Shown: piece after piece, positions 1 to 64,000 of the stretch
Layout of the letters: each line of letters begins with the position of its first letter
How positions within the stretch are numbered: the stretch's first letter is position 1
NCBI GenBank assembly: GCA_016840515.1
Contig: JAEOSF010000001.1
Span: forward strand, 82,447 to 146,446
DNA: 64,000 nucleotides
Direction of reading: 5' to 3'
Source of the DNA: Candidatus Borrarchaeum yapensis
GTDB taxonomy: Archaea > Asgardarchaeota > Sifarchaeia > Borrarchaeales > Borrarchaeaceae
The notes under the pieces: model-generated
Database searches by the model: none
Told to the model about the DNA's origin: nothing
What the model saw: only the letters and a program-made list of their open reading frames with translations
Program-made: the position numbers and the translations under genes

Positions 1-1113
1 CAACATCTAATTTGGCTTGTGAAGCAAGCATTTTCGCTTTATCTTCATCTTTTTTTATAAATAGTATTTTTTCTTTAAGGCTTTCAAATGAAGCTGGTTC
101 AAAAAGTAGTGCATTTTTTTCGTTTTTGAATACTCGTGAAATACTCTCTAAGTTTGATGCAACAATCGGACGTCCTGAAGCCATATATTCGAACATTTTT
201 AGTGGTGAAATGTCCTTAGACCACTTATGTTTAGCTGCAGTTGGCAAAAGAAATAAATCTGAAGCAACAAGCAATTTTGGTATTAATTTAGGTTTAACAT
301 AACCATAGCAAATAACATTATTGATTTCTCGTTTTCTGCATTCTAATTGTACTCGTTTAATATCATGTTCCCAGCCGCCGATTAATAAAAACAAATCATC
401 TTTTAATTGTTTTGCGGCGTTTAGAATCAACGGAATTCCCTTGAAATCATGTAAATGCACGCTATATGTGATTATATATTTATCAATGGGCAAATTCATA
501 TTTTTTCGTATATCTAATTTATCTTCTTTGATCTTATAATCCGAGAGAGTTACTCCATCGTGTTCGACGATAATTTTTTCTGAAGGCATACCCTTGCTAA
601 TATAGGAGTCTCTTAGTCTGCTAGAAATGGTTACACAGCCAAGAAAGTTCAGTGCACTAAATTCTTTTGAGTGAAGATACTTTTCTGGTAATTCAGTATG
701 ACGTTCCAAAACAACATTTAATCCCAAACGAAGGCATCTTCTTGCAATATCCAACCTTCTGACGTATACTACTTCGAGTCTAGTAAATTTCGAATAAAGT
801 GGAGTTAGATTTGTAAATAATGTGCCTCCATAATTTGGAGAGAAAAAGATATCTTTATTAAAAGAACAAGGTAGCTTGGAGAGTTTATTTCTTCTACATA
901 ATAGAAGTCACGCATATCAAATTTCTTGCTAAAATCAATGAAATTAAATATACTGACATTTATTAATAACCTAAAATCACTAATAAGTTTAGAGAATGCG
1001 GACGCCATTTTCATAGTTTGTAGAGCATTTGAAGCTCTGGAGGGCACATTTCCACGGGAAATGTAAATCATTTTATTAATTTTTTCTCTTGAATTTTTTG
1101 TTCTAGAAAACAT
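1..1113 (-). pseudogene. glycosyltransferase (GT-B, GT4-like), frameshifted and cut by the window edge
   Basis: On the minus strand the ATG at 1113 opens a typical GT-B N-terminus (IYISRGNVPSRASNALQTM). This frame carries on with DFYYVEEIN and then stops near 805. A second minus frame, open from about 908 to the left edge, continues the same protein: it reads FNKDIFFSPNYGG, LNVVLERHTELPEKY, then the donor-site signature SPLKMFEYMASGRPIVASN, which is typical of family 4 glycosyltransferases. One indel between about 860 and 905 would join the two frames. I therefore read it as one glycosyltransferase broken by a frameshift; a sequencing error would look the same. The C-terminal end lies outside the window. 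It probably transfers a sugar to a surface glycan, since it sits beside sulfotransferase and other glycan genes. Acceptor and sugar are unknown. Confidence 0.75.
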
Positions 1114-1120
1114 TCACAAA

Positions 1121-1163
1121 TCCCGCCTCTGGAAGCCCCTACTCTTTAGGGTGGGGTAGTTGA
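1121..1163 (+). repeat. palindromic element, copy 1 (IS200/IS605-end-like)
   Basis: It reads TCCCGCCTCTGGAAGCCCC, then a short loop, then GGGTGGGGTAGTTGA. The CCCC/GGGG arms form a hairpin. It lies between the stop of the sulfotransferase gene and the start of the glycosyltransferase gene, so it would be in the 5' leader of the latter. The first 19 bases are identical in copy 2 at 2140. The layout resembles right-end hairpins of IS200/IS605 elements (inference). Confidence 0.7.
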
Positions 1164-1168
1164 CCTGT

Positions 1169-2122
1169 TCAGCGATTCATTCGATGCAATATTTTTCCCA
1201 CAAGACGTTTTATAGATAGTTTTTTTGTTGATAACTGATCTGATGGAGGTTTTATCGGCTCAGGAATTGGTAAACGATTTACTCTGTATTCATAACCAAG
1301 TTTTTCAGCCATAGAACTGACTTCTCTTTCGAATTCAATAATCTCGGACATATTCCATGAGGCAATTGTCGGAACGTTATATTGTACATTTGGACGTTTA
1401 TATTTAATTTTATTGTATGTCTGTCGCTTGACTGTTGCTTGAAAGCCAAGGAACTGAGTTATCTCCAAATAACGATCATACGAGAGTTCTTCTAACTTCT
1501 CAATTCTCCAATTAGTTTTTGGTATTCCCTCGAACTGTTCAAGTACTAAGGCATTGATCGTATTCCAATACCAGGCTAACTTACCTACGCGGCTCATTTT
1601 ATCCCATTGTAAAAAAAACTCTCCCATTGGTACGATACGTCCTAGAAAATGTTGGAAACCTTTTGATTGTTGATAACCTAACGCTAGTTTTGAGTTTGTA
1701 TATATAATTGGCGTATCATACCATCCTTTATGCAAATAAGAGTTGACAACCCTCTCAGGGCTACGCACTAAAAGGATAAATTTGGCTCCGAAGCGTGAAT
1801 AGAGCTCCCGAACGGACAATGAAAGGTGTGCACTTGCCTCAAATGAAAAATGATGATTATTTAGGTCTTGACAAATATTTAGTTCCATTGTATGCAAGAA
1901 CCCCTCATCATCTACTGGTAGCTGATACCACTTACAGTAGCGATGAAACGCCTCGTTCAGAGGATTGCGCTCATGTACTGATGAAATGCCTGGTTCTCTA
2001 GCAATAACACTGTATAAAAATTTTGTCCCACAACGACCTGTACCGATAGCAAAACCTACCCTTCCTTCAGTACTTCTGCATCGCAATTTGATCTTTCCTT
2101 TAAGATTTAATTCAAGCCCCAA
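1169..2122 (-). CDS. sulfotransferase family protein
   Basis: This 317-residue protein starts at a TTG preceded by a weak GTGA-type ribosome binding site. Near the N-terminus is the P-loop-like 5'-phosphosulfate-binding motif FAIGTGRCGTKFL. About 90 residues later comes the 3'-phosphate-binding segment LLVRSPERVVNSYLHKGW. Both belong to PAPS-dependent sulfotransferases, which move sulfate from PAPS to a hydroxyl or amino group. No signal peptide or membrane segment is evident, so a cytosolic enzyme is expected. The acceptor cannot be told. Neighbouring glycosyltransferases suggest a surface glycan or glycolipid, and the PAPS-making genes lie 4-8 kb away at 6408-9772. The C-terminal 40 residues are basic and proline-rich. 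The reading frame is intact, unlike several neighbours. Confidence 0.82.
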   Translation of the reverse strand: MGLELNLKGKIKLRCRSTEGRVGFAIGTGRCGTKFLYSVIAREPGISSVHERNPLNEAFHRYCKWYQLPVDDEGFLHTMELNICQDLNNHHFSFEASAHLSLSVRELYSRFGAKFILLVRSPERVVNSYLHKGWYDTPIIYTNSKLALGYQQSKGFQHFLGRIVPMGEFFLQWDKMSRVGKLAWYWNTINALVLEQFEGIPKTNWRIEKLEELSYDRYLEITQFLGFQATVKRQTYNKIKYKRPNVQYNVPTIASWNMSEIIEFEREVSSMAEKLGYEYRVNRLPIPEPIKPPSDQLSTKKLSIKRLVGKILHRMNR

Positions 2123-2139
2123 ATTTCACTTTTTACAAC

Positions 2140-2182
2140 TCCCGCCTCTGGAAGCCCCGTCCATTTAGGTTGGGGTAGTTGA
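2140..2182 (+). repeat. palindromic element, copy 2
   Basis: It begins with the same 19 bases as copy 1 (TCCCGCCTCTGGAAGCCCC) and ends TTGGGGTAGTTGA, with complementary CCCC and GGGG arms. It lies 18 bases upstream of the sulfotransferase start and abuts the left inverted repeat that begins at 2186. Copies 1 and 2 therefore both sit just before minus-strand gene starts. Confidence 0.7.
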
Positions 2183-2185
2183 ATT

Positions 2186-2257
2186 CCTTCTTCAGACTGT
2201 GGGTGGATAGACATGTGTCCATATTTGTCCATACATGTCTATGATGAAAGGAACGGT
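2186..2257 (+). repeat. left inverted repeat of a two-gene cassette
   Basis: The 72 bases run from CCTTCTTCAG to GGAACGGT. They match the reverse complement of 5290-5413 along their length: both contain CTTCTTCAG, GTGGATAG, TTTGTCCATACAT-like decamers and TCTATGATGAAAGGAACGGT. This copy has only two degenerate TGTCCATA units, whereas the right copy has seven perfect ones. No target-site duplication is obvious outside the repeats. Confidence 0.8.
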
Positions 2258-2284
2258 TTGTTACTTTCCATAATCACATAATTC

Positions 2285-3745
2285 TCATATTCCAAAAATT
2301 GATTTACCATCTATATATTCGGGTATAGGAATTTGAAATATATTGCAAATACTTGGAAAGAGATCATAGACCGAGAGGGTTTTTCTTTTAATATCAATTA
2401 TGTCACTAATTACACCGATGATTCCCTTTGATTTATGACATCCTACTCTATTACCAGGCTTTTTAACAATCGGTGAACTCCAAGAATAACTGAAAAAATA
2501 TTTTTCTGATTTTAATATTATATCCGGCAACCTTGTCAGTTCATTACCCTTATAGATCTCTTCTTTTAAAAACACGTCATCAAAGAGATAATCATTCTTA
2601 TACTTAATTTTTGATAAATACTGTTTTACCTGTCTCTTTAATGAATCCACATCCTTCTTTTCAACAACTCCACCAAATTCTTTTTTGTTCACATATATAT
2701 TACACCCATCTAGCGTAAAAACCAATGATTTTTTAAAGTCAATCTGTTCAATCCTTCCACCAAATCTGGATGAGTCATTAAGTATAACTCCTCTCTTTTC
2801 TGAGTTGTTCATCTTATTGCGTTTGTCTAGAAATGTTTCATGTTTTACGCGCTTTTTGTACAATAAATTCATTCGTGTCCTTAAACTTTTTTTCCGATGA
2901 CATGTATACCCGCCCCGTTTTAATAGATAATTCACAGCAACCTTTCCGTGATTATAGCCGAATCCGTGATCTGAAACTATAATTACACAAGTATTTGACA
3001 ACTTTAATTCACTTATAATATCTCCTAAGCAGTTATCCAACCATAATATAAGATCTTTAAGTCTGGAAATGACGTCATCATTATTTTCATTGTTTTTTAA
3101 CAGTAGATCGATCTTATCCCAAAATAAATGAGATATTTGATCAATTGCAACATATACGATTAATGCTAATGTCCATTTATTTTTCTTAATCAAATCTAGA
3201 AACAAATCGGTTCTCTGCCTAACCATCAACTTCAAATGTTCCATATAAAGCTCGAATGAGCGTTTTAGTTCTTTATTTCTATCGATATTTACGATATAAT
3301 TTGGAAATCTTTTTCTTATGTCTGCTTCTTTATTACTCGGATAAACAATATTTTGTTCTATTGAAATCGCTGGCATACCACTAACACATACACCCTCAAT
3401 TTCTTTTGGAGGATAAGTTAGTGGGATATTTACAATCAACGATTTTAAGCCAAATCTACTAAAATAGTCAAATATTGTTTCCTTTTTAATGTCTCTAGAA
3501 TTAACAAGGTCATATTTGCCATCTTTCCAAGTTTTCCAAGCACCAATTCCATGTTTTCCAGGATTTACTCCAGTCATGATTGATGGCCACGCAACGGTAG
3601 AGTCAACCGTGGGAACAGATTCTATATCAAAAAAGTCTTCATGCGCAATGTATTTGCTGAGGTTTGGCATCAATCCCTGGCTTATTAGCTTCAGCATTTC
3701 TCGGGGAAATCCGTCTAACCCAATGATAATCGCCTTATTAAGCAA
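2285..3745 (-). CDS. alkaline phosphatase superfamily phosphodiesterase (type I PDE/nucleotide pyrophosphatase-like)
   Basis: The product has 486 residues from a TTG start with a GGGGT ribosome binding site upstream. The N-terminal IIGLDGFPREML provides the first metal-binding Asp. STVAWPSIMTGVNPGKHGI carries the expected Thr/Ser nucleophile region, AIDQISHLFWD a further metal-site segment, and VSDHGFGYNHG the Asp-His pair. These are the landmarks of the type I phosphodiesterase/nucleotide pyrophosphatase branch of the AlkP superfamily. Archaeal members often lie in glycan clusters, but their substrates are mostly unknown. No signal peptide is seen. The gene is within the inverted repeats together with the glycosyltransferase at 4053. 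A role in phospho-glycan or lipid-linked sugar turnover is inference. Confidence 0.8.
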   Translation of the reverse strand: MLNKAIIIGLDGFPREMLKLISQGLMPNLSKYIAHEDFFDIESVPTVDSTVAWPSIMTGVNPGKHGIGAWKTWKDGKYDLVNSRDIKKETIFDYFSRFGLKSLIVNIPLTYPPKEIEGVCVSGMPAISIEQNIVYPSNKEADIRKRFPNYIVNIDRNKELKRSFELYMEHLKLMVRQRTDLFLDLIKKNKWTLALIVYVAIDQISHLFWDKIDLLLKNNENNDDVISRLKDLILWLDNCLGDIISELKLSNTCVIIVSDHGFGYNHGKVAVNYLLKRGGYTCHRKKSLRTRMNLLYKKRVKHETFLDKRNKMNNSEKRGVILNDSSRFGGRIEQIDFKKSLVFTLDGCNIYVNKKEFGGVVEKKDVDSLKRQVKQYLSKIKYKNDYLFDDVFLKEEIYKGNELTRLPDIILKSEKYFFSYSWSSPIVKKPGNRVGCHKSKGIIGVISDIIDIKRKTLSVYDLFPSICNIFQIPIPEYIDGKSIFGI

Positions 3746-3835
3746 TTCTCTACCCCGTGAAAAATTAATCTTGCAAAATTTAGAAAGCTTTGAACTTAAG
3801 AAGTAATCTCATCCTATTAGACTCATACCTTTGTT

Positions 3836-4062
3836 TCAATTTTTTGTGGCATATATTTTCTTTGCATTGTAGCAATCCATCGAATCAATTTGTTTCATGT
3901 TTCTTGATATTCTGAATATTTTGAATCCATATTCAGTGAGTAGAGTGAATATCTTTTTACGATCAACTTTATGTATATCCATTAGACATGAGTTTGGTTG
4001 TATTTCTTCAAATATTCTCTTGCGTCTTCAAGAACTTCTATATCGGCACCTTCTAATGTTCT
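3836..4062 (-). pseudogene. C-terminal remnant of an FkbM-family methyltransferase
   Basis: The minus strand reads LEGADIEVLEDAREYLKKY. After a one-base frame change near 3987 it continues LMDIHKVDRKKIFTLLTEYG and then FKIFRISRNM to a TGA at 3836. The first part matches the VEGAEIEVLxGA signature at the end of the FkbM methyltransferase domain, and the rest looks like the usual C-terminal strand-helix tail. Nothing of the N-terminal SAM-binding part remains. The fragment overlaps the last codons of the glycosyltransferase at 4053, so a recombination point must lie at about 4055-4065. It accounts for most of the 300 bases between the two intact genes. Confidence 0.65.
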
Positions 4063-5282
4063 ACGTGTTCCTCCAAAATATCAATTAATTCATCAATTCT
4101 TTTTTCCCAATGCAAATGCTTGTAAGCCCAACTAATTGATCTTTTCCTTATATTTTCAAGCTCATTAGAGTCCATCGAAACGATTCTTTCCATTTGTTTA
4201 AAGATAGCTTCTTCATCATCTGCATGGAGAAGCGGACAATTTTTCCTGTATAGTCTTTTGAAATGAGAGTATTCCGTATCCACGATATCCACCACGACCG
4301 CCCCCACGCTTAACGCTTCCCTCGATATACCTGTTAAATGAGTTTTATTAGTAAATCCAAAATCATCAAAAACCACACAATTTCTTATTTTCATATATGC
4401 AGATAATTTGTATGTTGGTAAAATGCCTTCTATGTGGTCAAAATATTTTTCCAATTGCATACTCTTAATTAATCTTCTAAAGTTTCCATCACCGCTTCCT
4501 CTCATAATAGAAACCACTTTAATATCAATATTCTTATGCTTATGTTTCAACTTCTTAAATGCTTTAAGGAATTTTTCAGCGCCCTTATATGCTGAATGGT
4601 TAGGGTTGATAACCTTGCGTGCTGGTAAAAAGAAAACATGATCATAAGAAGAATATTTTTCGTTCAATTTTCTTAAAAGATCTTTGTCTGTGTTGGCGTT
4701 TATATCATCAATATCTACTGGGATAGGAAAAAACCTTAGTTTATCAAGTACACCTAGAAAACGTGCGGACCAAATAGTGTCTTCTTGTTGTGCTATAATG
4801 CAGCTAATTTTTTTAATTCTTTTTCTAAGGGTGTATGATAAAGCCTCTTGATACAAGTTTCCACAGGAGAATGGCAGCCGAGCCATATCACTACCAAGAG
4901 ATCTGAATACAACTGGGATATCAAAGTTTAGGGCGGATATTATGTTTTTTCCCGAAGTAAAAACTAAATCATAATTTCGGCTAATTTTCTTAATTTCTTC
5001 AGGTGGAAAAAAATCACGTTTGTTTATTTTTTCTATTATAAAAATAGGCAAAAACTTAGATTTCGAAATCTTATGTAGTAATTTCTGCGAACCCTTTTCT
5101 CTTTGATAAAATTCATAAACCCAACTTGGGTAATTTCCTGCCAGTGATGGATTATCCCATTCTGGTAAAGCTTTCAATTTTTTTCTATCGAGAAGATATA
5201 GATCACAATCATGTCCTCTTTCACGTAGCCATTTGGCGAGATAGAAATGCTTCAGATGATTACCATAAAATAGTATTTTTAT
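4053..5282 (-). CDS. glycosyltransferase (GT-B fold), start codon apparently lost
   Basis: The open frame begins IKILFYGNHLKHFYLAKWL, a normal first beta-strand and helix of a GT-B glycosyltransferase, so the protein should start there and have about 409 residues. That first codon is ATA (5280-5282), directly preceded by an in-frame TAG. A GGTGA ribosome binding site lies five bases before the ATA. The next usable start is the TTG at 5177, which would remove the first strand. Later segments include FLPARKVINPNHSAYKGAEKF and GISREALSVGAVVVDIVDTE, which resemble the phosphate-binding and donor-binding regions. The end of the right inverted repeat (5290) provides the ribosome binding site. It may be translated weakly from ATA or from TTG, or be a recent pseudogene. 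Confidence 0.65.
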   Translation of the reverse strand: MKILFYGNHLKHFYLAKWLRERGHDCDLYLLDRKKLKALPEWDNPSLAGNYPSWVYEFYQREKGSQKLLHKISKSKFLPIFIIEKINKRDFFPPEEIKKISRNYDLVFTSGKNIISALNFDIPVVFRSLGSDMARLPFSCGNLYQEALSYTLRKRIKKISCIIAQQEDTIWSARFLGVLDKLRFFPIPVDIDDINANTDKDLLRKLNEKYSSYDHVFFLPARKVINPNHSAYKGAEKFLKAFKKLKHKHKNIDIKVVSIMRGSGDGNFRRLIKSMQLEKYFDHIEGILPTYKLSAYMKIRNCVVFDDFGFTNKTHLTGISREALSVGAVVVDIVDTEYSHFKRLYRKNCPLLHADDEEAIFKQMERIVSMDSNELENIRKRSISWAYKHLHWEKRIDELIDILEEHVEH

Positions 5283-5289
5283 CTAAATC

Positions 5290-5413
5290 ACCGTTCCTTT
5301 CATCATAGATATGTATGGACAACTATGGACAACTATGGACAACTATGGACAACTATGGACAACTATGGACAACTATGGACAACTATGCCTATCCACTCAC
5401 GCTCTGAAGAAGG
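5290..5413 (-). repeat. right inverted repeat of the two-gene cassette, with expanded decamers
   Basis: The reverse complement starts CCTTCTTCAGAGCGTGAGTG, continues GATAGGCATAGTTGTCC, and after the decamers ends TCTATGATGAAAGGAACGGT, matching 2186-2257. The only major difference is the decamer array inside it. With the left copy it encloses 3.0 kb holding the phosphodiesterase and glycosyltransferase genes. Confidence 0.8.
5314..5383 (+). repeat. seven perfect tandem copies of TATGGACAAC
   Basis: The decamer TATGGACAAC is repeated seven times without a mismatch, then degenerates to TATGCCTATC. The left inverted repeat has only two imperfect units in the equivalent place. There are no spacers, so it is not a CRISPR. 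It lies about 30-100 bases upstream of the glycosyltransferase frame. Confidence 0.95.
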
Positions 5414-5619
5414 TAAGTGGAGTCCCCACTAGACGGTTGAGTGGGATATCTGTTGCCGTATAGGGAACGGGCTTTGCATGGTGAAAGATCTAAGATTTTT
5501 GCCCGATAACCATTCTTATAGAGATAACTTGAAAGGAATAATAAAGAAAAAGGGTACAGATTACTGGTCACAGAAAGTGCTTTTCGTTGACTTGCTGGAT
5601 TAACTAGAAGAATGTTCAT
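5389..5619 (-). pseudogene. N-terminal fragment of a B12-binding radical SAM protein
   Basis: From an ATG at 5619, with GAGG upstream, the minus strand reads MNILLVNPASQRKALSVTSN, PFSLLFLSSYLYKNGY and AKILDLS. This is the first beta-alpha unit of the cobalamin-binding domain that begins many B12-dependent radical SAM proteins. After about 45 residues the similarity ends in GC-richer sequence that holds a CCCACT/AGTGGG hairpin (5425-5445) and then the right inverted repeat. The Fe-S domain is missing. The gene was probably truncated by the event that placed the repeat here. Confidence 0.6.
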
Positions 5620-6059
5620 CTCTATAAATCCTCAAAACTCTAAATTACGGTGTGTCCTTTCAACTAACTTTGGAAACAAACCGTTAACAATTTTACCAAT
5701 TTTTCAGCATATATTGCATATACTTGGAAATATAAGCCATTTTATTAGATCTGTGAACTACCGCCCAACTTGTTGGACGATCTTCTCGCCAGCTAAGCTA
5801 TAAAAATATTGGTTTTCTGCCTACCAACAAGTGTTTATATAACTCAATGAACATTTAGTTCTTCATTCTTATTTATATTTCTGCTATGTTCTTTCAAAAT
5901 ATCAATTTATTCATCAAGCTTAAGTCAAATCTAAACTGATACTGAGCAATTACATCCATCATCTCAACTATAATTTTTTTTCTTGGAGAAATAACAAGAG
6001 TTCTCAATATCGCATATTATCAAAAAATCATTGGCAACTCCTGAGGGTGACTTTAAAGA
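5620..6059. other. gene-free stretch with decayed sequence
   Basis: No believable open frame was found in these 440 bases. They include palindromic element copy 3 (5754-5795). Two short minus-strand segments are vaguely like the ends of the cassette genes: ATATTGCATATACTTGGAAA near 5711 resembles 2343-2362, and AAAATATCAATTTATTCATC near 5896 resembles 4076-4095. They may be old relics of a second cassette copy, but the resemblance is short and could be chance. Confidence 0.4.
5754..5795 (-). repeat. palindromic element, copy 3
   Basis: The plus strand reads TGAACTACCGCCCAACTTGT, then TGGACGATCTTCTCGCCAGC. In the orientation of the other copies this is GAGAAGATC, a CCAAC/GTTGG hairpin, and GCGGTAGTTCA. 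The same TTCTCGCCARCTA flank occurs at copies 5 (23815) and 8 (56165). Confidence 0.6.
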
Positions 6060-6083
6060 GGAACTTTTATAAAAAAAGGTTCC
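6060..6083 (+). promoter_or_regulatory. TATA box framed by inverted GGAAC/GTTCC half-sites
   Basis: GGAAC at 6060-6064 and GTTCC at 6079-6083 flank TTTTATAAAA. The core looks like an archaeal TATA box about 25-30 bases upstream of the expected transcription start of the regulator-sulfurylase operon. The inverted half-sites would allow a dimeric regulator, such as the adjacent ribbon-helix-helix protein, to block TBP binding (inference). Confidence 0.5.
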
Positions 6084-6092
6084 ATCCATTAT

Positions 6093-6110
6093 CTAATTAA
6101 TTATAATTAG
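6093..6110 (+). promoter_or_regulatory. 18-bp perfect palindrome at the likely transcription start
   Basis: CTAATTA-ATTA-TAATTAG is a perfect inverted repeat. It is 31 bases before the start of the ribbon-helix-helix gene and about 25 bases after the TATA box, which is where transcription should begin. It is a candidate operator for autoregulation, although AT-rich DNA gives such palindromes by chance more often. Confidence 0.45.
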
Positions 6111-6140
6111 TGCATCGAAAAAAGAAAAGAGGCGGGAAAA

Positions 6141-6389
6141 ATGTCAGAGAAAAAAGATGAAGAGAAAAAAAGAAAAAAATTCACAACAGTCTCTATACCA
6201 ACACCGCTATTTCGCAAAGTAGAAGAAAGAATCAAAGACACAGGTTTTACATCTGTTTCAAGTTATGTGACTTATGTTTTAAGAGAAATAGTTACTGAAG
6301 GTGAAAAAGAGGAAGAAGAACATCCTTTCAGCGAAGAAGATGAAGAACGCGTGAAAGAACGGCTAAGAAGACTCGGTTATCTCGAATAA
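6141..6389 (+). CDS. ribbon-helix-helix (CopG/MetJ-type) transcriptional regulator
   Basis: The protein has 82 residues. A lysine-rich start is followed by KFTTVSIPTPLFRKVEERI, which fits the beta-strand and first helix of a ribbon-helix-helix fold, and SSYVTYVLREIV fits the second helix. The tail is highly charged (EEEEHPFSEEDEERV). Ribbon-helix-helix proteins bind palindromic DNA as dimers through the beta-strand. The gene starts at an ATG with a GAGGCGG ribosome binding site. It lies 18 bases before the ATP sulfurylase gene and shares its promoter. Local control of sulfate activation is the simplest inference; the palindromes at 6060 and 6093 are possible targets. Confidence 0.75.
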   Translation: MSEKKDEEKKRKKFTTVSIPTPLFRKVEERIKDTGFTSVSSYVTYVLREIVTEGEKEEEEHPFSEEDEERVKERLRRLGYLE

Positions 6390-6407
6390 TTATCAGCAGG
6401 TGATATA

Positions 6408-7556
6408 ATGCCAAGACCACATGGTGGACAGTTGATAAATCGTAGCTTAAAGAAAAGTGAAAAAGCAAAGATGTTTGAACAAATTAATGAACTACCTCAG
6501 ATTGAACTCAGAAGTGATCTAATAAATGATGTAGAAAACATCGCTAATGGCGTATTTAGCCCACTAGAAGGATTCTTTAATCAAAACGATCTTGAGTCAT
6601 GCTTACTTGAAAAGAGATTATCTAATGACATACCATGGACAATACCTATTATTCTTGATATTCCAGAAGAGAGATCAAAAGATATTCAAGAGGATGACGA
6701 GATTATCTTACACAACAACAATGGATTACTTGCTGTGATGAAATTAGAGGAAAAATTCAATTATAATAAGAAAGAACTCGCGCAATACGTCTTTGGAACG
6801 ACGGATACTAACCATCCTGGAGTTGCCAGAGTTTTCACGCTAGGAGACAGCTTCATAGGTGGAAAAATTGAGTTAATAAGCGAGGCAAAAAGACTGTATG
6901 AAAAATATAATTTAAAACCAATGGAAACACGGATATTATTTAAGGAGAAGGGCTGGAGGACTGTAGTAGGATTTCAAACACGTAATCCTCCTCACATAGG
7001 TCATGAATATGTACAGAAAACCGCATTGACTTTTGTTGATGGGATCTTCATAAATCCAGTAATTGGAAAGAAAAAAATCGGCGATTTTAGAGACGATATC
7101 ATACTTGCATCGTATGAGGAACTAATGAAACATTACTATCTTAAAGAAAGGGCAGTCATGAGCATTCTCAACTTTGATATGAGATACGCTGGGCCCAGAG
7201 AAGCGATTTTTCATGCCATAGTTAGAAAAAACTTCGGTTGTTCGCATATAATTATTGGAAGAGATCACGCTGGTGTTGGAAACTATTATGATCCGTATGC
7301 TGCTCAGGACATTTTCGAGGAATTTCCAGATTTAGGAATATTTCCCATTTTCTTCAAGTCGTTTTTCTACTGTAAACGTTGTGGCGGAGTGGCAAATGAG
7401 AAGACCTGCCCGCATAGCGAAACAGATCACATTTCATTCTCTGGAACACAAATACGTAAGTTGATTTGTGATAAAGAACTCCCACCCGAAGAAATAATGC
7501 GACCTGAAGTTGCAAAGTTGATTATATGTGAAGAAAATCCTTTTGTAAGTGAATAG
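6408..7556 (+). CDS. sat: sulfate adenylyltransferase (ATP sulfurylase)
   Basis: The 382-residue protein makes adenosine 5'-phosphosulfate from ATP and sulfate. It has the conserved QTRNPPHIGHEYVQ segment (QxRNP and HxxH-type nucleotide-binding motifs) and IIGRDHAGVGNYYDPY. Near the C-terminus is a Cys/His cluster (CKRCGGVANEKTCPHSETDH), as in archaeal and some bacterial enzymes that bind zinc, followed by FSGTQIRKL. Length is normal for the single-domain form without a fused APS kinase. The ATG has a CAGGTGAT ribosome binding site. Its stop codon is five bases before the DHH gene ATG, so the genes are co-transcribed. With the separate APS kinase at 9227 it forms the PAPS-synthesis pair. No APS or PAPS reductase is in the window, which favours sulfation over sulfur assimilation. 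Confidence 0.95.
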   Translation: MPRPHGGQLINRSLKKSEKAKMFEQINELPQIELRSDLINDVENIANGVFSPLEGFFNQNDLESCLLEKRLSNDIPWTIPIILDIPEERSKDIQEDDEIILHNNNGLLAVMKLEEKFNYNKKELAQYVFGTTDTNHPGVARVFTLGDSFIGGKIELISEAKRLYEKYNLKPMETRILFKEKGWRTVVGFQTRNPPHIGHEYVQKTALTFVDGIFINPVIGKKKIGDFRDDIILASYEELMKHYYLKERAVMSILNFDMRYAGPREAIFHAIVRKNFGCSHIIIGRDHAGVGNYYDPYAAQDIFEEFPDLGIFPIFFKSFFYCKRCGGVANEKTCPHSETDHISFSGTQIRKLICDKELPPEEIMRPEVAKLIICEENPFVSE

Positions 7557-7560
7557 AAGA

Positions 7561-8589
7561 ATGGAAGAACTCAAAAAACTACAAAATAAAAGCGGCTTAC
7601 TTATTCATCATTGGGACACTGACGGGATTTGCTCCGCTGTATTGCTTTATGAATTTCTCTCAGCAAATGACACACAAGTTATTACGTCAACATTACAGAT
7701 TGGGAATTACAGGCTGACACCAGAGATTTTTGAAAAAGCACAAGAGTTCGAGTTTATCATCATAGCAGATATTGCAGTACTTAAAGAAGATGTCCTGAAA
7801 CTCCAACAGGCTACAACTGCACAAATACTCCTTTTTGATCACCATTTACAGGATCACATGCCAGGGGTGCTTAATTTCAATCCAACTCTTTCTGGAGAAA
7901 ATGGTGATAATTTTCCATCAGCGGCTTGGTTCATTAATGACTTATTAAACAATGAAATGAACATACTTCCAATATTAGGAGCAGTAGGAGACCTAGGAGC
8001 GAAAATAAAACAGAATAAAGTAATTTTCAAAGAGATATCTGTATATACTGACTCCGTAGATATCAATTTTTCGGAACTTCTTGATATGATTGAATTAATC
8101 GATTCAAACTTCAAAATTCAGAATAAAAAAGAAGTAGAAAATGCAGTATTCACTTTGCTTCAATTTAAAGATGATCCTAAACGCATCCTTACATATGAAA
8201 AATGGAAATATCATTTACAACTGTTGGAAGACGAATTAAATCGTCTTATTACACAAAAACCCTCTTATAAAGAAGACCACATCATACTTTTTGAAATTGA
8301 TACAAAATATGATCTCATTTCTGCAGTTACCAGACATTTAGCTTTGCAGACTAAGGAAAATAAAGATAAAACAGTCATTGTGATAAACAACGGACTATTT
8401 CCTGATGATGTACAACTTTATATACGTCGTAGCAATGGTTTGTCGAATTCACGAAAATTGATTGAAATGGCCCGAAGCATAGGATATTCAGCAGGTGGGA
8501 AACGTGATGTTTTTGGAAGTGTCTTTCCAAAAGAAGAAAAAAAGGCGTTCTTAAATAAAATCTTGACTGAATACAGGGAATGGTTGTAA
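7561..8589 (+). CDS. DHH-family phosphoesterase, candidate PAP phosphatase
   Basis: The roughly 342-residue protein has the DHH phosphoesterase signature: LIHHWDTDGICSAVLL near the N-terminus, IIADIAVL, LLFDHHLQDH and a later AVGDLGA segment. The C-terminal part contains IEMARSIGYSAGGKRDVFGS, similar to the DHHA1 substrate-binding region. The family includes RecJ, NrnA-type nanoRNase/PAP phosphatases and related enzymes. The gene sits between ATP sulfurylase and a sulfotransferase, and PAP is the inhibitory by-product of sulfotransferases, so hydrolysis of PAP to AMP is a plausible job (inference). I chose the ATG at 7561 because GTGA lies eight bases before it; a GTG at 7549 would overlap sat. 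It differs from the GAN-type DHH gene at 42425. Confidence 0.75.
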   Translation: MEELKKLQNKSGLLIHHWDTDGICSAVLLYEFLSANDTQVITSTLQIGNYRLTPEIFEKAQEFEFIIIADIAVLKEDVLKLQQATTAQILLFDHHLQDHMPGVLNFNPTLSGENGDNFPSAAWFINDLLNNEMNILPILGAVGDLGAKIKQNKVIFKEISVYTDSVDINFSELLDMIELIDSNFKIQNKKEVENAVFTLLQFKDDPKRILTYEKWKYHLQLLEDELNRLITQKPSYKEDHIILFEIDTKYDLISAVTRHLALQTKENKDKTVIVINNGLFPDDVQLYIRRSNGLSNSRKLIEMARSIGYSAGGKRDVFGSVFPKEEKKAFLNKILTEYREWL

Positions 8590-8590
8590 G

Positions 8591-9178
8591 ATGACCAAAA
8601 AGTTGCTTTCATTAGACAATGACATTAATTACATTGTCTCGGGGATAGAACGATCCGGTACATCCATGCTAATGCAAATATTACATGCTGGAGGCGTGCC
8701 AATTGCGTCTGATCGTTCACGTCCGCCAGATCCTCACAATCCGAAAGGATACTATGAACTTGCGGGCGGAAAGGTCATAAATAAACTAATTGACAGGACA
8801 TTTCCACTGGAGAAATTCCGAGGTAAATTTGTCAAAATTACGACTTATGGTCTGAAATTTCTTCCGCTTGGAAAATATAAGATTATCTATTCAGAAAGGA
8901 ACATCGAGGAAGTATTGGACTCTATGGAGAAGATGACGGGAATAGGGGATGAGAATCGGTATAAAACAAAAAAAGCCTTCATAAAACTGAATCGGTTAAT
9001 GAAACAAACAATCACAGAGAGAGAAGACATCGATGTTTTGTTTTTAAACTACAATGAGATATTGCTAGATCCTAAGACACATATTAAAAAAATACCTGTA
9101 TTTTTAAATCTTCCAGAGGCAGATCTGGAAAGTATGATACAACCTGTAGATAACAAGTTGTATCGACAAAGGAGATGA
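8591..9178 (+). CDS. sulfotransferase family protein (small)
   Basis: This 195-residue protein contains IVSGIERSGTSMLMQILHAGG, the 5'-phosphosulfate-binding loop of sulfotransferases, and YKIIYSERNIEEVLDSMEKM in the position of the 3'-phosphate-binding helix. PHNPKGYYE after the first helix also fits the family. It is shorter than most (250-300 residues), but the frame is intact and starts one base after the DHH stop codon, so it is part of the sat operon. It should use PAPS made by the products of sat and cysC. The acceptor is unknown. Its sequence is clearly different from the sulfotransferase at 1169, which suggests two acceptors or positions. Confidence 0.8.
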   Translation: MTKKLLSLDNDINYIVSGIERSGTSMLMQILHAGGVPIASDRSRPPDPHNPKGYYELAGGKVINKLIDRTFPLEKFRGKFVKITTYGLKFLPLGKYKIIYSERNIEEVLDSMEKMTGIGDENRYKTKKAFIKLNRLMKQTITEREDIDVLFLNYNEILLDPKTHIKKIPVFLNLPEADLESMIQPVDNKLYRQRR

Positions 9179-9226
9179 AATGATAAAATAATACATAGAA
9201 ACAAATGAAGTAAGGCTGGATTAAAC

Positions 9227-9772
9227 ATGACAAAAGGTTTTGTTATATGGCTAACGGGACTCTCAGGCTCTGGAAAAACAACCATAGCGAGAGAACTTGA
9301 AAAACATCTTGTGAACAACTCACATCGTAACGTCGAAATACTTGACGGTGATGTTGTTAGAAAAAATTTAAGCCCAGATCTCGGTTTCTCAAAAGAAGAG
9401 AGAAATCAACACAATCGAAGAGTCATTTGGGTAAGCAAAATTCTTGCGCGAAATGGTGTAGTGGTCATCGTTTCCCTAATTTCGCCATATCGTGAAGTTC
9501 GTGACTATGCAAGAAGTGAGCTTAGTCAAGACGAGCGAAGTGGATTTATGGAGATTTTTATCAAATGTTCTATTGAGACATGTATCCAAAGAGATCCAAA
9601 AGGGCTTTATAAAAGAGCATTAGCCGGAGAAATAAAAAAGATGACTGGGATCGATGACCCATACCAAGAACCTCTAAATCCGGATGCTATCGTTGATACA
9701 GATAATGAAACAGTTGCGGAAAGTGCACAAAAAATTATAGAGACCGCAAAATCGATGGGCTATCTTAGTTGA
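9227..9772 (+). CDS. cysC: adenylyl-sulfate kinase (APS kinase)
   Basis: The 181-residue protein phosphorylates APS to PAPS. It has the Walker A motif WLTGLSGSGKTTIARELE, the LDGDVVRKNLSPDLGFSKEE segment, IVSLISPYREVRDYAR, and the lid region GLYKRALAGEIKKMTGIDDP. These are diagnostic of CysC, and the length is normal. It lies 48 bases after the sulfotransferase gene on the same strand, completing the order regulator-sat-DHH-sulfotransferase-cysC. Together these genes make PAPS, use it, and may clear PAP. Confidence 0.95.
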   Translation: MTKGFVIWLTGLSGSGKTTIARELEKHLVNNSHRNVEILDGDVVRKNLSPDLGFSKEERNQHNRRVIWVSKILARNGVVVIVSLISPYREVRDYARSELSQDERSGFMEIFIKCSIETCIQRDPKGLYKRALAGEIKKMTGIDDPYQEPLNPDAIVDTDNETVAESAQKIIETAKSMGYLS

Positions 9773-9791
9773 ATTTTTATCAAAACATTTT

Positions 9792-10109
9792 TTGAGTTCT
9801 TTAAATCAAAGATACGGTCAAGAGGTCATTAAGATAGAATATATTGATGTAATCGATAAAATATATGTCCCTCACTGCGCAAGAGGACCTAAGAGATGCG
9901 AAGAATGTAAAAAAGCTGCAGAAGAAGAAAAAATATGTTTGATCAGAGTGTACTTAGAAGCAGGCAATATTGCACGACCAATGTCTGATTTTGTCGTCGA
10001 TGGAAAGAAAGTGTTATGTGAGTTTGATGTTTTTAAGATATTCAATGATGAAGTAGAAGCTAACGATTATGCTGAAAAGAATAACATAAACATCATTTTC
10101 TCAGACTAG
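9792..10109 (+). CDS. hypothetical protein, 105 residues, end of the sulfation operon
   Basis: I do not recognise this protein. It begins at a TTG 19 bases after cysC, on the same strand, and is probably co-transcribed. VPHCARGPKRCEECKKAAEE has three closely spaced cysteines that might bind a metal. The rest is soluble and mixed alpha/beta (ICLIRVYLEAGNIARPMSDF, VLCEFDVFKIFNDEVEA). No signal peptide or membrane segment is seen. It could be a small accessory of the sulfation system, but only its location supports that. Confidence 0.55.
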   Translation: MSSLNQRYGQEVIKIEYIDVIDKIYVPHCARGPKRCEECKKAAEEEKICLIRVYLEAGNIARPMSDFVVDGKKVLCEFDVFKIFNDEVEANDYAEKNNINIIFSD

Positions 10110-10220
10110 AAGTATGATTTTGAAGATCGTTTTTTATTGATTATAGAATCTATCGCTTTCTTACTTAGGAAATATAAAGGTTAATGCAAATTTTGCTATT
10201 AAAGGGATTAAGTGAATGGA

Positions 10221-10484
10221 ATGACATTCAAGCGAAAGAAAGATGAAACTTCACAGCCTGAAGATAAATTATCAGATCTAGAAGTTCACATGAAATACTG
10301 GGAGTTCGTGCTTGCGCAATTTATTCAAGGATTTACAGAAAGAATCACAAAAAGTCTAGAAGGTTGGCGAAATGTTGCATCTTTGGATGTCGTGAAAGTT
10401 CTTGTAGATAGCGTTTTTGAAGAAGGAAAACCATGGTTTAAAAAACTTATTGAAAAGATCTTTCAGCAAAAAAAGGAGATTTAA
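10221..10484 (+). CDS. hypothetical protein, 87 residues
   Basis: A small charged protein of unknown function. The ATG at 10221 follows an AGTGA ribosome binding site with five-base spacing; a GTG at 10212 is possible. It looks mostly helical, with LEVHMKYWEFVLAQFIQGF and PWFKKLIEKIFQQKKEI as amphipathic helices, and has a lysine-rich start. It sits at the end of the plus-strand run that begins at 6141 and is convergent with the RNase HIII gene. Confidence 0.5.
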   Translation: MTFKRKKDETSQPEDKLSDLEVHMKYWEFVLAQFIQGFTERITKSLEGWRNVASLDVVKVLVDSVFEEGKPWFKKLIEKIFQQKKEI

Positions 10485-10498
10485 AAGATTGACAGGGG

Positions 10499-11338
10499 TT
10501 AAAGGTGTTTTTTCACATTTTTGAAATGAAGTTTGGCCACTAGGGGAAGGATTTTTGGATCGATTTCAGCAGGTTTTATTTTTCTAAGATCAATTTTGTA
10601 TTTCTTATTTAGTTTATCAACTTCATTCTCGAAAATATGTTTTGCAATAATGCTAGCCAGGGCCACAGAAATCTCAGATTCGCCTTTAGTTTTCTGAATT
10701 ATTTCTAAATTTGTTCTGTCGACACTTGAAAGTCTGTATTCTGTTTTCTGAAAGTCGAACTTGTCTATAACAACCTTAGCGTTGTTGAATTTTATTTCTT
10801 TCAATAAATCCTTTATGGCTGCTGAGTGTGCCCATGCTAACATGTCATTAAGATTTTTTCCTTCGTTCTGGAACTCCTTGTATTTTGAATTGTAGACTTC
10901 AGGCTTAAGAATTACTAGTTTTCTGGGAAATTTTTGCTTCACAAGTTTTTGCGCAAGATTCATCAGTTGTTTCTCAGCAATTGATTTGCTATCCCTGACG
11001 CCCATCCTTCTGCATTCCATGATCAATTCAGGTGTTAATGCTACCCCTTCTACAACAAGTGGTCCATACCATTCACCTTTGCCCGCTTCATCAGATCCTA
11101 TGATGTAGTCATAGATTTTTTCCTTCTTTAAGATGGCATCAATTACTTGTTGAGACCCCTTAGTTCCATTATGAACCACTTTTCCTGATGTATAAACCAC
11201 TATACTGATTTTTCCGTCTTTTATTCGTAATAATTCGTACTCAGTTTTTGGACGTACTTTCTTTAGACCGATTTTTTCAATATAGTTTTTTAACTCTTCA
11301 ATTTCTGATTTATCTAGTTCCAGAGAGATAGGTGGCAT
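10499..11338 (-). CDS. rnhC: ribonuclease HIII-like protein
   Basis: The 279-residue protein removes RNA from RNA/DNA hybrids. The catalytic start IIGSDEAGKGEWYGPLVV matches the GSDExGxGDxFGPLVV form of RNase HIII better than the GIDEAGRGPxxGP form of HII. VRDSK, AHSAAIKDLL and VVIDKFDF supply later active-site segments. The first 85 residues (LELDKSEIEELKNYIEKIGL, then IVVYTSGKVVHNGTKG) resemble the TBP-like substrate-binding domain found in HIII but not in HII. RNase HIII is mainly bacterial, so it is uncommon here. Frame and length are intact. Confidence 0.8.
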   Translation of the reverse strand: MPPISLELDKSEIEELKNYIEKIGLKKVRPKTEYELLRIKDGKISIVVYTSGKVVHNGTKGSQQVIDAILKKEKIYDYIIGSDEAGKGEWYGPLVVEGVALTPELIMECRRMGVRDSKSIAEKQLMNLAQKLVKQKFPRKLVILKPEVYNSKYKEFQNEGKNLNDMLAWAHSAAIKDLLKEIKFNNAKVVIDKFDFQKTEYRLSSVDRTNLEIIQKTKGESEISVALASIIAKHIFENEVDKLNKKYKIDLRKIKPAEIDPKILPLVAKLHFKNVKKHL

Positions 11339-11460
11339 TTAATCACATCAACGACTGCAAATTTTGCATTTTATTTTAGAAAATAGAACTTAATTTCCTA
11401 TAAGAACTGCATTTTATTAAAAGAAATCCTACTAATAAACAAGGATAGATTTAAGGTGAT

Positions 11461-12093
11461 TTGAAATTGACGCTCTGGGACTACTCCAAAGTACCAAAGA
11501 AAATATGGAAATGGTATCTTTATGAACAGGATGATCATTGGATGGAGCTTGAAATTGAGTCCTCAGGATTAAGATATATTGGCACAGATTGGTCATGTCA
11601 ATCAGGAGGAGCTTACTTTGGTGGTTTCCAGACGTTTGACGAATTTTTTCGCAACGGTCCAATCAATGATATGCCAGAAGAAATTGCCACTGAACTGAGG
11701 AACCATCTTAAAACGAATCGGATGCCAGGCGGTTCAAGGTTGCTCCTGTCTCACCTCAACACAGTTACAGATCTATTTATGTGGAGAGCATATGTGCATC
11801 TCGATGACAAACCACTCCGGATATCTGTCGATGATGACTCACTGGCAGAACGAGAAATTGTCTTTTTCGATGGGGCTATTGATACTGGTGAACATGAGAT
11901 CAGTTTTCTTCTAGTTTTTAAATCCAAGAAAGAAGATGAACCTTCCCAGTGGCGAGTGAAAGGTGAATTCAACTTCTTAGTGAAATTAGGTATGAATAAG
12001 GTGCAACTCAAAACTTTTCGAGATACGGAAGACCGTATTATGTTGAGTTATGAGGAGAACTCATCTAAAAAAGGAGCAAGCACTGAGATATAA
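11461..12093 (+). CDS. hypothetical protein, 210 residues
   Basis: The product is not recognised. It starts at a TTG with AAGGTGAT directly upstream. It is rich in aromatic and acidic residues (IWKWYLYEQDDHWMELEIES, SGGAYFGGFQTFDEFF), apparently all-beta with some helices, and lacks membrane segments or cysteine clusters. It lies alone between the minus-strand RNase HIII gene and the plus-strand GTPase gene. A TATA-like AT-rich stretch lies upstream at 11370-11450. Confidence 0.6.
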   Translation: MKLTLWDYSKVPKKIWKWYLYEQDDHWMELEIESSGLRYIGTDWSCQSGGAYFGGFQTFDEFFRNGPINDMPEEIATELRNHLKTNRMPGGSRLLLSHLNTVTDLFMWRAYVHLDDKPLRISVDDDSLAEREIVFFDGAIDTGEHEISFLLVFKSKKEDEPSQWRVKGEFNFLVKLGMNKVQLKTFRDTEDRIMLSYEENSSKKGASTEI

Positions 12094-12203
12094 CTTCGCC
12101 ATAAGCATTACATCTGAACCATAAGATTATATCTAAGTTTATACCTTCATTTTGTTTTGACATTCAGTTTTTCAAACTTAAACATAACAACTGAGATGAT
12201 AAA

Positions 12204-13412
12204 ATGATTGTCGGAATTGTTGGCAAACCTAGCAGCGGAAAAACAAGTTTTTTGAACGCTGCCTGTCTAACGGAAGCAAAAGTAGCAGCATATCCTTTCA
12301 CTACAATTGAACCTAATCAGGGAATCGCATACGTAAGAAAGACATGCCCACACGTGGATTTAGGTGTGGAAGATACACCAGTCAACTCATTATGTATAGA
12401 AGGTACACGTCTTATACCAGTCGAACTTATTGACGTTGCAGGTCTTGTTCCTGACGCCTGGCAAGGTAAAGGTTTAGGTAACCAATTCCTTGATGATCTA
12501 AGACAAGCAGATGTGTTAATTCACGTTTTAGATGCTTCTGGTTCAATAGATGCAGATGGGCAACCTATTGAGGCCGGTAGTTATGATCCTAAGCAAGATA
12601 TTAGTTTTCTTGAGAGAGAAATCAATATGTGGTTTCTCCAAATAATCCAAAAAGACTGGACTAGGTTAGCTAGGCATGCAGACTCGACTCGGAAAGAAAT
12701 CGATGAGCCATTAGCAGACAAGCTTTCAGGATTGGGAATAACACGTAGCCATATTCGTTGGGCACTCAGAGAAGACAGTGTGAGTAAAGAAAAGCCAGTG
12801 AAATGGTCAGATGACGAATTGTTCAAATTCGTTGAAGTCTTACGAAAAGTTTCGAAACCCATGGTCATTGTTGCTAACAAGGTGGATATGAAAGCTTCAG
12901 AAAAATACCTAAATAGTTTATTAGAGTTAGAAGGCTATATAGTTGTTCCAACTTGTGCTCTTTGTGAGTATGCACTAAAAAAATTAGATGAAAAGGAAGT
13001 CATTGAGTATAAATCCGGTGACAAGTCTTTCAAAGTCAAAAAATCAGATGTAATTTCTGATAAAGAAAAAGCAAGCCTTGAACGAATTCAGACAGACATA
13101 TTAGAAAAATATGGATCTACAGGTGTTCAAGCAGCTCTCGAAAAAGCTGTATTTGACCTTCTAGATATGATTGCGATCTATCCAGTACACGATACGACCA
13201 AATTTGCAGATTCGGAAGGAAGAGTATTACCTGATGTATATCTGGTTAAAAGAGGCACAACGACAAAAGAATTCGCAGGAAAAATTCATACTGACCTTGC
13301 AGAGACCTTTATACATGCCGTAGATGCACGCACTGGAAAAAGACTTGGTGAAAACCATGAGTTACAAGATGGCGATATTGTTAAGATAGTAAGCGCAAAA
13401 GGACTTAAATGA
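12204..13412 (+). CDS. Obg/YchF-type GTPase with C-terminal TGS domain
   Basis: The 402-residue protein is a TRAFAC-class GTPase of the archaeal YchF/Obg group. G1 is IVGKPSSGKTSFLNA, G3 is VELIDVAGLVPDAWQGKGLG, and G4 is VIVANKVDMKA. A helical insertion follows the G domain, and the last 80 residues (VYLVKRGTTTKEFAGKIHTD, then GENHELQDGDIVKIVSAKG) form the TGS domain. Family members associate with ribosomes or translation. The length is normal for archaeal orthologues. Confidence 0.92.
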   Translation: MIVGIVGKPSSGKTSFLNAACLTEAKVAAYPFTTIEPNQGIAYVRKTCPHVDLGVEDTPVNSLCIEGTRLIPVELIDVAGLVPDAWQGKGLGNQFLDDLRQADVLIHVLDASGSIDADGQPIEAGSYDPKQDISFLEREINMWFLQIIQKDWTRLARHADSTRKEIDEPLADKLSGLGITRSHIRWALREDSVSKEKPVKWSDDELFKFVEVLRKVSKPMVIVANKVDMKASEKYLNSLLELEGYIVVPTCALCEYALKKLDEKEVIEYKSGDKSFKVKKSDVISDKEKASLERIQTDILEKYGSTGVQAALEKAVFDLLDMIAIYPVHDTTKFADSEGRVLPDVYLVKRGTTTKEFAGKIHTDLAETFIHAVDARTGKRLGENHELQDGDIVKIVSAKGLK

Positions 13413-13861
13413 TATCAAATGGCCATTATATTCTCTATAGTTATTTTAAAACATCAAATAGCGTTATATCAGTACCTTATATCCTAAAAAAGTTTATTTT
13501 GAAAGGAGATAGATGACTGAAGATACGCTCAATTGCATGAAATTGCTGTTTTATGTAACTGAAAATAGTGTAAAAAGGATTATATTCAAGAGGGAGTACA
13601 AAATAATCATAAATTCGTTTTAAAGGTAGAAAACCAGCATATTGCTCCTTAGAATTTCTATTCCTTCTTGTCTTATTGGAGCCTAATTTAAACACTACAA
13701 AAAAATGTGACTATGGAGCAACTTATCTTTACACTTCTCGCGGCAAGAGAACGATTCATCCTAACTCTGAAGGTCTGGGCTTCCTCTATCCCTTGAACCC
13801 CAAAATCGTAAATTCCCTGCGTTGCTCCATTGATCTAGATTGTTGTTGACTTATCTCTTCT
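13413..13861. other. 450-base region without a credible gene
   Basis: No supported gene is present. A 72-residue minus-strand frame at 13477-13695 has no ribosome binding site or recognisable content. The right part (13700-13860) is GC-richer than its surroundings and contains the degenerate palindromic element copy 4. It also has two copies of TGGAGCAAC/GTTGCTCCA in inverted orientation, at 13712-13720 and 13822-13830, which frame that element. Confidence 0.5.
13754..13786 (-). repeat. palindromic element, copy 4 (degenerate)
   Basis: CGGCAAGAGAACGATTCATC leads into CTAACTCTGAAGGTCTGGGC and TTCCTC. TTCATCC, a decayed hairpin and GGGCTTYCTC are the usual layout of the 3' end of archaeal IS200/IS605-type elements (established pattern, assigned from memory). 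No transposase frame remains nearby. TGGAGCAAC/GTTGCTCCA inverted copies stand on either side at 13712 and 13822. Confidence 0.5.
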
Positions 13862-14122
13862 TTAACCGCGACCTTTATAGAAGGTCCAAACTCCAAGGAT
13901 CCAAAAGGCTACAGAAAACCAAAACGGGTATACTCTTGTAGCGTCACCTGTGGGTTGTTCGTACTCAATGTAGGGGGTGTTGGTGGCAACAGCTGCAGCG
14001 ATAATGATTATTCCTATAACAATGAGTAGAACTCCAACAATCTTCCAGCCCTTGCCCACATATCTCCCTCCTTGCCCTTTTTTTTCATCTAATGCTTCAA
14101 TTGTTTGAAACTCGAAGCGCAT
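13862..14122 (-). CDS. small membrane protein, two transmembrane helices
   Basis: The protein has 86 residues. A soluble start of about 25 residues is followed by the hydrophobic segment IVGVLLIVIGIIIIAAAVAT and, after a short loop (YIEYEQPTGDATRVYPF), by a second one, WFSVAFWILGVWTFYKG. It is not recognised. The start is an ATG with little ribosome binding signal, so the message may be leaderless. It stands alone between GTPase and CDC48. Confidence 0.6.
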   Translation of the reverse strand: MRFEFQTIEALDEKKGQGGRYVGKGWKIVGVLLIVIGIIIIAAAVATNTPYIEYEQPTGDATRVYPFWFSVAFWILGVWTFYKGRG

Positions 14123-14204
14123 TTGAGTTCAAATAGGGCAATATTCAAAAATATAAATTTAACTTTGTCGCTCGTTAATTGTTTTAGTATCAATGATCTT
14201 ATAA

Positions 14205-14435
14205 TTGTTTACGAGTTTGAAAAAAGCAAATCTTGAAGAAATAAAAAACAAGAGAGAATATGGGAGAATATCTAAGTCGGCTCGCTTTTTGCTAAAATGT
14301 TTTCACATTATTTGCAGTAAACAAATTCGTCCGCTAGTGACATTCTTTATTCCATTTGTTGGTTATATCCTATTCGTTGTCTGGCTAATAATCACATTAA
14401 AAAAAAGGTTAGTTAAAAATAAGAAAAGAGGTTAG
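14205..14435 (+). CDS. possible small membrane protein, 76 residues
   Basis: A TTG-started frame with a basic N-terminus ([20 protein letters not shown]) and one clear hydrophobic span, [20 protein letters not shown], followed by a lysine-rich tail. Its stop overlaps the stop of cdc48 on the other strand by four bases. There is no strong ribosome binding site and no recognised family, so it may not be a real gene. Confidence 0.35.
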
Positions 14436-16660
14436 CCATAGAATTCTGTAGGCTCAGGTTTTGTTCGCCGTTGGTCCTTCGCACCTTGCTCAATAAAAGA
14501 TTCGTAGATTTTAAGATTCTTCGTTCCACTTGGTTTGACGTTCTTTAACGCAGCAAGAAAATGCTTCTTGAATACTTTAACGTATTTTGCCTGTTCTACC
14601 TGTTCTCGTGTAATGCCTGACTCAAAAAATTCTCTAATTGCAAGCATCACAGCTTCTCGACTGATGGAAGCTATATCAGATCCTACATAGCCTTCTGTCA
14701 TTTCTGCCAACTCTGTAATATTTACATCTTCTGCAAGTGGTTTGCCCTTGAGATGAATTTTGAATATTTCTTCTCGGGCGGTTTTATCAGGTATAGGGAC
14801 ATAAATTAGACGATCAAATCTCCCTGGCCTTAAAAGGGCTGCATCGATGATATCAGGTCGATTTGTTGCTCCGAGTACGACTACATTTTCCAGTTCAACA
14901 AGTCCATCTAACTCAGTAAGAATCTGACTGATAACACGTTCAGTAACATGAGAATCGCCGAAGCCCATACCTCTGTGTGGTGTGATTGCATCTAATTCGT
15001 CAAAGAAAATTATTGCGGGAGCTGCCTGTCTTGCTTTCCTGAAGGTCTCTCGAACTGCTCTTTCTGATTCACCGACCCATTTAGATAAAACCTCTGGACC
15101 TTTGATCGAAATAAAGTTTGCCTCTGATTCATTAGCAACTGCCTTAGCTAAAAGAGTCTTACCGGTACCTGGTGGACCAAATAACAGAATTCCTTTTGGT
15201 GGCGCCGTATTTGTATACTGAAAGACTTCTGGGAATTTAATGGGCCATTCAACAGCTTCTTTTAATTCCTGCTTAGGTACTTCTAATCCTCCTATATCTG
15301 ACCAATGCACATTAGCAACTTCTACAAAGACTTCACGCATAGCAGATGGTTCAACATCCTTTAATGCTTCCAAGAAATCGTTTTGTGTAACTTCAATTGA
15401 TTCAAGCACCGATACAGGTAATTCCACTGCATCTAAGTCGATTTGTGGTAGTATTCTTCGTAATGAAATCATAGCAGCTTCTTTAGCTAAAGTCGATATA
15501 TCAGCCCCAACAAAACCATGTGTAATCTCAGCTAGTTTTTCTAAGTCTACATCCTCAGTAAGAGGCATTCCACGTGTGTGAATTTGAAGAATCTCCATGC
15601 GACCATTCTTATCTGGCACACCAATTTCGATTTCCCGATCAAAACGTCCTCCTCTTCTTAATGCAGGATCTAACGAATTTACTCTGTTAGTAGCCCCAAT
15701 AACAATTACTTGCCCTCGTGATTCTAAACCATCCATTAAAGCCAAAAGTTGAGCAACAACTCTTCTTTCAACCTCTCCAGTTACTTCTTCGCGTTTTGGA
15801 GCAATAGCATCCAATTCATCTAGGAATATAATACTTGGTGCATTGTCTTCTGCTTCTTTAAAGATTTCTCGGACACGTGCCTCTGATTCTCCATAAAATT
15901 TGCTCATGACTTCAGGACCAGACAAGTTAATGAAGTAGGCATCTGTTTCATTAGCGACAGCTTTAGCTAGTAGAGTCTTCCCAGTTCCAGGAGGGCCATG
16001 TAATAAGACACCCTTGGGTGGCTCGATTCCAAGCCGCTCGAAAAGTTCAGGATGTTTAAGTGGTAATTCAATCATTTCTCGAACTTTCTGAATTTCAGAC
16101 CCTAAACCACCTACATCTTCATATGACACAGCTGGAATCCGTCTTTCGATATCTTTAGAGGGTTCAACTTTCAAAATAATTTGTGTTTGTGAGCCTACTA
16201 TTACTGCTACGTTCGATGGCTGAATTGATGAAACAACAAGTTCAATAAGCCTGCCCATAATTGCAAAACGAATCCGGTCACCCCTCATTAAAGGTCTACC
16301 CTGTAAAAGTCTGCCCAAATACTGCTCACCACCCATTAACCTCAAGGGTTCAGTAGGTGCAAATGTTATTTTCTCAGCTGGCCTTGCCATTACCTGAGTT
16401 ATCGTCACCTTGTCATCAATGGTTACTCCTGCGTTGCTTCGTGTTGCTTTGTCAATACGTATTGATTCAGTACCAGTGTCATCTGGATAACCTGGCCATA
16501 CGAGAGCTGCTGTTTTTCTCTTACCAGTAATCTCAATAACGTCTCCAGAGCTAAGATTCGCTGCAGTCATTACTTTCTGATCTATTCGTGCAATTCCTCG
16601 TCCTACGTCTCTCTGTCTAGCTTCTAAGACTCTTAGCGTTAAGTCACTAGAATTTTCCAT
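14432..16660 (-). CDS. cdc48: CDC48/VCP-type AAA ATPase
   Basis: The 742-residue protein unfolds ubiquitin-like-tagged or damaged substrates and hands them to the proteasome. The N-terminal double-psi barrel and CDC48 domain 2 cover about residues 1-185 ([20 protein letters not shown]). Two AAA modules follow, each with [17 protein letters not shown], a Walker B ([24 protein letters not shown]) and an arginine-finger region. The C-terminus ends PEPTEFYG without a recognisable HbYX motif. It is transcribed divergently from the small heat-shock gene at 16912, with a palindrome at 16767 between them. Confidence 0.96.
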
Positions 16661-16766
16661 AATATTTTAACCTCAAATCAAACAATAATCATGACTGTGT
16701 ATTTTTAGAAAGCATCCTGATAGGAAGCTAATATCATTGTACATAAAAGTCTGTACGACGAAGTTT

Positions 16767-16783
16767 ATAAACATTGTGTTTAT
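16767..16783. promoter_or_regulatory. 17-bp perfect palindrome between cdc48 and hsp20
   Basis: ATAAACA-TTG-TGTTTAT is a perfect inverted repeat in the 250-base divergent promoter region of the chaperone-type AAA ATPase and the small heat-shock protein. It overlaps TTTATAAAC, a possible TATA box for cdc48. A stress regulator acting on both genes is possible (inference). Confidence 0.45.
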
Positions 16784-16820
16784 GGAATATTCAGTGGATA
16801 ATTATATTAGGTGGTTTAAA

Positions 16821-16834
16821 AAACTTTATATAGA
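16821..16834 (+). promoter_or_regulatory. TATA box of the small heat-shock gene
   Basis: AAACTTTATATAGA agrees well with the archaeal TATA consensus. Transcription would start about 25 bases downstream, near 16855, giving a leader of some 55 bases before the preferred ATG at 16912. Confidence 0.55.
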
Positions 16835-16911
16835 CTTTAAGCCTAGTTAAGATATAAATATTGAACTGTACAGAAATATCTGTCTATGAATTAAAGTTGG
16901 AGAAAAACAAA

Positions 16912-17505
16912 ATGAGTGATGAAGACGATTGGGATAATTGGGATAAAAAGAGAAAGAAAAAGCGTGACAGCTGGGATCCTTTTGATTTGATAGACAATTT
17001 AAGAGAAATGATGGAAGACATGATGAAACAAATGGGAGATCGCCCATTTGACATGGCTGATTTTGAAAAATTCCTGCCGAAATTCAAGTTACCTAGTGGT
17101 TTCGAGAAGAAGGGTCCTTACATCTTTGGTTTTTCAATGGGTGTGGGACCTGATGGGAAGCCAATAATTAGAGAATTTGGCAATAAACCAGGTTTTGATT
17201 TTAAGAGCGGTCCAAAGATTAAGGAAGAGAGAGAGCCATTAGTTGACATTATGGAAACCAACGATGAAGTGATAATAGTTGCAGAGACACCAGGAATCGA
17301 AAAAGAAGAGATTAATTTGCGTGGTACAGAGAGAGAGCTCGAAATTAAAGCTGGCGAAAAATTTTATAAAAAATTGAGCCTTCCTGTTGAAGTTATTCCA
17401 GAAGAAGCAAAAGCAAATTACAAGAATGGAGTTCTTGAGGTTAGAATAAAAAGAATGAAGCCAAAGGAAGATGACACCAGCGGTACAGAAATCAAAGTTG
17501 AATGA
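16912..17505 (+). CDS. hsp20: small heat-shock protein, Hsp20/alpha-crystallin family
   Basis: The 197-residue protein has an acidic/basic N-terminal arm (DEDDWDNWDKKRKKKRDSWD), a methionine-rich helix (LREMMEDMMKQMGD), and an alpha-crystallin domain from about residue 110 (PLVDIMETNDEVIIVAETPG, KKLSLPVEVIPEEAKANYKN, GVLEVRIKR). Such proteins hold unfolding proteins in large oligomers. I start it at the ATG at 16912, preceded by TTGGAG, rather than at the TTG at 16861. The GVLEVxIK motif is intact. The next gene follows after 33 bases and may be co-transcribed. Confidence 0.9.
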   Translation: MSDEDDWDNWDKKRKKKRDSWDPFDLIDNLREMMEDMMKQMGDRPFDMADFEKFLPKFKLPSGFEKKGPYIFGFSMGVGPDGKPIIREFGNKPGFDFKSGPKIKEEREPLVDIMETNDEVIIVAETPGIEKEEINLRGTERELEIKAGEKFYKKLSLPVEVIPEEAKANYKNGVLEVRIKRMKPKEDDTSGTEIKVE

Positions 17506-17538
17506 GAGCCCACTGTTCACGGAATTCATTAATAAGGG

Positions 17539-17949
17539 GTGATACCAACGAGTCAAAAGAAAAACAAACTTCCTGCACACTTAAAAGTCTTAAAAGCCTT
17601 TATTGAAGGGCGGTCTTTTAAAGAGATCTCAGAAGAATTTGAGGAAGTTAAATATAGATCAACAGCTCAATGGATAGTCCGCAAATGTCAGGGAAAGATC
17701 AATGAGTCAATAGATGTTATCTCTGAAGCGTTAGAGAAAGATGTATTAACTCAAGAACAAATTCAGATTCTTATGGAAGAGCTTATGGGAGCACTACTAC
17801 GAAAGGGTTTTGGAGAAATGGAAAATCTGTTCAATATTGAAGAAATCCGCAAAGAACCCTCACCCTTTGAAATTGAAATGGAGTTTTTTGATGAATTTTT
17901 CGAAAGAATTCGAAGATACTTTGAAAAGATGGTATCACTGGAAGAATAA
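17539..17949 (+). CDS. hypothetical protein, possible HTH N-terminus
   Basis: The 136-residue protein starts at a GTG with AAGGGG upstream, 33 bases after hsp20. The first 60 residues (HLKVLKAFIEGRSFKEISEE, then YRSTAQWIVRKC) have the spacing of a helix-turn-helix. The remainder is acidic and helical (QIQILMEELMGALLRKGFGE, FFDEFFERIRRYFEKM). I cannot name the family. A regulator or partner of the small heat-shock protein is suggested by position only. Confidence 0.6.
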   Translation: MIPTSQKKNKLPAHLKVLKAFIEGRSFKEISEEFEEVKYRSTAQWIVRKCQGKINESIDVISEALEKDVLTQEQIQILMEELMGALLRKGFGEMENLFNIEEIRKEPSPFEIEMEFFDEFFERIRRYFEKMVSLEE

Positions 17950-17960
17950 TTTGATTCACT

Positions 17961-19328
17961 TTAAATGAGAGTTAATGCTTCTTCTACAACTTTTTTACCT
18001 ATTTCTAAGATGTTTTTAGCGTTTGTTTGTTCTTTTGCCTCCGCAGTGATGCGTACAAAAGGTTCAGTACCTGAGGGTCTTATTAGAATCCATCCATTTT
18101 TTAGATCAATACGAATGCCATCAAGATGCAAAATATCAACAGGTGTGTCAAATTGATCTGGTAATTTCTTCTTAACGTATTCCATTACCCTAGATTTTTG
18201 CTCATTGTTGCATTCAATTTTTAAGTGCAATTTGATTCTCTCAGGTACTCGTTTGATCAACATTGAAAGCGGCAAATCCATTTCATCAAGATATTTCAAT
18301 AGTAGAAGAGAAGAAAGAATTCCATCTGGGCAAAGATGGTATTGCGGATGAATCCAGGCTCCAATTGGTTCTCCCCCGAAGATTCCATTATGTTTAAGCA
18401 AAGCTTGGGAGATATATACATCACCCACTTTTGTTCGAATGACTTTGCCACCAGATTCACGAATATGTTCATCTGTAGCATCAGAAGTATTAATAGGGAG
18501 TGCAATTATTTTCTCCTTATTCGGATCTGCTTTTGTGATCATCCACCAACCGAAAAGCGCCAAAAGTTTGTCTGATGGTACGAAATTGCCTTGTTCATCA
18601 ATAGCAACCATTCGATCGGCGTCGCCATCGTATGCGATGCCAATATCGGCATCTAAGTTTGATACTGCTTCCATTAACCCACTGAGATTTTCGGGAGTTG
18701 GTTCAGATTGACGCGCCGGAAAAGATCCATCAACTTGAGCATTTAACGATATTACATCACAACCTACATTTCGAAAAACTAATGGTGCAACAACTGAAGC
18801 AGCACCACAACCTGGATCAAGCACTACACGCCATTTTTTATTAAAAGAGAAGACACTTAGCATAGAAAAGTAAGGGGAAGTTGAGTATATAATTTTCTCC
18901 GTGCCTATTCTTTCCCAGTTTGAATATTTGAAAGAATTCGAAATAAGGACATCTTCTAATCTTTGTTCCATCTCTGGAAGGAACGCGATACCGTTTTTGC
19001 TAAAGAACTTGAATCCATTATAAGGTGGGGGATTATGAGAGGCAGTTATCATTATACCTGCGTCTTTATTTAATGCATTAGTAAGATATGCAACACCAGG
19101 GGTCGGAAAAATCCCAATACGTTCAGCATTGCAACCTCCAGATAATAAACCTGAAATAAATGCATTTTCAAGCATTTTTCCAGAAGTTCGCGTATCTCGT
19201 CCAATTAACACAGAAGAGCCTTCACCGAGTTGCGTTGCAAGACCTAATCCCAATTTCATTGCTAAATCAGTAGTTATGAACTCTCCAACAACGCCCCTGA
19301 CACCAGAAGAACCAAAGTATCTTTTCAT
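17961..19328 (-). CDS. phosphohexomutase (phosphoglucosamine/phosphomannomutase family)
   Basis: The 455-residue protein interconverts hexose 6- and 1-phosphates. It shows the phosphoserine loop IMITASHNPPPYNGFKFF, the metal-binding loop IAYDGDADRMVAID, the sugar-binding GEPIGAWIHPQYHLCPDG and the phosphate-binding RPSGTEPFVRIT near the end. All four domains are present and the length is normal. Archaeal members act on glucosamine, mannose or glucose phosphates and the substrate cannot be read here. With the GlmU-like enzyme at 48321 it could supply UDP-sugars for surface glycans. It is convergent with the gene at 17539. Confidence 0.92.
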   Translation of the reverse strand: MKRYFGSSGVRGVVGEFITTDLAMKLGLGLATQLGEGSSVLIGRDTRTSGKMLENAFISGLLSGGCNAERIGIFPTPGVAYLTNALNKDAGIMITASHNPPPYNGFKFFSKNGIAFLPEMEQRLEDVLISNSFKYSNWERIGTEKIIYSTSPYFSMLSVFSFNKKWRVVLDPGCGAASVVAPLVFRNVGCDVISLNAQVDGSFPARQSEPTPENLSGLMEAVSNLDADIGIAYDGDADRMVAIDEQGNFVPSDKLLALFGWWMITKADPNKEKIIALPINTSDATDEHIRESGGKVIRTKVGDVYISQALLKHNGIFGGEPIGAWIHPQYHLCPDGILSSLLLLKYLDEMDLPLSMLIKRVPERIKLHLKIECNNEQKSRVMEYVKKKLPDQFDTPVDILHLDGIRIDLKNGWILIRPSGTEPFVRITAEAKEQTNAKNILEIGKKVVEEALTLI

Positions 19329-19501
19329 TCAAACACCTTGAACGTTATGCCTCCGTAATTAGTAGGATTCAACAAATATCTAAAAAGGCTTTTGCTGTAT
19401 AGTTTTTTCTTGAACTAAAGAATGACAATTATACGATTAACCTATTTATGCAAGTACTACTATATACTCTGTGCTAAGATTTGACTAAAGGAGGAGCAGA
19501 A

Positions 19502-20046
19502 ATGAATGAGCTATTGAAGAAGATACCAGCGGAGAAGTGCTGGGCAATAACCGCTAAATCTCTCTGGAGATTGATCATGAGGGGAGGTCGATGCTTTGCA
19601 CCAGATCTGGGAATAGGAGAGGGGGCCATCGCTCTCGGTTTAGGCAAGGAAAAGTATGATGAAATAAAACAGAAGTTATGGGGAGACTATGGCAGGAGAT
19701 TTCTACCGATGTTCAAAGAAACTTTCAACATACCAGTAGAAGACCTATAGGAGTAGGTAAATTACAAATCATCACTTGGAAATTACTAATGGGCCCTGAG
19801 ACCATCCTTAAAATTATCAAAGCAACTCCAGAAAGAACAGTACTCAGAATGACTAAATGTACATGCTGGAAAACATATAACGAGTTTGAAGTAAATCCTG
19901 CATTTAGGAATTGTGATCTATCCCATCAAGCATTTATGGAAGATGGTCTCAAAGTAGTTAGTCCGCAATTTAGTTTCAAGGTCACAAAGGCAATGTCAAG
20001 AGGAGACCCCACCTGCGAATTTGTCATCGAGTTTAAAGAAGTTTAA
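19502..20046 (+). pseudogene. L-2-amino-thiazoline-4-carboxylate hydrolase-like protein, frameshifted
   Basis: An ATG at 19502 with a strong AAAGGAGGA ribosome binding site opens a frame that reads MNELLKKIPAEKCWAITAKS and ends at a TAG at 19748. The next frame, without its own ribosome binding site, carries on as IGVGKLQIITWKLLMGPE, RMTKCTCWKTYNEFEVNP, CDLSHQAFMEDGLKVVSP and GDPTCEFVIEF. One added A at about 19748 (CTA-ATA-GGA) would fuse them into about 180 residues. The Cys pattern and final GDxxCEF resemble the ATC hydrolase-like domain. It is either a recent pseudogene or a sequencing indel. Confidence 0.6.
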
Positions 20047-20066
20047 ATTACAACCTATTGCTTTAA

Positions 20067-20708
20067 TCAGTCGGGTAAAAACTTCATTGTTGGATCCTCT
20101 TTGAGGACAGATTCAAGTTCCGAAAGAGTAAATCCCTTGATGATATCACCGAAGATTTCACATGTCTCACGTATACCTTGTTCTTCTGGAGTTCTTATAA
20201 CAATCTCCACGTTTATTCCCAAAGGAGTTACAAAAATTAAATGTACATAGGTTTTACTGATAGATCCATTTTGTCTTGTGTTATATTGAACTTCCGGATG
20301 GATCTGTTGCTCATTTAGAACTGCTAAAGGTTGAGAAAAATCAGATGAATAAATAACAATATCAATATCACTTCGCTTTGTTATTGTTCCTCTCCAAACT
20401 GATCCCTTCAAAATTGGACAAAACTGTTCAAGCAACCTCATATATCTGTACGCTTCCTTTCTAAACTCCACAAGTCTTTTTTTTCGCTCTTCTTCACCCT
20501 CTAAAGAATCTGCCAAATTATTTAATTCAAGGGCAACCTCTTTATTACTTGGAAGGGGACGTATACGAAGCGAACGAGCAGCACGTTTTTTTGCAAAGAT
20601 ATATTCTGTAGCTAAACCATAATATAGTAAGCGTGCTGCTTCTTTTGCAACTTCCAGACGTTTCTCCGATTTTGTCAATTCAATCACATCGCAATTTTGC
20701 AACAGCAT
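20067..20708 (-). CDS. nucleotidyltransferase-domain protein
   Basis: The 213-residue protein contains ILKGSVWRGTITKRSDIDIV, the GSxxxGxxxxxSDIDI signature of minimal nucleotidyltransferases (pol-beta superfamily), with a helical N-terminal region (KRLEVAKEAARLLYYGLATE). The third carboxylate may be in INVEIVIRT. Substrate unknown. The chosen ATG overlaps the end of the BtpA-like gene by 29 bases; an in-frame GTG at 20687 is an alternative. The overlap shows translational coupling with the upstream gene. Confidence 0.75.
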   Translation of the reverse strand: MLLQNCDVIELTKSEKRLEVAKEAARLLYYGLATEYIFAKKRAARSLRIRPLPSNKEVALELNNLADSLEGEEERKKRLVEFRKEAYRYMRLLEQFCPILKGSVWRGTITKRSDIDIVIYSSDFSQPLAVLNEQQIHPEVQYNTRQNGSISKTYVHLIFVTPLGINVEIVIRTPEEQGIRETCEIFGDIIKGFTLSELESVLKEDPTMKFLPD

Positions 20709-21474
20709 CTACTAAAACTCTTACTTTGTTTACGTCAATTGGACTAGCGATCTTTTGTTTTAAAGAACTGCCAACAATCGCTCCGTCAGCTACTTTAAGT
20801 AGTTCTTGTACGTTTTTCGAATTAATCCCACTTCCAACAATTATCGGGATATCGGGAACAGCATTTTTTACGCGTTTTACGGTCTCAAGTTGCGGAGGGG
20901 ATCCTGTTTCTTCGCTAGTCACGATTAATCCATCTGCTTTACCACGATAAGCGGTTTCCCTTGCTTCACGTTCAATGGGAATTCTCACAAGAGGAATAGC
21001 GTGTTTGACGGAAATATCCGCAAAAATTTTCACATCAGAACGAAGTTTATTTCTATAACGTAGTATCTCTGCAGCGCATCCTTGTACAATCCCAGTGCCA
21101 ATCACTGCGGCACCTATATATACATTAACACGAATAAATTCCCCATCTATGGCATGGGCGATAGCCAATCCAGCAAAGGGATCATTACGCAATGCACTTA
21201 TGCCTATGGGCAAAGAAACGTGCTGTTTAATTTCACAGGCTATTTTTGTCATAGAAGCAACCGTTTCAACAGCCATTTTTTCTAGAAACGGTTGATCCCA
21301 ATAATTTTCGATGATGATCCCATCACAGCCACCTTCTTCAAGTGTCCGTGCATCAGTTATAGCAAATTCGCATATTTCTTCAAGATCTTTAGAATCATGC
21401 GGTGAACCTGGAAGTGCAGGTAAATGAACTACGCCAATTACCGGCTTTTCATGAGTGAATATTTTCGCTAACAA
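20680..21474 (-). CDS. BtpA/SgcQ-family TIM-barrel protein
   Basis: The 264-residue protein begins near VIGVVHLPALPGSPHDSKDL, the family signature, and continues with GGCDGIIIENYWDQPF, GEFIRVNVYIGAAV and IIVGSGINSKNVQELL, a standard phosphate-binding TIM-barrel end. BtpA was named for photosystem I assembly in cyanobacteria, but archaeal members have another, unknown role. It starts at a TTG with AGGGGAATT upstream and is co-transcribed with the nucleotidyltransferase gene. Confidence 0.88.
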   Translation of the reverse strand: MLAKIFTHEKPVIGVVHLPALPGSPHDSKDLEEICEFAITDARTLEEGGCDGIIIENYWDQPFLEKMAVETVASMTKIACEIKQHVSLPIGISALRNDPFAGLAIAHAIDGEFIRVNVYIGAAVIGTGIVQGCAAEILRYRNKLRSDVKIFADISVKHAIPLVRIPIEREARETAYRGKADGLIVTSEETGSPPQLETVKRVKNAVPDIPIIVGSGINSKNVQELLKVADGAIVGSSLKQKIASPIDVNKVRVLVDAVAKLRCD

Positions 21475-21793
21475 ATCTAATTCCCCTGCGAGAACTTTGA
21501 AAATTGGCCTCTTAAGATAATCAATTAGGAATCATCTAATTATTTAGATTCAGAAAATTAAAAAGTTACGTAGCAAGTTAACAAGAATCTAGTCAAAACT
21601 CGCTGTAGTCGTCTATCGAGATTGATACGGACGTTAAAAAATCATTTTTCATCAAAATGTTAGACCAAATCGCAGGTTATTAATACTAGTTTGAAATCGC
21701 AACCTTTGGTATAAAAACCACAAAAAGGTTTATATATGACTCTGTCATATAGTTATATGTAGATATAATAATGTTTAAATAGGAGGTGTATAG
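21475..21793. other. 319-base intergenic region with the promoter of the HTH gene
   Basis: It separates the divergent BtpA-like and HTH genes. No gene was found. The right end holds a TATA box and palindrome (separate entry) and the ribosome binding site TAGGAGGTG at 21780-21788. The left 230 bases show no structure I can name. Confidence 0.6.
21733..21751 (+). promoter_or_regulatory. 19-bp palindrome overlapping a TATA box, candidate autoregulatory operator
   Basis: TATATGAC-TCT-GTCATATA is a perfect inverted repeat. Its left arm overlaps TTTATATATG, the best TATA box before the HTH gene. A related half-site (TTATATGT) follows at 21753. A dimer binding here would block TBP, as many archaeal repressors do, and the small HTH protein just downstream is the obvious candidate (inference). 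Confidence 0.6.
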
Positions 21794-22060
21794 ATGTCAG
21801 CCATTGAAGAAATGGATGTATCCAAAGAATTTAGACCGATTCCAGTAGAAAAGAAGATCCCCCCGAGTGCAAAAGTTGTTTATGATCTGCTTGAACAGAA
21901 TGGTCCGTTAACTGCTAAAGATATATTACGTCAATGTAATCTTGCGCCCCGTACTGTTCGTTATGCGTTGAAAAAACTTCTGGATGCTAGAATGATTAGG
22001 AGACTGCCCAATTTAAGTGATATGAGACAAAACGTTTATCAACTGCGAGAAGTAAACTAG
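21794..22060 (+). CDS. small winged-helix transcriptional regulator
   Basis: The 88-residue protein contains AKVVYDLLEQNGPLTAKDIL, CNLAPRTVRYALKKLLDARM and IRRLPNLSD, a MarR/ArsR-like winged helix-turn-helix with the recognition helix in APRTVRYALKKL. There is no ligand-binding domain. The ATG has a perfect GGAGGTG ribosome binding site. The palindrome in its promoter suggests autoregulation. Other targets are unknown. Confidence 0.85.
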   Translation: MSAIEEMDVSKEFRPIPVEKKIPPSAKVVYDLLEQNGPLTAKDILRQCNLAPRTVRYALKKLLDARMIRRLPNLSDMRQNVYQLREVN

Positions 22061-22142
22061 TCTGTTTTTTAACTATTTCGAATAATATCTGGGGGTTGTT
22101 TCTTTTCCCATTTTCTTATTCTAAAATTAATGTAATATTAGA

Positions 22143-22400
22143 CTATTTTTCATATAGACTACGAATGCCCCATTTAGGGGGTTTTGGCTTGTTTTTCTTT
22201 TCTTCGTACTCCATCATTGATTTCAGCAGCCATATACGTCTATACCATTGAATCCTATCTCGATCGTGCCTATTTAAAAAGCAATTTAAACAGTAGTAAG
22301 TGATTTCGTCATTATCGTTATGAAACATCATTTCTGCACTTGCACCACATTCATCGCAAGAAACAGTAGAGTCAGTTTCATCTATTTTTTCTAGCTTCAA
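22143..22400 (-). CDS. small zinc-ribbon protein
   Basis: The 85-residue protein has CDECGASAEMMFHNDNDEIT followed by YYCLNCFLNRHDRDRI, so two CxxC knuckles about 22 residues apart form a zinc ribbon. The C-terminal half is basic with several tryptophans (IQWYRRIWLLKSMMEYEEKK). It starts at a TTG with GGTGA eight bases upstream. A nucleic-acid-binding role is possible; the family is not recognised. Confidence 0.7.
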   Translation of the reverse strand: MKLEKIDETDSTVSCDECGASAEMMFHNDNDEITYYCLNCFLNRHDRDRIQWYRRIWLLKSMMEYEEKKNKPKPPKWGIRSLYEK

Positions 22401-22559
22401 ATTCTAGTCACCTTACAAGATTTACACACAACAGGAACTCCTCATAAATAAAACTAAAACGGCATAAAAGTAAAACTCTTAAACATTTGAGAATGAATAG
22501 GTATTCCATAATAGAATGTTGAATGAATTATTAGACTTAAGTCCAAATGGTGAAATGTA

Positions 22560-23729
22560 ATGGAAGTACCAACTGTTTATTTCGCAGATGCTAGAGCGAG
22601 GAGTTCTGCGGAGAGCCTTATCTCCAAATTTGACTCCTTGATTGATATTGAACTTAAAGAAAAAATTTCTAAAGGCGATCTAGTAGCTATAAAAACTCAT
22701 ATGGGATCTCCATTATCCACACGATATTTACGCCCATTTTACATAAGAAGATTAGTAGAACATTTAAGGAAATGGGGTGCAAAGCCATTTGTAGCTGAAA
22801 CTACTGGATTAGGGCTTACTAATCCTCGTGGTACTGCCCAAAAATACTTAGAGGTTGCTGCTTCTCACGGGTTTACTCAGGAAACGGTTCTAGCACCAAT
22901 AATAATCGCAGATGGACAATTTGGAACAGATATAACGAAAGTAAAATTTGAAGGGAACCTCTTCAAAGAAGTCACTTTAGCAAAAATGCTTACGAAAGTT
23001 GATTTTCTTATAAGTGCAGCACATTTTACAGGGCACGCGTTTGCTGGACCAGCGGGCGCCATTAAAAATATTGGTGTGGGTTGCGCAGGTAAGACAAGCA
23101 AAGGGCTAATTCACTTTAAAAATAAACCAAAAGTCAATCCAAGTATTTGTGATGGTTCGCCTGGGTATTCGATCGCTCCTTGCATTACTGCTTGTCCAGT
23201 TGACGCTGTTAGTAAAGAAAATAACAAAGCAGTAATTGACGAAGAAAAATGTATTTTTTGCTATGCATGTGTTGTTAAATGCCCTCAAAAAGCGATTGAA
23301 ACGGAGAGAACAGAAAAGGCATTCTTACAAAAAGCAATTGCTGAACTCACAACAGCTTTTGTACAGACTATTGGCAAAGAAAACATCTATAATTTTAATT
23401 TTCTAATCGAAATTGACTGGAATTGCGATTGTGAGCATTTACAAAAAGGATGGAATGACACCCCTATTGTACCAGATCTTGGGATCCTTGCTTCATCAGA
23501 TCCATTAGCTATAGATCAAGCGTCCATTGATCTAATCAATGCTGCACCAGGTATACCAGGATCAATGGCGGAGGAATGCGGTGTCATGGATGCCGGAGCG
23601 GATAAATTAAGGGGTATACTGAAAGAGATTGATCCTCAAAATCTCTTAGTCGCAGCAGAAGAAATCGAACTAGGAAGTCGCAAGTACAAACTTGAGAAAA
23701 TAGAAATGCCATCGCACAAATCCATGTAG
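22560..23729 (+). CDS. DUF362 protein with a ferredoxin domain
   Basis: The 389-residue protein starts with the DUF362 region (GDLVAIKTHMGSPLSTRYLR, PFVAETTGLGLTNPRGTA, FTGHAFAGPAGAIKNIGVGC). A two-cluster ferredoxin insert follows: CDGSPGYSIAPCITACPVDA then CIFCYACVVKCPQKAIE, eight cysteines for two [4Fe-4S] clusters, the first unusually spaced. The C-terminal part returns to DUF362 (ILASSDPLAIDQASIDLINA). The family is widespread in anaerobes and its reaction is unknown, though redox is likely. The ATG has GGTGAAATG upstream. Confidence 0.88.
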   Translation: MEVPTVYFADARARSSAESLISKFDSLIDIELKEKISKGDLVAIKTHMGSPLSTRYLRPFYIRRLVEHLRKWGAKPFVAETTGLGLTNPRGTAQKYLEVAASHGFTQETVLAPIIIADGQFGTDITKVKFEGNLFKEVTLAKMLTKVDFLISAAHFTGHAFAGPAGAIKNIGVGCAGKTSKGLIHFKNKPKVNPSICDGSPGYSIAPCITACPVDAVSKENNKAVIDEEKCIFCYACVVKCPQKAIETERTEKAFLQKAIAELTTAFVQTIGKENIYNFNFLIEIDWNCDCEHLQKGWNDTPIVPDLGILASSDPLAIDQASIDLINAAPGIPGSMAEECGVMDAGADKLRGILKEIDPQNLLVAAEEIELGSRKYKLEKIEMPSHKSM

Positions 23730-23814
23730 TCTCTGTTGCTATTATACAACATTTTAAGAACAGAAACTTACTCCTTAAAGGAGTGTATGCCTTATAGAGT
23801 TTTATAATTTCTCC

Positions 23815-23850
23815 GCAAGAAGACCCCCCAACTTGTTGGGTGATAGTTCA
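23815..23850 (+). repeat. palindromic element, copy 5
   Basis: GCAAGAAGACCCCCCAACTT is followed by GTTGGGTGATAGTTCA. The hairpin is CCCAAC/GTTGGG. Downstream TTCTCGTCAGCTA (23861-23873) matches the flank of copy 3. A separate CTCCTTAAAGGAG hairpin is at 23771-23783. Confidence 0.6.
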
Positions 23851-23988
23851 CTAAGGGAAATTCTCGTCAGCTAGTTGCAAACTGCAAATCGTGAATAACA
23901 GAAAAAGTTATAATGTAATTATTACTCTGTTGGCGATGTATTATTTACTATATAATTAGAGAGGCTGAATTAGAGAGGCTTAATTCTT

Positions 23989-24615
23989 ATGACAGAATCA
24001 AATACTGACGTTTTCGATATGATGAAAGATGAGATCTTAGCAAATGCGGAAGAAAAAGCAAAAAAAATTCTAAGTCAAGCAAATCAAATAGCGAGCGAGC
24101 TCTCTGAAGATGTACAAAAGAGAGCAGAAAGAGTATCTAAAGAGATTATAGAACAAGCAAAAAAGGAAGCAGATCTTAGATTAAGAAGAGAAATTGCAAA
24201 AGCTAAACTTACCGCAAGGAGTGATACACTCAAGAATAAGGAAGAAATAATCAATGACGTTTTCGATCAGGCTCAGAAGAAATTAATAGGTTTTGTAAGT
24301 TCAGCGGAATATGTAACAACTCTAAATAATCTAATAACAGAAGCCGCAATTGGATTAAATGGTGGAGATCTTAAAATTAAAATTCAAACAGGTCATGGGA
24401 AACATATAGATATTAGCAAAATTCAACAAACTGTGATGCAACAAACTGGTATGACAACAACTCTATCTGTTATCGAAGAAAATCTACGAAGTGTTGGAGG
24501 AGCGATTGTAACTAATGCCAACGAAACGATACTAATAGATAACACCTTTGAAGCGCGCCTTAGACGCATGAGGGAAGTAATTAGAACTAAAATTGCCAAG
24601 ATCTTATTTGAATAG
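23989..24615 (+). CDS. atpE: A/V-type ATP synthase subunit E
   Basis: The 208-residue protein forms part of the peripheral stalk of the archaeal A-type ATP synthase. A long charged helix covers residues 1-90 (EILANAEEKAKKILSQANQI, KEIIEQAKKEADLRLRREIA, KAKLTARSDTLKNKEEIIND), followed by a mixed C-terminal domain ending TILIDNTFEARLRRMREVIR. This is the typical subunit E pattern and length. It is isolated here: no other ATP synthase gene is in the window, although subunits usually form an operon. Confidence 0.88.
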   Translation: MTESNTDVFDMMKDEILANAEEKAKKILSQANQIASELSEDVQKRAERVSKEIIEQAKKEADLRLRREIAKAKLTARSDTLKNKEEIINDVFDQAQKKLIGFVSSAEYVTTLNNLITEAAIGLNGGDLKIKIQTGHGKHIDISKIQQTVMQQTGMTTTLSVIEENLRSVGGAIVTNANETILIDNTFEARLRRMREVIRTKIAKILFE

Positions 24616-24623
24616 AGAACTGC

Positions 24624-24673
24624 TTTTTTTTGAGTAAGAAAATGATGAAAAAGGGTAATAATTAGTTTTTTTT
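24624..24673 (+). terminator. two T8 tracts after atpE
   Basis: Runs of eight T at 24624-24631 and 24666-24673 follow the atpE stop. Archaeal termination commonly uses such T tracts without a hairpin. Confidence 0.55.
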
Positions 24674-24858
24674 AGTCTTCAATATCAGAACCGTTACAAA
24701 AACACATTCATAAAGTGAAAAATATAGAATCAAATATGCAAAAACAAAAGACATAAAACTCTAGCTTTGAAAAAATGAACAGTTATATCAAGCAAATCCT
24801 TCGTATAGATGGATCTGCCCTATATCTAGATATTCAGGAGGTCTAGAGAATTTCTGAA

Positions 24859-25482
24859 ATGGAAACAACTGAAGGAGAAGAACTATTAGTCCCGTTGGAT
24901 CAATACCTTGCATGTGGGATCCATATAGGTACACAAATTGCCACAAAAAGTATGCAACCATTCATTTATCGAGTTCGTAATGATGGACTTTATGTTCTTG
25001 ATGTAAGAACTACAGATCTGAGAATACAGGCTGCAGCGAAATTCTTATCACGGTACGAATCTGACAGAATTCTTGTGGTTTCAGCGAGAGCATATGGCTT
25101 TAAACCCATTGAAGCCTTTTGCGAGACTATAAGATGCAAAGCTATGCCAAAACGTTTTATTCCAGGAACTTTAACAAATCCAAATATTGAGGAATATATA
25201 GAACCTGAAGTAATTATGATTACGGACCCTCGTGCTGATAGACAAGCTTTAAAGGAAGCATTGCGCGTAGGTATTCCCGTGCTTGCACTCTGTGATACCG
25301 ATAATGGTACCAAGAATGTGGATATTGTCATTCCGGCAAACAATAAGGGGCGTCGTGCACTTTCATTGATATTCTGGCTTCTTGCAAGAGAAGTTCTTAA
25401 GGAACGCGGCGAGATTGCAAGTAGCGAAGAATTCAAAGTACCGCTTTCAGAATTTGAAAGTAAAGTTAGACGTGAGCAATAG
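24859..25482 (+). CDS. rps2: 30S ribosomal protein S2
   Basis: The 207-residue protein has the archaeal/eukaryal S2 (SA) landmarks: LDQYLACGIHIGTQIATKSM, FIYRVRNDGLYVLDVRTTDL, FIPGTLTNPNIEEYIEPEVI and MITDPRADRQALKEAL, then IPVLALCDTDN and IVIPANNKGRRALSLIFWLL. Length is normal. In many archaea rps2 is followed by enolase, MEMO and mevalonate kinase before IPK; here IPK follows directly after about 250 bases. Confidence 0.97.
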   Translation: METTEGEELLVPLDQYLACGIHIGTQIATKSMQPFIYRVRNDGLYVLDVRTTDLRIQAAAKFLSRYESDRILVVSARAYGFKPIEAFCETIRCKAMPKRFIPGTLTNPNIEEYIEPEVIMITDPRADRQALKEALRVGIPVLALCDTDNGTKNVDIVIPANNKGRRALSLIFWLLAREVLKERGEIASSEEFKVPLSEFESKVRREQ

Positions 25483-25490
25483 AAAAGGCG

Positions 25491-25503
25491 TTTCTTTTCT
25501 TTT
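25491..25503 (+). terminator. T-rich tract after rps2
   Basis: TTTCTTTTCTTTT begins nine bases after the S2 stop codon, followed by further T runs to 25555. This is consistent with archaeal oligo-T termination. Confidence 0.45.
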
Positions 25504-25730
25504 AACTTGTCAAAAAAGCCTTATTCTTTGCGTTTTTTGATTTTTTTGTTAAAAAATCGCTTTGTGAGTTATTAAACAGCAAGATCACTATATCTTGTAC
25601 AAAATTAGTATAAATTATAATAAAATTGATGACCTAAATTAGTCTATTAATCATTATACTACTTTGTACCAGTCAGTTTGTTATTTAAAGTAACGTGCCA
25701 ATAAATGCACAAATTTTTGTAGGGAGTCTT

Positions 25731-26519
25731 ATGAACAAATACCTCAAAAATTTAACCATTTTAAAACTTGGGGGAAGCGTCATCACAGATAAATCAAAGC
25801 AAAGTCAAGCAGATATTACAATTATTCAACGAGTTGCTGAAGAGGTTTCAACAGTAATCCCCACTGTAAGTCTACTTCTAGTTCATGGAGGAGGATCATT
25901 CGGTCATCCAATAGCAAAAAAATACCAGATCCATAAGGGATGGCACTCACCTGAGCAAAAAATCGGCTTCTCAGAAACTAGAAGAGCTATGATGAAATTA
26001 AACAAGGCGATTGTTGATATATTTTTAGCAGAAGAGGTTCCTGTTGTTTCTGTACAACCCTCCGCATGCACCCTTACAGATAGTGGACGCATCGTACACA
26101 TGGATCTTAAGCCAACAAGAAATTTGTTAAAATTTGATTTTATTCCTGTTTTTTTTGGAGATGCAGTAATGGATCTTACACAAGGGGTTGCGATATTATC
26201 TGGTGACCAAATCGTTACTTACTTAGCAAAAGAACTCTCTGCAAAAAGAGTGATTTTTGGAACAAATGTAGATGGCTTGTTAGATGCTGACCAAAAACTT
26301 ATCCCTGAAATCAATCTTAATAACTTTGAAAATTTGCTTTCATTAGCTAAAGAATCCGTTGCCTCAGACGTTACTGGCGGCATGTTTGGTAAGTTAAAGG
26401 AAATTGAGCCTTTGATGAGAGACGGTGTGGACACTATAATAATCAATGCAACAAGGCCAGGTATTATCGAAGAAGTTTTAAAAGGTGAAAAGGTAGTAGG
26501 CACTTATTTCACGCGATGA
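25731..26519 (+). CDS. isopentenyl phosphate kinase
   Basis: The 262-residue protein phosphorylates isopentenyl phosphate to IPP in the archaeal mevalonate pathway. Motifs: LTILKLGGSVITDK, LLVHGGGSFGHPIAKKY with the substrate-binding His, AVMDLTQGVAILSGDQIVTY, IFGTNVDGLLDADQK and VTGGMFGKLKEIEP. These fit the amino-acid kinase fold and IPK subgroup. I use the ATG at 25731 with AGGGAG upstream, not the GTG at 25695. It is 27 bases upstream of the type 2 IPP isomerase gene, the next enzyme of the pathway. Confidence 0.93.
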   Translation: MNKYLKNLTILKLGGSVITDKSKQSQADITIIQRVAEEVSTVIPTVSLLLVHGGGSFGHPIAKKYQIHKGWHSPEQKIGFSETRRAMMKLNKAIVDIFLAEEVPVVSVQPSACTLTDSGRIVHMDLKPTRNLLKFDFIPVFFGDAVMDLTQGVAILSGDQIVTYLAKELSAKRVIFGTNVDGLLDADQKLIPEINLNNFENLLSLAKESVASDVTGGMFGKLKEIEPLMRDGVDTIIINATRPGIIEEVLKGEKVVGTYFTR

Positions 26520-26546
26520 GAAAAACATCAGATTGAGGTTCTTGTA

Positions 26547-27662
26547 TTGAAAAATCAGGCAACAGTAGCAAGAAAACTGGATCATATCAAGATATGTTTA
26601 GATAAGGATATCCAAACGAAAAAATCAGCTGGGTTCGAAGATATTGACTTTGTACATTGTGCGATTCCAGAATCAGATTTAGTTAATATTAAAACCAACA
26701 GTAAATTATTCGGACATGAATTTGCTGCTCCAATAATTATTAGCGCTATGACAGGTGGACATCCGGTTGCTGAAAAGATCAACAAAACTCTAGCAATTGC
26801 AGCACAAGAAATTGGCGTTGGTCTCGGCCTGGGAAGCCAAAGAGCAGCACTAGAAAACCCTCAATTAGAAATAACATATTCTATAGCCAGAAAATACGCG
26901 CCAGATGCTTTCTTAATTGGAAACATTGGTGCACCTCAATTGGCAGATGGTACTATCAGAGCAAAAGAGGCAAAAAAAGTTATTGAAATGATTGATGGAA
27001 ATGCTTTAGCAATCCATCTAAATGCATTACAAGAAGCCATTCAACCTGAAGGAGACTCAAACTATTTAGGTGTAATCCAAGCAATCAATAAACTGGCAGA
27101 TGAATTAGATGTTCCAATAATTGCGAAAGAAACTGGAGCAGGTATCTCTGGGGAAACTGCTAATCTTCTTGAAAAGGCAGGTGTAGCCGGAATAGACATC
27201 CAAGGAGTAGGAGGAACAAGTTTTTCTGCTGTTGAAGTATATCGTGCTGAGGAACAAGGATTAGAACGCTTAAAAAGGCTTGGAACATTATTCTGGGACT
27301 GGGGCTTGCCAACAGTGGTAAGCACGGTTGAAGTAGTACATGCGACTTCACAAGTAGAAATAATTGCTTCAGGTGGATTAAGAAATGGTCTGGATATAGC
27401 CAAAGCGATTGCTCTAGGTGCAGATGGCATAGGAATAGCCACACCATTGCTCAAACCGGCCTTCAGTGGAGATGTAGAAGCCGTAAAATCTGTTATAGAT
27501 AGTATTATCGCTGAATTGAAATGTGCAATGTTTCTCACTGGAGCACGTACTATTGAAGATCTTAAAAAAGTGCCCATTATCATTTCTGGTAACAGCGCAA
27601 ACTGGTTAACATTAAGAGGAATTGACATTTCCATGTTTGCTAAACGCTTATTTAAGAAATAG
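26547..27662 (+). CDS. fni: isopentenyl-diphosphate delta-isomerase, type 2
   Basis: The 371-residue FMN-dependent TIM-barrel enzyme converts IPP to DMAPP. It has RKLDHIKICLDKDIQ, PIIISAMTGGHPVAEKIN, GLGLGSQRAALENPQ, ALAIHLNALQEAIQPEGDSN (with conserved Gln and Glu), IIAKETGAGISGETANLLEK, GVGGTSFSAVEVYRAE and the FMN phosphate site IIASGGLRNGLDIAKAIALG. It starts at a TTG. Directly after IPK, it gives the last two steps to DMAPP. Confidence 0.95.
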   Translation: MKNQATVARKLDHIKICLDKDIQTKKSAGFEDIDFVHCAIPESDLVNIKTNSKLFGHEFAAPIIISAMTGGHPVAEKINKTLAIAAQEIGVGLGLGSQRAALENPQLEITYSIARKYAPDAFLIGNIGAPQLADGTIRAKEAKKVIEMIDGNALAIHLNALQEAIQPEGDSNYLGVIQAINKLADELDVPIIAKETGAGISGETANLLEKAGVAGIDIQGVGGTSFSAVEVYRAEEQGLERLKRLGTLFWDWGLPTVVSTVEVVHATSQVEIIASGGLRNGLDIAKAIALGADGIGIATPLLKPAFSGDVEAVKSVIDSIIAELKCAMFLTGARTIEDLKKVPIIISGNSANWLTLRGIDISMFAKRLFKK

Positions 27663-27912
27663 TCTTTTTAATTATTCTTAAAATCTATTTCGGTTTTCTT
27701 AAAGTTTTAAATTTTTATTTCAAAAAATAATTATTAGGAATCAGCAAAGAGGCTCTTTCCAAAAAAATAGAGTAGCTCAGGTAGTCTTACATCCGTTGAA
27801 GAAGATCAATTAATCAAGAAAACTATATCACTAGAACAAAAGCTTTTAAAAAGTACAATAACTATGATCACAGGTAAAGTTCAACAAAAATGATCACTTA
27901 TGAAGGATGAAA

Positions 27913-27941
27913 GCGTTGCATTTCCTTTTATAATGCGATGC
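27913..27941 (+). promoter_or_regulatory. 10-bp stem-loop in the L7Ae mRNA leader
   Basis: GCGTTGCATT and AATGCGATGC pair over ten base pairs, two of them G-U, around a nine-base loop. The hairpin ends 20 bases before the L7Ae ATG. L7Ae of some archaea represses its own mRNA through a kink-turn in the leader; a full kink-turn is not obvious here, so that role is only possible. Confidence 0.4.
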
Positions 27942-27961
27942 ATGAAGCGAGGTGTGAAAAA

Positions 27962-28327
27962 ATGTCTAAACCATTTTATGTTAAGTTTGACGTACCAAAA
28001 GATTTAGCAGATTCTGCCCTTGAAGTTTTGGCGGCAGCAAGAGACACTGGAAAGATTTCTAAAGGAACGAATGAGACAACCAAAGTTGTGGAACGTGGAA
28101 CAGCGAAACTCGTTCTTATTGCAGAGAATGTAGATCCTCCTGAGATAGTAGCTCACTTACCACTTCTATGTGAAGAAAAGAATGTCTCATATATCTATGT
28201 TCCGACTAAAATGGGGATTGGAACGGCATCAGGAATAGAAGTACCTTCGGCTGCAGCTGCCATTACTGATGCTGGAGATGCTGATAAACTACTTAAAGAT
28301 ATCATCGGAAAAATAAAGGCCTTGTAA
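27962..28327 (+). CDS. rpl7ae: 50S ribosomal protein L7Ae
   Basis: The 121-residue protein begins [20 protein letters not shown]. It has the RNA-binding segment [20 protein letters not shown] and [20 protein letters not shown], then [20 protein letters not shown], all typical of L7Ae. It binds kink-turns in rRNA, box C/D and H/ACA RNAs and RNase P. The ATG at 27962 has GAGGTG upstream; an in-frame ATG at 27938 is less likely. S28e follows after 31 bases. Confidence 0.97.
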
Positions 28328-28358
28328 TGCAAAAACACATGAAAACGGAGGAACACAC

Positions 28359-28571
28359 ATGAGCGAAGAGATGGGTTATCCAGCTGAAGTAATTCAGGTG
28401 ATTGGCCGAACGGGTGTTACAGGAGAAATCCTACAAGTGAAAATCAGAATACTAGAAGGACGCGATCAAGGACGAATTCTTACTAGAAATGTCAAAGGAC
28501 CAATACGCATGGGAGACATCTTAATGTTAAGAGAAGTAGAACGAGAAGCTAGAAAACTGAAGACACCATAA
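28359..28571 (+). CDS. rps28e: 30S ribosomal protein S28e
   Basis: The 70-residue protein has [40 protein letters not shown] and [16 protein letters not shown], the full S28e OB-fold. The ribosome binding site CGGAGGA is six bases before the ATG. It is co-transcribed with L7Ae. L24e and NDK, often next in archaea, are instead at 39.5-40.2 kb. Confidence 0.97.
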
Positions 28572-28607
28572 CAAGACTATTTCCACTTAAGAAAAATCCA
28601 GCGGATT

Positions 28608-29174
28608 TTACAGGTTGAATACATTTTTTTTGACATACCATTCTGTAAATTTTTTTAAAGCACGCATTCTATGCGAGAATTCATTTTTCTTTGAGATACT
28701 CATTTCTGCAAATGTTTTATTGCTTCCTTCTGGTATAAAGATAGGATCAAAGCCAAAACCGCTGTTTCCACGACTAGAATGCGCAATAATCCCTTTTATT
28801 TCTCCCTTAAAAGATATAACACTTTCTTCAGGTTTCCCGTAGCTTAAAACAGCCTTAAATTTAGCATTTCTTTTTGTTTCATTTTTTAACAATCTTAGAA
28901 TTCCTTGACAACCTATAGTTCGCATTACATAAGAAGAATAGGGACCAGGGAAACCGTTTAGCGCCTCAATAAAAAGTCCAGCGTCTTCAACAAGTATTTC
29001 TTTATTATGTTGCTTTAAAATTTCTTTTGCTGCATTTTCTGAAATTTCCCTAATACTATCTGCCTGGATTTCAGGTTTTTCAATTGCTAAATGTTGAATT
29101 ACAATCCCGTATCTTTCCATCACAAGTTTTGCTTCTTTAAATTTACCGATATTGCTGGTTACCAGAAATAACAT
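28608..29174 (-). CDS. rdgB: XTP/dITP diphosphatase (HAM1/RdgB family)
   Basis: The 188-residue protein cleanses the nucleotide pool of inosine and xanthosine triphosphates. It shows LFLVTSNIGKFKEAKLVMER, ILVEDAGLFIEALNGFPGPY, SYVMRTIGCQGILRLL, GNSGFGFDPIFIPEGSNKTF and EMSISKKNEFSHRMRALKKF, all conserved in the family. The ATG overlaps the end of bud32 by 32 bases, so they are translationally coupled. This is the last gene of the rpoE'-to-ITPase cluster. Confidence 0.95.
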   Translation of the reverse strand: MLFLVTSNIGKFKEAKLVMERYGIVIQHLAIEKPEIQADSIREISENAAKEILKQHNKEILVEDAGLFIEALNGFPGPYSSYVMRTIGCQGILRLLKNETKRNAKFKAVLSYGKPEESVISFKGEIKGIIAHSSRGNSGFGFDPIFIPEGSNKTFAEMSISKKNEFSHRMRALKKFTEWYVKKNVFNL

Positions 29175-29832
29175 GAGTTAACTCGCCCTTTTGTGACACT
29201 CGTAGATATCTGCCTCTTTTCCGAATTGATTCCATTCGATCATATATTTCTTTCATAGGTGATGAACCAACTTCTTCTTGATATCCTACTAAAATTTTAC
29301 TAAATACTTCTTCTGTGACTCTATAATGGGTACTCTCAAGTGCTCTTTTCATAAGATGCAAATCAACTGCCTTATCTTCGATTGAAGCCGAGTTGTAACC
29401 CAATCCGAAGTCAATAAGGTAAATTTTGCCCGTTTCTGTTAGAATCATGTTAGAAGTGGTAAGATCTCCGTGTATCATGTTGTTTTTATGCAATCTACCA
29501 ATAAGAGTCCCTATTTGTCTTGATAGAGTTTCTCGGGCTTCAGCGTTGAGTTCATCCAGAATTTCTTTAATTCTTTGACCCTCAATGAATTCCATGACAA
29601 GAGTAGTCTCACGTTTGTCTATTTCGTAAACTGTGGGTGTTGGTACTCCGGCGATTTTAGCATTTCGTAATAGATTTGCCTCACGAACAGTTCTATCAAC
29701 TCGCAATGTCCAATCAAGTTCAGAAACTCTGTAATCTTTCTTTATTCTTTGTTTTCGAATAATATGCTTTGAATACCATATTTCTTTGTGAAGATATGCT
29801 TCTGCACCTTTTTTTAATAGCAATAAACACAT
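29143..29832 (-). CDS. bud32: KEOPS kinase Bud32
   Basis: The small atypical kinase/ATPase of KEOPS, which makes t6A in tRNA with Kae1. I start it at the ATG at 29832, where AGGTGG overlaps the kae1 stop. It reads LLLLKKGAEAYLHKEIWYSK, ITKR-like RKQRIKKDYRVSELDWTL, EANLLRNAKIAGVPTPTVYE, TLVMEFIEGQRIKEIL, MIHGDLTTSNMIL (catalytic loop) and IYLIDFGLGYNS (DFG). Length (about 229) is normal. It directly follows kae1; in some archaea the two are fused. Confidence 0.95.
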   Translation of the reverse strand: MCLLLLKKGAEAYLHKEIWYSKHIIRKQRIKKDYRVSELDWTLRVDRTVREANLLRNAKIAGVPTPTVYEIDKRETTLVMEFIEGQRIKEILDELNAEARETLSRQIGTLIGRLHKNNMIHGDLTTSNMILTETGKIYLIDFGLGYNSASIEDKAVDLHLMKRALESTHYRVTEEVFSKILVGYQEEVGSSPMKEIYDRMESIRKRGRYLRVSQKGELTHVISGNQQYR

Positions 29833-29836
29833 CCAC

Positions 29837-30820
29837 CTATGTTCTCGTAAATTCAGCAGCACCTAAACTCCATTTAGGGAGAACTTGGCTATTCGTAATG
29901 CTTAAAACGTCACCCTGTAAGAATTGAACTAATCCTGTCCAAGCTATCATAACACCATTATCTCCCGCAAGATCCGGCGAAACAGCAAAAAAGTTAGCAT
30001 CATGTTCATTGGATACTATTCGAATCATATCCTGAAGTCTTTTGTTTGCTGCAACTCCTCCTGTTAATAACACTTCTGATTTCTCAGTATGCGCCAAAGC
30101 TCTTTCAGTGACTTCAGTGAGCATAGCAAAAGAAATTTCCTGCAAACTAAAACAAAGATCTTCCAGCGATTCATTTTCTTTTAGTCTGTTCACTGCAGCA
30201 GTTAATAAACCTGAAAAAGAGAGATCCATTCCTTTCACGCTATAAGGTAGCCAAATGAACCTTCTAGAACTATTCTTAGCAATTTTCTCTATCTTTGGTC
30301 CACCTGGATGAGAAATATTAGCCTCTCGTGCGAAGGTGTCAAGCATGTTTCCTAAAGCAATGTCTAAAGTTTCACCAAATATTCTATATTTATCTGCTTC
30401 ATAGGCAGATACAATTGTGTTGCCACCTGAAACATATACCGCAAGTGGATCTTTGAAACCTGATATTTGCCTTCCTAGCTCGATGTGTGCTATGCAATGA
30501 TTTACTCCAACTAAAGGGATATCTAATAGAAGTGCAATTGTTCGTGCTGCTGTTGCAGTAACACGTAGGCAAGGTCCTAAACCAGGACCTCTTGAGAACG
30601 CTATTAATCCGATATCTCTTTTACTTAAATTGCTGTTTTTTAATGTTTCTCGGAGTGTTGAAGCAAAAACATTCGTATGATGCTGAGCCGCTTCTCTTGG
30701 ATGAATTCCTCCACTCTTGGGAACATATTCACTACGAACATTAGCATATATCTTTCCATTAGAATCAATTACTCCGATTCCAAGAGTATGGGCAGTTCCC
30801 TCAAGCCCTATGCAAAGCAT
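29837..30820 (-). CDS. kae1: KEOPS subunit Kae1 (tRNA threonylcarbamoyladenosine synthase)
   Basis: The 327-residue ASKHA-fold protein transfers threonylcarbamoyl to A37 of tRNA. It contains LCIGLEGTAHTLGIGVIDSN, SGGIHPREAAQHHT, AFSRGPGLGPCLRVTATAAR, GVNHCIAHIELGR (metal-binding His pair), VSGGNTIVSAYEADKYRIFG and LTGGVAANKRLQDMIR. It precedes bud32 by four bases. Pcc1 is at 43884; no Cgi121 gene was seen in the window. Confidence 0.97.
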   Translation of the reverse strand: MLCIGLEGTAHTLGIGVIDSNGKIYANVRSEYVPKSGGIHPREAAQHHTNVFASTLRETLKNSNLSKRDIGLIAFSRGPGLGPCLRVTATAARTIALLLDIPLVGVNHCIAHIELGRQISGFKDPLAVYVSGGNTIVSAYEADKYRIFGETLDIALGNMLDTFAREANISHPGGPKIEKIAKNSSRRFIWLPYSVKGMDLSFSGLLTAAVNRLKENESLEDLCFSLQEISFAMLTEVTERALAHTEKSEVLLTGGVAANKRLQDMIRIVSNEHDANFFAVSPDLAGDNGVMIAWTGLVQFLQGDVLSITNSQVLPKWSLGAAEFTRT

Positions 30821-30884
30821 ATACTGTCACGCTTCTTTTCAAAAAGAGATAATATTAAAAGAATAATGCCTAGAAATTGAGCGT

Positions 30885-31085
30885 TTATTTCTTTTTATCC
30901 GCTTTCTTTGTTTTACTTTTATCTTTAGTCTTCTCTTCTTGAGTTTTAAACGCTGTATAACCGCATTTCCCACATGCATAACGATCATAATGATCCGCCA
31001 TAAATGAATTGCAGCGAGGACATTTGCGCTTTAATAAGGTGATTTTTTTGTAATCTTTATCAATGTTATAATATTTGTGTACCAT
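30885..31085 (-). CDS. rps27ae: 30S ribosomal protein S27ae
   Basis: The 66-residue protein has the zinc finger CPRCNSFMADHYDRYACGKC and a lysine-rich tail (KDKSKTKKADKKK), without a ubiquitin fusion. Start MVHKYYNIDKDYKKITLLKR is typical. It lies between S24e and kae1, a conserved archaeal order. Confidence 0.96.
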   Translation of the reverse strand: MVHKYYNIDKDYKKITLLKRKCPRCNSFMADHYDRYACGKCGYTAFKTQEEKTKDKSKTKKADKKK

Positions 31086-31171
31086 TTTAGGACCTCATCA
31101 TTAATTTACTTTAATTAATGTACTTTTTAATGAAATATGATATCGAAATCCTGATGATTATATATAATATT

Positions 31172-31477
31172 CTATTCTTCAGTAGTTTTTCCTCTGTTTC
31201 TTACGACTATGTGCGATGGTTCTATCTTTTCACCTTCAGAGGGTGTAGAATATATTCTTGCATAGATCTTAGTTACTGAAACTCCAAATTCTGAGAGAAT
31301 TTTTTCAACAAAAAGCGCTTCTTTGTCACAATTTAAAAGAGCAGAAAGTTTGTCTCTAATTTCTGCGCGCGTTGGAGTAGCAGTTCTGGGATGCCTAACA
31401 ATACATTCAAGTTCTTTTCTTTTTAACAATGGGTTTTCGAATTCCTTTAGAATTTCAATCTGTAAACTCAAGTTCAA
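31172..31477 (-). CDS. rps24e: 30S ribosomal protein S24e
   Basis: The 101-residue protein has ILKEFENPLLKRKELECIVR, TPTRAEIRDKLSALLNCDKE and ALFVEKILSEFGVSVTKIYA, the S24e fold. It starts at a TTG with a GGAGGAATT ribosome binding site. It follows spt4 in the transcription-translation cluster. Confidence 0.95.
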   Translation of the reverse strand: MNLSLQIEILKEFENPLLKRKELECIVRHPRTATPTRAEIRDKLSALLNCDKEALFVEKILSEFGVSVTKIYARIYSTPSEGEKIEPSHIVVRNRGKTTEE

Positions 31478-31544
31478 ATTCCTCCATTGAGAGTTCTTAC
31501 GTAAATTCAGCTGTATCTTTAAATTTTTCTATTTGACGAAGATC

Positions 31545-31733
31545 TCATCTGACCTTAAGAGCATATTTGCCAGGTTTAGTAACATTCAACTGTTTAGCTA
31601 TTTGATTATCTTCCAACGAGAAAATCCACACGATTCCTGTAAAGTCTTCACTTAAAGTGTACGTTTTACAGTCAGGGCATTGTTGTTTTTCAGAGAAGAT
31701 TCTATGACACACTCGACACGCTTTTTCCTTCAT
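31545..31733 (-). CDS. spt4: transcription elongation factor Spt4 (RNA polymerase subunit E'')
   Basis: The 62-residue protein has KEKACRVCHRIFSEKQQCPD, with zinc-binding CxxC pairs, and SEDFTGIVWIFSLEDNQIAK, the Spt4 fold. It partners Spt5 in processive transcription. I prefer the ATG at 31733, which has GGTGAT five bases upstream, over that at 31745. It directly follows rpoE'. Confidence 0.95.
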   Translation of the reverse strand: MKEKACRVCHRIFSEKQQCPDCKTYTLSEDFTGIVWIFSLEDNQIAKQLNVTKPGKYALKVR

Positions 31734-31758
31734 ATTTATCACCATTAATTAGATAAGA

Positions 31759-32385
31759 TCACCTGCGTTGCTTTTTTCTTCTCTTTTTTGGTTTTGGTTT
31801 GGGTTTGGGTTCTTCTTCTTCTTCAGTTTCTTCTCCATTCTCTCCTTCAGACTCTTGAATCCATTCTTCAATCCATGTCTTTGCACCAAGTCCTTGTTGC
31901 CTCATGGAGAGTCCCATTCGAATTGCGTTTTTAGTTAATGAGATGGCTATTACTCTTGCACGGATTTTGTCACCAACGCGAATTATCCTATTGCTTTCTC
32001 GTCCTTGTAGCGCGTGCTTTCCATCGTATGAAAAAAAATCATCATAAACTTGTGAAACATGAATTAGTGCATCTATACAACCTAATCTAACAAACAAACC
32101 AAAATCTGTAGCTTCAACCACTTCGCCCTCAACTATTTCGTGATCTTCTGGTTTGTAAGATAAAATATCGAAAGTTACATCATGATATGCGGCTCCATCA
32201 CCAGGGATTAGTTTTCCAACACCTATATCTTCGATAGCAGTAACTGCAATAATTAGTCCTAAATCTGAATTGATAATTCCTTCATAATTTTCGCGACAAA
32301 TTTCAAGGACCACTTCTTCTAAAGATTCTCCAAATCGACTTGGATCGACTCTCACCGTGTCCTGAATTTTGATATTCTTATACAA
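31759..32385 (-). CDS. rpoE: DNA-directed RNA polymerase subunit E' (Rpo7)
   Basis: The 208-residue protein forms the stalk of archaeal RNA polymerase with Rpo4. The N-terminal tip domain (IKIQDTVRVDPSRFGESLEE) is followed by an S1 OB domain (IVEGEVVEATDFGLFVRLGC, ALIHVSQVYDD, DKIRARVIAISLTKNAIRMG). The tail is acidic then strongly basic (EETEEEEEPKPKPKPKKRRK). It starts at a TTG with AAGGAGATAAAATA before it and leads the minus-strand cluster that ends with the ITPase gene. Confidence 0.95.
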   Translation of the reverse strand: MYKNIKIQDTVRVDPSRFGESLEEVVLEICRENYEGIINSDLGLIIAVTAIEDIGVGKLIPGDGAAYHDVTFDILSYKPEDHEIVEGEVVEATDFGLFVRLGCIDALIHVSQVYDDFFSYDGKHALQGRESNRIIRVGDKIRARVIAISLTKNAIRMGLSMRQQGLGAKTWIEEWIQESEGENGEETEEEEEPKPKPKPKKRRKKQRR

Positions 32386-32720
32386 TATATTTTATCTCCT
32401 TAAGTGCTCTAAGAATAAAAAGATTAGAGTAAAAGTTAGGAAAAGCAAGACACTTCAATTCTATAATGTATATTTAAAAGTCTTATTATCCCAGACGATT
32501 TGTTCTTTAACTAAAATCGAACCAAACAGAGTTGTTTGCCCATATCAATACTCTCAAAGACTCCAGTTAGTGTATTTCTGCTTATTCATTTAAAAGATAC
32601 ATGTCCATTATTGTTGAAAAACAAACCACGCGCATGCAATCATAATGAGAAAAACTAAAAAGTAGTGCACCTTACTTTTAGTAGATTCAATGTCTCTTAT
32701 TTGAAGTTGGAGGTTTCAAT
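32386..32720. other. 335-base divergent promoter region, rpoE' / aIF2-gamma
   Basis: No gene was found. TATATTTAAAAG at 32468-32479 is a possible TATA box for the plus strand, and GGAGGTTTCAAT before 32721 is the ribosome binding site for aIF2-gamma. AAGGAGAT near 32396 serves rpoE' on the other strand. Confidence 0.5.
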
Positions 32721-33953
32721 GTGGCTATAAAGAAGGTACAGAGTGAAATTAATATCGGAATGGTAGGTCATGTCGATCATGGTAAGACTAGTTTAGTCCA
32801 AGCCCTGAGTGGAATCTGGACAGACACGCATTCAGAAGAACTAAGGCGTGGAATCTCAATCAAGTTAGGTTACGCTGATTGTTTAATCTACAAATGCACA
32901 GGTTGTGAACCTCCTTATTATACCACAGAAAAAAAATGCCCTGCTTGTGGTTCGAAAACTGAGTTTGTTAGGAAAATTAGTTTTGTTGACGCACCAGGAC
33001 ACGAGATACTGATGGCAAGAATGCTATCAGGCGCAGCGATTATGGACGGTGCAGTACTCGTCATTGCTGCAAATGAAGAGTGTCCCCAACCACAAACAAG
33101 AGAGCACCTTGCAGCGTTACAAATAACAGGTATCAAGAAAATTGTCATCGCACAAAATAAGGTTGAATTAGTCTCTGATGAAGATGCTAAGACTAATTAT
33201 GAGCAAATCAGAGACTTTGTTAAGCAAACGCTTGATATTGATGTACCTATAATTCCTATTTCTGCACTTCATAAAGCCAACATTGATGTTGTTATTTCAG
33301 CGCTAGAGGAGTTTATTCCAACTCCAAAACGAGATCCTGATAAACCGGCTAAACTTTATGTTGCACGATCTTTTGATATTAATAAGCCAGGTGCTACAGT
33401 AAAAGAATTAGTTGGAGGAGTTATTGGGGGCACGATTCTCGAAGGTACTTTCAAGACCGAAGATGAAATCGAGATTGCACCTGGCATTCAGCAAAAGGAA
33501 GACGGTCCGTTTGAACGATTATACTCGGTTATTACCACAGTAAAAGCAGGCGGTGACATTACACTAGAAGAAGCAAAGCCTGGAGGACTTATCGCTTTAG
33601 GAACCAAATTAGATCCATCTATTACAAAGGGAGACGGTTTGGTGGGAAATGTTGTAGGGAAACCTGACAATCTTCCACCAGTATGGGAAAAAACACTACA
33701 AATTCAAGCTTCGCTCCTCGAACGTGTAGTAGGGCTTGCTGAAGAAAAAAAGGTAAGGCCTATTAAGCAAAATGAACCTCTAATGTTGACAGTTGGCGCC
33801 TCTGCTACTATCGGCAGAGTTAAAGAAGCCGGTAAGAACGCTGAATTAGAACTTCAAAGACCAGTATGTATCGAGGAAGGAAGTAGGATCGCCATAAGCC
33901 GAAGAATAGGTGGACGATGGCGGTTGATTGGCTGGGGGATTGTGCAATCGTAA
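32721..33953 (+). CDS. eif2g: translation initiation factor aIF2 subunit gamma
   Basis: The 410-residue GTPase delivers initiator Met-tRNA. It has NIGMVGHVDHGKTSLVQALS (G1), the zinc knuckle CTGCEPPYYTTEKKCPACGS, ISFVDAPGHEILMARMLSGA (G3), VIAQNKVELVS (G4) and LYVARSFDINKPGATVKELV at the start of domain II. Start is GTG with GGAGGT. Length is normal. A PIN-domain gene follows, as often in archaea. Confidence 0.97.
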   Translation: MAIKKVQSEINIGMVGHVDHGKTSLVQALSGIWTDTHSEELRRGISIKLGYADCLIYKCTGCEPPYYTTEKKCPACGSKTEFVRKISFVDAPGHEILMARMLSGAAIMDGAVLVIAANEECPQPQTREHLAALQITGIKKIVIAQNKVELVSDEDAKTNYEQIRDFVKQTLDIDVPIIPISALHKANIDVVISALEEFIPTPKRDPDKPAKLYVARSFDINKPGATVKELVGGVIGGTILEGTFKTEDEIEIAPGIQQKEDGPFERLYSVITTVKAGGDITLEEAKPGGLIALGTKLDPSITKGDGLVGNVVGKPDNLPPVWEKTLQIQASLLERVVGLAEEKKVRPIKQNEPLMLTVGASATIGRVKEAGKNAELELQRPVCIEEGSRIAISRRIGGRWRLIGWGIVQS

Positions 33954-34012
33954 GCTTTCCAGTCATAACATTGTATTGTAAATGTCACTAAGATCTTTAA
34001 AAGGTGAAATGT

Positions 34013-34419
34013 TTGGTCTTAAGTATTATTATTGATTCAAATTTTTTATAATGCTCTCAGAAATTCAAATCGATATCATATCAGATCTAGATCGCCTTGT
34101 AAAAAGAGAATATGAGTTAATTGCTCTAAGTGGAGTTATAACAGAATTACAAGGGTTATTAAGCACATCTAAACCAAAGAAAAGAAAGAAGGTCGAGTTT
34201 GCTTTACGATTTCTCCAAGAACAAAATATCAAAGTTTTGAATGAAAAACTTCTTCCTAATGAAACTGCAGACGAATATATTCTTAGAATCGCCAAGAAAA
34301 CTAAGTTCGTAGTTGCTACGAATGATGCAAATTTAAAAAAGAAACTTAGGGACGCTAATAATTCTGTTATCTACTTGAGGCAAAAATCATACCTTGCAGT
34401 GGATGGTTTCATTGGTTGA
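34013..34419 (+). pseudogene. PIN-domain protein (Fcf1/Utp24-like), frameshifted at a T run
   Basis: A TTG at 34013 with AAGGTGA upstream opens MVLSIIIDSNFL, the normal first strand of a PIN domain with its first catalytic Asp, then stops at TAA (34048). An overlapping frame from 34051 reads MLSEIQIDIISDLDRLVKRE, ALSGVITELQGLLSTSKPKK, ADEYILRIAKKTKFVVATND and LRQKSYLAVDGFIG, the rest of the domain. Adding one T to the T6 run at 34042-34047 gives one frame (IIIDSNFFIMLSEIQIDI) of about 136 residues. A sequencing error in the homopolymer is as likely as a true mutation. A PIN gene is commonly next to aIF2-gamma in archaea. Confidence 0.75.
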
Positions 34420-34459
34420 AGAAGGTCAAGTGCTATATTGCTCGTAAAGAAACTTACGG

Positions 34460-34477
34460 TTTTTTTTAAAAAAAAAA
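34460..34477. terminator. T8A10 tract between convergent genes
   Basis: Eight T followed by ten A lie between the PIN gene (plus) and hppA (minus). Read from either side this gives an oligo-T (or oligo-U) end, so it can serve both convergent transcripts. Confidence 0.6.
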
Positions 34478-34567
34478 GAAAATAGTATAAAAGTAGGGAG
34501 AGAAGGGTAGAAAGTTCTATTTTTCCTTCATTTTCCCTTTTTTAAGAGAAGTTTTTTTTGTTTCGTT

Positions 34568-36841
34568 TTACGCAAGGTCAGATATATCTTCGGTTTCTCT
34601 CTTGCTATACCACATAGCGAAGGCAAGCACAATAGTTAGAGCAAGCACTATAGCGATTCCTAATGCTGTTGGATTGAATACAAAGATAGCGACTGGATCT
34701 GCTGCCACGTAATCAATAAGAGAGACCTGTAATACAAGTGGACCTACTAGCAGTGCAATGAGATTTATTACTTTCATCATTGGGTTCAATGCAGGTCCCG
34801 CGGTATCCTTCAAGGGATCTCCTACAGTATCACCGATAACGGCTGCCTTATGGGCATCGGATCCTTTTCCTCCAAAGAGTCCATCCTCAATGCTCTTTGT
34901 GGCATTATCGAAAGCCCCTCCAGCATTTGCCATGAACACTGCCAACAATTGACTGGCTATAATTGCCCCTCCTAGAAAGCCTCCTAGTGCTGCACCACTG
35001 AGTAGGAATCCTACAAGCAACGGTGTCGCTATTGCGAGTATTCCGAGAGGAAGAAGTTCTTTTTGAGCAGCTCGAGTAGATATAGCCACACACCGTTCAT
35101 AGTCGGGGTCTGCTGTTCCTTCCCATAACCCTGGAATTTCGGCAAATTGTCTTCGTACCTCTCTAATCATCTTCGCTGCTGCTTTACCAACTGCTTTAAT
35201 ACATATAGAACTGAATAGGAGTGGCACCGCTCCGCCAATAAGTAATCCAATAAAGATTAATGGAATTGACAAATCTAAGACTAGTAATTCACCACCTAAA
35301 AGCAAAGGAAGTTCAATGTATGACCTAAAGAGCGAGACGGCCGCTATTACTGCAGATGCTATAGCTATTCCTTTTGTAACGGCTTTAGTTGTATTGCCAA
35401 CTGAATCCATATCTGCTAAGACGCTTTGTGCTTGAGGTGTGAAGTAGTCATCTTTTGACATTTCAGCAAGTCCCTGCGCATTATCTGCAATAGGACCAAA
35501 CGTATCCATAGCAACATTATTTCCTGTCAACGTTAATTGTCCGATACCGCAAAGTGCAACGCCATAGAAAGCTGTTACACCAAGCGAACCAAAGATTATT
35601 ACTGAAACAAAAATTGATACTGCTATGCTGAGTATTGCCCATACACTTGATTCATATCCTACGGAAATTCCTTCGAGGAGGTTAGTTGCTGCACCAGTTT
35701 GACACGCCTTTGACATACCTTTAACAGGCCCACCCTCTACCGAGGTGAAATGTTCTGTTAAGAAGTTTGTTGATACTGCAAGTCCAATTCCAGCCATAAT
35801 GGCAATTGGGAATTTCCACCAAACCACAGCTAATCCCGTGTGTAAATCAGTTAAACCTTGCATATAGAAAAAGCTGAGAACGAAAAATCCAACTATAGAT
35901 GCCACGGCTGAAGTCGTGTAACCGCGGTTTATCGCTTTCATCGCATTTTCTCTCTCACCACGAAGTCTTACCGCATAGGTGCCGATTATTGAACTTAACA
36001 CTCCAATTGCTCGTACCATAAGTGGGAATAATACGCCTTTAAATCCATAAATTGCGGGTGGGAAAGCAGCTAGACCAAGGATCATGGCTGAAACTTCTGT
36101 TACTTCGTACGACTCGAATATATCTGCAGCCATTCCTGCACAGTCACCAACATTATCACCAACCAAGTCAGCTACCACAGCAGCATTTCTTGGGTCATCT
36201 TCAGGAATACCTTTCTCAACTTTGCCCACAAGATCTGCTCCAACATCTGCAGCCTTTGTGTAAATTCCACCACCAACTCGATAGAACAATGCTATGAGCG
36301 TTCCACCAAATCCAAAGCCTAATAAGACTTCGAACGCCCATTCACGGAAGATTATAAATGCAATTATACCTCCTAGCAATCCAAGCCCATCGGTTAGCAT
36401 ACCGGCTACTGTTCCACCTCTGTATGCTATTTTAAGCGCTTCTCCGAAACTCTTGTTTGCTGCGGCAGCTACTCTAACATTTGCGCGGGTGGCAATATTC
36501 ATACCCGCGTACCCTACAGTTGCTGAAAATCCAGCACCCATCAGGAAAGCTAACATCCGACCTATTCGAATCGATGGGAACCCCTCTGGCTGATGCGCGG
36601 GCAACATTATCAGAATTGCCGCTAATATTGCAACCATAACTCCTATTGAAATGAGTTGCTTCCTTAGATACGAATTTGCCCCTGTTCTTATGGCGTTAGA
36701 GATTCTGTCGGCATCACCACCAGTGGTGGGATGTTTCATAGTTTGACGTGCCAGTAAAACCGCATAAATTAATCCAGCTATGGATATAACAACAATCATC
36801 CAGGTAAAGTTCAAGTCTAATGCAGTTAGTTCTATACCCAT
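34568..36841 (-). CDS. hppA: membrane-bound proton-translocating pyrophosphatase
   Basis: The 757-residue, roughly 16-helix membrane protein couples PPi hydrolysis to ion pumping. Active-site loops: DPRNAAVVADLVGDNVGDCA, GMAADIFESYEVTEVSAMIL, FGPIADNAQGLAEMSKDD, and GDTVGDPLKDTAGPALNPMM. The segment GNTTKAVTKG (about residue 484) has Lys and Thr where K+-dependent enzymes carry Ala and Ala/Gly, so I predict the K+-independent, proton-pumping type (established rule applied by eye). The gene is single with its own promoter. Confidence 0.96.
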   Translation of the reverse strand: MGIELTALDLNFTWMIVVISIAGLIYAVLLARQTMKHPTTGGDADRISNAIRTGANSYLRKQLISIGVMVAILAAILIMLPAHQPEGFPSIRIGRMLAFLMGAGFSATVGYAGMNIATRANVRVAAAANKSFGEALKIAYRGGTVAGMLTDGLGLLGGIIAFIIFREWAFEVLLGFGFGGTLIALFYRVGGGIYTKAADVGADLVGKVEKGIPEDDPRNAAVVADLVGDNVGDCAGMAADIFESYEVTEVSAMILGLAAFPPAIYGFKGVLFPLMVRAIGVLSSIIGTYAVRLRGERENAMKAINRGYTTSAVASIVGFFVLSFFYMQGLTDLHTGLAVVWWKFPIAIMAGIGLAVSTNFLTEHFTSVEGGPVKGMSKACQTGAATNLLEGISVGYESSVWAILSIAVSIFVSVIIFGSLGVTAFYGVALCGIGQLTLTGNNVAMDTFGPIADNAQGLAEMSKDDYFTPQAQSVLADMDSVGNTTKAVTKGIAIASAVIAAVSLFRSYIELPLLLGGELLVLDLSIPLIFIGLLIGGAVPLLFSSICIKAVGKAAAKMIREVRRQFAEIPGLWEGTADPDYERCVAISTRAAQKELLPLGILAIATPLLVGFLLSGAALGGFLGGAIIASQLLAVFMANAGGAFDNATKSIEDGLFGGKGSDAHKAAVIGDTVGDPLKDTAGPALNPMMKVINLIALLVGPLVLQVSLIDYVAADPVAIFVFNPTALGIAIVLALTIVLAFAMWYSKRETEDISDLA

Positions 36842-37065
36842 CTTTTCTCACCTTTTTTCAAATGAAACAGGAGGATACTTAAAAAGTTATTGGCGAATAT
36901 TTGCTATAGTAAAAAAAGGATGAAACAACCAAAAAACACACTACATGCTAAATCGAAAACTTTACAAAGCCTATTGAGGAATAGAATGAAGGCTCTTTTA
37001 AGATAAGGACAGAATTTGTCTAAGATCTTTAGAGCAAACCCTTCCTGAAGTGGAGGTTTAAACAA

Positions 37066-38862
37066 ATGAGTGATAAAGACGATTTACGTGCTCCAATCTG
37101 CACCATTATGGGGCATATCGACCATGGTAAGACCTCACTGCTAGATAAAATCCGTGGTACTGCAGTGCAGAAAAGGGAAGCAGGAGGCATTACACAGCAC
37201 ATTGGTGCAAGTTTTTTTCCTATGGAGACAATTAAAGAAGTTACTGGGAAATTGCTTGATACTCTCAAGATAGAATTCACTTTACCAGGTCTTTTAATAA
37301 TCGATACACCAGGTCACGAATCGTTCATCAACCTGCGGGCTCGCGGAGCGAGTGTAGCTGATATTGCAATTCTTGTAATAGATGTAATGGATGGCTTTAT
37401 GCCTCAATCATGGGAGAGTTTAAATCTTTTACGTGCTCGAAAAGTTCCTTTTTTGATCGCTGCAAATAAAATTGATCGTCTAGGAGGATGGAAACCCAAC
37501 GAGAACTCTACTTTTCTAGCATCTTTCAACAAACAAAATGAATTTATTCAAACTGACCTTAATGAGCGCATATATGAAATAATGGGCGAACTCTCAAAGG
37601 AAAAATTCCAAGCTGAAAGATACGATAGAATAAAAGACTTTACAAAAAATGTGGCTATAATCCCAACTTCTGCTAAAACTGGAGAAGGGATAGCAGACCT
37701 TCTAATGATTTTAACTGGTTTGGCACAGCAATATCTGCAAGAAAAATTACATGTTTCGAAAGGACCAGCAATAGGTTCAATTCTGGAAGTCAAGGAAGAG
37801 CCGGGTCTTGGAATTACGATTGATACGATTATATATGAAGGGGTAATTAAAAAAGGAGACAATATTGTCACCTATGATAAGAATGGAGAACCAATTATAA
37901 CAAAAGTTCGCGCATTACTTTCTCCAAAACCTTTGGATGAAATCCGTGATCCAAGAGAAAAGTTTAGTTCAGTAGATGAAATAAAAGCAGCGGCTGGTAT
38001 AAAAATAGGTGCGCCAAATCTCGATAACGCTGTTGCTGGTGCATCAGTTTCAGTGTTCACTGATGAAGAACACTTAAACTCCCTTATTGCGGAAATAGAA
38101 AAAGAGATCAGCGAGATAATTATATCTACAGATATTGCTGGAATAATCCTGAAAGCAGATGCTTTAGGTTCTTTAGAGGCTATTCTTAGACTTTTAAAAG
38201 AAAACCAGATTCCTATAAGAACTGCGAACGTTGGAGACGTTAGCAAACGTGATGTTGTTGATGCAGGTGTTTCTCTTGAACAAGATCCCCTAAATGGAAT
38301 AATTTTAGGCTTTAATGTTGGTGTACGTCCAGACGTACAAGAAGAAGCAGATCGTCTGGGTATACCTATACTGCTAAACAATATCATTTATAGACTCGTT
38401 GAGGATTTCGATGAGTGGAAACTAGATAAGGAAAAGCAATTACGTGAGGAACGCGAAAAGGCAATTATTAGGCCAGGTAAAATAAAAGTGATGCCAGGTT
38501 TTGTTTTTCGAATTAATAAACCAGCAGTTGTTGGTGTTGAAGTATTAGGAGGACAAATCTGTCCAAAATATCAATTAATTCGTGGATCCGATGGACGTAA
38601 AGTCGGCGAAATAGTTGGAATACAAGATCGGGGCGAGAATGTTCCTAAGGCTACAAAAGGGGAAGAGGTTGCCATATCAATTAAGGGCGCCTGTGTGGGC
38701 AGAACCTTCAAGGAGGGAGACATTTTATATGTAGACATGTCTGAGACGATGTTTAATACGTTGCGAACCAAATTCAAAGAGGAGTTGCCAGACTCTCAAA
38801 AAGAAATTTTAGACGAACTTCGTGAAATAAAACGGAAAACAAAACCATTGTGGGGCTTTTAA
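37066..38862 (+). CDS. infB: translation initiation factor aIF5B
   Basis: The 598-residue GTPase promotes subunit joining. It has PICTIMGHIDHGKTSLLDKI (G1), EAGGITQHIGASFFPMETIK (switch I), LLIIDTPGHESFINLRARGA (G3) and LIAANKIDRLGG (G4). Domains II-IV follow, with NQIPIRTANVGDVSKRDVVD in domain III. Length is standard for the archaeal form and no intein is inserted. Ribosome binding site GGAGGT. S6e follows after 113 bases from its own start. Confidence 0.97.
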   Translation: MSDKDDLRAPICTIMGHIDHGKTSLLDKIRGTAVQKREAGGITQHIGASFFPMETIKEVTGKLLDTLKIEFTLPGLLIIDTPGHESFINLRARGASVADIAILVIDVMDGFMPQSWESLNLLRARKVPFLIAANKIDRLGGWKPNENSTFLASFNKQNEFIQTDLNERIYEIMGELSKEKFQAERYDRIKDFTKNVAIIPTSAKTGEGIADLLMILTGLAQQYLQEKLHVSKGPAIGSILEVKEEPGLGITIDTIIYEGVIKKGDNIVTYDKNGEPIITKVRALLSPKPLDEIRDPREKFSSVDEIKAAAGIKIGAPNLDNAVAGASVSVFTDEEHLNSLIAEIEKEISEIIISTDIAGIILKADALGSLEAILRLLKENQIPIRTANVGDVSKRDVVDAGVSLEQDPLNGIILGFNVGVRPDVQEEADRLGIPILLNNIIYRLVEDFDEWKLDKEKQLREEREKAIIRPGKIKVMPGFVFRINKPAVVGVEVLGGQICPKYQLIRGSDGRKVGEIVGIQDRGENVPKATKGEEVAISIKGACVGRTFKEGDILYVDMSETMFNTLRTKFKEELPDSQKEILDELREIKRKTKPLWGF

Positions 38863-38975
38863 TTCAATTTTTTGTTAAATCGCAGAATTTATAAGGAGAG
38901 AATAAATTCATGTTCTTTAATTAGTCACAAATTTAAAACTAGATGATAATCAGAACCTTTCGGAGGACAAGAAAA

Positions 38976-39356
38976 GTGGTTGAATATAAAGCTGTTATAT
39001 CTGATCCTGAAACTGGTAAAACACGACAGGTCGGTATCGAGGGCGATAAGATTAGCCGATTAATGGGAATTAAGATTTCAGATGAAATTGAAGGTACAAC
39101 AATTGGCTTTCCGGGATACAAATTCGTGTTAACTGGTGGAAGTGACAAAGATGGTTTCCCCATGAAACCTGATGTTCATGGAGCTATCAGGAAAAGAATC
39201 TTGATGTCATCAGCACCTGGTTTTCATCCAAAAAGACCTGGTCAGAGAAAGAGACGAACAGTAAGAGGAAATATGATTTCAGATGAGATAGTTCAGATAA
39301 ACCTCAAAGTCACTGGAAAACCTGAGAAGGAAGATATGCAAATAATAGAATTCTAA
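38976..39356 (+). CDS. rps6e: 30S ribosomal protein S6e
   Basis: The 126-residue protein begins MVEYKAVISDPETGKTRQVG when the GTG at 38976, with CGGAGGAC before it, is used; an ATG at 38943 would add 11 unlikely residues. It shows SRLMGIKISDEIEGTTIGFP, LTGGSDKDGFPMKPDVHGAI and RPGQRKRRTVRGNMISDEIV, all S6e hallmarks. It follows infB. Confidence 0.95.
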   Translation: MVEYKAVISDPETGKTRQVGIEGDKISRLMGIKISDEIEGTTIGFPGYKFVLTGGSDKDGFPMKPDVHGAIRKRILMSSAPGFHPKRPGQRKRRTVRGNMISDEIVQINLKVTGKPEKEDMQIIEF

Positions 39357-39509
39357 AAAAATACCGTAAGATCTCTCCATTATAACAAATTAAAATTTCC
39401 TAGAGCACAAAATATGGAGAGGTTAATGTTCTTTCATTTAAAATCATTTTAAAAACTGAAAGTAGTTGAATTTTCAAGTTTTAAGGTCTAAGTATTAGGA
39501 GGCAACATT

Positions 39510-39968
39510 ATGAGTGAATTTGAGAGAACTTTCGTGATGCTTAAGCCTGATTCCATAGCAAGAGGGTTAATTGGAGAAATAATCTCAAGGATTGAGAAAA
39601 AAGGGCTGAAAATAACTGCATTGAAGTTATTACAAGTTTCAAGAGAATTAGCAGAGAAACAATATTCAGCTCATAAAGGAAAGGCATTTTTCGAACCATT
39701 AATAGAATATATTACATCAGGACCATCTCTTCCAATGGTTGTGGAAGGAAAAAGCGCAGTTCAAGCAGTAAGGACAATTATAGGAAAAACAAATTCTCTA
39801 GAAGCAAGTCCGGGTACTATTAGAGGTGATTTTGGGATGACTCTTGAGCGAAATGTCATCCACGCAGCAGATTCAGTAGAAAATGCAAAAATGGAAATGG
39901 CAGTATATTTTGCGGAAGAAGAGGTATGTAAATATCCACGTTCAGACGAAAAGTGGTTATACGAATGA
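39510..39968 (+). CDS. ndk: nucleoside diphosphate kinase
   Basis: The 152-residue protein balances NTP pools. FVMLKPDSIARGLIGEIISR, EKQYSAHKGKAFFEPLIEYI, VVEGKSAVQAVRTIIGKTNS, ASPGTIRGDFGMTLERNVIH (with the active-site His near the end) and AADSVENAKMEMAVYFAEEE are all present. Ribosome binding site AGGAGG. Gene order infB-S6e-NDK-L24e is an archaeal theme, with L24e inverted here. Confidence 0.97.
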   Translation: MSEFERTFVMLKPDSIARGLIGEIISRIEKKGLKITALKLLQVSRELAEKQYSAHKGKAFFEPLIEYITSGPSLPMVVEGKSAVQAVRTIIGKTNSLEASPGTIRGDFGMTLERNVIHAADSVENAKMEMAVYFAEEEVCKYPRSDEKWLYE

Positions 39969-40019
39969 ATCTAATGCTTAAATTTTGTTATTTGGTTATC
40001 AAAAATAAAATACAAGATA

Positions 40020-40202
40020 CTAACGCTTAGATTCATATCTATTTGTCCATTTTAGTTTGCGTGGGTTGCGTTTCATCGAATCTGATTTTTTACATTTGCT
40101 AGAGCAGTACCATCTTGTGGATCCATCTGTTTTAACGTATAACATCCCTGTACCAGGTTCAATTTTAATTGCGCAAAAACTGCATTCACGTAGTCTGACC
40201 AT
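40020..40202 (-). CDS. rpl24e: 50S ribosomal protein L24e
   Basis: The 60-residue protein begins MVRLRECSFCAIKIEPGTGM and continues YVKTDGSTRWYCSSKCKKSD, giving the four-cysteine zinc finger of L24e, then RNPRKLKWTNRYESKR. The ATG at 40202 follows GAGTGATC; a GTG at 40211 would add three residues. It faces ndk and is divergent from tRNA-Cys. Confidence 0.95.
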   Translation of the reverse strand: MVRLRECSFCAIKIEPGTGMLYVKTDGSTRWYCSSKCKKSDSMKRNPRKLKWTNRYESKR

Positions 40203-40355
40203 TCTGATCACTCAAACATATTTTAACTAGTATGGTAGGTTTAAAGTCAACTCATTTTAAATGTATTACTCTGTATTCAATTCTTCAAAAAATCAGTAAT
40301 GTTTTTAAATTAGTCTTCTATTAGGCGAGACGCATCTGATCGAGGCGGCCAGAAA

Positions 40356-40367
40356 CGTATATATATT
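40356..40367 (+). promoter_or_regulatory. TATA box of the tRNA-Cys gene
   Basis: CGTATATATATT lies 25-26 bases before the first base of the tRNA, the usual distance for an archaeal TATA box when transcription starts at or near the mature 5' end. Confidence 0.65.
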
Positions 40368-40381
40368 AAATTGAATGATAT

Positions 40382-40472
40382 GCCGGGGTAGCCTAGAGGC
40401 TGGAAATATCTCCCTCTTAGAGGCGGTGGACTGCAGATCCGCTATACGGGGGTTCAATTCCTCCCCCCGGCT
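40382..40472 (+). tRNA. tRNA-Cys (GCA) with an insertion in the D-loop, probably an intron
   Basis: Acceptor arms GCCGGGG (40382-40388) and CCCCGGC (40465-40471) pair fully, with U73, the cysteine discriminator. The anticodon arm is GTGGA-CTGCAGA-TCCGC, anticodon GCA. The T arm is GGGGG-TTCAATT-CCTCC. The D arm is GCCT..AGGC, but its loop is 26 bases instead of about 7-9. Removing 17-19 bases from about 40402 (G of CTG) to 40418-40420 gives a normal D-loop. GAGG (40396-40399) pairs with CCTC (40413-40416) between bulges CTG and TTA, a bulge-helix-bulge-like splice motif, and the D stem would be the outer helix. TAGAGGC is repeated on both sides of the insertion. The gene product is clear; the splice sites are inferred. 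Confidence 0.9.
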
Positions 40473-40506
40473 TCAATTTCTTTCTAACTATTTGTAGGTG
40501 GACAAT

Positions 40507-40689
40507 ATGAGTGAACGGGTTTCTCTTACTTTTGACGCTCTTTATGCATTAACAGACTTGCGTGAACTATGGCGAAAAACGGCTCCATTTCATTCTTTAG
40601 ATGAAAAAGAAAAAAAGAAGGCAATAAAGTTACTAAAAAGAGCACAAAAAGATATTACCAATATTTTAAACATTTTAAATGAAAAATAA
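40507..40689 (+). CDS. small hypothetical protein, 60 residues
   Basis: The ATG at 40507 has a perfect AGGTGG ribosome binding site six bases upstream. The sequence looks helical and charged: VSLTFDALYALTDLRELWRK, then DEKEKKKAIKLLKRAQKDIT. No family is recognised. It starts 34 bases after tRNA-Cys and could share its transcript. Confidence 0.6.
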   Translation: MSERVSLTFDALYALTDLRELWRKTAPFHSLDEKEKKKAIKLLKRAQKDITNILNILNEK

Positions 40690-40694
40690 CTTAA

Positions 40695-40735
40695 CTTCCT
40701 GCGCAAGTTCATCCTTGAGAGCAGGGAGTAGTTTA
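40695..40735 (+). repeat. palindromic element, copy 6
   Basis: CTTCCTGC, an internal CAAG-TTCATC-CTTG hairpin, and GCAGGGAGTAGTTTA form a two-step stem (CCTGC/GCAGG outside). The terminal GTAGTTTA corresponds to GTAGTTSA of the other copies and supplies the TAA stop of the minus-strand gene at 40733. It may act as a terminator for either neighbour. Confidence 0.5.
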
Positions 40736-41410
40736 TTGCTCTGAAGAATCAGGATGTCCTACAGGACATGATGTAATACACAGAGTGCAGTTATAAGATT
40801 GATATAACTCATTATCTTTACTGAGCTGTTTTAGACATTTAGACTCATAAAACCGCCCTGTAAAACTTATTGCAAGTTGCGGACACGCGTCTGCGCATTT
40901 TTTACAGGAAATTCCTTTTAATTCCAAACAGATTGGTGATTCTATCCTTTTGTTAGGTTCTAAAAGGGCGTCAGTTACTAATGCAGCAATTAAAACACGC
41001 GCCCCGAACTCTGGTGTCAAAAGCAAGTTATTAAAGCCAATTTGCCCTAATCCAGAAGATTCTGCAAGTTTCTTGATATTGATTCGTTGATCACCACTCA
41101 TTTTTTCAGGATCCAATAATAGTTTAGAGTTAAAACCGCTTCTGAAAATGAATCCAACAAGTTTTTGTGTAATCAACTTTAAAGTCTTGCTTATTGTAAG
41201 CTGGTAATTTGCGCTTTCTTCCCCTTGTTTGTTAATCATTAGATGTTCTAAACGTCTCCCAATTAGAATTAAAGTTCTTGCATCATCAAGTACGCTTTTA
41301 ATTTCTGCTTTTATCCTTTCATCCTTTATTTCTTTAACATGTGCTATGCTAACTAAGTCAGCACCTAATTTTTTCACATACTCACTAATTGTGCTACTCA
41401 TAAGGGGCAT
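40733..41410 (-). CDS. epoxyqueuosine reductase-like 4Fe-4S protein
   Basis: The 225-residue protein has the N-terminal fold seen in QueG-like and reductive dehalogenase-like proteins (LGADLVSIAHVKEI, TLILIGRRLEHLMI, AESSGLGQIGFNNLLLTPEF). Two ferredoxin-type motifs follow: CLELKGISCKKCADACPQLA and CTLCITSCPVG. It is shorter than true QueG (over 300 residues) and I see no cobalamin-binding motif, so queuosine synthesis is doubtful. A redox role is likely. Its stop codon lies inside palindromic element copy 6. Confidence 0.7.
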   Translation of the reverse strand: MPLMSSTISEYVKKLGADLVSIAHVKEIKDERIKAEIKSVLDDARTLILIGRRLEHLMINKQGEESANYQLTISKTLKLITQKLVGFIFRSGFNSKLLLDPEKMSGDQRINIKKLAESSGLGQIGFNNLLLTPEFGARVLIAALVTDALLEPNKRIESPICLELKGISCKKCADACPQLAISFTGRFYESKCLKQLSKDNELYQSYNCTLCITSCPVGHPDSSEQ

Positions 41411-41764
41411 GATGGAAACACTCCAAATTAGTTTTCAGTGTTATATTATCTACAAATCCTTAAACATCATCTGAAAAAAATGCCATATTATTAAAGGTAT
41501 TGAAACTAATTAAACCATCTAACGAGTTTCTTGCAAATATTCTTAAAGATTAAGTTAAAAACCTCAACTTCGAGGTTTAAGAAAGTTATACAAGCAAATT
41601 TTCAGTCTCACGCTATAATCAGCAAAAATTTAAAATTCGATTGTGTTTTTTTGGTAACCTTTTTAAAACATTTAGATTTAAAAAACCTTAATCTACAAAC
41701 CAAGAATTCCACACAACTGATAAAAATGTAGAAATTCAGAGGAACCTTCTTGGAGGAAACTAAA
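41411..41764. other. 354-base region between divergent genes
   Basis: It separates the QueG-like gene (minus) and S15 (plus). No gene is supported. CTTTTTAAAAC at 41659-41669 may be the S15 TATA box, and TTGGAGGAAAC at 41750-41760 is the S15 ribosome binding site. Nothing else stands out. Confidence 0.5.
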
Positions 41765-42220
41765 ATGGCTAGAATGCACAGTAGAGCACGGGGTAAAAGT
41801 GCAAGTAAACGTCCCCCACGCACAAAATCGCCTGTATGGGTAGAATACACGCCAGAAGAGGTCGATGATATAATAGTCAAGCTTGCTAAGGCGGGCGAGT
41901 CGCAGGCATTGATCGGAACAATACTTAGGGATCAATATGGTATTCCATCAGTGAAACTTCATACCGGAAAAAGCGTATCTCAGCATTTAATAGAGCATGA
42001 TTTAGTCCCAGTCCTTCCAGAAGACATATTAAATCTCATCAGGAAGGCTTGGAATCTCCGCAACCATATGGAAGCTAATCCAAAGGATCTCCACTCAAAA
42101 AGAGGGTTGCAGCTAACAGAAGCAAAAATTCACAGGCTCTCGAAATATTACCGCAGAACGAAGAAAGTTGATCCAAAGTGGAAATACGATCCTAAAAAAG
42201 TGGCGCAATTAATTAGGTAA
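41765..42220 (+). CDS. rps15: 30S ribosomal protein S15
   Basis: The 151-residue archaeal/eukaryal-type (S13e) protein begins [20 protein letters not shown] and has [60 protein letters not shown] and [19 protein letters not shown]. The ATG at 41765 has GGAGG upstream; the TTG at 41750 is rejected. The order S15-GAN-Pcc1-S3Ae is conserved in many archaea. Confidence 0.97.
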
Positions 42221-42424
42221 CCAAAAAGATTTTAATTTTTTATTTACTTCTCTCTAGTCAACTTAAAACACAAAAGGTTATATTCAACGTTAGTGAACCT
42301 GTTTTTCAATAAATAATTGTCAAATAAATATAAGTGTGAAATTAGAATCGTGGTCAATAAAATATTTGTTTAAGTAGTTTAAGTAAGCGATCTCCACACA
42401 TTTATTATGGAGACGGTGGAGGCT

Positions 42425-43903
42425 ATGGAAGAGAAATATGACGATTTTTTTAAAAAAGCAGAAGATATTGCAGATGTAATTAAAGACGCAATAAAAAATA
42501 ACGGTCAGACTAAAATTATTTCTCATCTAGACACAGATGGTATTACTGCCGCAGGAATAATCGCAACTGCTTTATATCGTGCTGAGGCAAGTTTTCAAGT
42601 TTCAATCATTCGTCAGCTTGAAGAAGATATTATGGCCACACTTTCTAAAGGGAAAGAGAATGTTGATATTTTCATTTTTACAGATTTAGGATCTGGACAA
42701 CTTGGGCTTGTTCGAAAATATCTTGACATTAAAAAAACCAAAGTTGTTATACTGGATCATCATCCTCCGACTGGTAATGAAAATGGAGTTTTTCAACTCA
42801 ACCCGCATCTTTTTGAAATCAATGGATCATACGATATAAGTGGCGCGGGTGTGAGTTATTTTACAGCCCTTGCAATGGATGCTAAAAACCTCGACTTATC
42901 AGTTTTGGCAGTTATTGGGGCGATTGGAGATCGGCAAGATAAGGGGGAGCAAGGATCATTTACTGGATTAAACACGAGAATCGTTGATGATGCAGTAAAT
43001 GCACAAGTCCTTGAGGTTAAGAAAGATCTTAGGCTATTTGGTAGAATGACACGACCAGTTCATACCGCTTTAGAATATACAACTGATCCTTATATTCCAA
43101 GTATTACTGGAAACCGTGATGCGTGCTTTAAGTTATTAATAGAACTTCAAATTCCACTAAAAAAGGGAGATGAATGGAGATCAATTGTCGATTTGACTAC
43201 TGAGGAACGCACGAAGTTAGTTAGCGCTCTCATCAAAAGAAGTCTACAGCATGGCGTTTCATCAGATGACGCGCAGAGTATTGTCGGGAATGTATATACA
43301 TTAGTTAAAGAAAAAGAGGGCGGGATTTTAAGAGATGCACGAGAATTCGCCTCTTGCCTAAATGCATGTGGTCGAATGGGTTCAGCAGGTGTGGGCGTTG
43401 CGCTATGTATGGGAGACCGTAAAAGAGCCTATAAAGATGCAGAGGACGTACTCACAAAATATCGAACTCGACTTTCTGACCACGTTTCACTCATAAGTGA
43501 TAATACCGATAGAATAGTAGATTTTGAAAATGTACAGATTTTCGATGGAAAAAGACTTGTGGATGATCGAATAATTGGAACAATTATAGGACTTGCTAGA
43601 AGCAGTAACATGCTCTCTTCTGAAAAGATCGTCCTTGGAATAGCACTTCAGGAAGATGAAGGCTTTATTAAAGTTTCAGGACGCTCAACTGAGAAACTAG
43701 TGAGTAAAGGCATAAGCATTGGAAAAGCACTTAGTGACGCTGCACAAGGCATAGAAGGTGTGGAAGCAGGTGGGCACGACATAGCTGCAGGCGCCAGAGT
43801 ACCCTTGGAAAAAGAGCAAGAGTACATAAAATTAGTACGTGAAAACATAGATAAACAATATGAAAAATTAGAGTCTGTCAAAAATGTCCAAGACAACGGA
43901 TAA
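42425..43903 (+). CDS. GAN/RecJ-like single-strand DNA exonuclease (DHH family)
   Basis: The roughly 492-residue protein has KIISHLDTDGITAAGIIATA, IFIFTDLGSGQ, VVILDHHPPTGNENG and AVIGAIGDRQDKGEQ, the DHH catalytic motifs. A C-terminal DHHA1-like part (EFASCLNACGRMGSAGVGVA, KVSGRSTEKLVSKGISIGKA, GVEAGGHDIAAGARVP) follows. This is the archaeal GINS-associated nuclease related to RecJ and Cdc45. I use the ATG at 42425, with GGTGG five bases upstream. Its end overlaps pcc1 by 20 bases. Confidence 0.92.
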   Translation: MEEKYDDFFKKAEDIADVIKDAIKNNGQTKIISHLDTDGITAAGIIATALYRAEASFQVSIIRQLEEDIMATLSKGKENVDIFIFTDLGSGQLGLVRKYLDIKKTKVVILDHHPPTGNENGVFQLNPHLFEINGSYDISGAGVSYFTALAMDAKNLDLSVLAVIGAIGDRQDKGEQGSFTGLNTRIVDDAVNAQVLEVKKDLRLFGRMTRPVHTALEYTTDPYIPSITGNRDACFKLLIELQIPLKKGDEWRSIVDLTTEERTKLVSALIKRSLQHGVSSDDAQSIVGNVYTLVKEKEGGILRDAREFASCLNACGRMGSAGVGVALCMGDRKRAYKDAEDVLTKYRTRLSDHVSLISDNTDRIVDFENVQIFDGKRLVDDRIIGTIIGLARSSNMLSSEKIVLGIALQEDEGFIKVSGRSTEKLVSKGISIGKALSDAAQGIEGVEAGGHDIAAGARVPLEKEQEYIKLVRENIDKQYEKLESVKNVQDNG

Positions 43904-44171
43904 GTTGATTAAACGAATTAAAGCAAAACTAAAGATTAATTACCAATCTCCTAGTTTTGTGGATGAGATGTTACTTTACCTAAAGGAAAAAGGGATGGAA
44001 AGTCATCCAACAGTAAATATTACTTTTGAACAAAACGATGATGATTTCTTAAAGATACATGTCGAAAGTATAGACTCAGTTGAACCTTTTCTCAAAACTC
44101 TTGATTCACTGCTAATTCATATACGCGAGAAAGAAGAAATGCAATCGAAGGAAAAACATCATACAAAATAG
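43884..44171 (+). CDS. pcc1: KEOPS subunit Pcc1-like
   Basis: The 95-residue protein has the small alpha/beta layout of Pcc1: LKINYQSPSFVDEMLLYLKE, TVNITFEQNDDDFLKIHVES and SVEPFLKTLDSLLIHIREKE. Sequence similarity alone is modest; the place between GAN and S3Ae, where Pcc1 is usual in archaea, supports the name. Pcc1 dimerises Kae1 in KEOPS. The tail is lysine-rich. It overlaps the GAN gene, so translation is coupled. Confidence 0.75.
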   Translation: MSKTTDKLIKRIKAKLKINYQSPSFVDEMLLYLKEKGMESHPTVNITFEQNDDDFLKIHVESIDSVEPFLKTLDSLLIHIREKEEMQSKEKHHTK

Positions 44172-44258
44172 AATGAATGAATTCCATTTACATTAAAAAT
44201 ATCTAAAGACAAATGTATTATTATTATACATTATCAAAACAAAGAATGGTGATTTAAA

Positions 44259-44609
44259 ATGTCAGTGAAAATTCTCAATTTCAATGAGGCTGAGGTAAAA
44301 AAGATCTTGGGTGGATCCATTAGAATATTTTTCACAAAGGATACTGTAGGAAGTAAAACGTGTATGTTTGTCATGGGGGATTTTGAACCGGGCGAAGGAT
44401 TAGATCCCCATGTCCATGATGAACCTCCTCAAGATGAGGTTTATTACTGCGTGAGTGGTACGGGAACTGTCTGGTATGGCGATGACGAAAAAGAGACACT
44501 AGTTGGTCCTGGTGATGCATTATGGATACCTAAAGGGACAAAACACTATATTCGAAATACAGGCAAAGAAAAGCTAATTATGGCGTTCTTCTTAGCACCA
44601 GGAAGATAA
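44259..44609 (+). CDS. cupin-domain protein
   Basis: The 116-residue protein is one cupin barrel: motif 1 PGEGLDPHVHDEPPQDEVYY (His, His, Glu) and motif 2 GDALWIPKGTKHYIRNTG (final His) give a complete metal site. The reaction is unknown; small cupins include isomerases, dioxygenases and sensors. The ATG has TGGTGAT upstream. It stands between pcc1 and S3Ae with its own promoter space. Confidence 0.85.
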   Translation: MSVKILNFNEAEVKKILGGSIRIFFTKDTVGSKTCMFVMGDFEPGEGLDPHVHDEPPQDEVYYCVSGTGTVWYGDDEKETLVGPGDALWIPKGTKHYIRNTGKEKLIMAFFLAPGR

Positions 44610-44834
44610 TTCACCTATAATATTAATTTCTAAGTTTAGGGAGTTTGTCTGAGACTCACCAAAGTTATCTAATAAATACTCCATCATTTTTTATATCTGC
44701 AGAGAAACAAAACTTTTAAATTCTTTTTACATTCGATATCTTACATCATTAAGATCATTTATGGAATAAATGACGATTATTTCAAAAATTTTTGAGATTT
44801 CATCGTCCTTTGAAATGTTTGTGGAGGATAGAAG

Positions 44835-45464
44835 TTGTCTAAGCGACGTAGACGGACTGTAGACAAATGGAAGAGTAAAGAGTGGTATAGTATTCAAACA
44901 CCAAGTTATTTTGGTAACCTAGACATAGGTGAAACTATTGCGGGTGATCCAGAAAGAATCGTGGGTAGAAGGGTCGAAACCACATTGTACGACATTACTA
45001 ATGATTTTAATCAAATTCATGTGAAGTTGCTTTTTCAAATTAATGAAGTAAAAAACAAAATTGCATACACAGAATATCAGGGTCACGTTTTCACACGAGA
45101 TTATCTACGTTCCCTCATCAGAAGAGGTAGTTCCAGAATTGATGGTATTTTTAATGTGACGACAAAAGATGGCTATACTCTACGACTCACAGCAATTGTT
45201 CTTACTCTATCACGTGCTAAAACAACACAACAACACATAATTCGGAAAATCATGGAAGATATTATCCAAAAGAAAGCAGAAGAACTTACATTTCAACAAT
45301 TTGTACAGCAAGTTGTTTTGGGAAAGGTTGGCAGCGAGATCTATAATGCAGCGAAGAAAATTACGGCTTTGAGAAAATGTGAAATCATGAAATCAAAAGT
45401 GACACGGGTACCTGATGTGATTCCCGAAGCTGAGCCTGAGCCTGTATCTGAAGCAGCAGCATAA
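44835..45464 (+). CDS. rps3ae: 30S ribosomal protein S3Ae
   Basis: The 209-residue protein begins at a TTG with GGAGGAT and reads KRRRRTVDKWKSKEWYSIQT, LYDITNDFNQIHVKLLFQIN, GHVFTRDYLRSLIRRGSSRI and DVIPEAEPEPVSEAAA. These match archaeal S3Ae (eukaryal S1A). The tail is acidic. It closes the S15-GAN-Pcc1 cluster. Confidence 0.96.
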   Translation: MSKRRRRTVDKWKSKEWYSIQTPSYFGNLDIGETIAGDPERIVGRRVETTLYDITNDFNQIHVKLLFQINEVKNKIAYTEYQGHVFTRDYLRSLIRRGSSRIDGIFNVTTKDGYTLRLTAIVLTLSRAKTTQQHIIRKIMEDIIQKKAEELTFQQFVQQVVLGKVGSEIYNAAKKITALRKCEIMKSKVTRVPDVIPEAEPEPVSEAAA

Positions 45465-45493
45465 ATATATTTTTAAAAGTCTGATTCAAACAT

Positions 45494-45880
45494 TTACTGA
45501 CTTCTCATCTGCTCATACCAACCAGGTGGCTTTTTGGATCCGAAACTGCGCACACCATGCTCTAATAGTTGAGCCATGAGACGATCTGCATACTGAGAAG
45601 AAAGTTCACCCTTTTCTTTCAAAAATTCAATTATTTCTTTTGCCTGCGCTTCATTGTCGCAACGTCTCAGATAATCAATGACATCGGGCATATATCCTGT
45701 AAGATTATGTCCTGATACAGCTGCAGCCTCCCCAGTTTTTGTATCAGAGCGATAACTACTTATGCGAACTTTTGAATTTTCTAATTGAAGTTCTTGATAA
45801 ATAGATGGATATTTCTTTTTGACCTCTTTGTATTCCACAGGAATCCCACAAGCATTTGATTTGTCGTCAGAACAGTTCAT
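45494..45880 (-). CDS. DUF2095-like archaeal protein
   Basis: The 128-residue protein is soluble. It contains VKKKYPSIYQELQLENSKVR, GYMPDVIDYLRRCDNEAQAK and MAQLLEHGVRSFGSKKPPGW, with a final WYEQMRSQ. I associate this with the uncharacterised archaeal family DUF2095 from memory, so the name is tentative. It is convergent with S3Ae. Confidence 0.6.
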   Translation of the reverse strand: MNCSDDKSNACGIPVEYKEVKKKYPSIYQELQLENSKVRISSYRSDTKTGEAAAVSGHNLTGYMPDVIDYLRRCDNEAQAKEIIEFLKEKGELSSQYADRLMAQLLEHGVRSFGSKKPPGWYEQMRSQ

Positions 45881-45969
45881 ATGTTAATATCCCTATATAT
45901 ACTTCACTATCTCAAGTGAGATTGCATGTTATCCATAAATTGTGCTTATAATTAATTGAGAAGAGATAG

Positions 45970-47562
45970 TTAGTTTCCTTTTTCCACAAGCATTCGTTCT
46001 TTAATTAATGACTCTCTACGAAAATTAAGCAGAACATGATCCCAAGGCATCTCATCATATAAAGAAAAACGATTTGAATATTCCTCTAATTTAATATTTG
46101 CTTCAGATAAGGCATTTCTCCAACTACCAAGTGTAATATGGCGCTCTGCTACAGTTTTTATTACTTCACTCAAGTTCCGATCTCCGCGCGAAAGAAGGGA
46201 TTGTATTTTACCCCATCTAAAATCAAGAAATTTTAAATCAATCTTTTGAGCAAACTTTCGGAAAGCCGATTCAAGAAACCGTTTCTTTTCCCTAAGAATC
46301 TCAATTGGAGGTTGTGAATCCCATTGAAAAGGTGTATGTGCCTTAGGAACAAACGGATTTATGCTTAAAGATAAACCTCTTTTAAATTTCAATTGTGAGA
46401 TTTCTTTTACCTGATCAATTATTCCTTTCAAATCAGATTCTTCTTCATTTGGTAAACCTATTAAGTAGTAAAGTTTCAGATGATAAATCCCAGATTCAGC
46501 TGCAATTTCAGCAGCCCTAACGATATCATCATTTGTCATTTGCTTTTTTATGCAAGATCTAAGTTTATTAGTGCCTGTTTCAGGAGCGAGAGCAATTGTT
46601 TGTTGCCCACTAGCAGTAATTGCCTCAATAAGTGATGAAGTCACACGATCAGCACGTAAAGATGAAAGAGATAAATTTAAACCTGAGTTAACGATATACC
46701 AGCAAAGGTCTTCAAGTCTTTTATAATCAGATATCGCAGCACCAATCAGTGATACTTTTTCAACGCCAGTTAATTTGGTCCCTCTATCAACTATTTTCTC
46801 CAAAACAGAAAGAGATCTCTCTCTATAAGGCCTGTTTGTGTATCCAATCAGGCAAAAACGACAACCATGACCACATCCTCTTGCAATTTCCATGAGAAAT
46901 GTTTTTCCAAATGCCGGAGAGACTTTATCTTTACGCTCAACCAACGGGACAATTTGCTGCAAAGGATGAAAGATATTATCCATTTCATTTACCCAGACAC
47001 TCATGATAGTATCTTGGGTTAATGATGGTAGATATACACCAGATGTATCTATTAATTCATTAAGACGACTTCTGGGATTCTTAAGCTTTAAACAGTGGTT
47101 AACGATCTTATCAAGTACTGGTTCAATATCACCAACCACTAGCAAATCGAAAAAATCAGCGATAGGTTCGGGATTGGCAGAAATGCACGGTCCACCACCA
47201 ATGACAAGAGGATATTCTTTACCATCTCGTTCTCTGGCATAGGGAGGAATGAAAGAATCAAGAAGCATTTTAACGATATGTGGGTAATCAGTTTCAAACT
47301 GTACCGAAAATCCAATAAGATCAAAGTTTTTAAGAGGTTGGCTCGACTCTATTGAAGTTGGTTGTGCTTTTGTGTAAGGTAAAAAGACACGCTCACAAAC
47401 TACATTATCTCTGGAATTAAAAAGATGTTGGATTAGATGGATCGCAAAAGAACTCATTCCTATATGATATTTATTAGGATAGCATAGTGCAACTCTAAGA
47501 TCCATTTTTCGCCAATTTTTTCTCACCAAATTGCGCTCTTTGATTAGTTTCATCGTTTTCAT
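45970..47562 (-). CDS. B12-binding-type radical SAM protein
   Basis: The 530-residue protein has an N-terminal part similar to cobalamin-binding domains (LRVALCYPNKYHIGMSSFAI, IGFSVQFETDYPHIVKMLLD, VIGGGPCISANPEPIADFFD) and a radical SAM core with MEIARGCGHGCRFCLIGYTN, the CxxxCxxC cluster site, then EKVSLIGAAISDYKRLEDLC and TIALAPETGTNKLR. The B12-ligating DxHxxG motif is not visible, so cobalamin binding is uncertain. The reaction is unknown. It starts at ATG-AAA-ACG and is a single gene. Confidence 0.85.
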   Translation of the reverse strand: MKTMKLIKERNLVRKNWRKMDLRVALCYPNKYHIGMSSFAIHLIQHLFNSRDNVVCERVFLPYTKAQPTSIESSQPLKNFDLIGFSVQFETDYPHIVKMLLDSFIPPYARERDGKEYPLVIGGGPCISANPEPIADFFDLLVVGDIEPVLDKIVNHCLKLKNPRSRLNELIDTSGVYLPSLTQDTIMSVWVNEMDNIFHPLQQIVPLVERKDKVSPAFGKTFLMEIARGCGHGCRFCLIGYTNRPYRERSLSVLEKIVDRGTKLTGVEKVSLIGAAISDYKRLEDLCWYIVNSGLNLSLSSLRADRVTSSLIEAITASGQQTIALAPETGTNKLRSCIKKQMTNDDIVRAAEIAAESGIYHLKLYYLIGLPNEEESDLKGIIDQVKEISQLKFKRGLSLSINPFVPKAHTPFQWDSQPPIEILREKKRFLESAFRKFAQKIDLKFLDFRWGKIQSLLSRGDRNLSEVIKTVAERHITLGSWRNALSEANIKLEEYSNRFSLYDEMPWDHVLLNFRRESLIKERMLVEKGN

Positions 47563-47701
47563 TCAAAAACCCTGCTTTCAATACATGCTATCCTTAATTC
47601 AAGATTAATTTTATCGTACCAAGTACCTCCATATAGTCCAAATGATACCACTATTAATATTCATGTTAAGGCAAGAATCAAATTCTAAAAGAGGGATTGT
47701 C

Positions 47702-48310
47702 ATGGAATTTGATCCTCGAGCTATCACAATCCGATTAAATGCCATAGGAAACGCCATGGATGAATTAAACAACAATGTAAATAATGAAAGGAATAAAAAC
47801 CTAGATAAAACAATGCAAAACTGTGATATTTTGCTCCATTTAATAGATATCTTTTGGGAATATTATTCCTCGAACGCGAGGTTTTTTCCTGAAGAGGTAT
47901 ACAAACAATTTCAAGGATCTCTTGTGGAATTGCTCGTAGAGATTTATGTGGGTCTCTCAGCGTTTCAGAGTGCAGTACTATCTCCTGCTATTGCAATTTC
48001 ATTGATAAAAAAATATAAAGAGTCTTTCCAAATCACACAAGAGCAATTACGTCTTTGTAACGACTTGATTTCTGCTACAGAAAACGATTATCATCATAAA
48101 CTTGATCCTAGATTAAGAGAAGACCGAATTACTGCCTTACTTGAAGACTTTAGCTCAAATGTAGGTGATTGCCCCTATTATACCCCTGAAACAAAGTCAA
48201 AATGTTTACTTGAACCAAGAGTTATTAAAGTCATCGATTGCGAAGGAAAATGCTTTGTTAATGGTCTTTGTTGTCAAATGATAAGTCAAGTTAGCGAAAT
48301 AAGGAGTTAA
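47702..48310 (+). CDS. hypothetical protein with C-terminal cysteine cluster
   Basis: The 202-residue protein is helical over its first 150 residues (IGNAMDELNNNVNNERNKNL, EEVYKQFQGSLVELLVEIYV) and ends with CPYYTPETKSKC, CEGKCFVNGLCC, six cysteines that may bind a metal. The ATG at 47702 with GAGGGA upstream is preferred to that at 47642. Not recognised. It is convergent with the GlmU-like gene. Confidence 0.6.
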   Translation: MEFDPRAITIRLNAIGNAMDELNNNVNNERNKNLDKTMQNCDILLHLIDIFWEYYSSNARFFPEEVYKQFQGSLVELLVEIYVGLSAFQSAVLSPAIAISLIKKYKESFQITQEQLRLCNDLISATENDYHHKLDPRLREDRITALLEDFSSNVGDCPYYTPETKSKCLLEPRVIKVIDCEGKCFVNGLCCQMISQVSEIRS

Positions 48311-48320
48311 TTTTCAAATA

Positions 48321-49601
48321 CTAACGCCACTCCGCCGTTTCTAAATCTTGACGAATTTGAAGGAAGGAATTTGCAGAAACATCTCGCGAGACTACTATCT
48401 CAGATCCAATCGCTGAACTGGGACCAATTTTCACTCCAGGCATAAAACTAACATTAATTCCAGTCTTTACGTTATCGCCCATGAAAATACCCAACTTCCT
48501 TCGTCCGCTGTCGACCCGCCTCCCCTTAATTGTAACCTTAATCGTTTTGTTATCTAACCTTAAATTTGCTACTTTTGTTCCTGCACCAAAATTGCAGTTC
48601 TCGCCGATTATTGAATCTCCAACATAAGAAAGATGTCCAATACGAGTGTGATCGAGTATTATGCTGCTTTTGATTTCTACTGCATTGCCTATTCTTACAT
48701 CATTTCCAACATAAGTATAAGGTCTGATGTAATTATTAGGGCCTATTTCAGAATCCATGCCAATAAGTGCGGGGCCTTGTATGTATGCTCCTGCACGAAT
48801 TATTGAATTCTTACCAACACCAACAGGGCCTTTTAAATTAGCTCCTTCCTCAACTTCACCTTCAATGATTAATTTTGAATCTTTTAATATCAACTCATTT
48901 GTTCTAAGAAGGTCCCAGGGTAATCCACAATCAATCCACCACTGAGAAAGGGTATGTCCATAGAAAGAGAACCCATTATCAATCAATTTTTGAATCGAAT
49001 CTGTGAGCTCATATTCGTCTCGAGAAGATACTGGGGTCTCTTTAACTGCATCGAAGACTTGAGGAGGAAGGATATAGATGCCAGCATTAGCAAGATTACT
49101 TGGGGCATTTTCCGTAGCGGGCTTTTCTACAATCCTCTTGATGCGACCAGCGGTATCCATATCTACAATCCCATAATTTGAAGGATCTGTAACCTGTGTT
49201 AAAGAAAAGATTGGTGTGCTTTCCCGATCATATGCATTGAGTATCTCTTCAAAATTCTTTTCGCTTGTGATTATATCGCCGTTTATCAGCATGAACGTTT
49301 CATCTATGAATTCTTCCACAAATTTTAAGGCGTGTGCTGTGCCTTTTTGCTCTTTTTGTTCAATAAGCGTGATTTTCAAGCCTTGAAATGATTGTGCAGA
49401 TATTTTTTCAACATAATTCTGCATCTGAGTTTTCATATATCCGATCACAACGATGATTTCCGTTATTCCACAATTTTTAAGCGCTGTGATGGTATGCTCA
49501 ATGAGTGGTTTTCCACCTACTGGAATAAGCGGTTTTGGTCTGGAGAGAGTAAATGGATCCATGCGCGTACCCTTTCCAGCTGCAATTATAACTACCTTCA
49601 T
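48321..49601 (-). CDS. bifunctional sugar-1-phosphate nucleotidylyltransferase/acetyltransferase (GlmU-like)
   Basis: The 426-residue protein has the nucleotidylyltransferase signature IIAAGKGTRMDPFTLSRPKP and LINGDIITSE, DMDTAGRIKRIVEKP and ELTDSIQKLIDNGFSFYGHT. From about residue 255 it has a left-handed beta-helix of hexapeptide repeats (VGKNSIIRAGAYIQGPALIG, GNAVEIKSSIILDHTRIGHL, NFGAGTKVANLR), as in archaeal GlmU-type acetyltransferases. It probably makes UDP-GlcNAc or a related UDP-sugar, downstream of a phosphohexomutase such as that at 17961 and upstream of the transferase at 51543 (inference). Confidence 0.92.
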   Translation of the reverse strand: MKVVIIAAGKGTRMDPFTLSRPKPLIPVGGKPLIEHTITALKNCGITEIIVVIGYMKTQMQNYVEKISAQSFQGLKITLIEQKEQKGTAHALKFVEEFIDETFMLINGDIITSEKNFEEILNAYDRESTPIFSLTQVTDPSNYGIVDMDTAGRIKRIVEKPATENAPSNLANAGIYILPPQVFDAVKETPVSSRDEYELTDSIQKLIDNGFSFYGHTLSQWWIDCGLPWDLLRTNELILKDSKLIIEGEVEEGANLKGPVGVGKNSIIRAGAYIQGPALIGMDSEIGPNNYIRPYTYVGNDVRIGNAVEIKSSIILDHTRIGHLSYVGDSIIGENCNFGAGTKVANLRLDNKTIKVTIKGRRVDSGRRKLGIFMGDNVKTGINVSFMPGVKIGPSSAIGSEIVVSRDVSANSFLQIRQDLETAEWR

Positions 49602-49885
49602 AAAAATCCCTCAATAAAGGCATTTTCCTCTCTTCTGAGGTCTCTGGCAATAACTAAGCAAAGCAAATAAGTTAATCATCTAATCTATGTTAAACAATTC
49701 TATTTTATTTTTTTTCTCTATCAAGAAGTTTCCTAATAAAGAAAAGAAAACTGATTGCGTCAATAGATATGATTAAATAGAAAACTATGGAAAATTTTAA
49801 AAAGGGCGTTTTTGTGCCGCGTTCTTATAACAATGGAACAAAATCTAACGAATTCTTGGTTTGCGTTTAGAATGAGTTGATAAAA

Positions 49886-50641
49886 ATGAATTATGTGATA
49901 GGATCCTCTGGCAAGGGTGGGACAGGAAAATCGAGTTTTATGGTTTTAAGCTTGAAAGTATTACTTGATTTAGGGAAAACGCACATTTTAATGGTTGATG
50001 CTGATCCTGACTCAAATATACCAGATTTGCTGGACACACCAGTTCAAAAAACAGTAGGCGACGTTTGTTGCGATTTAATGAACCGTATGTCCCAGTTGCC
50101 TCCCGACTTTAATAAAAAGTCCCACATAGAATCACAATTGTTTGAGGTCTTGTATGAAGGTGAGGCTTTTGATTTGTTAGTTATGGGGGCATTAGAGCGA
50201 GAAGGATGTTTCTGTTATATCAATACTGCACTTACGAGTATTCTTGATAATTATATTGGAAACTATGAATATACACTCATGGATATGCCTGCAGGTTTAG
50301 AACATATTGCACGAAGAACTGATCGCAATATTGACCATTTATACGTAATAACTGACGCTTCAAAGATGGGACTCCTAACAGCACTTAGAATTAAAGAACT
50401 CTCACAGAAATTGAAGATAGAATTTCGGGAGGTTTACCTGGTAGCGAATCGAGTTACAGAGTCAGCACTAGAGTATATTCAACAATATGCTGAAAAAAAT
50501 GGTTTGAATCTTGTGGGACATATTCCTACCGATTCACTTGTTCAAGAATACAATCTTGTCGGAAAATCCCTCCTAGAACTTCCTAACGATTCTACTGCAT
50601 ACCTAGCTGTACGGGAAATACTTACTAAAACCATCTTATAG
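49886..50641 (+). CDS. CooC-like MinD/ParA-family ATPase
   Basis: The 251-residue protein has the deviant Walker A YVIGSSGKGGTGKSSF, ILMVDADPDSNIPDLL, and GALEREGCFCYINTAL, which carries the CxC signature of CooC, the nickel-insertion ATPase of carbon monoxide dehydrogenase. YTLMDMPAGLEHIARR is Walker B. No CODH or acetyl-CoA synthase gene lies in the window. The ATG at 49886 is preferred to a TTG at 49877. Confidence 0.85.
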   Translation: MNYVIGSSGKGGTGKSSFMVLSLKVLLDLGKTHILMVDADPDSNIPDLLDTPVQKTVGDVCCDLMNRMSQLPPDFNKKSHIESQLFEVLYEGEAFDLLVMGALEREGCFCYINTALTSILDNYIGNYEYTLMDMPAGLEHIARRTDRNIDHLYVITDASKMGLLTALRIKELSQKLKIEFREVYLVANRVTESALEYIQQYAEKNGLNLVGHIPTDSLVQEYNLVGKSLLELPNDSTAYLAVREILTKTIL

Positions 50642-50685
50642 ATCCCATAGAAAAGTGGCAATTAAAATGGAAGTGAAGTGAAGGA

Positions 50686-51498
50686 TCATCTTTTCCTGTG
50701 ATCCCAGTTTTTTTGTTTTGTGAAGTATCTTGAAAACATTGTGAAACATACGCTTGGTAAATTCTTTTCTAAATTATTTAACGTAATGTAACGTAAGATA
50801 TGATTAATTGTAAATACTCCTGCCAATTCAGCATGGACGCTACTAATCCTTTTCGCGAGATTATTGCCAGAGAATGCAATATCTAATCCTTTTCTTGTAT
50901 CCCAAGTAATCTCAGTAAATATTTTAGGAAAAATCTCTTGGATAATCATCCATCCATCAAGCGTTTTCTGTACCCTGGCGCCTAGAAAAGCAGATAATTT
51001 TTCTTTATCTTCGTCCTTTAAGAATTTAAAGGCCTCCCTTCTTTGCATTAAGACTTTTTCCAACATTTTGGATTTCTTATCATAATTCTTGTCGAATGGT
51101 TCTTCCTTTTTAATCATTCTCTCAATAAAAGCCAACAAAATATCGACAAATGCAACGAGGTCTTCGCCAGGAACTAAATGAACTCGCTCTCCTGAAAAGT
51201 AGTAGTTCAACTCTGCCTCCATCTCGTCACCAAATTCATCACCGAAGAAAGAATAAGAAATATGAATATTTACCAGAGGGAATACTTCAAAAGTAATTGT
51301 CCAATCTTCACCGAAACCGATGTTGTCCATTTTTCCTCCGATATCCTTGACTACACAATCCCTCAACTGATCAATTGCTAACTCCTTAAATAAAGGATAT
51401 TTTACTTTGCTAAAATCTTGTAATTCTTTTTCATGAGGCCCTCGGATACCAATACCATCTATTTGCCCTATTTTCCATAATTTTCTTTGTTCTCCCAT
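50686..51498 (-). CDS. DUF3786-like protein
   Basis: The 270-residue protein contains WTITFEVFPLVNIHISYSFF, FGDEMEAELNYYFSGERVHL and VPGEDLVAFVDILLAFIERM, which recall DUF3786, a family found with Fe-S and corrinoid proteins of anaerobes (from memory, tentative). The C-terminal 120 residues are a second domain I cannot place. It starts at ATG with GGTGG upstream, and palindromic element copy 7 lies just before it. It faces the CooC-like gene. Confidence 0.55.
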   Translation of the reverse strand: MGEQRKLWKIGQIDGIGIRGPHEKELQDFSKVKYPLFKELAIDQLRDCVVKDIGGKMDNIGFGEDWTITFEVFPLVNIHISYSFFGDEFGDEMEAELNYYFSGERVHLVPGEDLVAFVDILLAFIERMIKKEEPFDKNYDKKSKMLEKVLMQRREAFKFLKDEDKEKLSAFLGARVQKTLDGWMIIQEIFPKIFTEITWDTRKGLDIAFSGNNLAKRISSVHAELAGVFTINHILRYITLNNLEKNLPSVCFTMFSRYFTKQKNWDHRKR

Positions 51499-51510
51499 TT
51501 TTTAACCACC

Positions 51511-51545
51511 GTAAGAAGCCCCATCCAAAAGGGTGGGGTAGTTCA
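51511..51545 (+). repeat. palindromic element, copy 7
   Basis: GTAAGAAGCCCCATCCAAAA is followed by GGGTGGGGTAGTTCA. The hairpin is CCCCATCC/GGGTGGGG. The last TCA provides the TGA stop codon of the transferase gene at 51543 on the minus strand, and the element lies 13 bases before the start of the DUF3786-like gene, so it was inserted exactly between two genes. Confidence 0.75.
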
Positions 51546-52523
51546 CGCAAATACAAAACTAAGCGATGCTAGACTTATTGCAATGAGAGCAAATACTATT
51601 TCTATTACAATGAGCGCTTTTACTAACTGTTTTTCAGTCATTGGGGTGAATTGAAGAAGTATATGAGCAACTGCAGGATATTTTGGTGGTTCAAGAGTCC
51701 CATCCGCTCTGATTTTTGTATCGCCATACAGTTTGCGACCTTGAAATTTGACTGTGGCTTTCATCAAAAAGTCGATGATATAGGGAATAAACAAGATAAC
51801 AAGGTAGAAAGTGAGTTGAGAAACAAGTGCAACGCATGCTAAAACGGTTCCTATTGTTAATGTAAGAGTATCTCCAGGAAAAGTCTTGCTAGGGTACCAG
51901 TTAAAAAAAATGAAGCCGATTAATGCACCAGTGAATGGAACCAAGAGCGTTAGAAACGATACTCGTCCTGATATTGTGAGAATTATAGCAAGTGCTGCTG
52001 ATGTGATGATTCCAAGGCCAGTTTCAAGACCATTGAATCCAGCAAGCATGTTAGTTAAATTAGAAGAGACTACTACAGTAAATGCGATAAGAATGAGGAA
52101 AAGCCAGCCTATATCCAAGGTTCCTAGAAAGGGTAATGTTAATTTTGTGTCATGGAGCACAAAATAGAGTGGAATACTTGCAGCGGCACAAAAAATCGTT
52201 TTTTTCAGTTGCGAAATTGCTATTAAATCATCGAAAATGCCAATTAATGTAATCAAGGAAATTGTGAACAATATAGCAATTAATTGGAGGATATTTAGTA
52301 GATCGAAAAAGAAAATGGGAATAAGAAGGCTTGCAAAAATTGCTATGACTGGAGCAATCCCCCCAAAAGTCGGTACCTCTGTTGGTTCATTCTTATGTAC
52401 GTCTCTACTTGTATATCCTCTAGTAATCAGGAATCTGTTTATGTATGGCGTAATTAAAATAGTAAGCACAAACGCAACTGCGACTTCGCTGATTAGGATA
52501 GATCCCAGCATAATAATCCTCAT
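51543..52523 (-). CDS. GlcNAc-1-phosphate transferase-like membrane protein (MraY/WecA/AglH family)
   Basis: The 326-residue protein has about ten transmembrane helices and the family loops: DVHKNEPTEVPTFGGIAPVI, LIGIFDDLIAISQLKK (Asp-Asp), TNMLAGFNGLETGLGI and FFNWYPSKTFPGDTLTLTIG. It transfers a sugar-1-phosphate from a UDP-sugar to dolichyl phosphate, the first step of lipid-linked glycan assembly, most likely GlcNAc in archaea. It may take UDP-GlcNAc made by the GlmU-like enzyme nearby. Its stop codon lies in palindromic element copy 7. Confidence 0.88.
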   Translation of the reverse strand: MRIIMLGSILISEVAVAFVLTILITPYINRFLITRGYTSRDVHKNEPTEVPTFGGIAPVIAIFASLLIPIFFFDLLNILQLIAILFTISLITLIGIFDDLIAISQLKKTIFCAAASIPLYFVLHDTKLTLPFLGTLDIGWLFLILIAFTVVVSSNLTNMLAGFNGLETGLGIITSAALAIILTISGRVSFLTLLVPFTGALIGFIFFNWYPSKTFPGDTLTLTIGTVLACVALVSQLTFYLVILFIPYIIDFLMKATVKFQGRKLYGDTKIRADGTLEPPKYPAVAHILLQFTPMTEKQLVKALIVIEIVFALIAISLASLSFVFA

Positions 52524-52671
52524 TAGAGTCCATTAAAATGAATAAATGGTTTATTTTTTAGAAATTACAATAAAAGACTTTGATGCAGTAATCATTCATG
52601 CCTTTAAGATTCTTTCGATACCTTCTCAATATCTTTAATCACTTATTAGGGGCTTAATAGTATTCTTTTCG

Positions 52672-53889
52672 TTAAAATGAAAAACTGAAGTATGATTTCA
52701 TCACATCAAAAAACAAACGAGAAAGTGATGGTTGAATTAAAAAGGATTTCATTGCTATTGGCCAAAGGTGGTATTTTAAGTCTGTTCTTAAAGCCCTTTC
52801 AATTCGTTTATCAGATCCATTCATTGAAAGGAGAATTACGTCAAGTTCTCGATCATTCATCCTTTCAAATAGTGCCTTTCTTAATATCCATTTCCACCGA
52901 ATTTCCTTTTGAGTTAATGACATTTTGGCGATTTTATCGTACTTTTCTAATTTTTTCAAATAATCTAGCCTTTCATTTACTGTTGATAGTGCATCTTCGA
53001 TGATTTTTACAGCAATCTCAGCAGATCTCATAGACGGAGCCATCCCAAAACCAAGGGTGGGATCCTGAAATCCTCCTGCCTCACCTATGAATAAAAGGTT
53101 TTTATAAACGAGAGTCTGCGTTCCAGCACCACAAGTTACAATACCTGAAAACGTGCTGATTTGTTTCCCGCCTTTAGTAATCGATTGAAAAAATTTCAAC
53201 GTCCTTTGAAAATATTGTCTTAAATTTAATTCCAAGTACTTTGGACGTGCAGACACTGCAACAGTAGCAGTTTCATCTGAATGCCCAATAATGTAACTAT
53301 AGCCCATGGGAGCGATTTTCTTAGAAAAGGCTCCGTGAATCTCCAGTGGCTCTATATCGATGTGTTCCATAACCGCCCCAAAACCGATCCCCTTTGGTTC
53401 AAGCACATCGACTCCAAGTATTCTTCTTGTGCGACTATTAGCTCCATCTGCAGCTAGTATACAACGGGCTTTATACTTAGCACCACTAGATGTTGTAATT
53501 TCATTTATTGTTTTGCCAACGCCTAATTTTCTAACCTCTGAAGCTGTTCTTATATTAGAACCTGCCTTAAGAGCTAATTTATGCAGATATGTATCAATTG
53601 AATGCTCTGCGCCTCTATAATGTAGATATAAAATTGGTTTTTCGAAGCAAAAAGGAATGACTGACTGACTTGGAGTCCATAAAAGGGCTTTTTTAACTTT
53701 ATATTTCAAAGACACACGAATAGGAAGGGTAGGAATCTCAAATGCAGGAAACCCTTGCATTTGAAGTTTATTATGAGAGCCTAAGTTCATATTCTTCTCA
53801 AGAACGACTACGTTAAAGCCTTTTTTACTTAGAAGAGTTGCTGCAGTGAGCCCTGCGATTCCTCCACCGATGATTGCTACATCATACAA
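52672..53889 (-). CDS. geranylgeranyl reductase family flavoprotein
   Basis: The 405-residue protein starts with the FAD-binding YDVAIIGGGIAGLTAATLLS and LEKNMNLGSHNKLQ, then has ILAADGANSRTRRILGVDVL and LLFIGEAGGFQDPTLGFGMA, the geranylgeranyl reductase/GR2-type pattern. In archaea such enzymes saturate the isoprenoid chains of membrane lipids or other isoprenoids, consistent with the IPK/Fni genes. It is a single gene, divergent from nothing nearby. Confidence 0.85.
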   Translation of the reverse strand: MYDVAIIGGGIAGLTAATLLSKKGFNVVVLEKNMNLGSHNKLQMQGFPAFEIPTLPIRVSLKYKVKKALLWTPSQSVIPFCFEKPILYLHYRGAEHSIDTYLHKLALKAGSNIRTASEVRKLGVGKTINEITTSSGAKYKARCILAADGANSRTRRILGVDVLEPKGIGFGAVMEHIDIEPLEIHGAFSKKIAPMGYSYIIGHSDETATVAVSARPKYLELNLRQYFQRTLKFFQSITKGGKQISTFSGIVTCGAGTQTLVYKNLLFIGEAGGFQDPTLGFGMAPSMRSAEIAVKIIEDALSTVNERLDYLKKLEKYDKIAKMSLTQKEIRWKWILRKALFERMNDRELDVILLSMNGSDKRIERALRTDLKYHLWPIAMKSFLIQPSLSRLFFDVMKSYFSFSF

Positions 53890-53992
53890 TAAGATCGCCT
53901 CTTAACATTAAGAAAATAGATATTTTAAAGATAATTGCCCGAAGTTTGTTTGAAGAGCCAAAATAGGGTTTTTTTGGAAGAAAGGATTAATT

Positions 53993-54712
53993 TCAAAGAT
54001 TTTCTAATTCTCTTTTTTCGAAAAATAGTATTGCGAGTCCTAAGAAGATTACAGCATAGATCAATGCTCCAATAATTGAAATGATTATTTCTTGGGGGGT
54101 CATCGGGATTGGTGTCCCTAAATCAGTAACATAGAAGAAGGGGCTAGAATATGCTACAATTGGCGCAAATGTGGCGCCAATAGAAAGCAAGATTAATAGG
54201 AGAAAGATCACAAAGGATGCAACTGCCGTTGGAACCATTTTGAGAAAATAACTTGAAACAAGAACTGTCAAAGAAATCATGATGAATGCAGTAAGAACAC
54301 TCGAAGCAAATGCCCTGAAAAGTAGGACTACGTTGTAATGGTTTCCGCTAAGAGCTAAAAAAATGACGTCTGCAACTATAAGAGAAATTATAGTTATCAT
54401 AGTATAGATTAAAACTAATGATACTGACTTTCCAATAATTATGGTGCGACGAGGAATTGCTCTCAAAACGAGTGTCGTCAATGTTTTATTTTCATAATCT
54501 TCTGAAATCACACTCAGTCCGATGAAAATACCTAGATAATAAGCAAGGGCTTGAGGCATAAAAAGTCTTAAGGGATCATCAATTTCTACTATAATGCCAG
54601 CAAGTGACGTTATTGCCACAACGAAGCTAATAATAAGGAAAAATCTGATTTTCTGTGTGTATAATTGAAATTCTGTGCGTATAACTGTAAAAGTTGTCAT
54701 AGTACGTTTCAT
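53993..54712 (-). CDS. ABC-2 type transporter permease
   Basis: The 239-residue protein has about six transmembrane helices (LIISFVVAITSLAGIIVEID, LVLIYTMITIISLIVADVIF, VASFVIFLLLILLSIGATFA) and LSVISEDYENKTLTTLVLRA, the usual first loop of ABC-2 exporters. It starts 27 bases after the ATPase gene and forms an exporter with it. The substrate is unknown. Confidence 0.88.
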   Translation of the reverse strand: MKRTMTTFTVIRTEFQLYTQKIRFFLIISFVVAITSLAGIIVEIDDPLRLFMPQALAYYLGIFIGLSVISEDYENKTLTTLVLRAIPRRTIIIGKSVSLVLIYTMITIISLIVADVIFLALSGNHYNVVLLFRAFASSVLTAFIMISLTVLVSSYFLKMVPTAVASFVIFLLLILLSIGATFAPIVAYSSPFFYVTDLGTPIPMTPQEIIISIIGALIYAVIFLGLAILFFEKRELENL

Positions 54713-54739
54713 ACTCCTAATTTTAAATTAATGCATTAT

Positions 54740-55465
54740 TCAGTTAGAACCGCTCATATAATCTAGCAACATTTCTTCAAGTTTAGTTTCTTCTTTTGTA
54801 GCGAGATTATCCATGTTTTCTTCTATTACAAGGATTCCGTTTCGTAATACACCGAATCTATCACACAACTCAATAACTTCACTTAAAATATGAGTGCTAA
54901 AAAAGACTGTTACGCCCTTTTCCTTACTTAACGTTTTTAATAATCTATGAATCTCTCTTCTGGCTATTGGATCAAGACCTGAAGTCGCTTCATCTAATAT
55001 TAGGACTTTAGGACTTTTTAGCAAAGATTGTGCCAATCCAAATCGTCTGTTTAGTCCCCTTGAAAGAGTACCTATTTTTGAGAATTTGTACTTAGATAAA
55101 TCTGTTAATTCAATTACCTCCAAAACAATATCTTCCAGATTTTCTTTGATTCCATCCAACCGTCCAATATACACAAGAGCCCGAAAAACGGAAAGAGAAG
55201 GATAAAACTTGAACTCCTCGGGCAATACTCCAGTTATACGTCTGATTGCCAGAGATTCTTTTACGATATCAAAACCCGAAATCGCACCAAAACCACTTGT
55301 GGGTCTTATCAATCCTGTAAGCATGCGTATTGTTGTGGTTTTGCCAGCTCCATTCTGACCTAAGAACCCATAAATTGATCCCTTAGGGACGGATAAGTTT
55401 ATTTCCTTGACTGCCGTTTGAGCTCCAAACTTTTTTGTGAGGTTCTGTGTTTCTATCATTTTCAA
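54740..55465 (-). CDS. ABC transporter ATP-binding protein
   Basis: The 241-residue protein has Walker A YGFLGQNGAGKTTTIRMLTG, the signature segment GTLSRGLNRRFGLAQSLLKS, Walker B KVLILDEATSGLDPIARREI and VTVFFSTHILSEVIELCD. LSRG replaces the usual LSGGQ at the signature, as in some drug/ABC-2 exporters. It energises the permease at 53993. Confidence 0.93.
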   Translation of the reverse strand: MKMIETQNLTKKFGAQTAVKEINLSVPKGSIYGFLGQNGAGKTTTIRMLTGLIRPTSGFGAISGFDIVKESLAIRRITGVLPEEFKFYPSLSVFRALVYIGRLDGIKENLEDIVLEVIELTDLSKYKFSKIGTLSRGLNRRFGLAQSLLKSPKVLILDEATSGLDPIARREIHRLLKTLSKEKGVTVFFSTHILSEVIELCDRFGVLRNGILVIEENMDNLATKEETKLEEMLLDYMSGSN

Positions 55466-55490
55466 TCTCTAGATGCATATGAAGAATCTG

Positions 55491-56138
55491 TTATTTTAGA
55501 TTTTTGTCGACTAACTTCAAGTAGGCCAATTTTCTTTTAAAAAATTGGAAATTGAACAATCTTTCTTCCTCGGGAAGTTGAGCTCGCAATATGAAAAATG
55601 CTATGATTATCGAAATTCCAGATATTATTCGATTTGAAAACCAGGTAGGAACACCATTTTCATACAAGTCCCAGAAATCTCTAAATCCAAACAATTCGTG
55701 GATGAAAAACCAATAGTGTTCAGTAATCACGGGTATAAAATATGCCATTGAAGTAGTTAAAAGAGCAATCTGTATACTTTTCCATAAGCCAACTTCTCTA
55801 AAGAATAACATTGGGATTACAAATACGCAAAAAATGCCGAGGAAATTATCGGTCAGAAATGAATTAACAGCATCCCACGATAAAAACTGAAGCAACTGCA
55901 GAATAACGGGGACAGGGACATCTTTGGCGTTTTTTGCAAACGCATCTGTTAAAAGGACTGTTGCAGTGAAACAAATAGCTAATCCTAATAGCAAAAATGT
56001 TAAGAGCAAATTGAAACGCTCTTTGACCCATTTTATTTTTTTTCCTTTGTCAGTCTTTTGGCTCGTGGCCTCTATAAAAACCATTAAAACAATTGTCAAA
56101 ATACAAGCGATAAGTTCCCAATGCCAAAACATTTTCAA
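55491..56138 (-). CDS. hypothetical membrane protein, about six helices
   Basis: The 215-residue protein has hydrophobic spans such as ELIACILTIVLMVFIEAT, LLLTFLLLGLAICFTATVLL and IISGISIIIAFFILRAQLPE, plus a WDAVNSFLTDNFLGIF segment. It is not recognised. It is 26 bases upstream of the ABC ATPase gene on the same strand, so it is probably part of the exporter operon. Palindromic element copy 8 is upstream of its start. Confidence 0.65.
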   Translation of the reverse strand: MKMFWHWELIACILTIVLMVFIEATSQKTDKGKKIKWVKERFNLLLTFLLLGLAICFTATVLLTDAFAKNAKDVPVPVILQLLQFLSWDAVNSFLTDNFLGIFCVFVIPMLFFREVGLWKSIQIALLTTSMAYFIPVITEHYWFFIHELFGFRDFWDLYENGVPTWFSNRIISGISIIIAFFILRAQLPEEERLFNFQFFKRKLAYLKLVDKNLK

Positions 56139-56164
56139 ACCTCTTTGGTTGTTTCATTAATAGT

Positions 56165-56207
56165 TAGTTGGCGAGAAGACTCGCTCAACTTATTGAGGGA
56201 TGACTCA
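56165..56207 (+). repeat. palindromic element, copy 8
   Basis: TAGTTGGCGAGAAGACTCGC then TCAACTTATTGAGGGATGACTCA; TCAA/TTGA and flanking CTCG pairs make the hairpin. TAGTTGGCGAGAAGA matches the reverse complement of the flank at copies 3 and 5. It lies 27 bases upstream of the membrane-protein start (56138) in the minus-strand leader. Confidence 0.6.
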
Positions 56208-56368
56208 ATGTAGATATTTAAACTCAATGACCTATACAAAAGTGAAAAATCGCACTTACAAATATTTTCATAACCCACCAAATAACAGGCGACGATGTTC
56301 TCTACTCAGTTATACCATAATCAATCTCAATATATCATATCATTTCTAAAGACTACATAGAAGGAGTT

Positions 56369-58096
56369 ATGATGGAAATTCAGACTTTGATTAGAAAATA
56401 TGTTCTCCTTAACGCACTAAAGTATAATGGACAAGCAAAACTTGGTCCTTCAATTGCAGCCTTATTTGCAGAAAATCCAGAGTTGAAATCAAAGGCAAAA
56501 GAAATCAAAAACACCACCATTGCAGTTGTTGAAGATATAAATCGCCTTTCACTAGACGAACAAAAGAGAGAAATAGAAAAAAATTACCCAGAACTCCTCG
56601 AAACTAAAGAAGAGGAGAAAGAGAAGATCAAACTTCCACCATTGCCTAACGCTGAAAAATATAAGTTGATAACTACACGATTCGCTCCCGCTCCGAGTGG
56701 TGCACTTCATATTAGTCATCTATTACGAGCACTTTATCTAAGTTACAGTTATGCGGAAATCTACAATGGTAAATTTATTCTGCGCTATGAGGACACCGAT
56801 CCAAATCGCATCGATCCAAAATTTTATGATTGGATAGCAGAAGATCTCAAAGCAGTTGAGATGATATGGGATGAGATAATTTTCGAATCTGATCACTTTG
56901 ATCTTTATCTCGAAAAAGCTGAAGAATTACTCCAAAAAGGGAGAATATATATCGATACTTGCACTCAAGAGGAGTTCAGAAAATACAAAACAGAAATGAA
57001 AAACTGCCCTCATAGATTGTTGAGTGAGGAAGAACAAATCAAGAGATGGAGGAAAATGCTTGACGGTACTTTCGCCGAAGGAGAAGCAGTCGTTCGATTG
57101 AAGACAAGGATGGACGACAAGAATCCAGTCTTACGTGATCCGCCTCTCCTGAGAATAATTGATACCCCACACCCTCGAACTGGCACTAAATATAGAGTAT
57201 ATCCGCTCTATAATTATGCAAACACAATAGAGGATCATTTTTCAAAAATAACTCATGTTCTGCGTGCCAAGGAACATGAACACAACGCTACAATTCAAGA
57301 AATTCTCTATGAGGATTTTGGATGGAAATCACCTGAAGCAATACAATTTGGGATGGTATATTTACCTGATCCTTTAGGAAAGATGCATAAAAGACAAATC
57401 CGGCAATGGTTACAGGAAGGAAAAATATCTGGATGGGATGACATCCGTTTACCTACGATAAGAGCATTTCTACGACGTGGATTTCAACCAGATGCATTTA
57501 AAGAACTTGCTATTGCCACAGGCCTGAGCAAGACAGACATTCGTCTCAGTCTTGAGACTCTATATGCTTTCAATAGAAAAATCATCGATCCTATTGCCAA
57601 CCGTTACTTCTTTGTGGATCCTGTTGAAGTGATTGTTGAAAACGTGCCTGAAACAATCGACACTGCACTAATACCTCTACATCCCGAGTTTCCCGAAAGA
57701 GGCAAGAGAGAGTTTAAAGTAACCAGGTTTGATAAAAAAATGAAGATCTATCTTGATAAAAACGATGTAAAACAACTTGCGGAAAAAGAATTGCTCAGGT
57801 TAAAAGATTTATTGAACATAACAATTGAAAAAATTGATGATAGTATAACAAATTTTCATAGCAAAGAAGTCGACATTATATTGAAAGAGAAACGAAAAAT
57901 AATTCAATGGTTACCTGTTTCTGAAAATTTGGTAAAAACGCGAATTATTATGCCTGATGGCTCAATTCGAGAGGGAGTGAGTGAACCTACTACTAAAAAA
58001 CTTCAACCAGGTGATATTATACAATTTGAGCGAATTGGGTTCGGACGTGTGGATCAAACTGGAGCTGAGTTAGTAGTATGGTTCGCCCACAAATGA
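56369..58096 (+). CDS. gltX: glutamyl-tRNA synthetase (archaeal type)
   Basis: The 575-residue class I synthetase has a helical archaeal N-terminal region (about 100 residues), RFAPAPSGALHISHLLRALY (the HIGH site reads HISH), FILRYEDTDPNRIDPKFYDW, HVLRAKEHEHNATIQEILYE and PLGKMHKRQIRQWL (KMSKR reads KMHKR). The C-terminal anticodon-binding part is the beta-barrel type shared with GlnRS. The ATG follows AGAAGGAG. Length is normal. Confidence 0.95.
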   Translation: MMEIQTLIRKYVLLNALKYNGQAKLGPSIAALFAENPELKSKAKEIKNTTIAVVEDINRLSLDEQKREIEKNYPELLETKEEEKEKIKLPPLPNAEKYKLITTRFAPAPSGALHISHLLRALYLSYSYAEIYNGKFILRYEDTDPNRIDPKFYDWIAEDLKAVEMIWDEIIFESDHFDLYLEKAEELLQKGRIYIDTCTQEEFRKYKTEMKNCPHRLLSEEEQIKRWRKMLDGTFAEGEAVVRLKTRMDDKNPVLRDPPLLRIIDTPHPRTGTKYRVYPLYNYANTIEDHFSKITHVLRAKEHEHNATIQEILYEDFGWKSPEAIQFGMVYLPDPLGKMHKRQIRQWLQEGKISGWDDIRLPTIRAFLRRGFQPDAFKELAIATGLSKTDIRLSLETLYAFNRKIIDPIANRYFFVDPVEVIVENVPETIDTALIPLHPEFPERGKREFKVTRFDKKMKIYLDKNDVKQLAEKELLRLKDLLNITIEKIDDSITNFHSKEVDIILKEKRKIIQWLPVSENLVKTRIIMPDGSIREGVSEPTTKKLQPGDIIQFERIGFGRVDQTGAELVVWFAHK

Positions 58097-58153
58097 AGTA
58101 GAACTAGATCATACGGATTAGATAAATACAGAAGGCATAGTATATAGTTATTA

Positions 58154-60334
58154 TTAGATAGTAGGTAACCCTCGTAGCCCTCTCCGAGCACGTATCTCTT
58201 GAATAACTTCCTGTGAAACTTTCGGGCTTAAGGGACTCCACTGATTCAAGAAAACTGTTTGAAAAAATGCATACCCAGAAGTTTCAGCACGTAATTCAGT
58301 TGTTAGGTTTAAAGTTGTTGCTACTGGAATAGTGCCGATGATTGTTACAATATGACCCTTTTGAGAACTTTCAGATATTTTACCTCTTCTTCTGTTCAGC
58401 ACACTTGTAACCTTTCCGATGAATTCAGATGGAATTCTCACCTGGATTTTGTACAGCGGTTCTAATAAGACAGGGTTACCCTTTAAAATTACATCAAAAA
58501 TTGCATAAGTCATCATTGGAACTATATTTGAGGGACTACGATGTTCAGCAGTTAAACTAAATTCTAACTCTTTAATCGTTACTTTAACGCCCCGTATATG
58601 CTCTTGTGCTAAGGGACCTGCTTGCATAGCTTGTTTAAAACTAGCAATAAGAAGATCCTTAGCTTCCGAAAAAAAAGGAACTCTTGAGGTTTCGTTAACT
58701 AAAATGTTTGCAAAATTGTCCAAATAGAGTATTGAGCGTGCCTCAGTTTTAGACCATTTGGCTTTCTCAATAAGGGTTTTAATTATTCTTCTTTGATCTG
58801 TTTTTTCTGTTATCTCCTTATCTGCTATTAAACTAATACTTTTTTCGTCTAAGGGCTCTGCGACCAATTGAATTCTGTTGAATCCATTTTCATCACTATT
58901 TGCTAAGACAGGAGTGCTTTGGGATATTGTTTCGCGATATACTATGAGAGGTTTTGAAGTAATCACCTTAACGCCTTCTTTTTCGATATCTTTTACAGCA
59001 ATTTCAAGGTGAAGTTCTCCAATCCCTGAAAGAAGCACCTCACCTGTTTCTTGATTAACAGTACTAACCAAATTAGGATCCTGAATCGCCAGTCTTTCAA
59101 TGATCTCTGCTAAGTCCGGGAGTTGTCTAGTCAGTGTGGGTTCTATTGCTACGGTCATAACAGGTTCAGAAACATAAGAAATGCCTTCAAATGGTGTAAT
59201 CTGATCAACATAATCGTGATTGATAATTGTTTCACCAGTTGTTACATTCCCTACTCCTGCGAGTGCAACAATGTTACCCGCGCTTAGTTCTTCTACAATT
59301 TTTCTTTGCGCTCCCATAAACATACTTACTTGTGTTATTCGATTGTTTTCGTTTGCCAAAATTGGATGTACAAAATCACCTACGTGAACTGTACCGGAAA
59401 AAATTCGTCCCGTAGCGATTCTTCCTGCATGAGGATCTTGTATTATTTTATGGACACAAATCACTAAAGGTCCGTTCTCATCACAATTAAGCATTGATAT
59501 GCCTGTTTTGCTAGTTAAATCACCTTGCCATATACGTGGGATTCTATAAGGTTGTGCTTGCTTTGGATTCGGTAAATGGTCAATTACCATATCTAAGACT
59601 GCCTCATGAACAGGTATAGTTTCAGCTAACTCCTGTATTTTGTTTTCTTTGTATCCTTCAAGAATTTGGGCAAACTTCACACCTTTTTTGGTAGTAATAG
59701 CACTTGAAAGAGCCCAACGATGAAGAGCCGAGCCAAAAACCACTGTTCCACTAGCAACATTTACCTTCCAGTCATCCTTGTATTCTTCTTCAGCATATAA
59801 TTCAATTAAGGTGTTGAACTCCTGAACAATATACTTTAATTTCTTCTGTATTTCTTCTGGAGTTAACTTTAGTTCATTAATCAACCGATCAACTTTATTG
59901 ATAAACAAAACGGGCTTTACACGTTCCTGAAGCGCTTGTCTCGTCACTGTCTCTGTTTGTACCATTACTTCTTCGACTGCGTCAACAACCACGATTGCTC
60001 CATCAATAGCCCTAAGGGCACGATTTACTTTTCCAGAGAAGTCTACATGACCAGGTGTGTCAACCAAATTAATAACATATTCTTTTTCATCTTTAGAATA
60101 GAGTAAAGATATTGTCGCACTCTTAATCGTGATTCCTCTCAATTGTTCTTCATCGAGATAATCAAGTGCACGTGCTTTGCCAACGATTGATGGGGATAAT
60201 AAACCTGAATTCGCCAGAAACGAATCTGCGAGTGTTGTTTTTCCATGGTCTATATGTGCAATTATACCAATATTGCGAATTTGTTTTTTGCTTTTCATTA
60301 TTTTAAGAAGCTCTGGAACTAATTTTGAACTCAA
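58154..60334 (-). CDS. fusA: elongation factor EF-2, with a diverged diphthamide loop
   Basis: The roughly 726-residue translocase starts at a TTG (60334) with GAGGT nine bases upstream; longer frames overlap the upstream gene. G domain: IGIIAHIDHGKTTLADSFLA, YLDEEQLRGITIKSATISLL, NLVDTPGHVDFSGKVNRALR and VLFINKVDRLINELK. Domains II-V follow. In domain IV the loop that normally reads D-A-IHRGPAQxIP is LTAEHRSPSNIVP: the diphthamide His (about residue 598, codon 58541-58543) is kept but its neighbours differ. It may be the main EF-2 of a lineage without diphthamide or a paralogue. Confidence 0.9.
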   Translation of the reverse strand: MSSKLVPELLKIMKSKKQIRNIGIIAHIDHGKTTLADSFLANSGLLSPSIVGKARALDYLDEEQLRGITIKSATISLLYSKDEKEYVINLVDTPGHVDFSGKVNRALRAIDGAIVVVDAVEEVMVQTETVTRQALQERVKPVLFINKVDRLINELKLTPEEIQKKLKYIVQEFNTLIELYAEEEYKDDWKVNVASGTVVFGSALHRWALSSAITTKKGVKFAQILEGYKENKIQELAETIPVHEAVLDMVIDHLPNPKQAQPYRIPRIWQGDLTSKTGISMLNCDENGPLVICVHKIIQDPHAGRIATGRIFSGTVHVGDFVHPILANENNRITQVSMFMGAQRKIVEELSAGNIVALAGVGNVTTGETIINHDYVDQITPFEGISYVSEPVMTVAIEPTLTRQLPDLAEIIERLAIQDPNLVSTVNQETGEVLLSGIGELHLEIAVKDIEKEGVKVITSKPLIVYRETISQSTPVLANSDENGFNRIQLVAEPLDEKSISLIADKEITEKTDQRRIIKTLIEKAKWSKTEARSILYLDNFANILVNETSRVPFFSEAKDLLIASFKQAMQAGPLAQEHIRGVKVTIKELEFSLTAEHRSPSNIVPMMTYAIFDVILKGNPVLLEPLYKIQVRIPSEFIGKVTSVLNRRRGKISESSQKGHIVTIIGTIPVATTLNLTTELRAETSGYAFFQTVFLNQWSPLSPKVSQEVIQEIRARRGLRGLPTI

Positions 60335-60348
60335 GACAAGGACCTCAA

Positions 60349-61086
60349 TTATAAACGACTTTTTAATTCTTCTAATAATGGTATTGAACTCATTTTTGAA
60401 TCGGGTAGTAACTCCCACAATATGTCCTGTGGTTTCTGATAATTAGTATTTGTATAGATAACGCGACTTGGTGTTATAACAATGTCTAGTGAAACATCAT
60501 GTACAGTCATAGGTATATTCTCAACTAGTTGCACTTCATGGACTGTAGTCAACACGCGCGTAGTTTCGCCGATCAAATCATATGCTCTTAAAATAGCGAA
60601 CTCTAGATCTGAATATCCGCCGCCTTTTCCGACACGACCACCTTTTGTATCAACAGCTACAGATCCTGCTATCTTTAAATCAATTTTTTCGATTTTACTT
60701 GGCTTTACAATACTTCCAAATTGAAAAGCACCTTTTATTGTAGACGCCCTTCTGATCTTGTCGGCGCTAATAGACTTTTTGCTTAGAACTAAAAAACCAT
60801 TTTTCTTTAATCGGGGTGGAGCCATTATCAGAATTTTCCCATCTCTTAGTATGTGTTCTCTAACAGGTCTTTGAGGAGAATCAGGATTGCAAAATACTGT
60901 ACGTGCGCTTTTATATTCCTTTATTTCGATAAGACGTTGTGCAGCATTCTCAGAGCCTACAAAATTGGGAATCCTATTAAAAACAGGTCTTGGAAATCTT
61001 GCAATTCCTCGTTTTTCCATCAACTCCCAGATTTCTGTTCTTATTTGGGATTTTTCATTAGAAAGTGATTTAGTCATTTCAATCAT
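60349..61086 (-). CDS. 5-formyltetrahydrofolate cyclo-ligase family protein
   Basis: The 245-residue protein has MIEMTKSLSNEKSQIRTEIW at the start, ILIMAPPRLKKNGFLVL, VDTKGGRVGKGGGYSDLEFA (the glycine-rich nucleotide-binding loop) and LVENIPMTVHDVSLDIVITP. This is the archaeal branch of the cyclo-ligase (MTHFS) fold. Whether it acts on folate or a related pterin is unknown. It ends 14 bases before the EF-2 start and is likely co-transcribed with it. Confidence 0.85.
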   Translation of the reverse strand: MIEMTKSLSNEKSQIRTEIWELMEKRGIARFPRPVFNRIPNFVGSENAAQRLIEIKEYKSARTVFCNPDSPQRPVREHILRDGKILIMAPPRLKKNGFLVLSKKSISADKIRRASTIKGAFQFGSIVKPSKIEKIDLKIAGSVAVDTKGGRVGKGGGYSDLEFAILRAYDLIGETTRVLTTVHEVQLVENIPMTVHDVSLDIVITPSRVIYTNTNYQKPQDILWELLPDSKMSSIPLLEELKSRL

Positions 61087-61130
61087 TTTACGAGATATTT
61101 TAATGGGTGTGTATTTTATCTGGCTTTAGT

Positions 61131-63095
61131 TTAGACGATTTTAAAAATCCACACATCTCCATCGGAGTATACAGACATATATTTTCTGCTCCCTAAAAAT
61201 AGATTAGCGTTTAATAATTGACGATCATAGATTGCCTTCTTACCAATATAGATGTATTCAATATCAAACGATATAAGAAGAGATAATGCTTCTTCTGAGT
61301 TAGGATTATTATACATTAACTCCTCTAATCGATTAAGTTTATTTTCATCTTCTGCTGAAAATAGAAAATCTCCAAAGCTTCTAGCCATTGGATAAGTCCT
61401 TCGATTCGCAATAGCGGGAATCCATTCACCTGCATCTGCTTTGGTAACAAAAAATGTAGCATTTTTATCAGTATTATTTTTAATCCACAAAAACGCCTCA
61501 TAATCTTCCTTTGTTACTGCAGAGTGTGCATAATTCCCCACCATATAATTGAAAAGCAGAAAGGATTCAATGGCAATAGAAATTAAAATCAATGCATAAA
61601 TCATTTTTTGAAACGTTTTCTTTGCTGTAAGAGTGTTAAGAGACCTAAAATCGATAATTGAGCCCGCCCAGTTCGATATTTCAGTTAATCCATATCCTCC
61701 AATGCACAATAGAGGAAGAATTAACGCTGCTCTGAAATATCTAGGTAAAAAAATATACCAAAATGGGAACTCTATGAAATAAAAACCCGTCGGCCCGTTA
61801 GCTGCGATAAGTAAAAGTAATGCACCCCACGCAATTGTGCTAATTATGGAGATGTTACTTTGGTTTCTTTTTCTATTTGTTACTAAATAGAAAACCATTC
61901 CTACAAATGCAAGGAGAAGAACGCTGCCACCAAAATCCTTTATAACAAATCTTTCAAAGACATTTTCGAGGCCAGAATACGATGTGAAATTGCTATAAGT
62001 GAAAATCTGAGTTTTAGCCCACCAACTAGGCAATTTATCAACCAAAAAACTTTCACGTTCTCGTGTAGAAGAAATACTTAGTACTATTCGAGGTAAAACT
62101 ATTAAGAGACTAAAAAAGACACAAAGAAGGGCAGTTAATAACGGTTTTATACTCTTTCTTAGCACCGGCATGATATTTACGGCAATTAATCCACAGATGG
62201 CAATAAAGAAGGATAGATAATTTACATAAAGGATACCAACCAGAATCATAATTAAAATGACCGATAATAACACAGAAAACTTATTTTCTTTTACCATTTG
62301 GATGGTAATTGACACAGCTATAGGAACTAAAAAAAATGCTAGAATGAAACTATTTCCGCCCCAATTAAAAAAATACATAGGTGTATGAGCCACTAGGCCA
62401 CTAATGAAGCAAATATTTGCAGCTATCTCTTTATTGTCAAATAGTTTTTTTCCGAGGACATACATGGAAACTGGCGATAAGAAACTGTAGGTATTTGTTA
62501 GTAATAAGACAGTTTGTTCAATTGGAAATGGCGAGATATAGAAAAAGAAGGCCGCAAGCGCGTGTAGACCTAAATTATAAGCCAAAGAAGACGAATAAAA
62601 TGGAGAGAAAGAAGTTGGATACCCCTTATTATTGACAATTAAATAAACATAAAACGTATGAAACTTTGCATCATCACCAGGATACACATAGAGTCCGAGA
62701 GTTGGGAATAGTCGTATACCAAATGAAATTGCGAGAGTAATGATAATTAGCGGATGGATAGCCTTTAGCTCACTTATAATCAAATTTATTTTCTCTTTGT
62801 TCTTGAATGCAATAATTCCTACAGAGACAAGAACACAAATAGTTAAAATCACTGTTGTGACATTAGTGAATCCAGCCATAGGCGTTAACACAAATACTAT
62901 CAAAGGAATGAGTGCTGAACTAAGGGCAATACTAAGCGCTAGTTTTTCAAGCAGATCAAAATGCTGCATTTGGTTTTCTATCCGAGAGATCATCCATAGT
63001 ATAAGTCCCCCGAAAGCGAGCATTACAATGAAAAAGGTTAAGGTAAAAAGCGTGAGTGAAAAAATAGTGACTGGTAGATAGAAACCTGTCTGCAT
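61131..63095 (-). CDS. large multi-spanning membrane protein, glycosyltransferase-like (GT-C type layout)
   Basis: The 654-residue protein has about 12-14 hydrophobic segments in the first 510 residues (LTLFTLTFFIVMLAFGGLIL, PLIIITLAISFGIRLFPTLG, LSVILIMILVGILYVNYLSF) and a soluble C-terminal domain of about 130 residues (AFLWIKNNTDKNATFFVTKA, GEWIPAIANRRTYPMARSFG). YVYPGDDAKFHTFYVYLIVN after helix 5 has the acidic residues typical of GT-C enzymes and relatives such as DUF6541. A role in sugar transfer to a lipid or protein outside the membrane is inferred. It is probably co-transcribed with nothing else. Confidence 0.7.
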   Translation of the reverse strand: MQTGFYLPVTIFSLTLFTLTFFIVMLAFGGLILWMISRIENQMQHFDLLEKLALSIALSSALIPLIVFVLTPMAGFTNVTTVILTICVLVSVGIIAFKNKEKINLIISELKAIHPLIIITLAISFGIRLFPTLGLYVYPGDDAKFHTFYVYLIVNNKGYPTSFSPFYSSSLAYNLGLHALAAFFFYISPFPIEQTVLLLTNTYSFLSPVSMYVLGKKLFDNKEIAANICFISGLVAHTPMYFFNWGGNSFILAFFLVPIAVSITIQMVKENKFSVLLSVILIMILVGILYVNYLSFFIAICGLIAVNIMPVLRKSIKPLLTALLCVFFSLLIVLPRIVLSISSTRERESFLVDKLPSWWAKTQIFTYSNFTSYSGLENVFERFVIKDFGGSVLLLAFVGMVFYLVTNRKRNQSNISIISTIAWGALLLLIAANGPTGFYFIEFPFWYIFLPRYFRAALILPLLCIGGYGLTEISNWAGSIIDFRSLNTLTAKKTFQKMIYALILISIAIESFLLFNYMVGNYAHSAVTKEDYEAFLWIKNNTDKNATFFVTKADAGEWIPAIANRRTYPMARSFGDFLFSAEDENKLNRLEELMYNNPNSEEALSLLISFDIEYIYIGKKAIYDRQLLNANLFLGSRKYMSVYSDGDVWIFKIV

Positions 63096-63268
63096 TCAAT
63101 TCACTCTTTTATCAAATTTTCTTATGGATGGCATTTTGACACATTTAATTCTTTTTATATTTTAACTGAAAGCCGATCCTCGTGATATAAGTACAACTCA
63201 TAGTGAAAAACTGCTATAATTGAAAAAAAGATATGAAGTGTCTAAGTGGTGTACTGGATCTAATGAGT

Positions 63269-63493
63269 TTACCAGCGTTTCTTCCATTGATTATATGCCA
63301 ATCGAATATCCTCACCCGTAACCGTCTTTCTTCCAGCATGAGTTGCCAGTTCTACGGCACGAGAACTAATTTCAATACCAATTTCATTTAAAACGTCCCG
63401 TAATTCTTCCGCAGCGGTCATACTTACTCGATCAGCTTTTGCTCTTCTCACTAATCTTTCTAATGGTGCCAAGGGTAAATCAGTTGCTGCCAT
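63269..63493 (-). CDS. archaeal histone
   Basis: The 74-residue protein is one histone fold: LPLAPLERLVRRAKADRVSM, TAAEELRDVLNEIGIEISSR and AVELATHAGRKTVTGEDIRL, ending AYNQWKKRW. RKT in loop 2 is the DNA contact. The N-terminal eight residues are a short tail. It has its own promoter space on both sides; GTGAGGGAAA lies before the ATG. Confidence 0.95.
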   Translation of the reverse strand: MAATDLPLAPLERLVRRAKADRVSMTAAEELRDVLNEIGIEISSRAVELATHAGRKTVTGEDIRLAYNQWKKRW

Positions 63494-63775
63494 AGTTTTC
63501 CCTCACATTGTTTGAAATCATAACTTAATTCGACAAAATTAAAATTTGAAATATACTTTGATGGACTCCTTTTAAAAAATTATGGGATATATTCCGTTCT
63601 TTCGGGGATCTACTTACTCTTATTAAAATATTCAACAAAAACCTGTCTATAAAACCATAATAAGATAAAAATAAGTTGAAGAGACCTTTATGCACATATG
63701 CTGACCAAATGGCTTTTCGACAAAAAGTTTTAATGTAGAAATAAGAAACGTAGTTCTGAATGAAAGGGAGAAACC

Positions 63776-64000
63776 ATGGTAATAACAGTACAGATTAAGG
63801 TAATGGGTTCATTGAGAGAGGTTATGGGAAATCCATTTCAGATAAGTTTACCAGATGATTCTACAATACAAGATCTTTTGGATTCTCTCTCAAATGAGTT
63901 TGACCAACAAATCAAAGAAAAGTTCAATCTGCCTCTTTCAGAACTTTACCCCTCATTATTCATATTACTGAACGATGCAGACATTTCACTTTTTAAAGAT
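63776..64000 (+). CDS. MoaD/SAMP-like ubiquitin-fold small modifier (truncated by window end)
   Basis: From an ATG with AAAGGGAG upstream it reads MVITVQIKVMGSLREVMGNP, FQISLPDDSTIQDLLDSLSN and LYPSLFILLNDADISLF, a beta-grasp fold like MoaD, ThiS or archaeal SAMP. The C-terminal Gly-Gly needed for activation would lie beyond the window. It may carry sulfur to molybdopterin or tRNA, or tag proteins for the proteasome, which would link it to CDC48. Confidence 0.75.
   Translation, partial: MVITVQIKVMGSLREVMGNPFQISLPDDSTIQDLLDSLSNEFDQQIKEKFNLPLSELYPSLFILLNDADISLFKD

Follow-up and report, generated by a model that had tools for sequence, protein, structure and literature searches.

Introns between tRNA positions 20 and 21 occupy a listed non-canonical site in archaea and are known mostly from Crenarchaeota, Nanoarchaeota and Thaumarchaeota (Yoshihisa 2014, PMC4090602). 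For the D-arm intron of Sulfolobus tokodaii tRNA-Glu, cleavage in the bulges of the bulge-helix-bulge (BHB) motif was confirmed with recombinant splicing endonuclease (EndA), and the archaeal intron border was measured to lie between bulge residues 2 and 3 (PMC4307357). Asgard archaea also carry interrupted tRNAs: introns were described in 92-95% of tRNA genes in Atabeyarchaeia and Freyarchaeia, often multiple and at non-canonical positions (PMC11291895), and a T-arm intron is present in the tRNA-Sec of Lokiarchaeota (PMC9499178).

The window analyzed here is a 64,000-nucleotide stretch of the genome of Candidatus Borrarchaeum yapensis, and the tRNA-Cys(GCA) gene within it was compared with these systems. 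It is like the known 20/21 introns (PMC4090602) in position class, motif, short length and the encoding of a predicted heterotetrameric EndA with a Crenarchaea-specific loop (CSL), and differs from most of them in belonging to an Asgard class and to tRNA-Cys. The S. tokodaii intron likewise lies in the D-arm, but it is crenarchaeal, interrupts another isoacceptor and has confirmed cleavage, whereas cleavage of the window tRNA is predicted. Atabeyarchaeia and Freyarchaeia are of different classes, and introns of Sifarchaeia were not described in that study (PMC11291895). Since both 20/21 introns and intron-rich Asgard tRNAs have already been published, the window D-loop intron is of a known kind; it is of the ordinary archaeal BHB type, and numerous introns at unusual positions occur in the tRNA genes of this lineage.

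One tRNA was located within the window by both ARAGORN and Rfam, at 40382-40472 on the + strand. The match to the Rfam tRNA model (RF00005) was full length, spanned precisely these positions and scored 50.6 bits. ARAGORN returned the same ends on the unspliced gene and called it Leu(TAG), because D-loop introns are not modelled by the program and the insert confuses it. The acceptor stem is GCCGGGG/CCCCGGC with a G1-C72 pair and discriminator T (U73), the D stem is GCCT/AGGC, the anticodon stem is GTGGA/TCCGC with the loop CTGCAGA, and the T stem is GGGGG/CCTCC. All positions of the acceptor, anticodon and T stems are paired, counting G-U. The anticodon GCA (40433-40435, +) was read directly and from the ARAGORN result on the spliced form, and is followed by G37. 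The CCA end is not encoded. The D-loop has 26 nt, as the original prediction had described along with the coordinates and the paired arms. The gene is probably a working cysteine tRNA gene with a small D-loop BHB intron of about 19 bases.

The whole pre-tRNA was scanned for strict BHB motifs, defined by a Watson-Crick centre of 4 bp, two 3-nt bulges and flanking helices. Exactly one was found, located in the D-loop, and shuffling of the 26-nt D-loop produced a strict motif in 0.195% of 20,000 trials. On the + strand the outer helix h is formed by the D stem strands GCCT (40391-40394) and AGGC (40421-40424), also recovered in the folds. The central helix H pairs AGAG (40395-40398), which is exonic and includes A14 and G15, with the intronic CTCT (40414-40417). 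The bulges GCT (40399-40401) and TAG (40418-40420), each of 3 nt, lie on opposite strands. The inner helix h', GGA(R)/(Y)TCC with its loop, occupies 40402-40413 and was delimited from folds and species comparison. The flanking helices thus have more than two pairs each, 4 bp in h and 3-4 bp in h'. This unique motif supports the earlier suggestion of a D-loop intron with the D stem as outer helix. A BHB had been proposed in the register GAGG/CCTC with bulges CTG and TTA; the motif is present, but as AGAG/CTCT with GCT and TAG, abutting the D stem.

With the measured rule that archaeal EndA cuts between bulge residues 2 and 3 (PMC4307357), the predicted cuts fall between GC and T and between TA and G, and therefore the predicted intron is TGGAAATATCTCCCTCTTA at 40401-40419 (+), 19 nt long and at position 20/21. 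In minimum-energy folds, registers of this hairpin shifted by one or two pairs are favoured by 1.4-1.9 kcal/mol, so that an intron of 17-19 nt is possible. This is the size range first suggested for a BHB-like intron, and it stands; the motif is however a strict hBHBh', and 19 nt is preferred because the motif is regular in all four species with this length alone. Excision of the 19 nt gave a 72-nt tRNA with a cloverleaf fold and a 7-nt D-loop (AGAGGCG), called tRNA-Cys(GCA) by ARAGORN. This rescue is not position-specific, as tRNA-Cys was also called after 104 of the 231 possible D-loop excisions, and it was not accepted as establishing precisely where the cuts lie.

Two EndA genes are encoded in the genome, separating a catalytic alpha subunit (contig C93) from a structural beta subunit (C95), as in an (alpha-beta)2 enzyme. 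The alpha subunit was matched best by the Aeropyrum pernix alpha subunit (PDB 3p1z, E 4e-42) and retains the active-site Tyr, His and Lys. It was aligned without gaps through the CSL, with KPK on A. pernix K44-P45-R46; the segment GYYGKPVGIRKPKHF was aligned to K44 of 3p1z_B and carries the pattern of Lys, then P or V, then K or R. The beta subunit is without the catalytic His, KEHSVYLV of Methanocaldococcus jannaschii EndA being aligned to GKDEAAYLV. A strict BHB would be cut by narrow-specificity EndA as well. The CSL confers broad specificity on EndA (PMC6379350, PMC12397907), and by the alignments the EndA composition of this genome is that of the predicted broad-specificity (alpha-beta)2 type. 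The endonuclease type had been named as a point to check, with D-loop introns placed mostly in crenarchaeal and related lineages with relaxed enzymes; an enzyme of predicted relaxed type with a CSL is indeed encoded, but the host, Borrarchaeum (Sifarchaeia), belongs to the Asgard archaea. KPK and the catalytic triad were present in 30/30 of the best Asgard matches (L260-L289), and broad-specificity splicing may therefore be old in Asgard archaea. These archaea are regarded as the probable source of the eukaryotic TSEN, and the distribution of KPK is relevant to its origin.

It is considered highly probable that a short BHB intron interrupts the D-loop of the window tRNA-Cys at position 20/21 and is spliced by the encoded EndA. 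In the transcript, the D stem, the AGAG/CTCT helix and the intron hairpin GGA/TCC would together form the strict hBHBh' motif, the AGAG/CTCT helix pairing the 5' half of the D-loop with the 3' end of the intron. The (alpha-beta)2 endonuclease would cut both 3-nt bulges at the predicted sites, and a tRNA ligase would join the exons to the 72-nt tRNA-Cys. Charging by the encoded SepRS would fit G1-C72, U73 and G37.

The gene was present in three congeners (G001-G003, Ca. Borrarchaeum, class Sifarchaeia) at 96-98% identity, and across the four species its upstream and downstream flanks diverge far more than the gene. The strict BHB motif was kept in 4/4 species, in each with the central helix of 4 bp. 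At pair 4 of the inner helix, G003 has A-U, G001 has G-C, and both the window gene and G002 have A.C; on the alignment this is a compensatory change, and it is the one covarying pair in the intron among four close species. Substitutions in the exons leave the stems paired, as where G-U is replaced by A-U in the T stem. Across the phylum, tRNA-Cys was sought with a sequence pattern, of which the first form was too strict and a looser form was used. An ordinary D-loop was seen in the tRNA-Cys of seven further Asgard families (f4, f5, f9, f14, f16, f27, f29), for example AGCGGTA in the intron-free L143, and for this reason gain of the intron probably took place in the Borrarchaeum lineage or close to it. 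Outside the genus, a long D-loop in tRNA-Cys was found in family f13 only (G032, L138; GCCGAGACAAAAGCGGAAATGGCTAAGGC); a clear BHB was not found in it, and BHB excision gave no product valid for ARAGORN. In the sister family of the class, searched in a bin of 80% completeness (G004), tRNA-Cys was not found.

That the long D-loop stays unspliced, the tRNA working with the 26-nt loop as an extra hairpin, was judged very improbable. The unspliced form does fold into a clean cloverleaf whose D arm bears a hairpin, and unusual D-arms are known in tRNAs; yet the hairpin has exactly the geometry of an EndA substrate, unique in the transcript, the intron-free tRNA-Cys of other Asgard families has ordinary D-loops, and D-loop inserts occur in other tRNAs of the same genome. 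An artefact of assembly or binning, for which the estimated bin contamination of 10% could be invoked, is refuted in practice by the presence of the same 91-nt gene in three further, independent Borrarchaeum genomes. The neighbouring genes also belong to the same lineage: the nearest named relative of the adjacent NDK gene is that of Ca. Borrarchaeum weybense (96%), followed by Sifarchaeum (89%).

Slightly less credence than to the unspliced form was given to the window gene being a decaying pseudogene, with the cell relying on a second, uninterrupted tRNA-Cys(GCA). Such a gene does exist (G000:C78:32094-32165; L002, L250). It is a 72-nt, bacterial-like gene whose D stem has 3 bp and which carries A37 and A73. 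CysRS is encoded 1.9 kb downstream of it, beyond intervening DUF364 genes, and a gene for a CopA-like (heavy-metal) P-type ATPase precedes it. Ca. B. weybense has kept this arrangement, on a contig of 905 kb (G002:C7:881440-881511; L242, L249). Against decay of the window gene stand its high identity in four species between strongly diverged flanks and its paired substitutions. SepRS and SepCysS read U73 and G37 of tRNA-Cys (PMC8762117, PMC9499178), and SepRS is encoded in the genome (C85, 498.7 bits). The window gene has all features of a SepRS-type tRNA-Cys (GCA, G37, G1-C72, U73), and is the only one among the GCA tRNAs found to combine U73 with G37. A second GCA tRNA had been put forward as an observation that would reduce the window gene to a pseudogene; the second gene is real, but its identity bases are different and its partner is CysRS, and it does not make the window gene a pseudogene.

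Two parallel cysteine systems are likelier than a pseudogene in the window. It is proposed tentatively, as a reading that falls somewhat short of being probable, that in Borrarchaeum the intron-bearing U73/G37 tRNA may be served by SepRS and the A73/A37 tRNA by the adjacent CysRS, the intron then marking the ancestral, tRNA-dependent route. Some methanogens have an A73 tRNA-Cys with an adjusted CysRS (PMC8762117).

The direct repeat TAGAGGC, with copies at 40394-40400 and 40418-40424 (+) 24 nt apart, had been read as a hint of origin by duplication. The repeat is real. When one unit is deleted with the spacer (24 nt), the gene shrinks to 67 nt and its D-loop to 2 nt, and a simple target duplication is unsupported because no intact precursor tRNA would result. 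The two copies are partly explained by their roles, copy 1 comprising T13 and the loop with G18-G19, while the D stem takes its 3' strand from copy 2. The intron gain in Caldiarchaeum tRNA-Thr likewise has direct repeats close to the interruption, but there they flank a mobile-element insertion (PMC3293823), whereas in the window tRNA-Cys removal of one unit leaves no usable D-loop. No further copy of TGGAAATATCTCCCTCTTA was found in the genome, and recent transposition among tRNAs is therefore unsupported for this intron.

The other tRNAs of the genome were surveyed in part, and D-loop inserts were counted as firm for the Rfam-aligned tRNA-Phe(GAA) (L003) and tRNA-Ala(TGC) (L011), in both of which 33 nt stand opposite a few D-loop positions of the model; tRNA-Ala(TGC) has an additional insert in the T-loop. 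Similar, probable D-loop inserts were seen by eye in tRNA-Asp, tRNA-Ser(TGA) and tRNA-Tyr. Automatic splicing with two introns gave plausible products for Ala(TGC), Asp(GTC) and Phe(GAA); the borders were ambiguous, for which reason only Phe and Ala were counted. Loci with firm or probable D-loop inserts were L003, L011, L116, L121 and L129 in this genome and L223, L253 and L254 in the sister family (G004), and some of these tRNAs carry extra introns in the anticodon, variable or T arm. Genes with D-loop introns are miscalled by standard tRNA finders, in this analysis as Leu or Arg or not called at all, and the tRNA inventories of Asgard genomes are distorted as a result.

T-loop introns with the centre TTCA/TGAA and the bulge AAG were observed repeatedly (L010:1501-1635, L014, L016, L017, L019), most clearly in L010 and L019, with the 5' border GTTCAAAGGA or similar. 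A pattern search for T-loop introns was too unspecific, as it gave 165 matches and the control 123. Six closely packed, intron-free tRNAs (Glu, Ala, Gly, Met, Tyr, Pro) were noted on a 179-kb contig of a congener (G002:C1:19436-19895; L228); the array resembles a mobile element or a bin contaminant.

Upstream of the window tRNA-Cys, the stretch 40313-40381 is conserved in the genus and contains a TTTTTAAAT box followed by AGGCG..GACGCATYTGATCGA; it may be a promoter and leader. Directly 3' of the tRNA, a small open reading frame at 40498-40689 (+), of 63 aa (MDNMSERVSLTFDALYALTDLRELW...), is kept in all four species.

Follow-up and report, generated by a model that had tools for sequence, protein, structure and literature searches.

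Diphthamide has long been regarded as universal in archaea and eukaryotes. The stretch of Candidatus Borrarchaeum yapensis DNA analysed here (64,000 nucleotides of contig JAEOSF010000001.1, genome G000; hereafter, the window) encodes an elongation factor 2 (EF-2) whose diphthamide loop departs from the canonical sequence, raising the questions of whether the cell makes diphthamide and whether this protein is still its main translocase.

An EF-2 gene with an altered domain IV tip

The open reading frame of the EF-2 gene is uninterrupted in the ORF list of the window [Table 1]. The TTG codon at 60334, the start originally assigned, remains the best one, since it is preceded by a GAGGTC motif, since motif and TTG are both kept in two congeners, and since the longer frame that opens at a GTG (60418) is interrupted by a stop codon in one congener. 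The co-directional upstream ORF ends 14 bp ahead of this start, and the two genes may possibly form one operon. Elsewhere in the window, the product of an ORF at 10499-11338 on the minus strand resembles RNase HIII by eye, which is unusual for archaea.

Table 1 Features of the EF-2 locus and of the cobalamin cluster (window coordinates unless another locus is named).
Feature	Position	Strand	Remarks
EF-2, A type, 726 aa	58154..60334	-	TTG start at 60334
Likely ribosome-binding site of the TTG start, GAGGTC	60341..60346	-	kept in two congeners
Upstream co-directional ORF, 245 aa	60349..61086	-	5-formyltetrahydrofolate cyclo-ligase-like (by eye)
G1 motif AHIDHGKTT	60233..60259	-	P-loop
G2 motif RGITI	60125..60139	-	
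G3 motif DTPGH	60047..60061	-	with catalytic His
G4 motif NKVD	59888..59899	-	
G5 motif GSAL	59723..59734	-	
Domain IV	58460..58930	-	approximate bounds, from alignment; tip loops altered
Diphthamide loop SLTAEHRSPSN	58526..58558	-	aa 593-603; canonical HEDPxHRGxxQ
DUF71-B12 type (ENGEYH) gene	L185 3532-4188	+	G000 contig C78, cobalamin cluster
DUF71-B12 type (ENGEYH) gene	L185 14847-15485	-	G000 contig C78, cobalamin cluster

The protein scored 768.5 bits against TIGR00490, the archaeal EF-2 model, above the curated cut-off of 738.45. Its G domain had been described as intact, and all of G1 to G5 are indeed present, so that the protein is predicted from its motifs to be an active GTPase. The structure model displayed a complete EF-2 fold (mean pLDDT 85.7), the top solved match of which was the archaeal EF-2 6u44 (Z 54.0, rmsd 3.2 over 700 residues). 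Snu114 was also among the structural matches, with a low rmsd; this match may perhaps reflect conformation only, and is no evidence of function.

The tip of domain IV, in contrast, has lost most of its canonical residues. The original prediction had the almost invariant flank of the target histidine, IHRGPAQ/GGQ, replaced by EHRSPSN, which is correct, and the change extends beyond this segment. In yeast numbering, H694 is replaced by S, D696 by T, G701 by S and the loop Q by N, such that the canonical pattern HEDxxHRGxxQ is not matched and H699 and R700 alone are kept; in the neighbouring tip loop, H583 is replaced by F. The columns of H583, H694, D696, H699 and the loop Q are invariant in the 17 canonical rows of our alignment, and G701 is a glycine in 14 of these. 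In yeast eEF2, diphthamide-699, H583, H694 and D696 are reported to contact or hold the codon-anticodon duplex (PMC8674143). The homologue from Ca. Borrarchaeum weybense, an organism described in PMC9723677, is 96% identical to the window EF-2 over the whole protein, is encoded on a contig of 964,535 bases, and carries the identical loop. Thus, the altered loop is due neither to chance nor to sequencing error.

The diphthamide pathway and the second EF-2 of Borrarchaeum

Profile searches yielded no match to Dph1/2 (PF01866) or Dph5 (TIGR00522) in G000 or in the congeneric genomes G175, G176 and G177; the four archaeal control genomes were positive for both models, and two of the four congeneric genomes are estimated to be 100% complete. 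The Dph6-like family PF01902, on the other hand, had two matches in G000. Both of these proteins and the G175 match terminate in CGENGEYHT, and the signatures given for the family in PMC3541065 are EGGE/DxE for Dph6 and ENGEYH for the DUF71-B12 type. Consistent with this distinction, PF01902 matches from the dph-positive genomes G075, G077, G053 and G001 display EGGExE, a second G075 copy harboring ENGEYH. Among the 14 sources in which the motif was read, seven had a full motif, two (G108 and G117) had CGENGE only, and five, in which no motif was found, were left untyped. The two G000 genes lie on contig C78 in a cobalamin cluster that also includes CbiZ- and CbiB-like genes (named by eye). 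On the grounds of their B12-type motif and of this gene context, we rejected both as candidates for Dph6. A family search alone would label them diphthine-ammonia ligase. Taken together, the missing Dph1/2 and Dph5 and the B12-type nature of the PF01902 matches indicate that the Borrarchaeum cell is unable to make diphthamide by the known route.

A second EF-2 is encoded on contig C107 of G000. It is only 36% identical to the window EF-2 and bears the loop HEDPAHTRAGQ. We refer to EF-2s with a loop of this kind as P type and to those with an eroded or deleted tip, including the window copy, as A type. Both copies are also found in the congeners G175 and G177, the latter an 8-contig assembly in which each EF-2 gene lies on a long contig. 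The P copy of G177, located on a 147-kb contig, is 95% identical to that of C107 and has the same neighbours except for a TnpB-like gene; the C107 copy is thus no contaminant. In G000, the TnpB-like gene (assigned by eye; L003 4760-5911, minus strand) lies directly next to the P-type EF-2; G177 has no such gene at this place. Divergence of the loop had originally been associated with archaea that lack diphthamide synthesis genes or carry an EF-2 paralogue, and both hold in Borrarchaeum: neither Dph1/2, Dph5 nor a true Dph6 was found, and the paralogue is the P-type copy.

EF-2 types across Asgard archaea

A survey of 227 Asgard genomes by profile searches with cut-offs detected Dph1/2 in 21, Dph5 in 24 and either of them in 26. 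A canonical loop could be read in 22 genomes, every one of which has dph2 or dph5 and a single match with the domain III-V profile; four of the 26 dph-positive genomes (G009, G073, G076 and G166) offered no loop to read. The dph-negative genomes, part of which were read and in which the incompleteness of metagenome-assembled genomes limits what an absence from a single genome means, hold the two kinds of EF-2. The P type is represented by 29 rows with the loop HxDPxHT or near it, and the A type by 33 rows from 33 genomes, none of which has Dph1/2 or Dph5 over the cut-off. The set of 79 rows consists of 52 chosen from the survey and 27 A copies fetched later; for L170 and L172, the longest open piece was used with nothing joined.

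Several side observations emerged from the survey. Families f3, f14 and f15 have dph genes and a single canonical EF-2, so that several Asgard families do; where they discuss dph genes in Asgard archaea, Eme et al. 2023 (PMC10307638) name only Hodarchaeales. G160 (f22) and G166 (f25) have dph genes although their families are otherwise without them; with estimated contaminations of 9 and 12%, these are possibly mixed assemblies. A bathyarchaeote (SKYB16; L015) harbors two EF-2 genes in one 10-kb locus, both with HEDPVHR and 53 and 44% identical to the window EF-2. On contig C137 of G226 (L119 and L062), an A-type and a P-type gene, encoded on opposite strands, are separated by a few kilobases.

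The two types differ sharply at the tip. In P rows, H694, D696 and H699 are each present in 29/29, H583 is present in 24/29, and a threonine occupies the R700 column throughout (29/29). In A rows, H694 is found in 3/33, D696 in 4/33 and H699 in 3/33; two of the three with H699 are from Borrarchaeum, and the alignment of the third (f8) is uncertain. The target column holds N in the A copy of G175, which is 79% identical to the window EF-2, and E, M, L, Q or a deletion elsewhere, among them M or L in three f5 copies. Thus, the target histidine is kept in the window EF-2, as originally noted, but this is not meaningful: with an asparagine in so close a congener, the retained histidine is no evidence of modification but a relic or a product of chance, and it is not a conserved target. 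Mean pairwise identity tells the same story at the scale of domains, amounting in domain IV to 0.17 among A rows compared with 0.52 among P and 0.48 among canonical rows, and in the G domain to 0.44 among A rows. In one f28 A copy (L180), domain IV is no longer reported by Pfam, although in reduced form it can still be recognised in the structure model. Few copies in the A group are as well preserved as the window EF-2, which is 42-53% identical to the canonical rows.

P copies were set apart from A and canonical EF-2s at 100/100 in both careful trees. In the all-column tree, restricted to 60 of the 79 rows by omission of the longest A branches and of near-duplicates, 19 A rows formed one clade beside the dph-positive Asgard EF-2s (99/93). 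With domains I-III (50 of the 79 rows), in contrast, the A copies did not form one clade, the window EF-2 grouping with f20 and f21 A copies (95/90), and a quick tree of all 79 rows placed four f28 A copies on a long branch outside the other 29. In the phylogeny, proposed at the outset as a check, a single origin of tip loss is thus supported with all columns and not with domains I-III alone. The tip may have been lost more than once, with no single relief event, or the signal of these domains may be too weak. As to gene neighbourhood, 4 of 20 A loci and none of 17 P loci lie near uS10, uS12 or EF-1A, a small difference, and the canonical EF-2 of Diapherotrites is likewise found in this (str) operon; this argues weakly that the A copy holds the ancestral EF-2 site. 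Conserved neighbours gave no further clue to the job of the A copy, consisting only of the scattered str-operon genes at those 4 of 20 A loci.

A proposed role for the window copy

Nei-Gojobori counts, obtained with our own script, yielded dN/dS values for the window A copy of 0.089 against G177 and 0.103 against G175, those of the P copy in the same comparisons being 0.056 and 0.053. The window EF-2 is under purifying selection and is, therefore, not a pseudogene. Over the 11 codons of the loop, a short stretch, dN between the window copy and that of G175 was 0.377, compared to 0.127 for the whole gene and to 0 for the P loop. The A gene has been kept; the A tip has not. Codon usage was also considered as a proxy for expression and set aside, there being no useful bias (CAI-like values of 0.675 for A and 0.651 for P).

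Given that two copies are present, that dph genes are missing, that the tip has decayed and that selection is purifying, we infer a division of labour, an order of events and a residual job for the A copy. Probably, the P copy encoded on C107 is the working translocase, and the window A copy is a ribosome-bound GTPase that has been released from mRNA translocation and has another job on the ribosome, aIF6 release or recycling for example; it is probably not the main translocase of the cell. The P copy, in which the tip residues for the codon-anticodon pair are kept, would translocate with an unmodified histidine. The A copy would derive from the ancestral canonical EF-2, and its domain IV tip would have decayed once P had taken over translocation and the dph genes had been lost. 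As its GTPase, its overall fold and domains II, III and V have all been kept, the A copy most likely continues to bind the factor site of the ribosome and to hydrolyse GTP, in a job for which neither mRNA nor tRNA would have to be contacted; recycling would be one such job, and the displacement of aIF6 from the 50S subunit another. In Sulfolobus, ordinary aEF-2 is reported to hydrolyse GTP in order to release aIF6, with no SBDS involved, and Efl1 is said to be missing from archaea (PMC8024482). Retention of an aIF6-release job would account for an A gene that is kept while its tip decays; such a role is not specific to the A copy, as any EF-2 might fulfil it.

It seems unlikely that the A copy still translocates for some mRNAs or under some conditions, its tip having drifted after diphthamide loss while P shares the work. 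The full length of the protein, its intact G1-G5, the His and Arg kept and the score to aEF-2 would suit such a factor, and tip substitutions in yeast are reported to trigger -1 frameshifts, that is, a partial defect (PMC6193676). However, the remaining tip contacts (H583, H694 and D696) are all changed, the A loop has diverged at three times the rate of the gene, with no change in the P loop of the same genomes, and the loop is missing in related A copies. Given its good preservation and the His/Arg pair at 699/700, some translocation may remain in the window copy. We attach a low probability to the A copy acting outside both elongation and subunit maturation, for instance in hibernation or rescue; EF-2s on dormant or dimeric ribosomal particles (9ou7, 8y0w) are among the structural matches, and sequence cannot tell such a job from the one that we favour. 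That the gene is a decaying pseudogene, a misassembly or a contaminant, as its eroded tip and the estimated contamination of G000 (10.26%) might suggest, is highly improbable in view of the open frame, the dN/dS of 0.09-0.10 and the near-identical gene on the long Ca. B. weybense contig. Equally improbable is a histidine still modified through an undetected diphthamide pathway: it sits at the right column, but Dph1/2 and Dph5 are missing from all four congeneric genomes, including the two estimated complete, the PF01902 matches are of B12 type, and a congener has N.

Returning to a released A copy, its extension to the group as a whole is more tentative. Most Asgard archaea might possess a diphthamide-free translocase P together with A, a dedicated ribosomal GTPase that does not translocate but serves in the maturation or splitting of subunits, a separately arisen analogue of EFL1, with Borrarchaeum at an early stage where the tip has just been lost and the body is still canonical. 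The EF-2 pair, P with nearly all codon-contacting residues and A without them in one cell, offers a natural test of the role of diphthamide and of the domain IV tip, and also of whether the body of EF-2 performs an essential task of its own in maturing subunits. As A and P are easily mixed, the A-type gene is a risky choice as a plain EF-2 marker in trees of Asgard archaea and eukaryotes.

Comparison with known systems places the window EF-2 as follows. With canonical archaeal EF-2 (TIGR00490; 8hl1, 6u45, 5h7j) it shares all domains, G1-G5 and the predicted fold; it differs in the absence of the domain IV tip residues and in a host that has no diphthamide pathway and a second EF-2. EFL1, the eukaryotic GTPase that releases eIF6, is a relative of EF-2 that works on the ribosome without translocating mRNA, which is what we propose for the A copy. 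The likeness does not extend to kinship, the window EF-2 scoring 710.1 bits with archaeal EF-2, 439.1 with eEF2 and 252.7 with EFL1; sequence scores gave EFL1 no advantage over eEF2, Snu114 or EF-G, and a special relationship with EFL1 or Snu114 was discarded.

The second EF-2 paralogue of dph-lacking Asgard archaea, reportedly described by Narrowe and colleagues in 2018 under the label aEF-2p, is the closest parallel. According to Eme et al. 2023 (PMC10307638), who cite Narrowe et al. 2018 (10.1093/gbe/evy154), a second EF-2 that lacks key residues is encoded by many of the archaea that have no diphthamide genes. Borrarchaeum has in common with them the lack of diphthamide genes and the presence of two EF-2s, one without the modification residues, and differs in its window copy, of which the histidine is retained and the body is close to canonical. 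The window EF-2 is thus a well-preserved member of this published kind, to which we add, with no claim to priority, which copy is which, the contrast between A and P tips, the B12 nature of the PF01902 genes and a target histidine that is not conserved.
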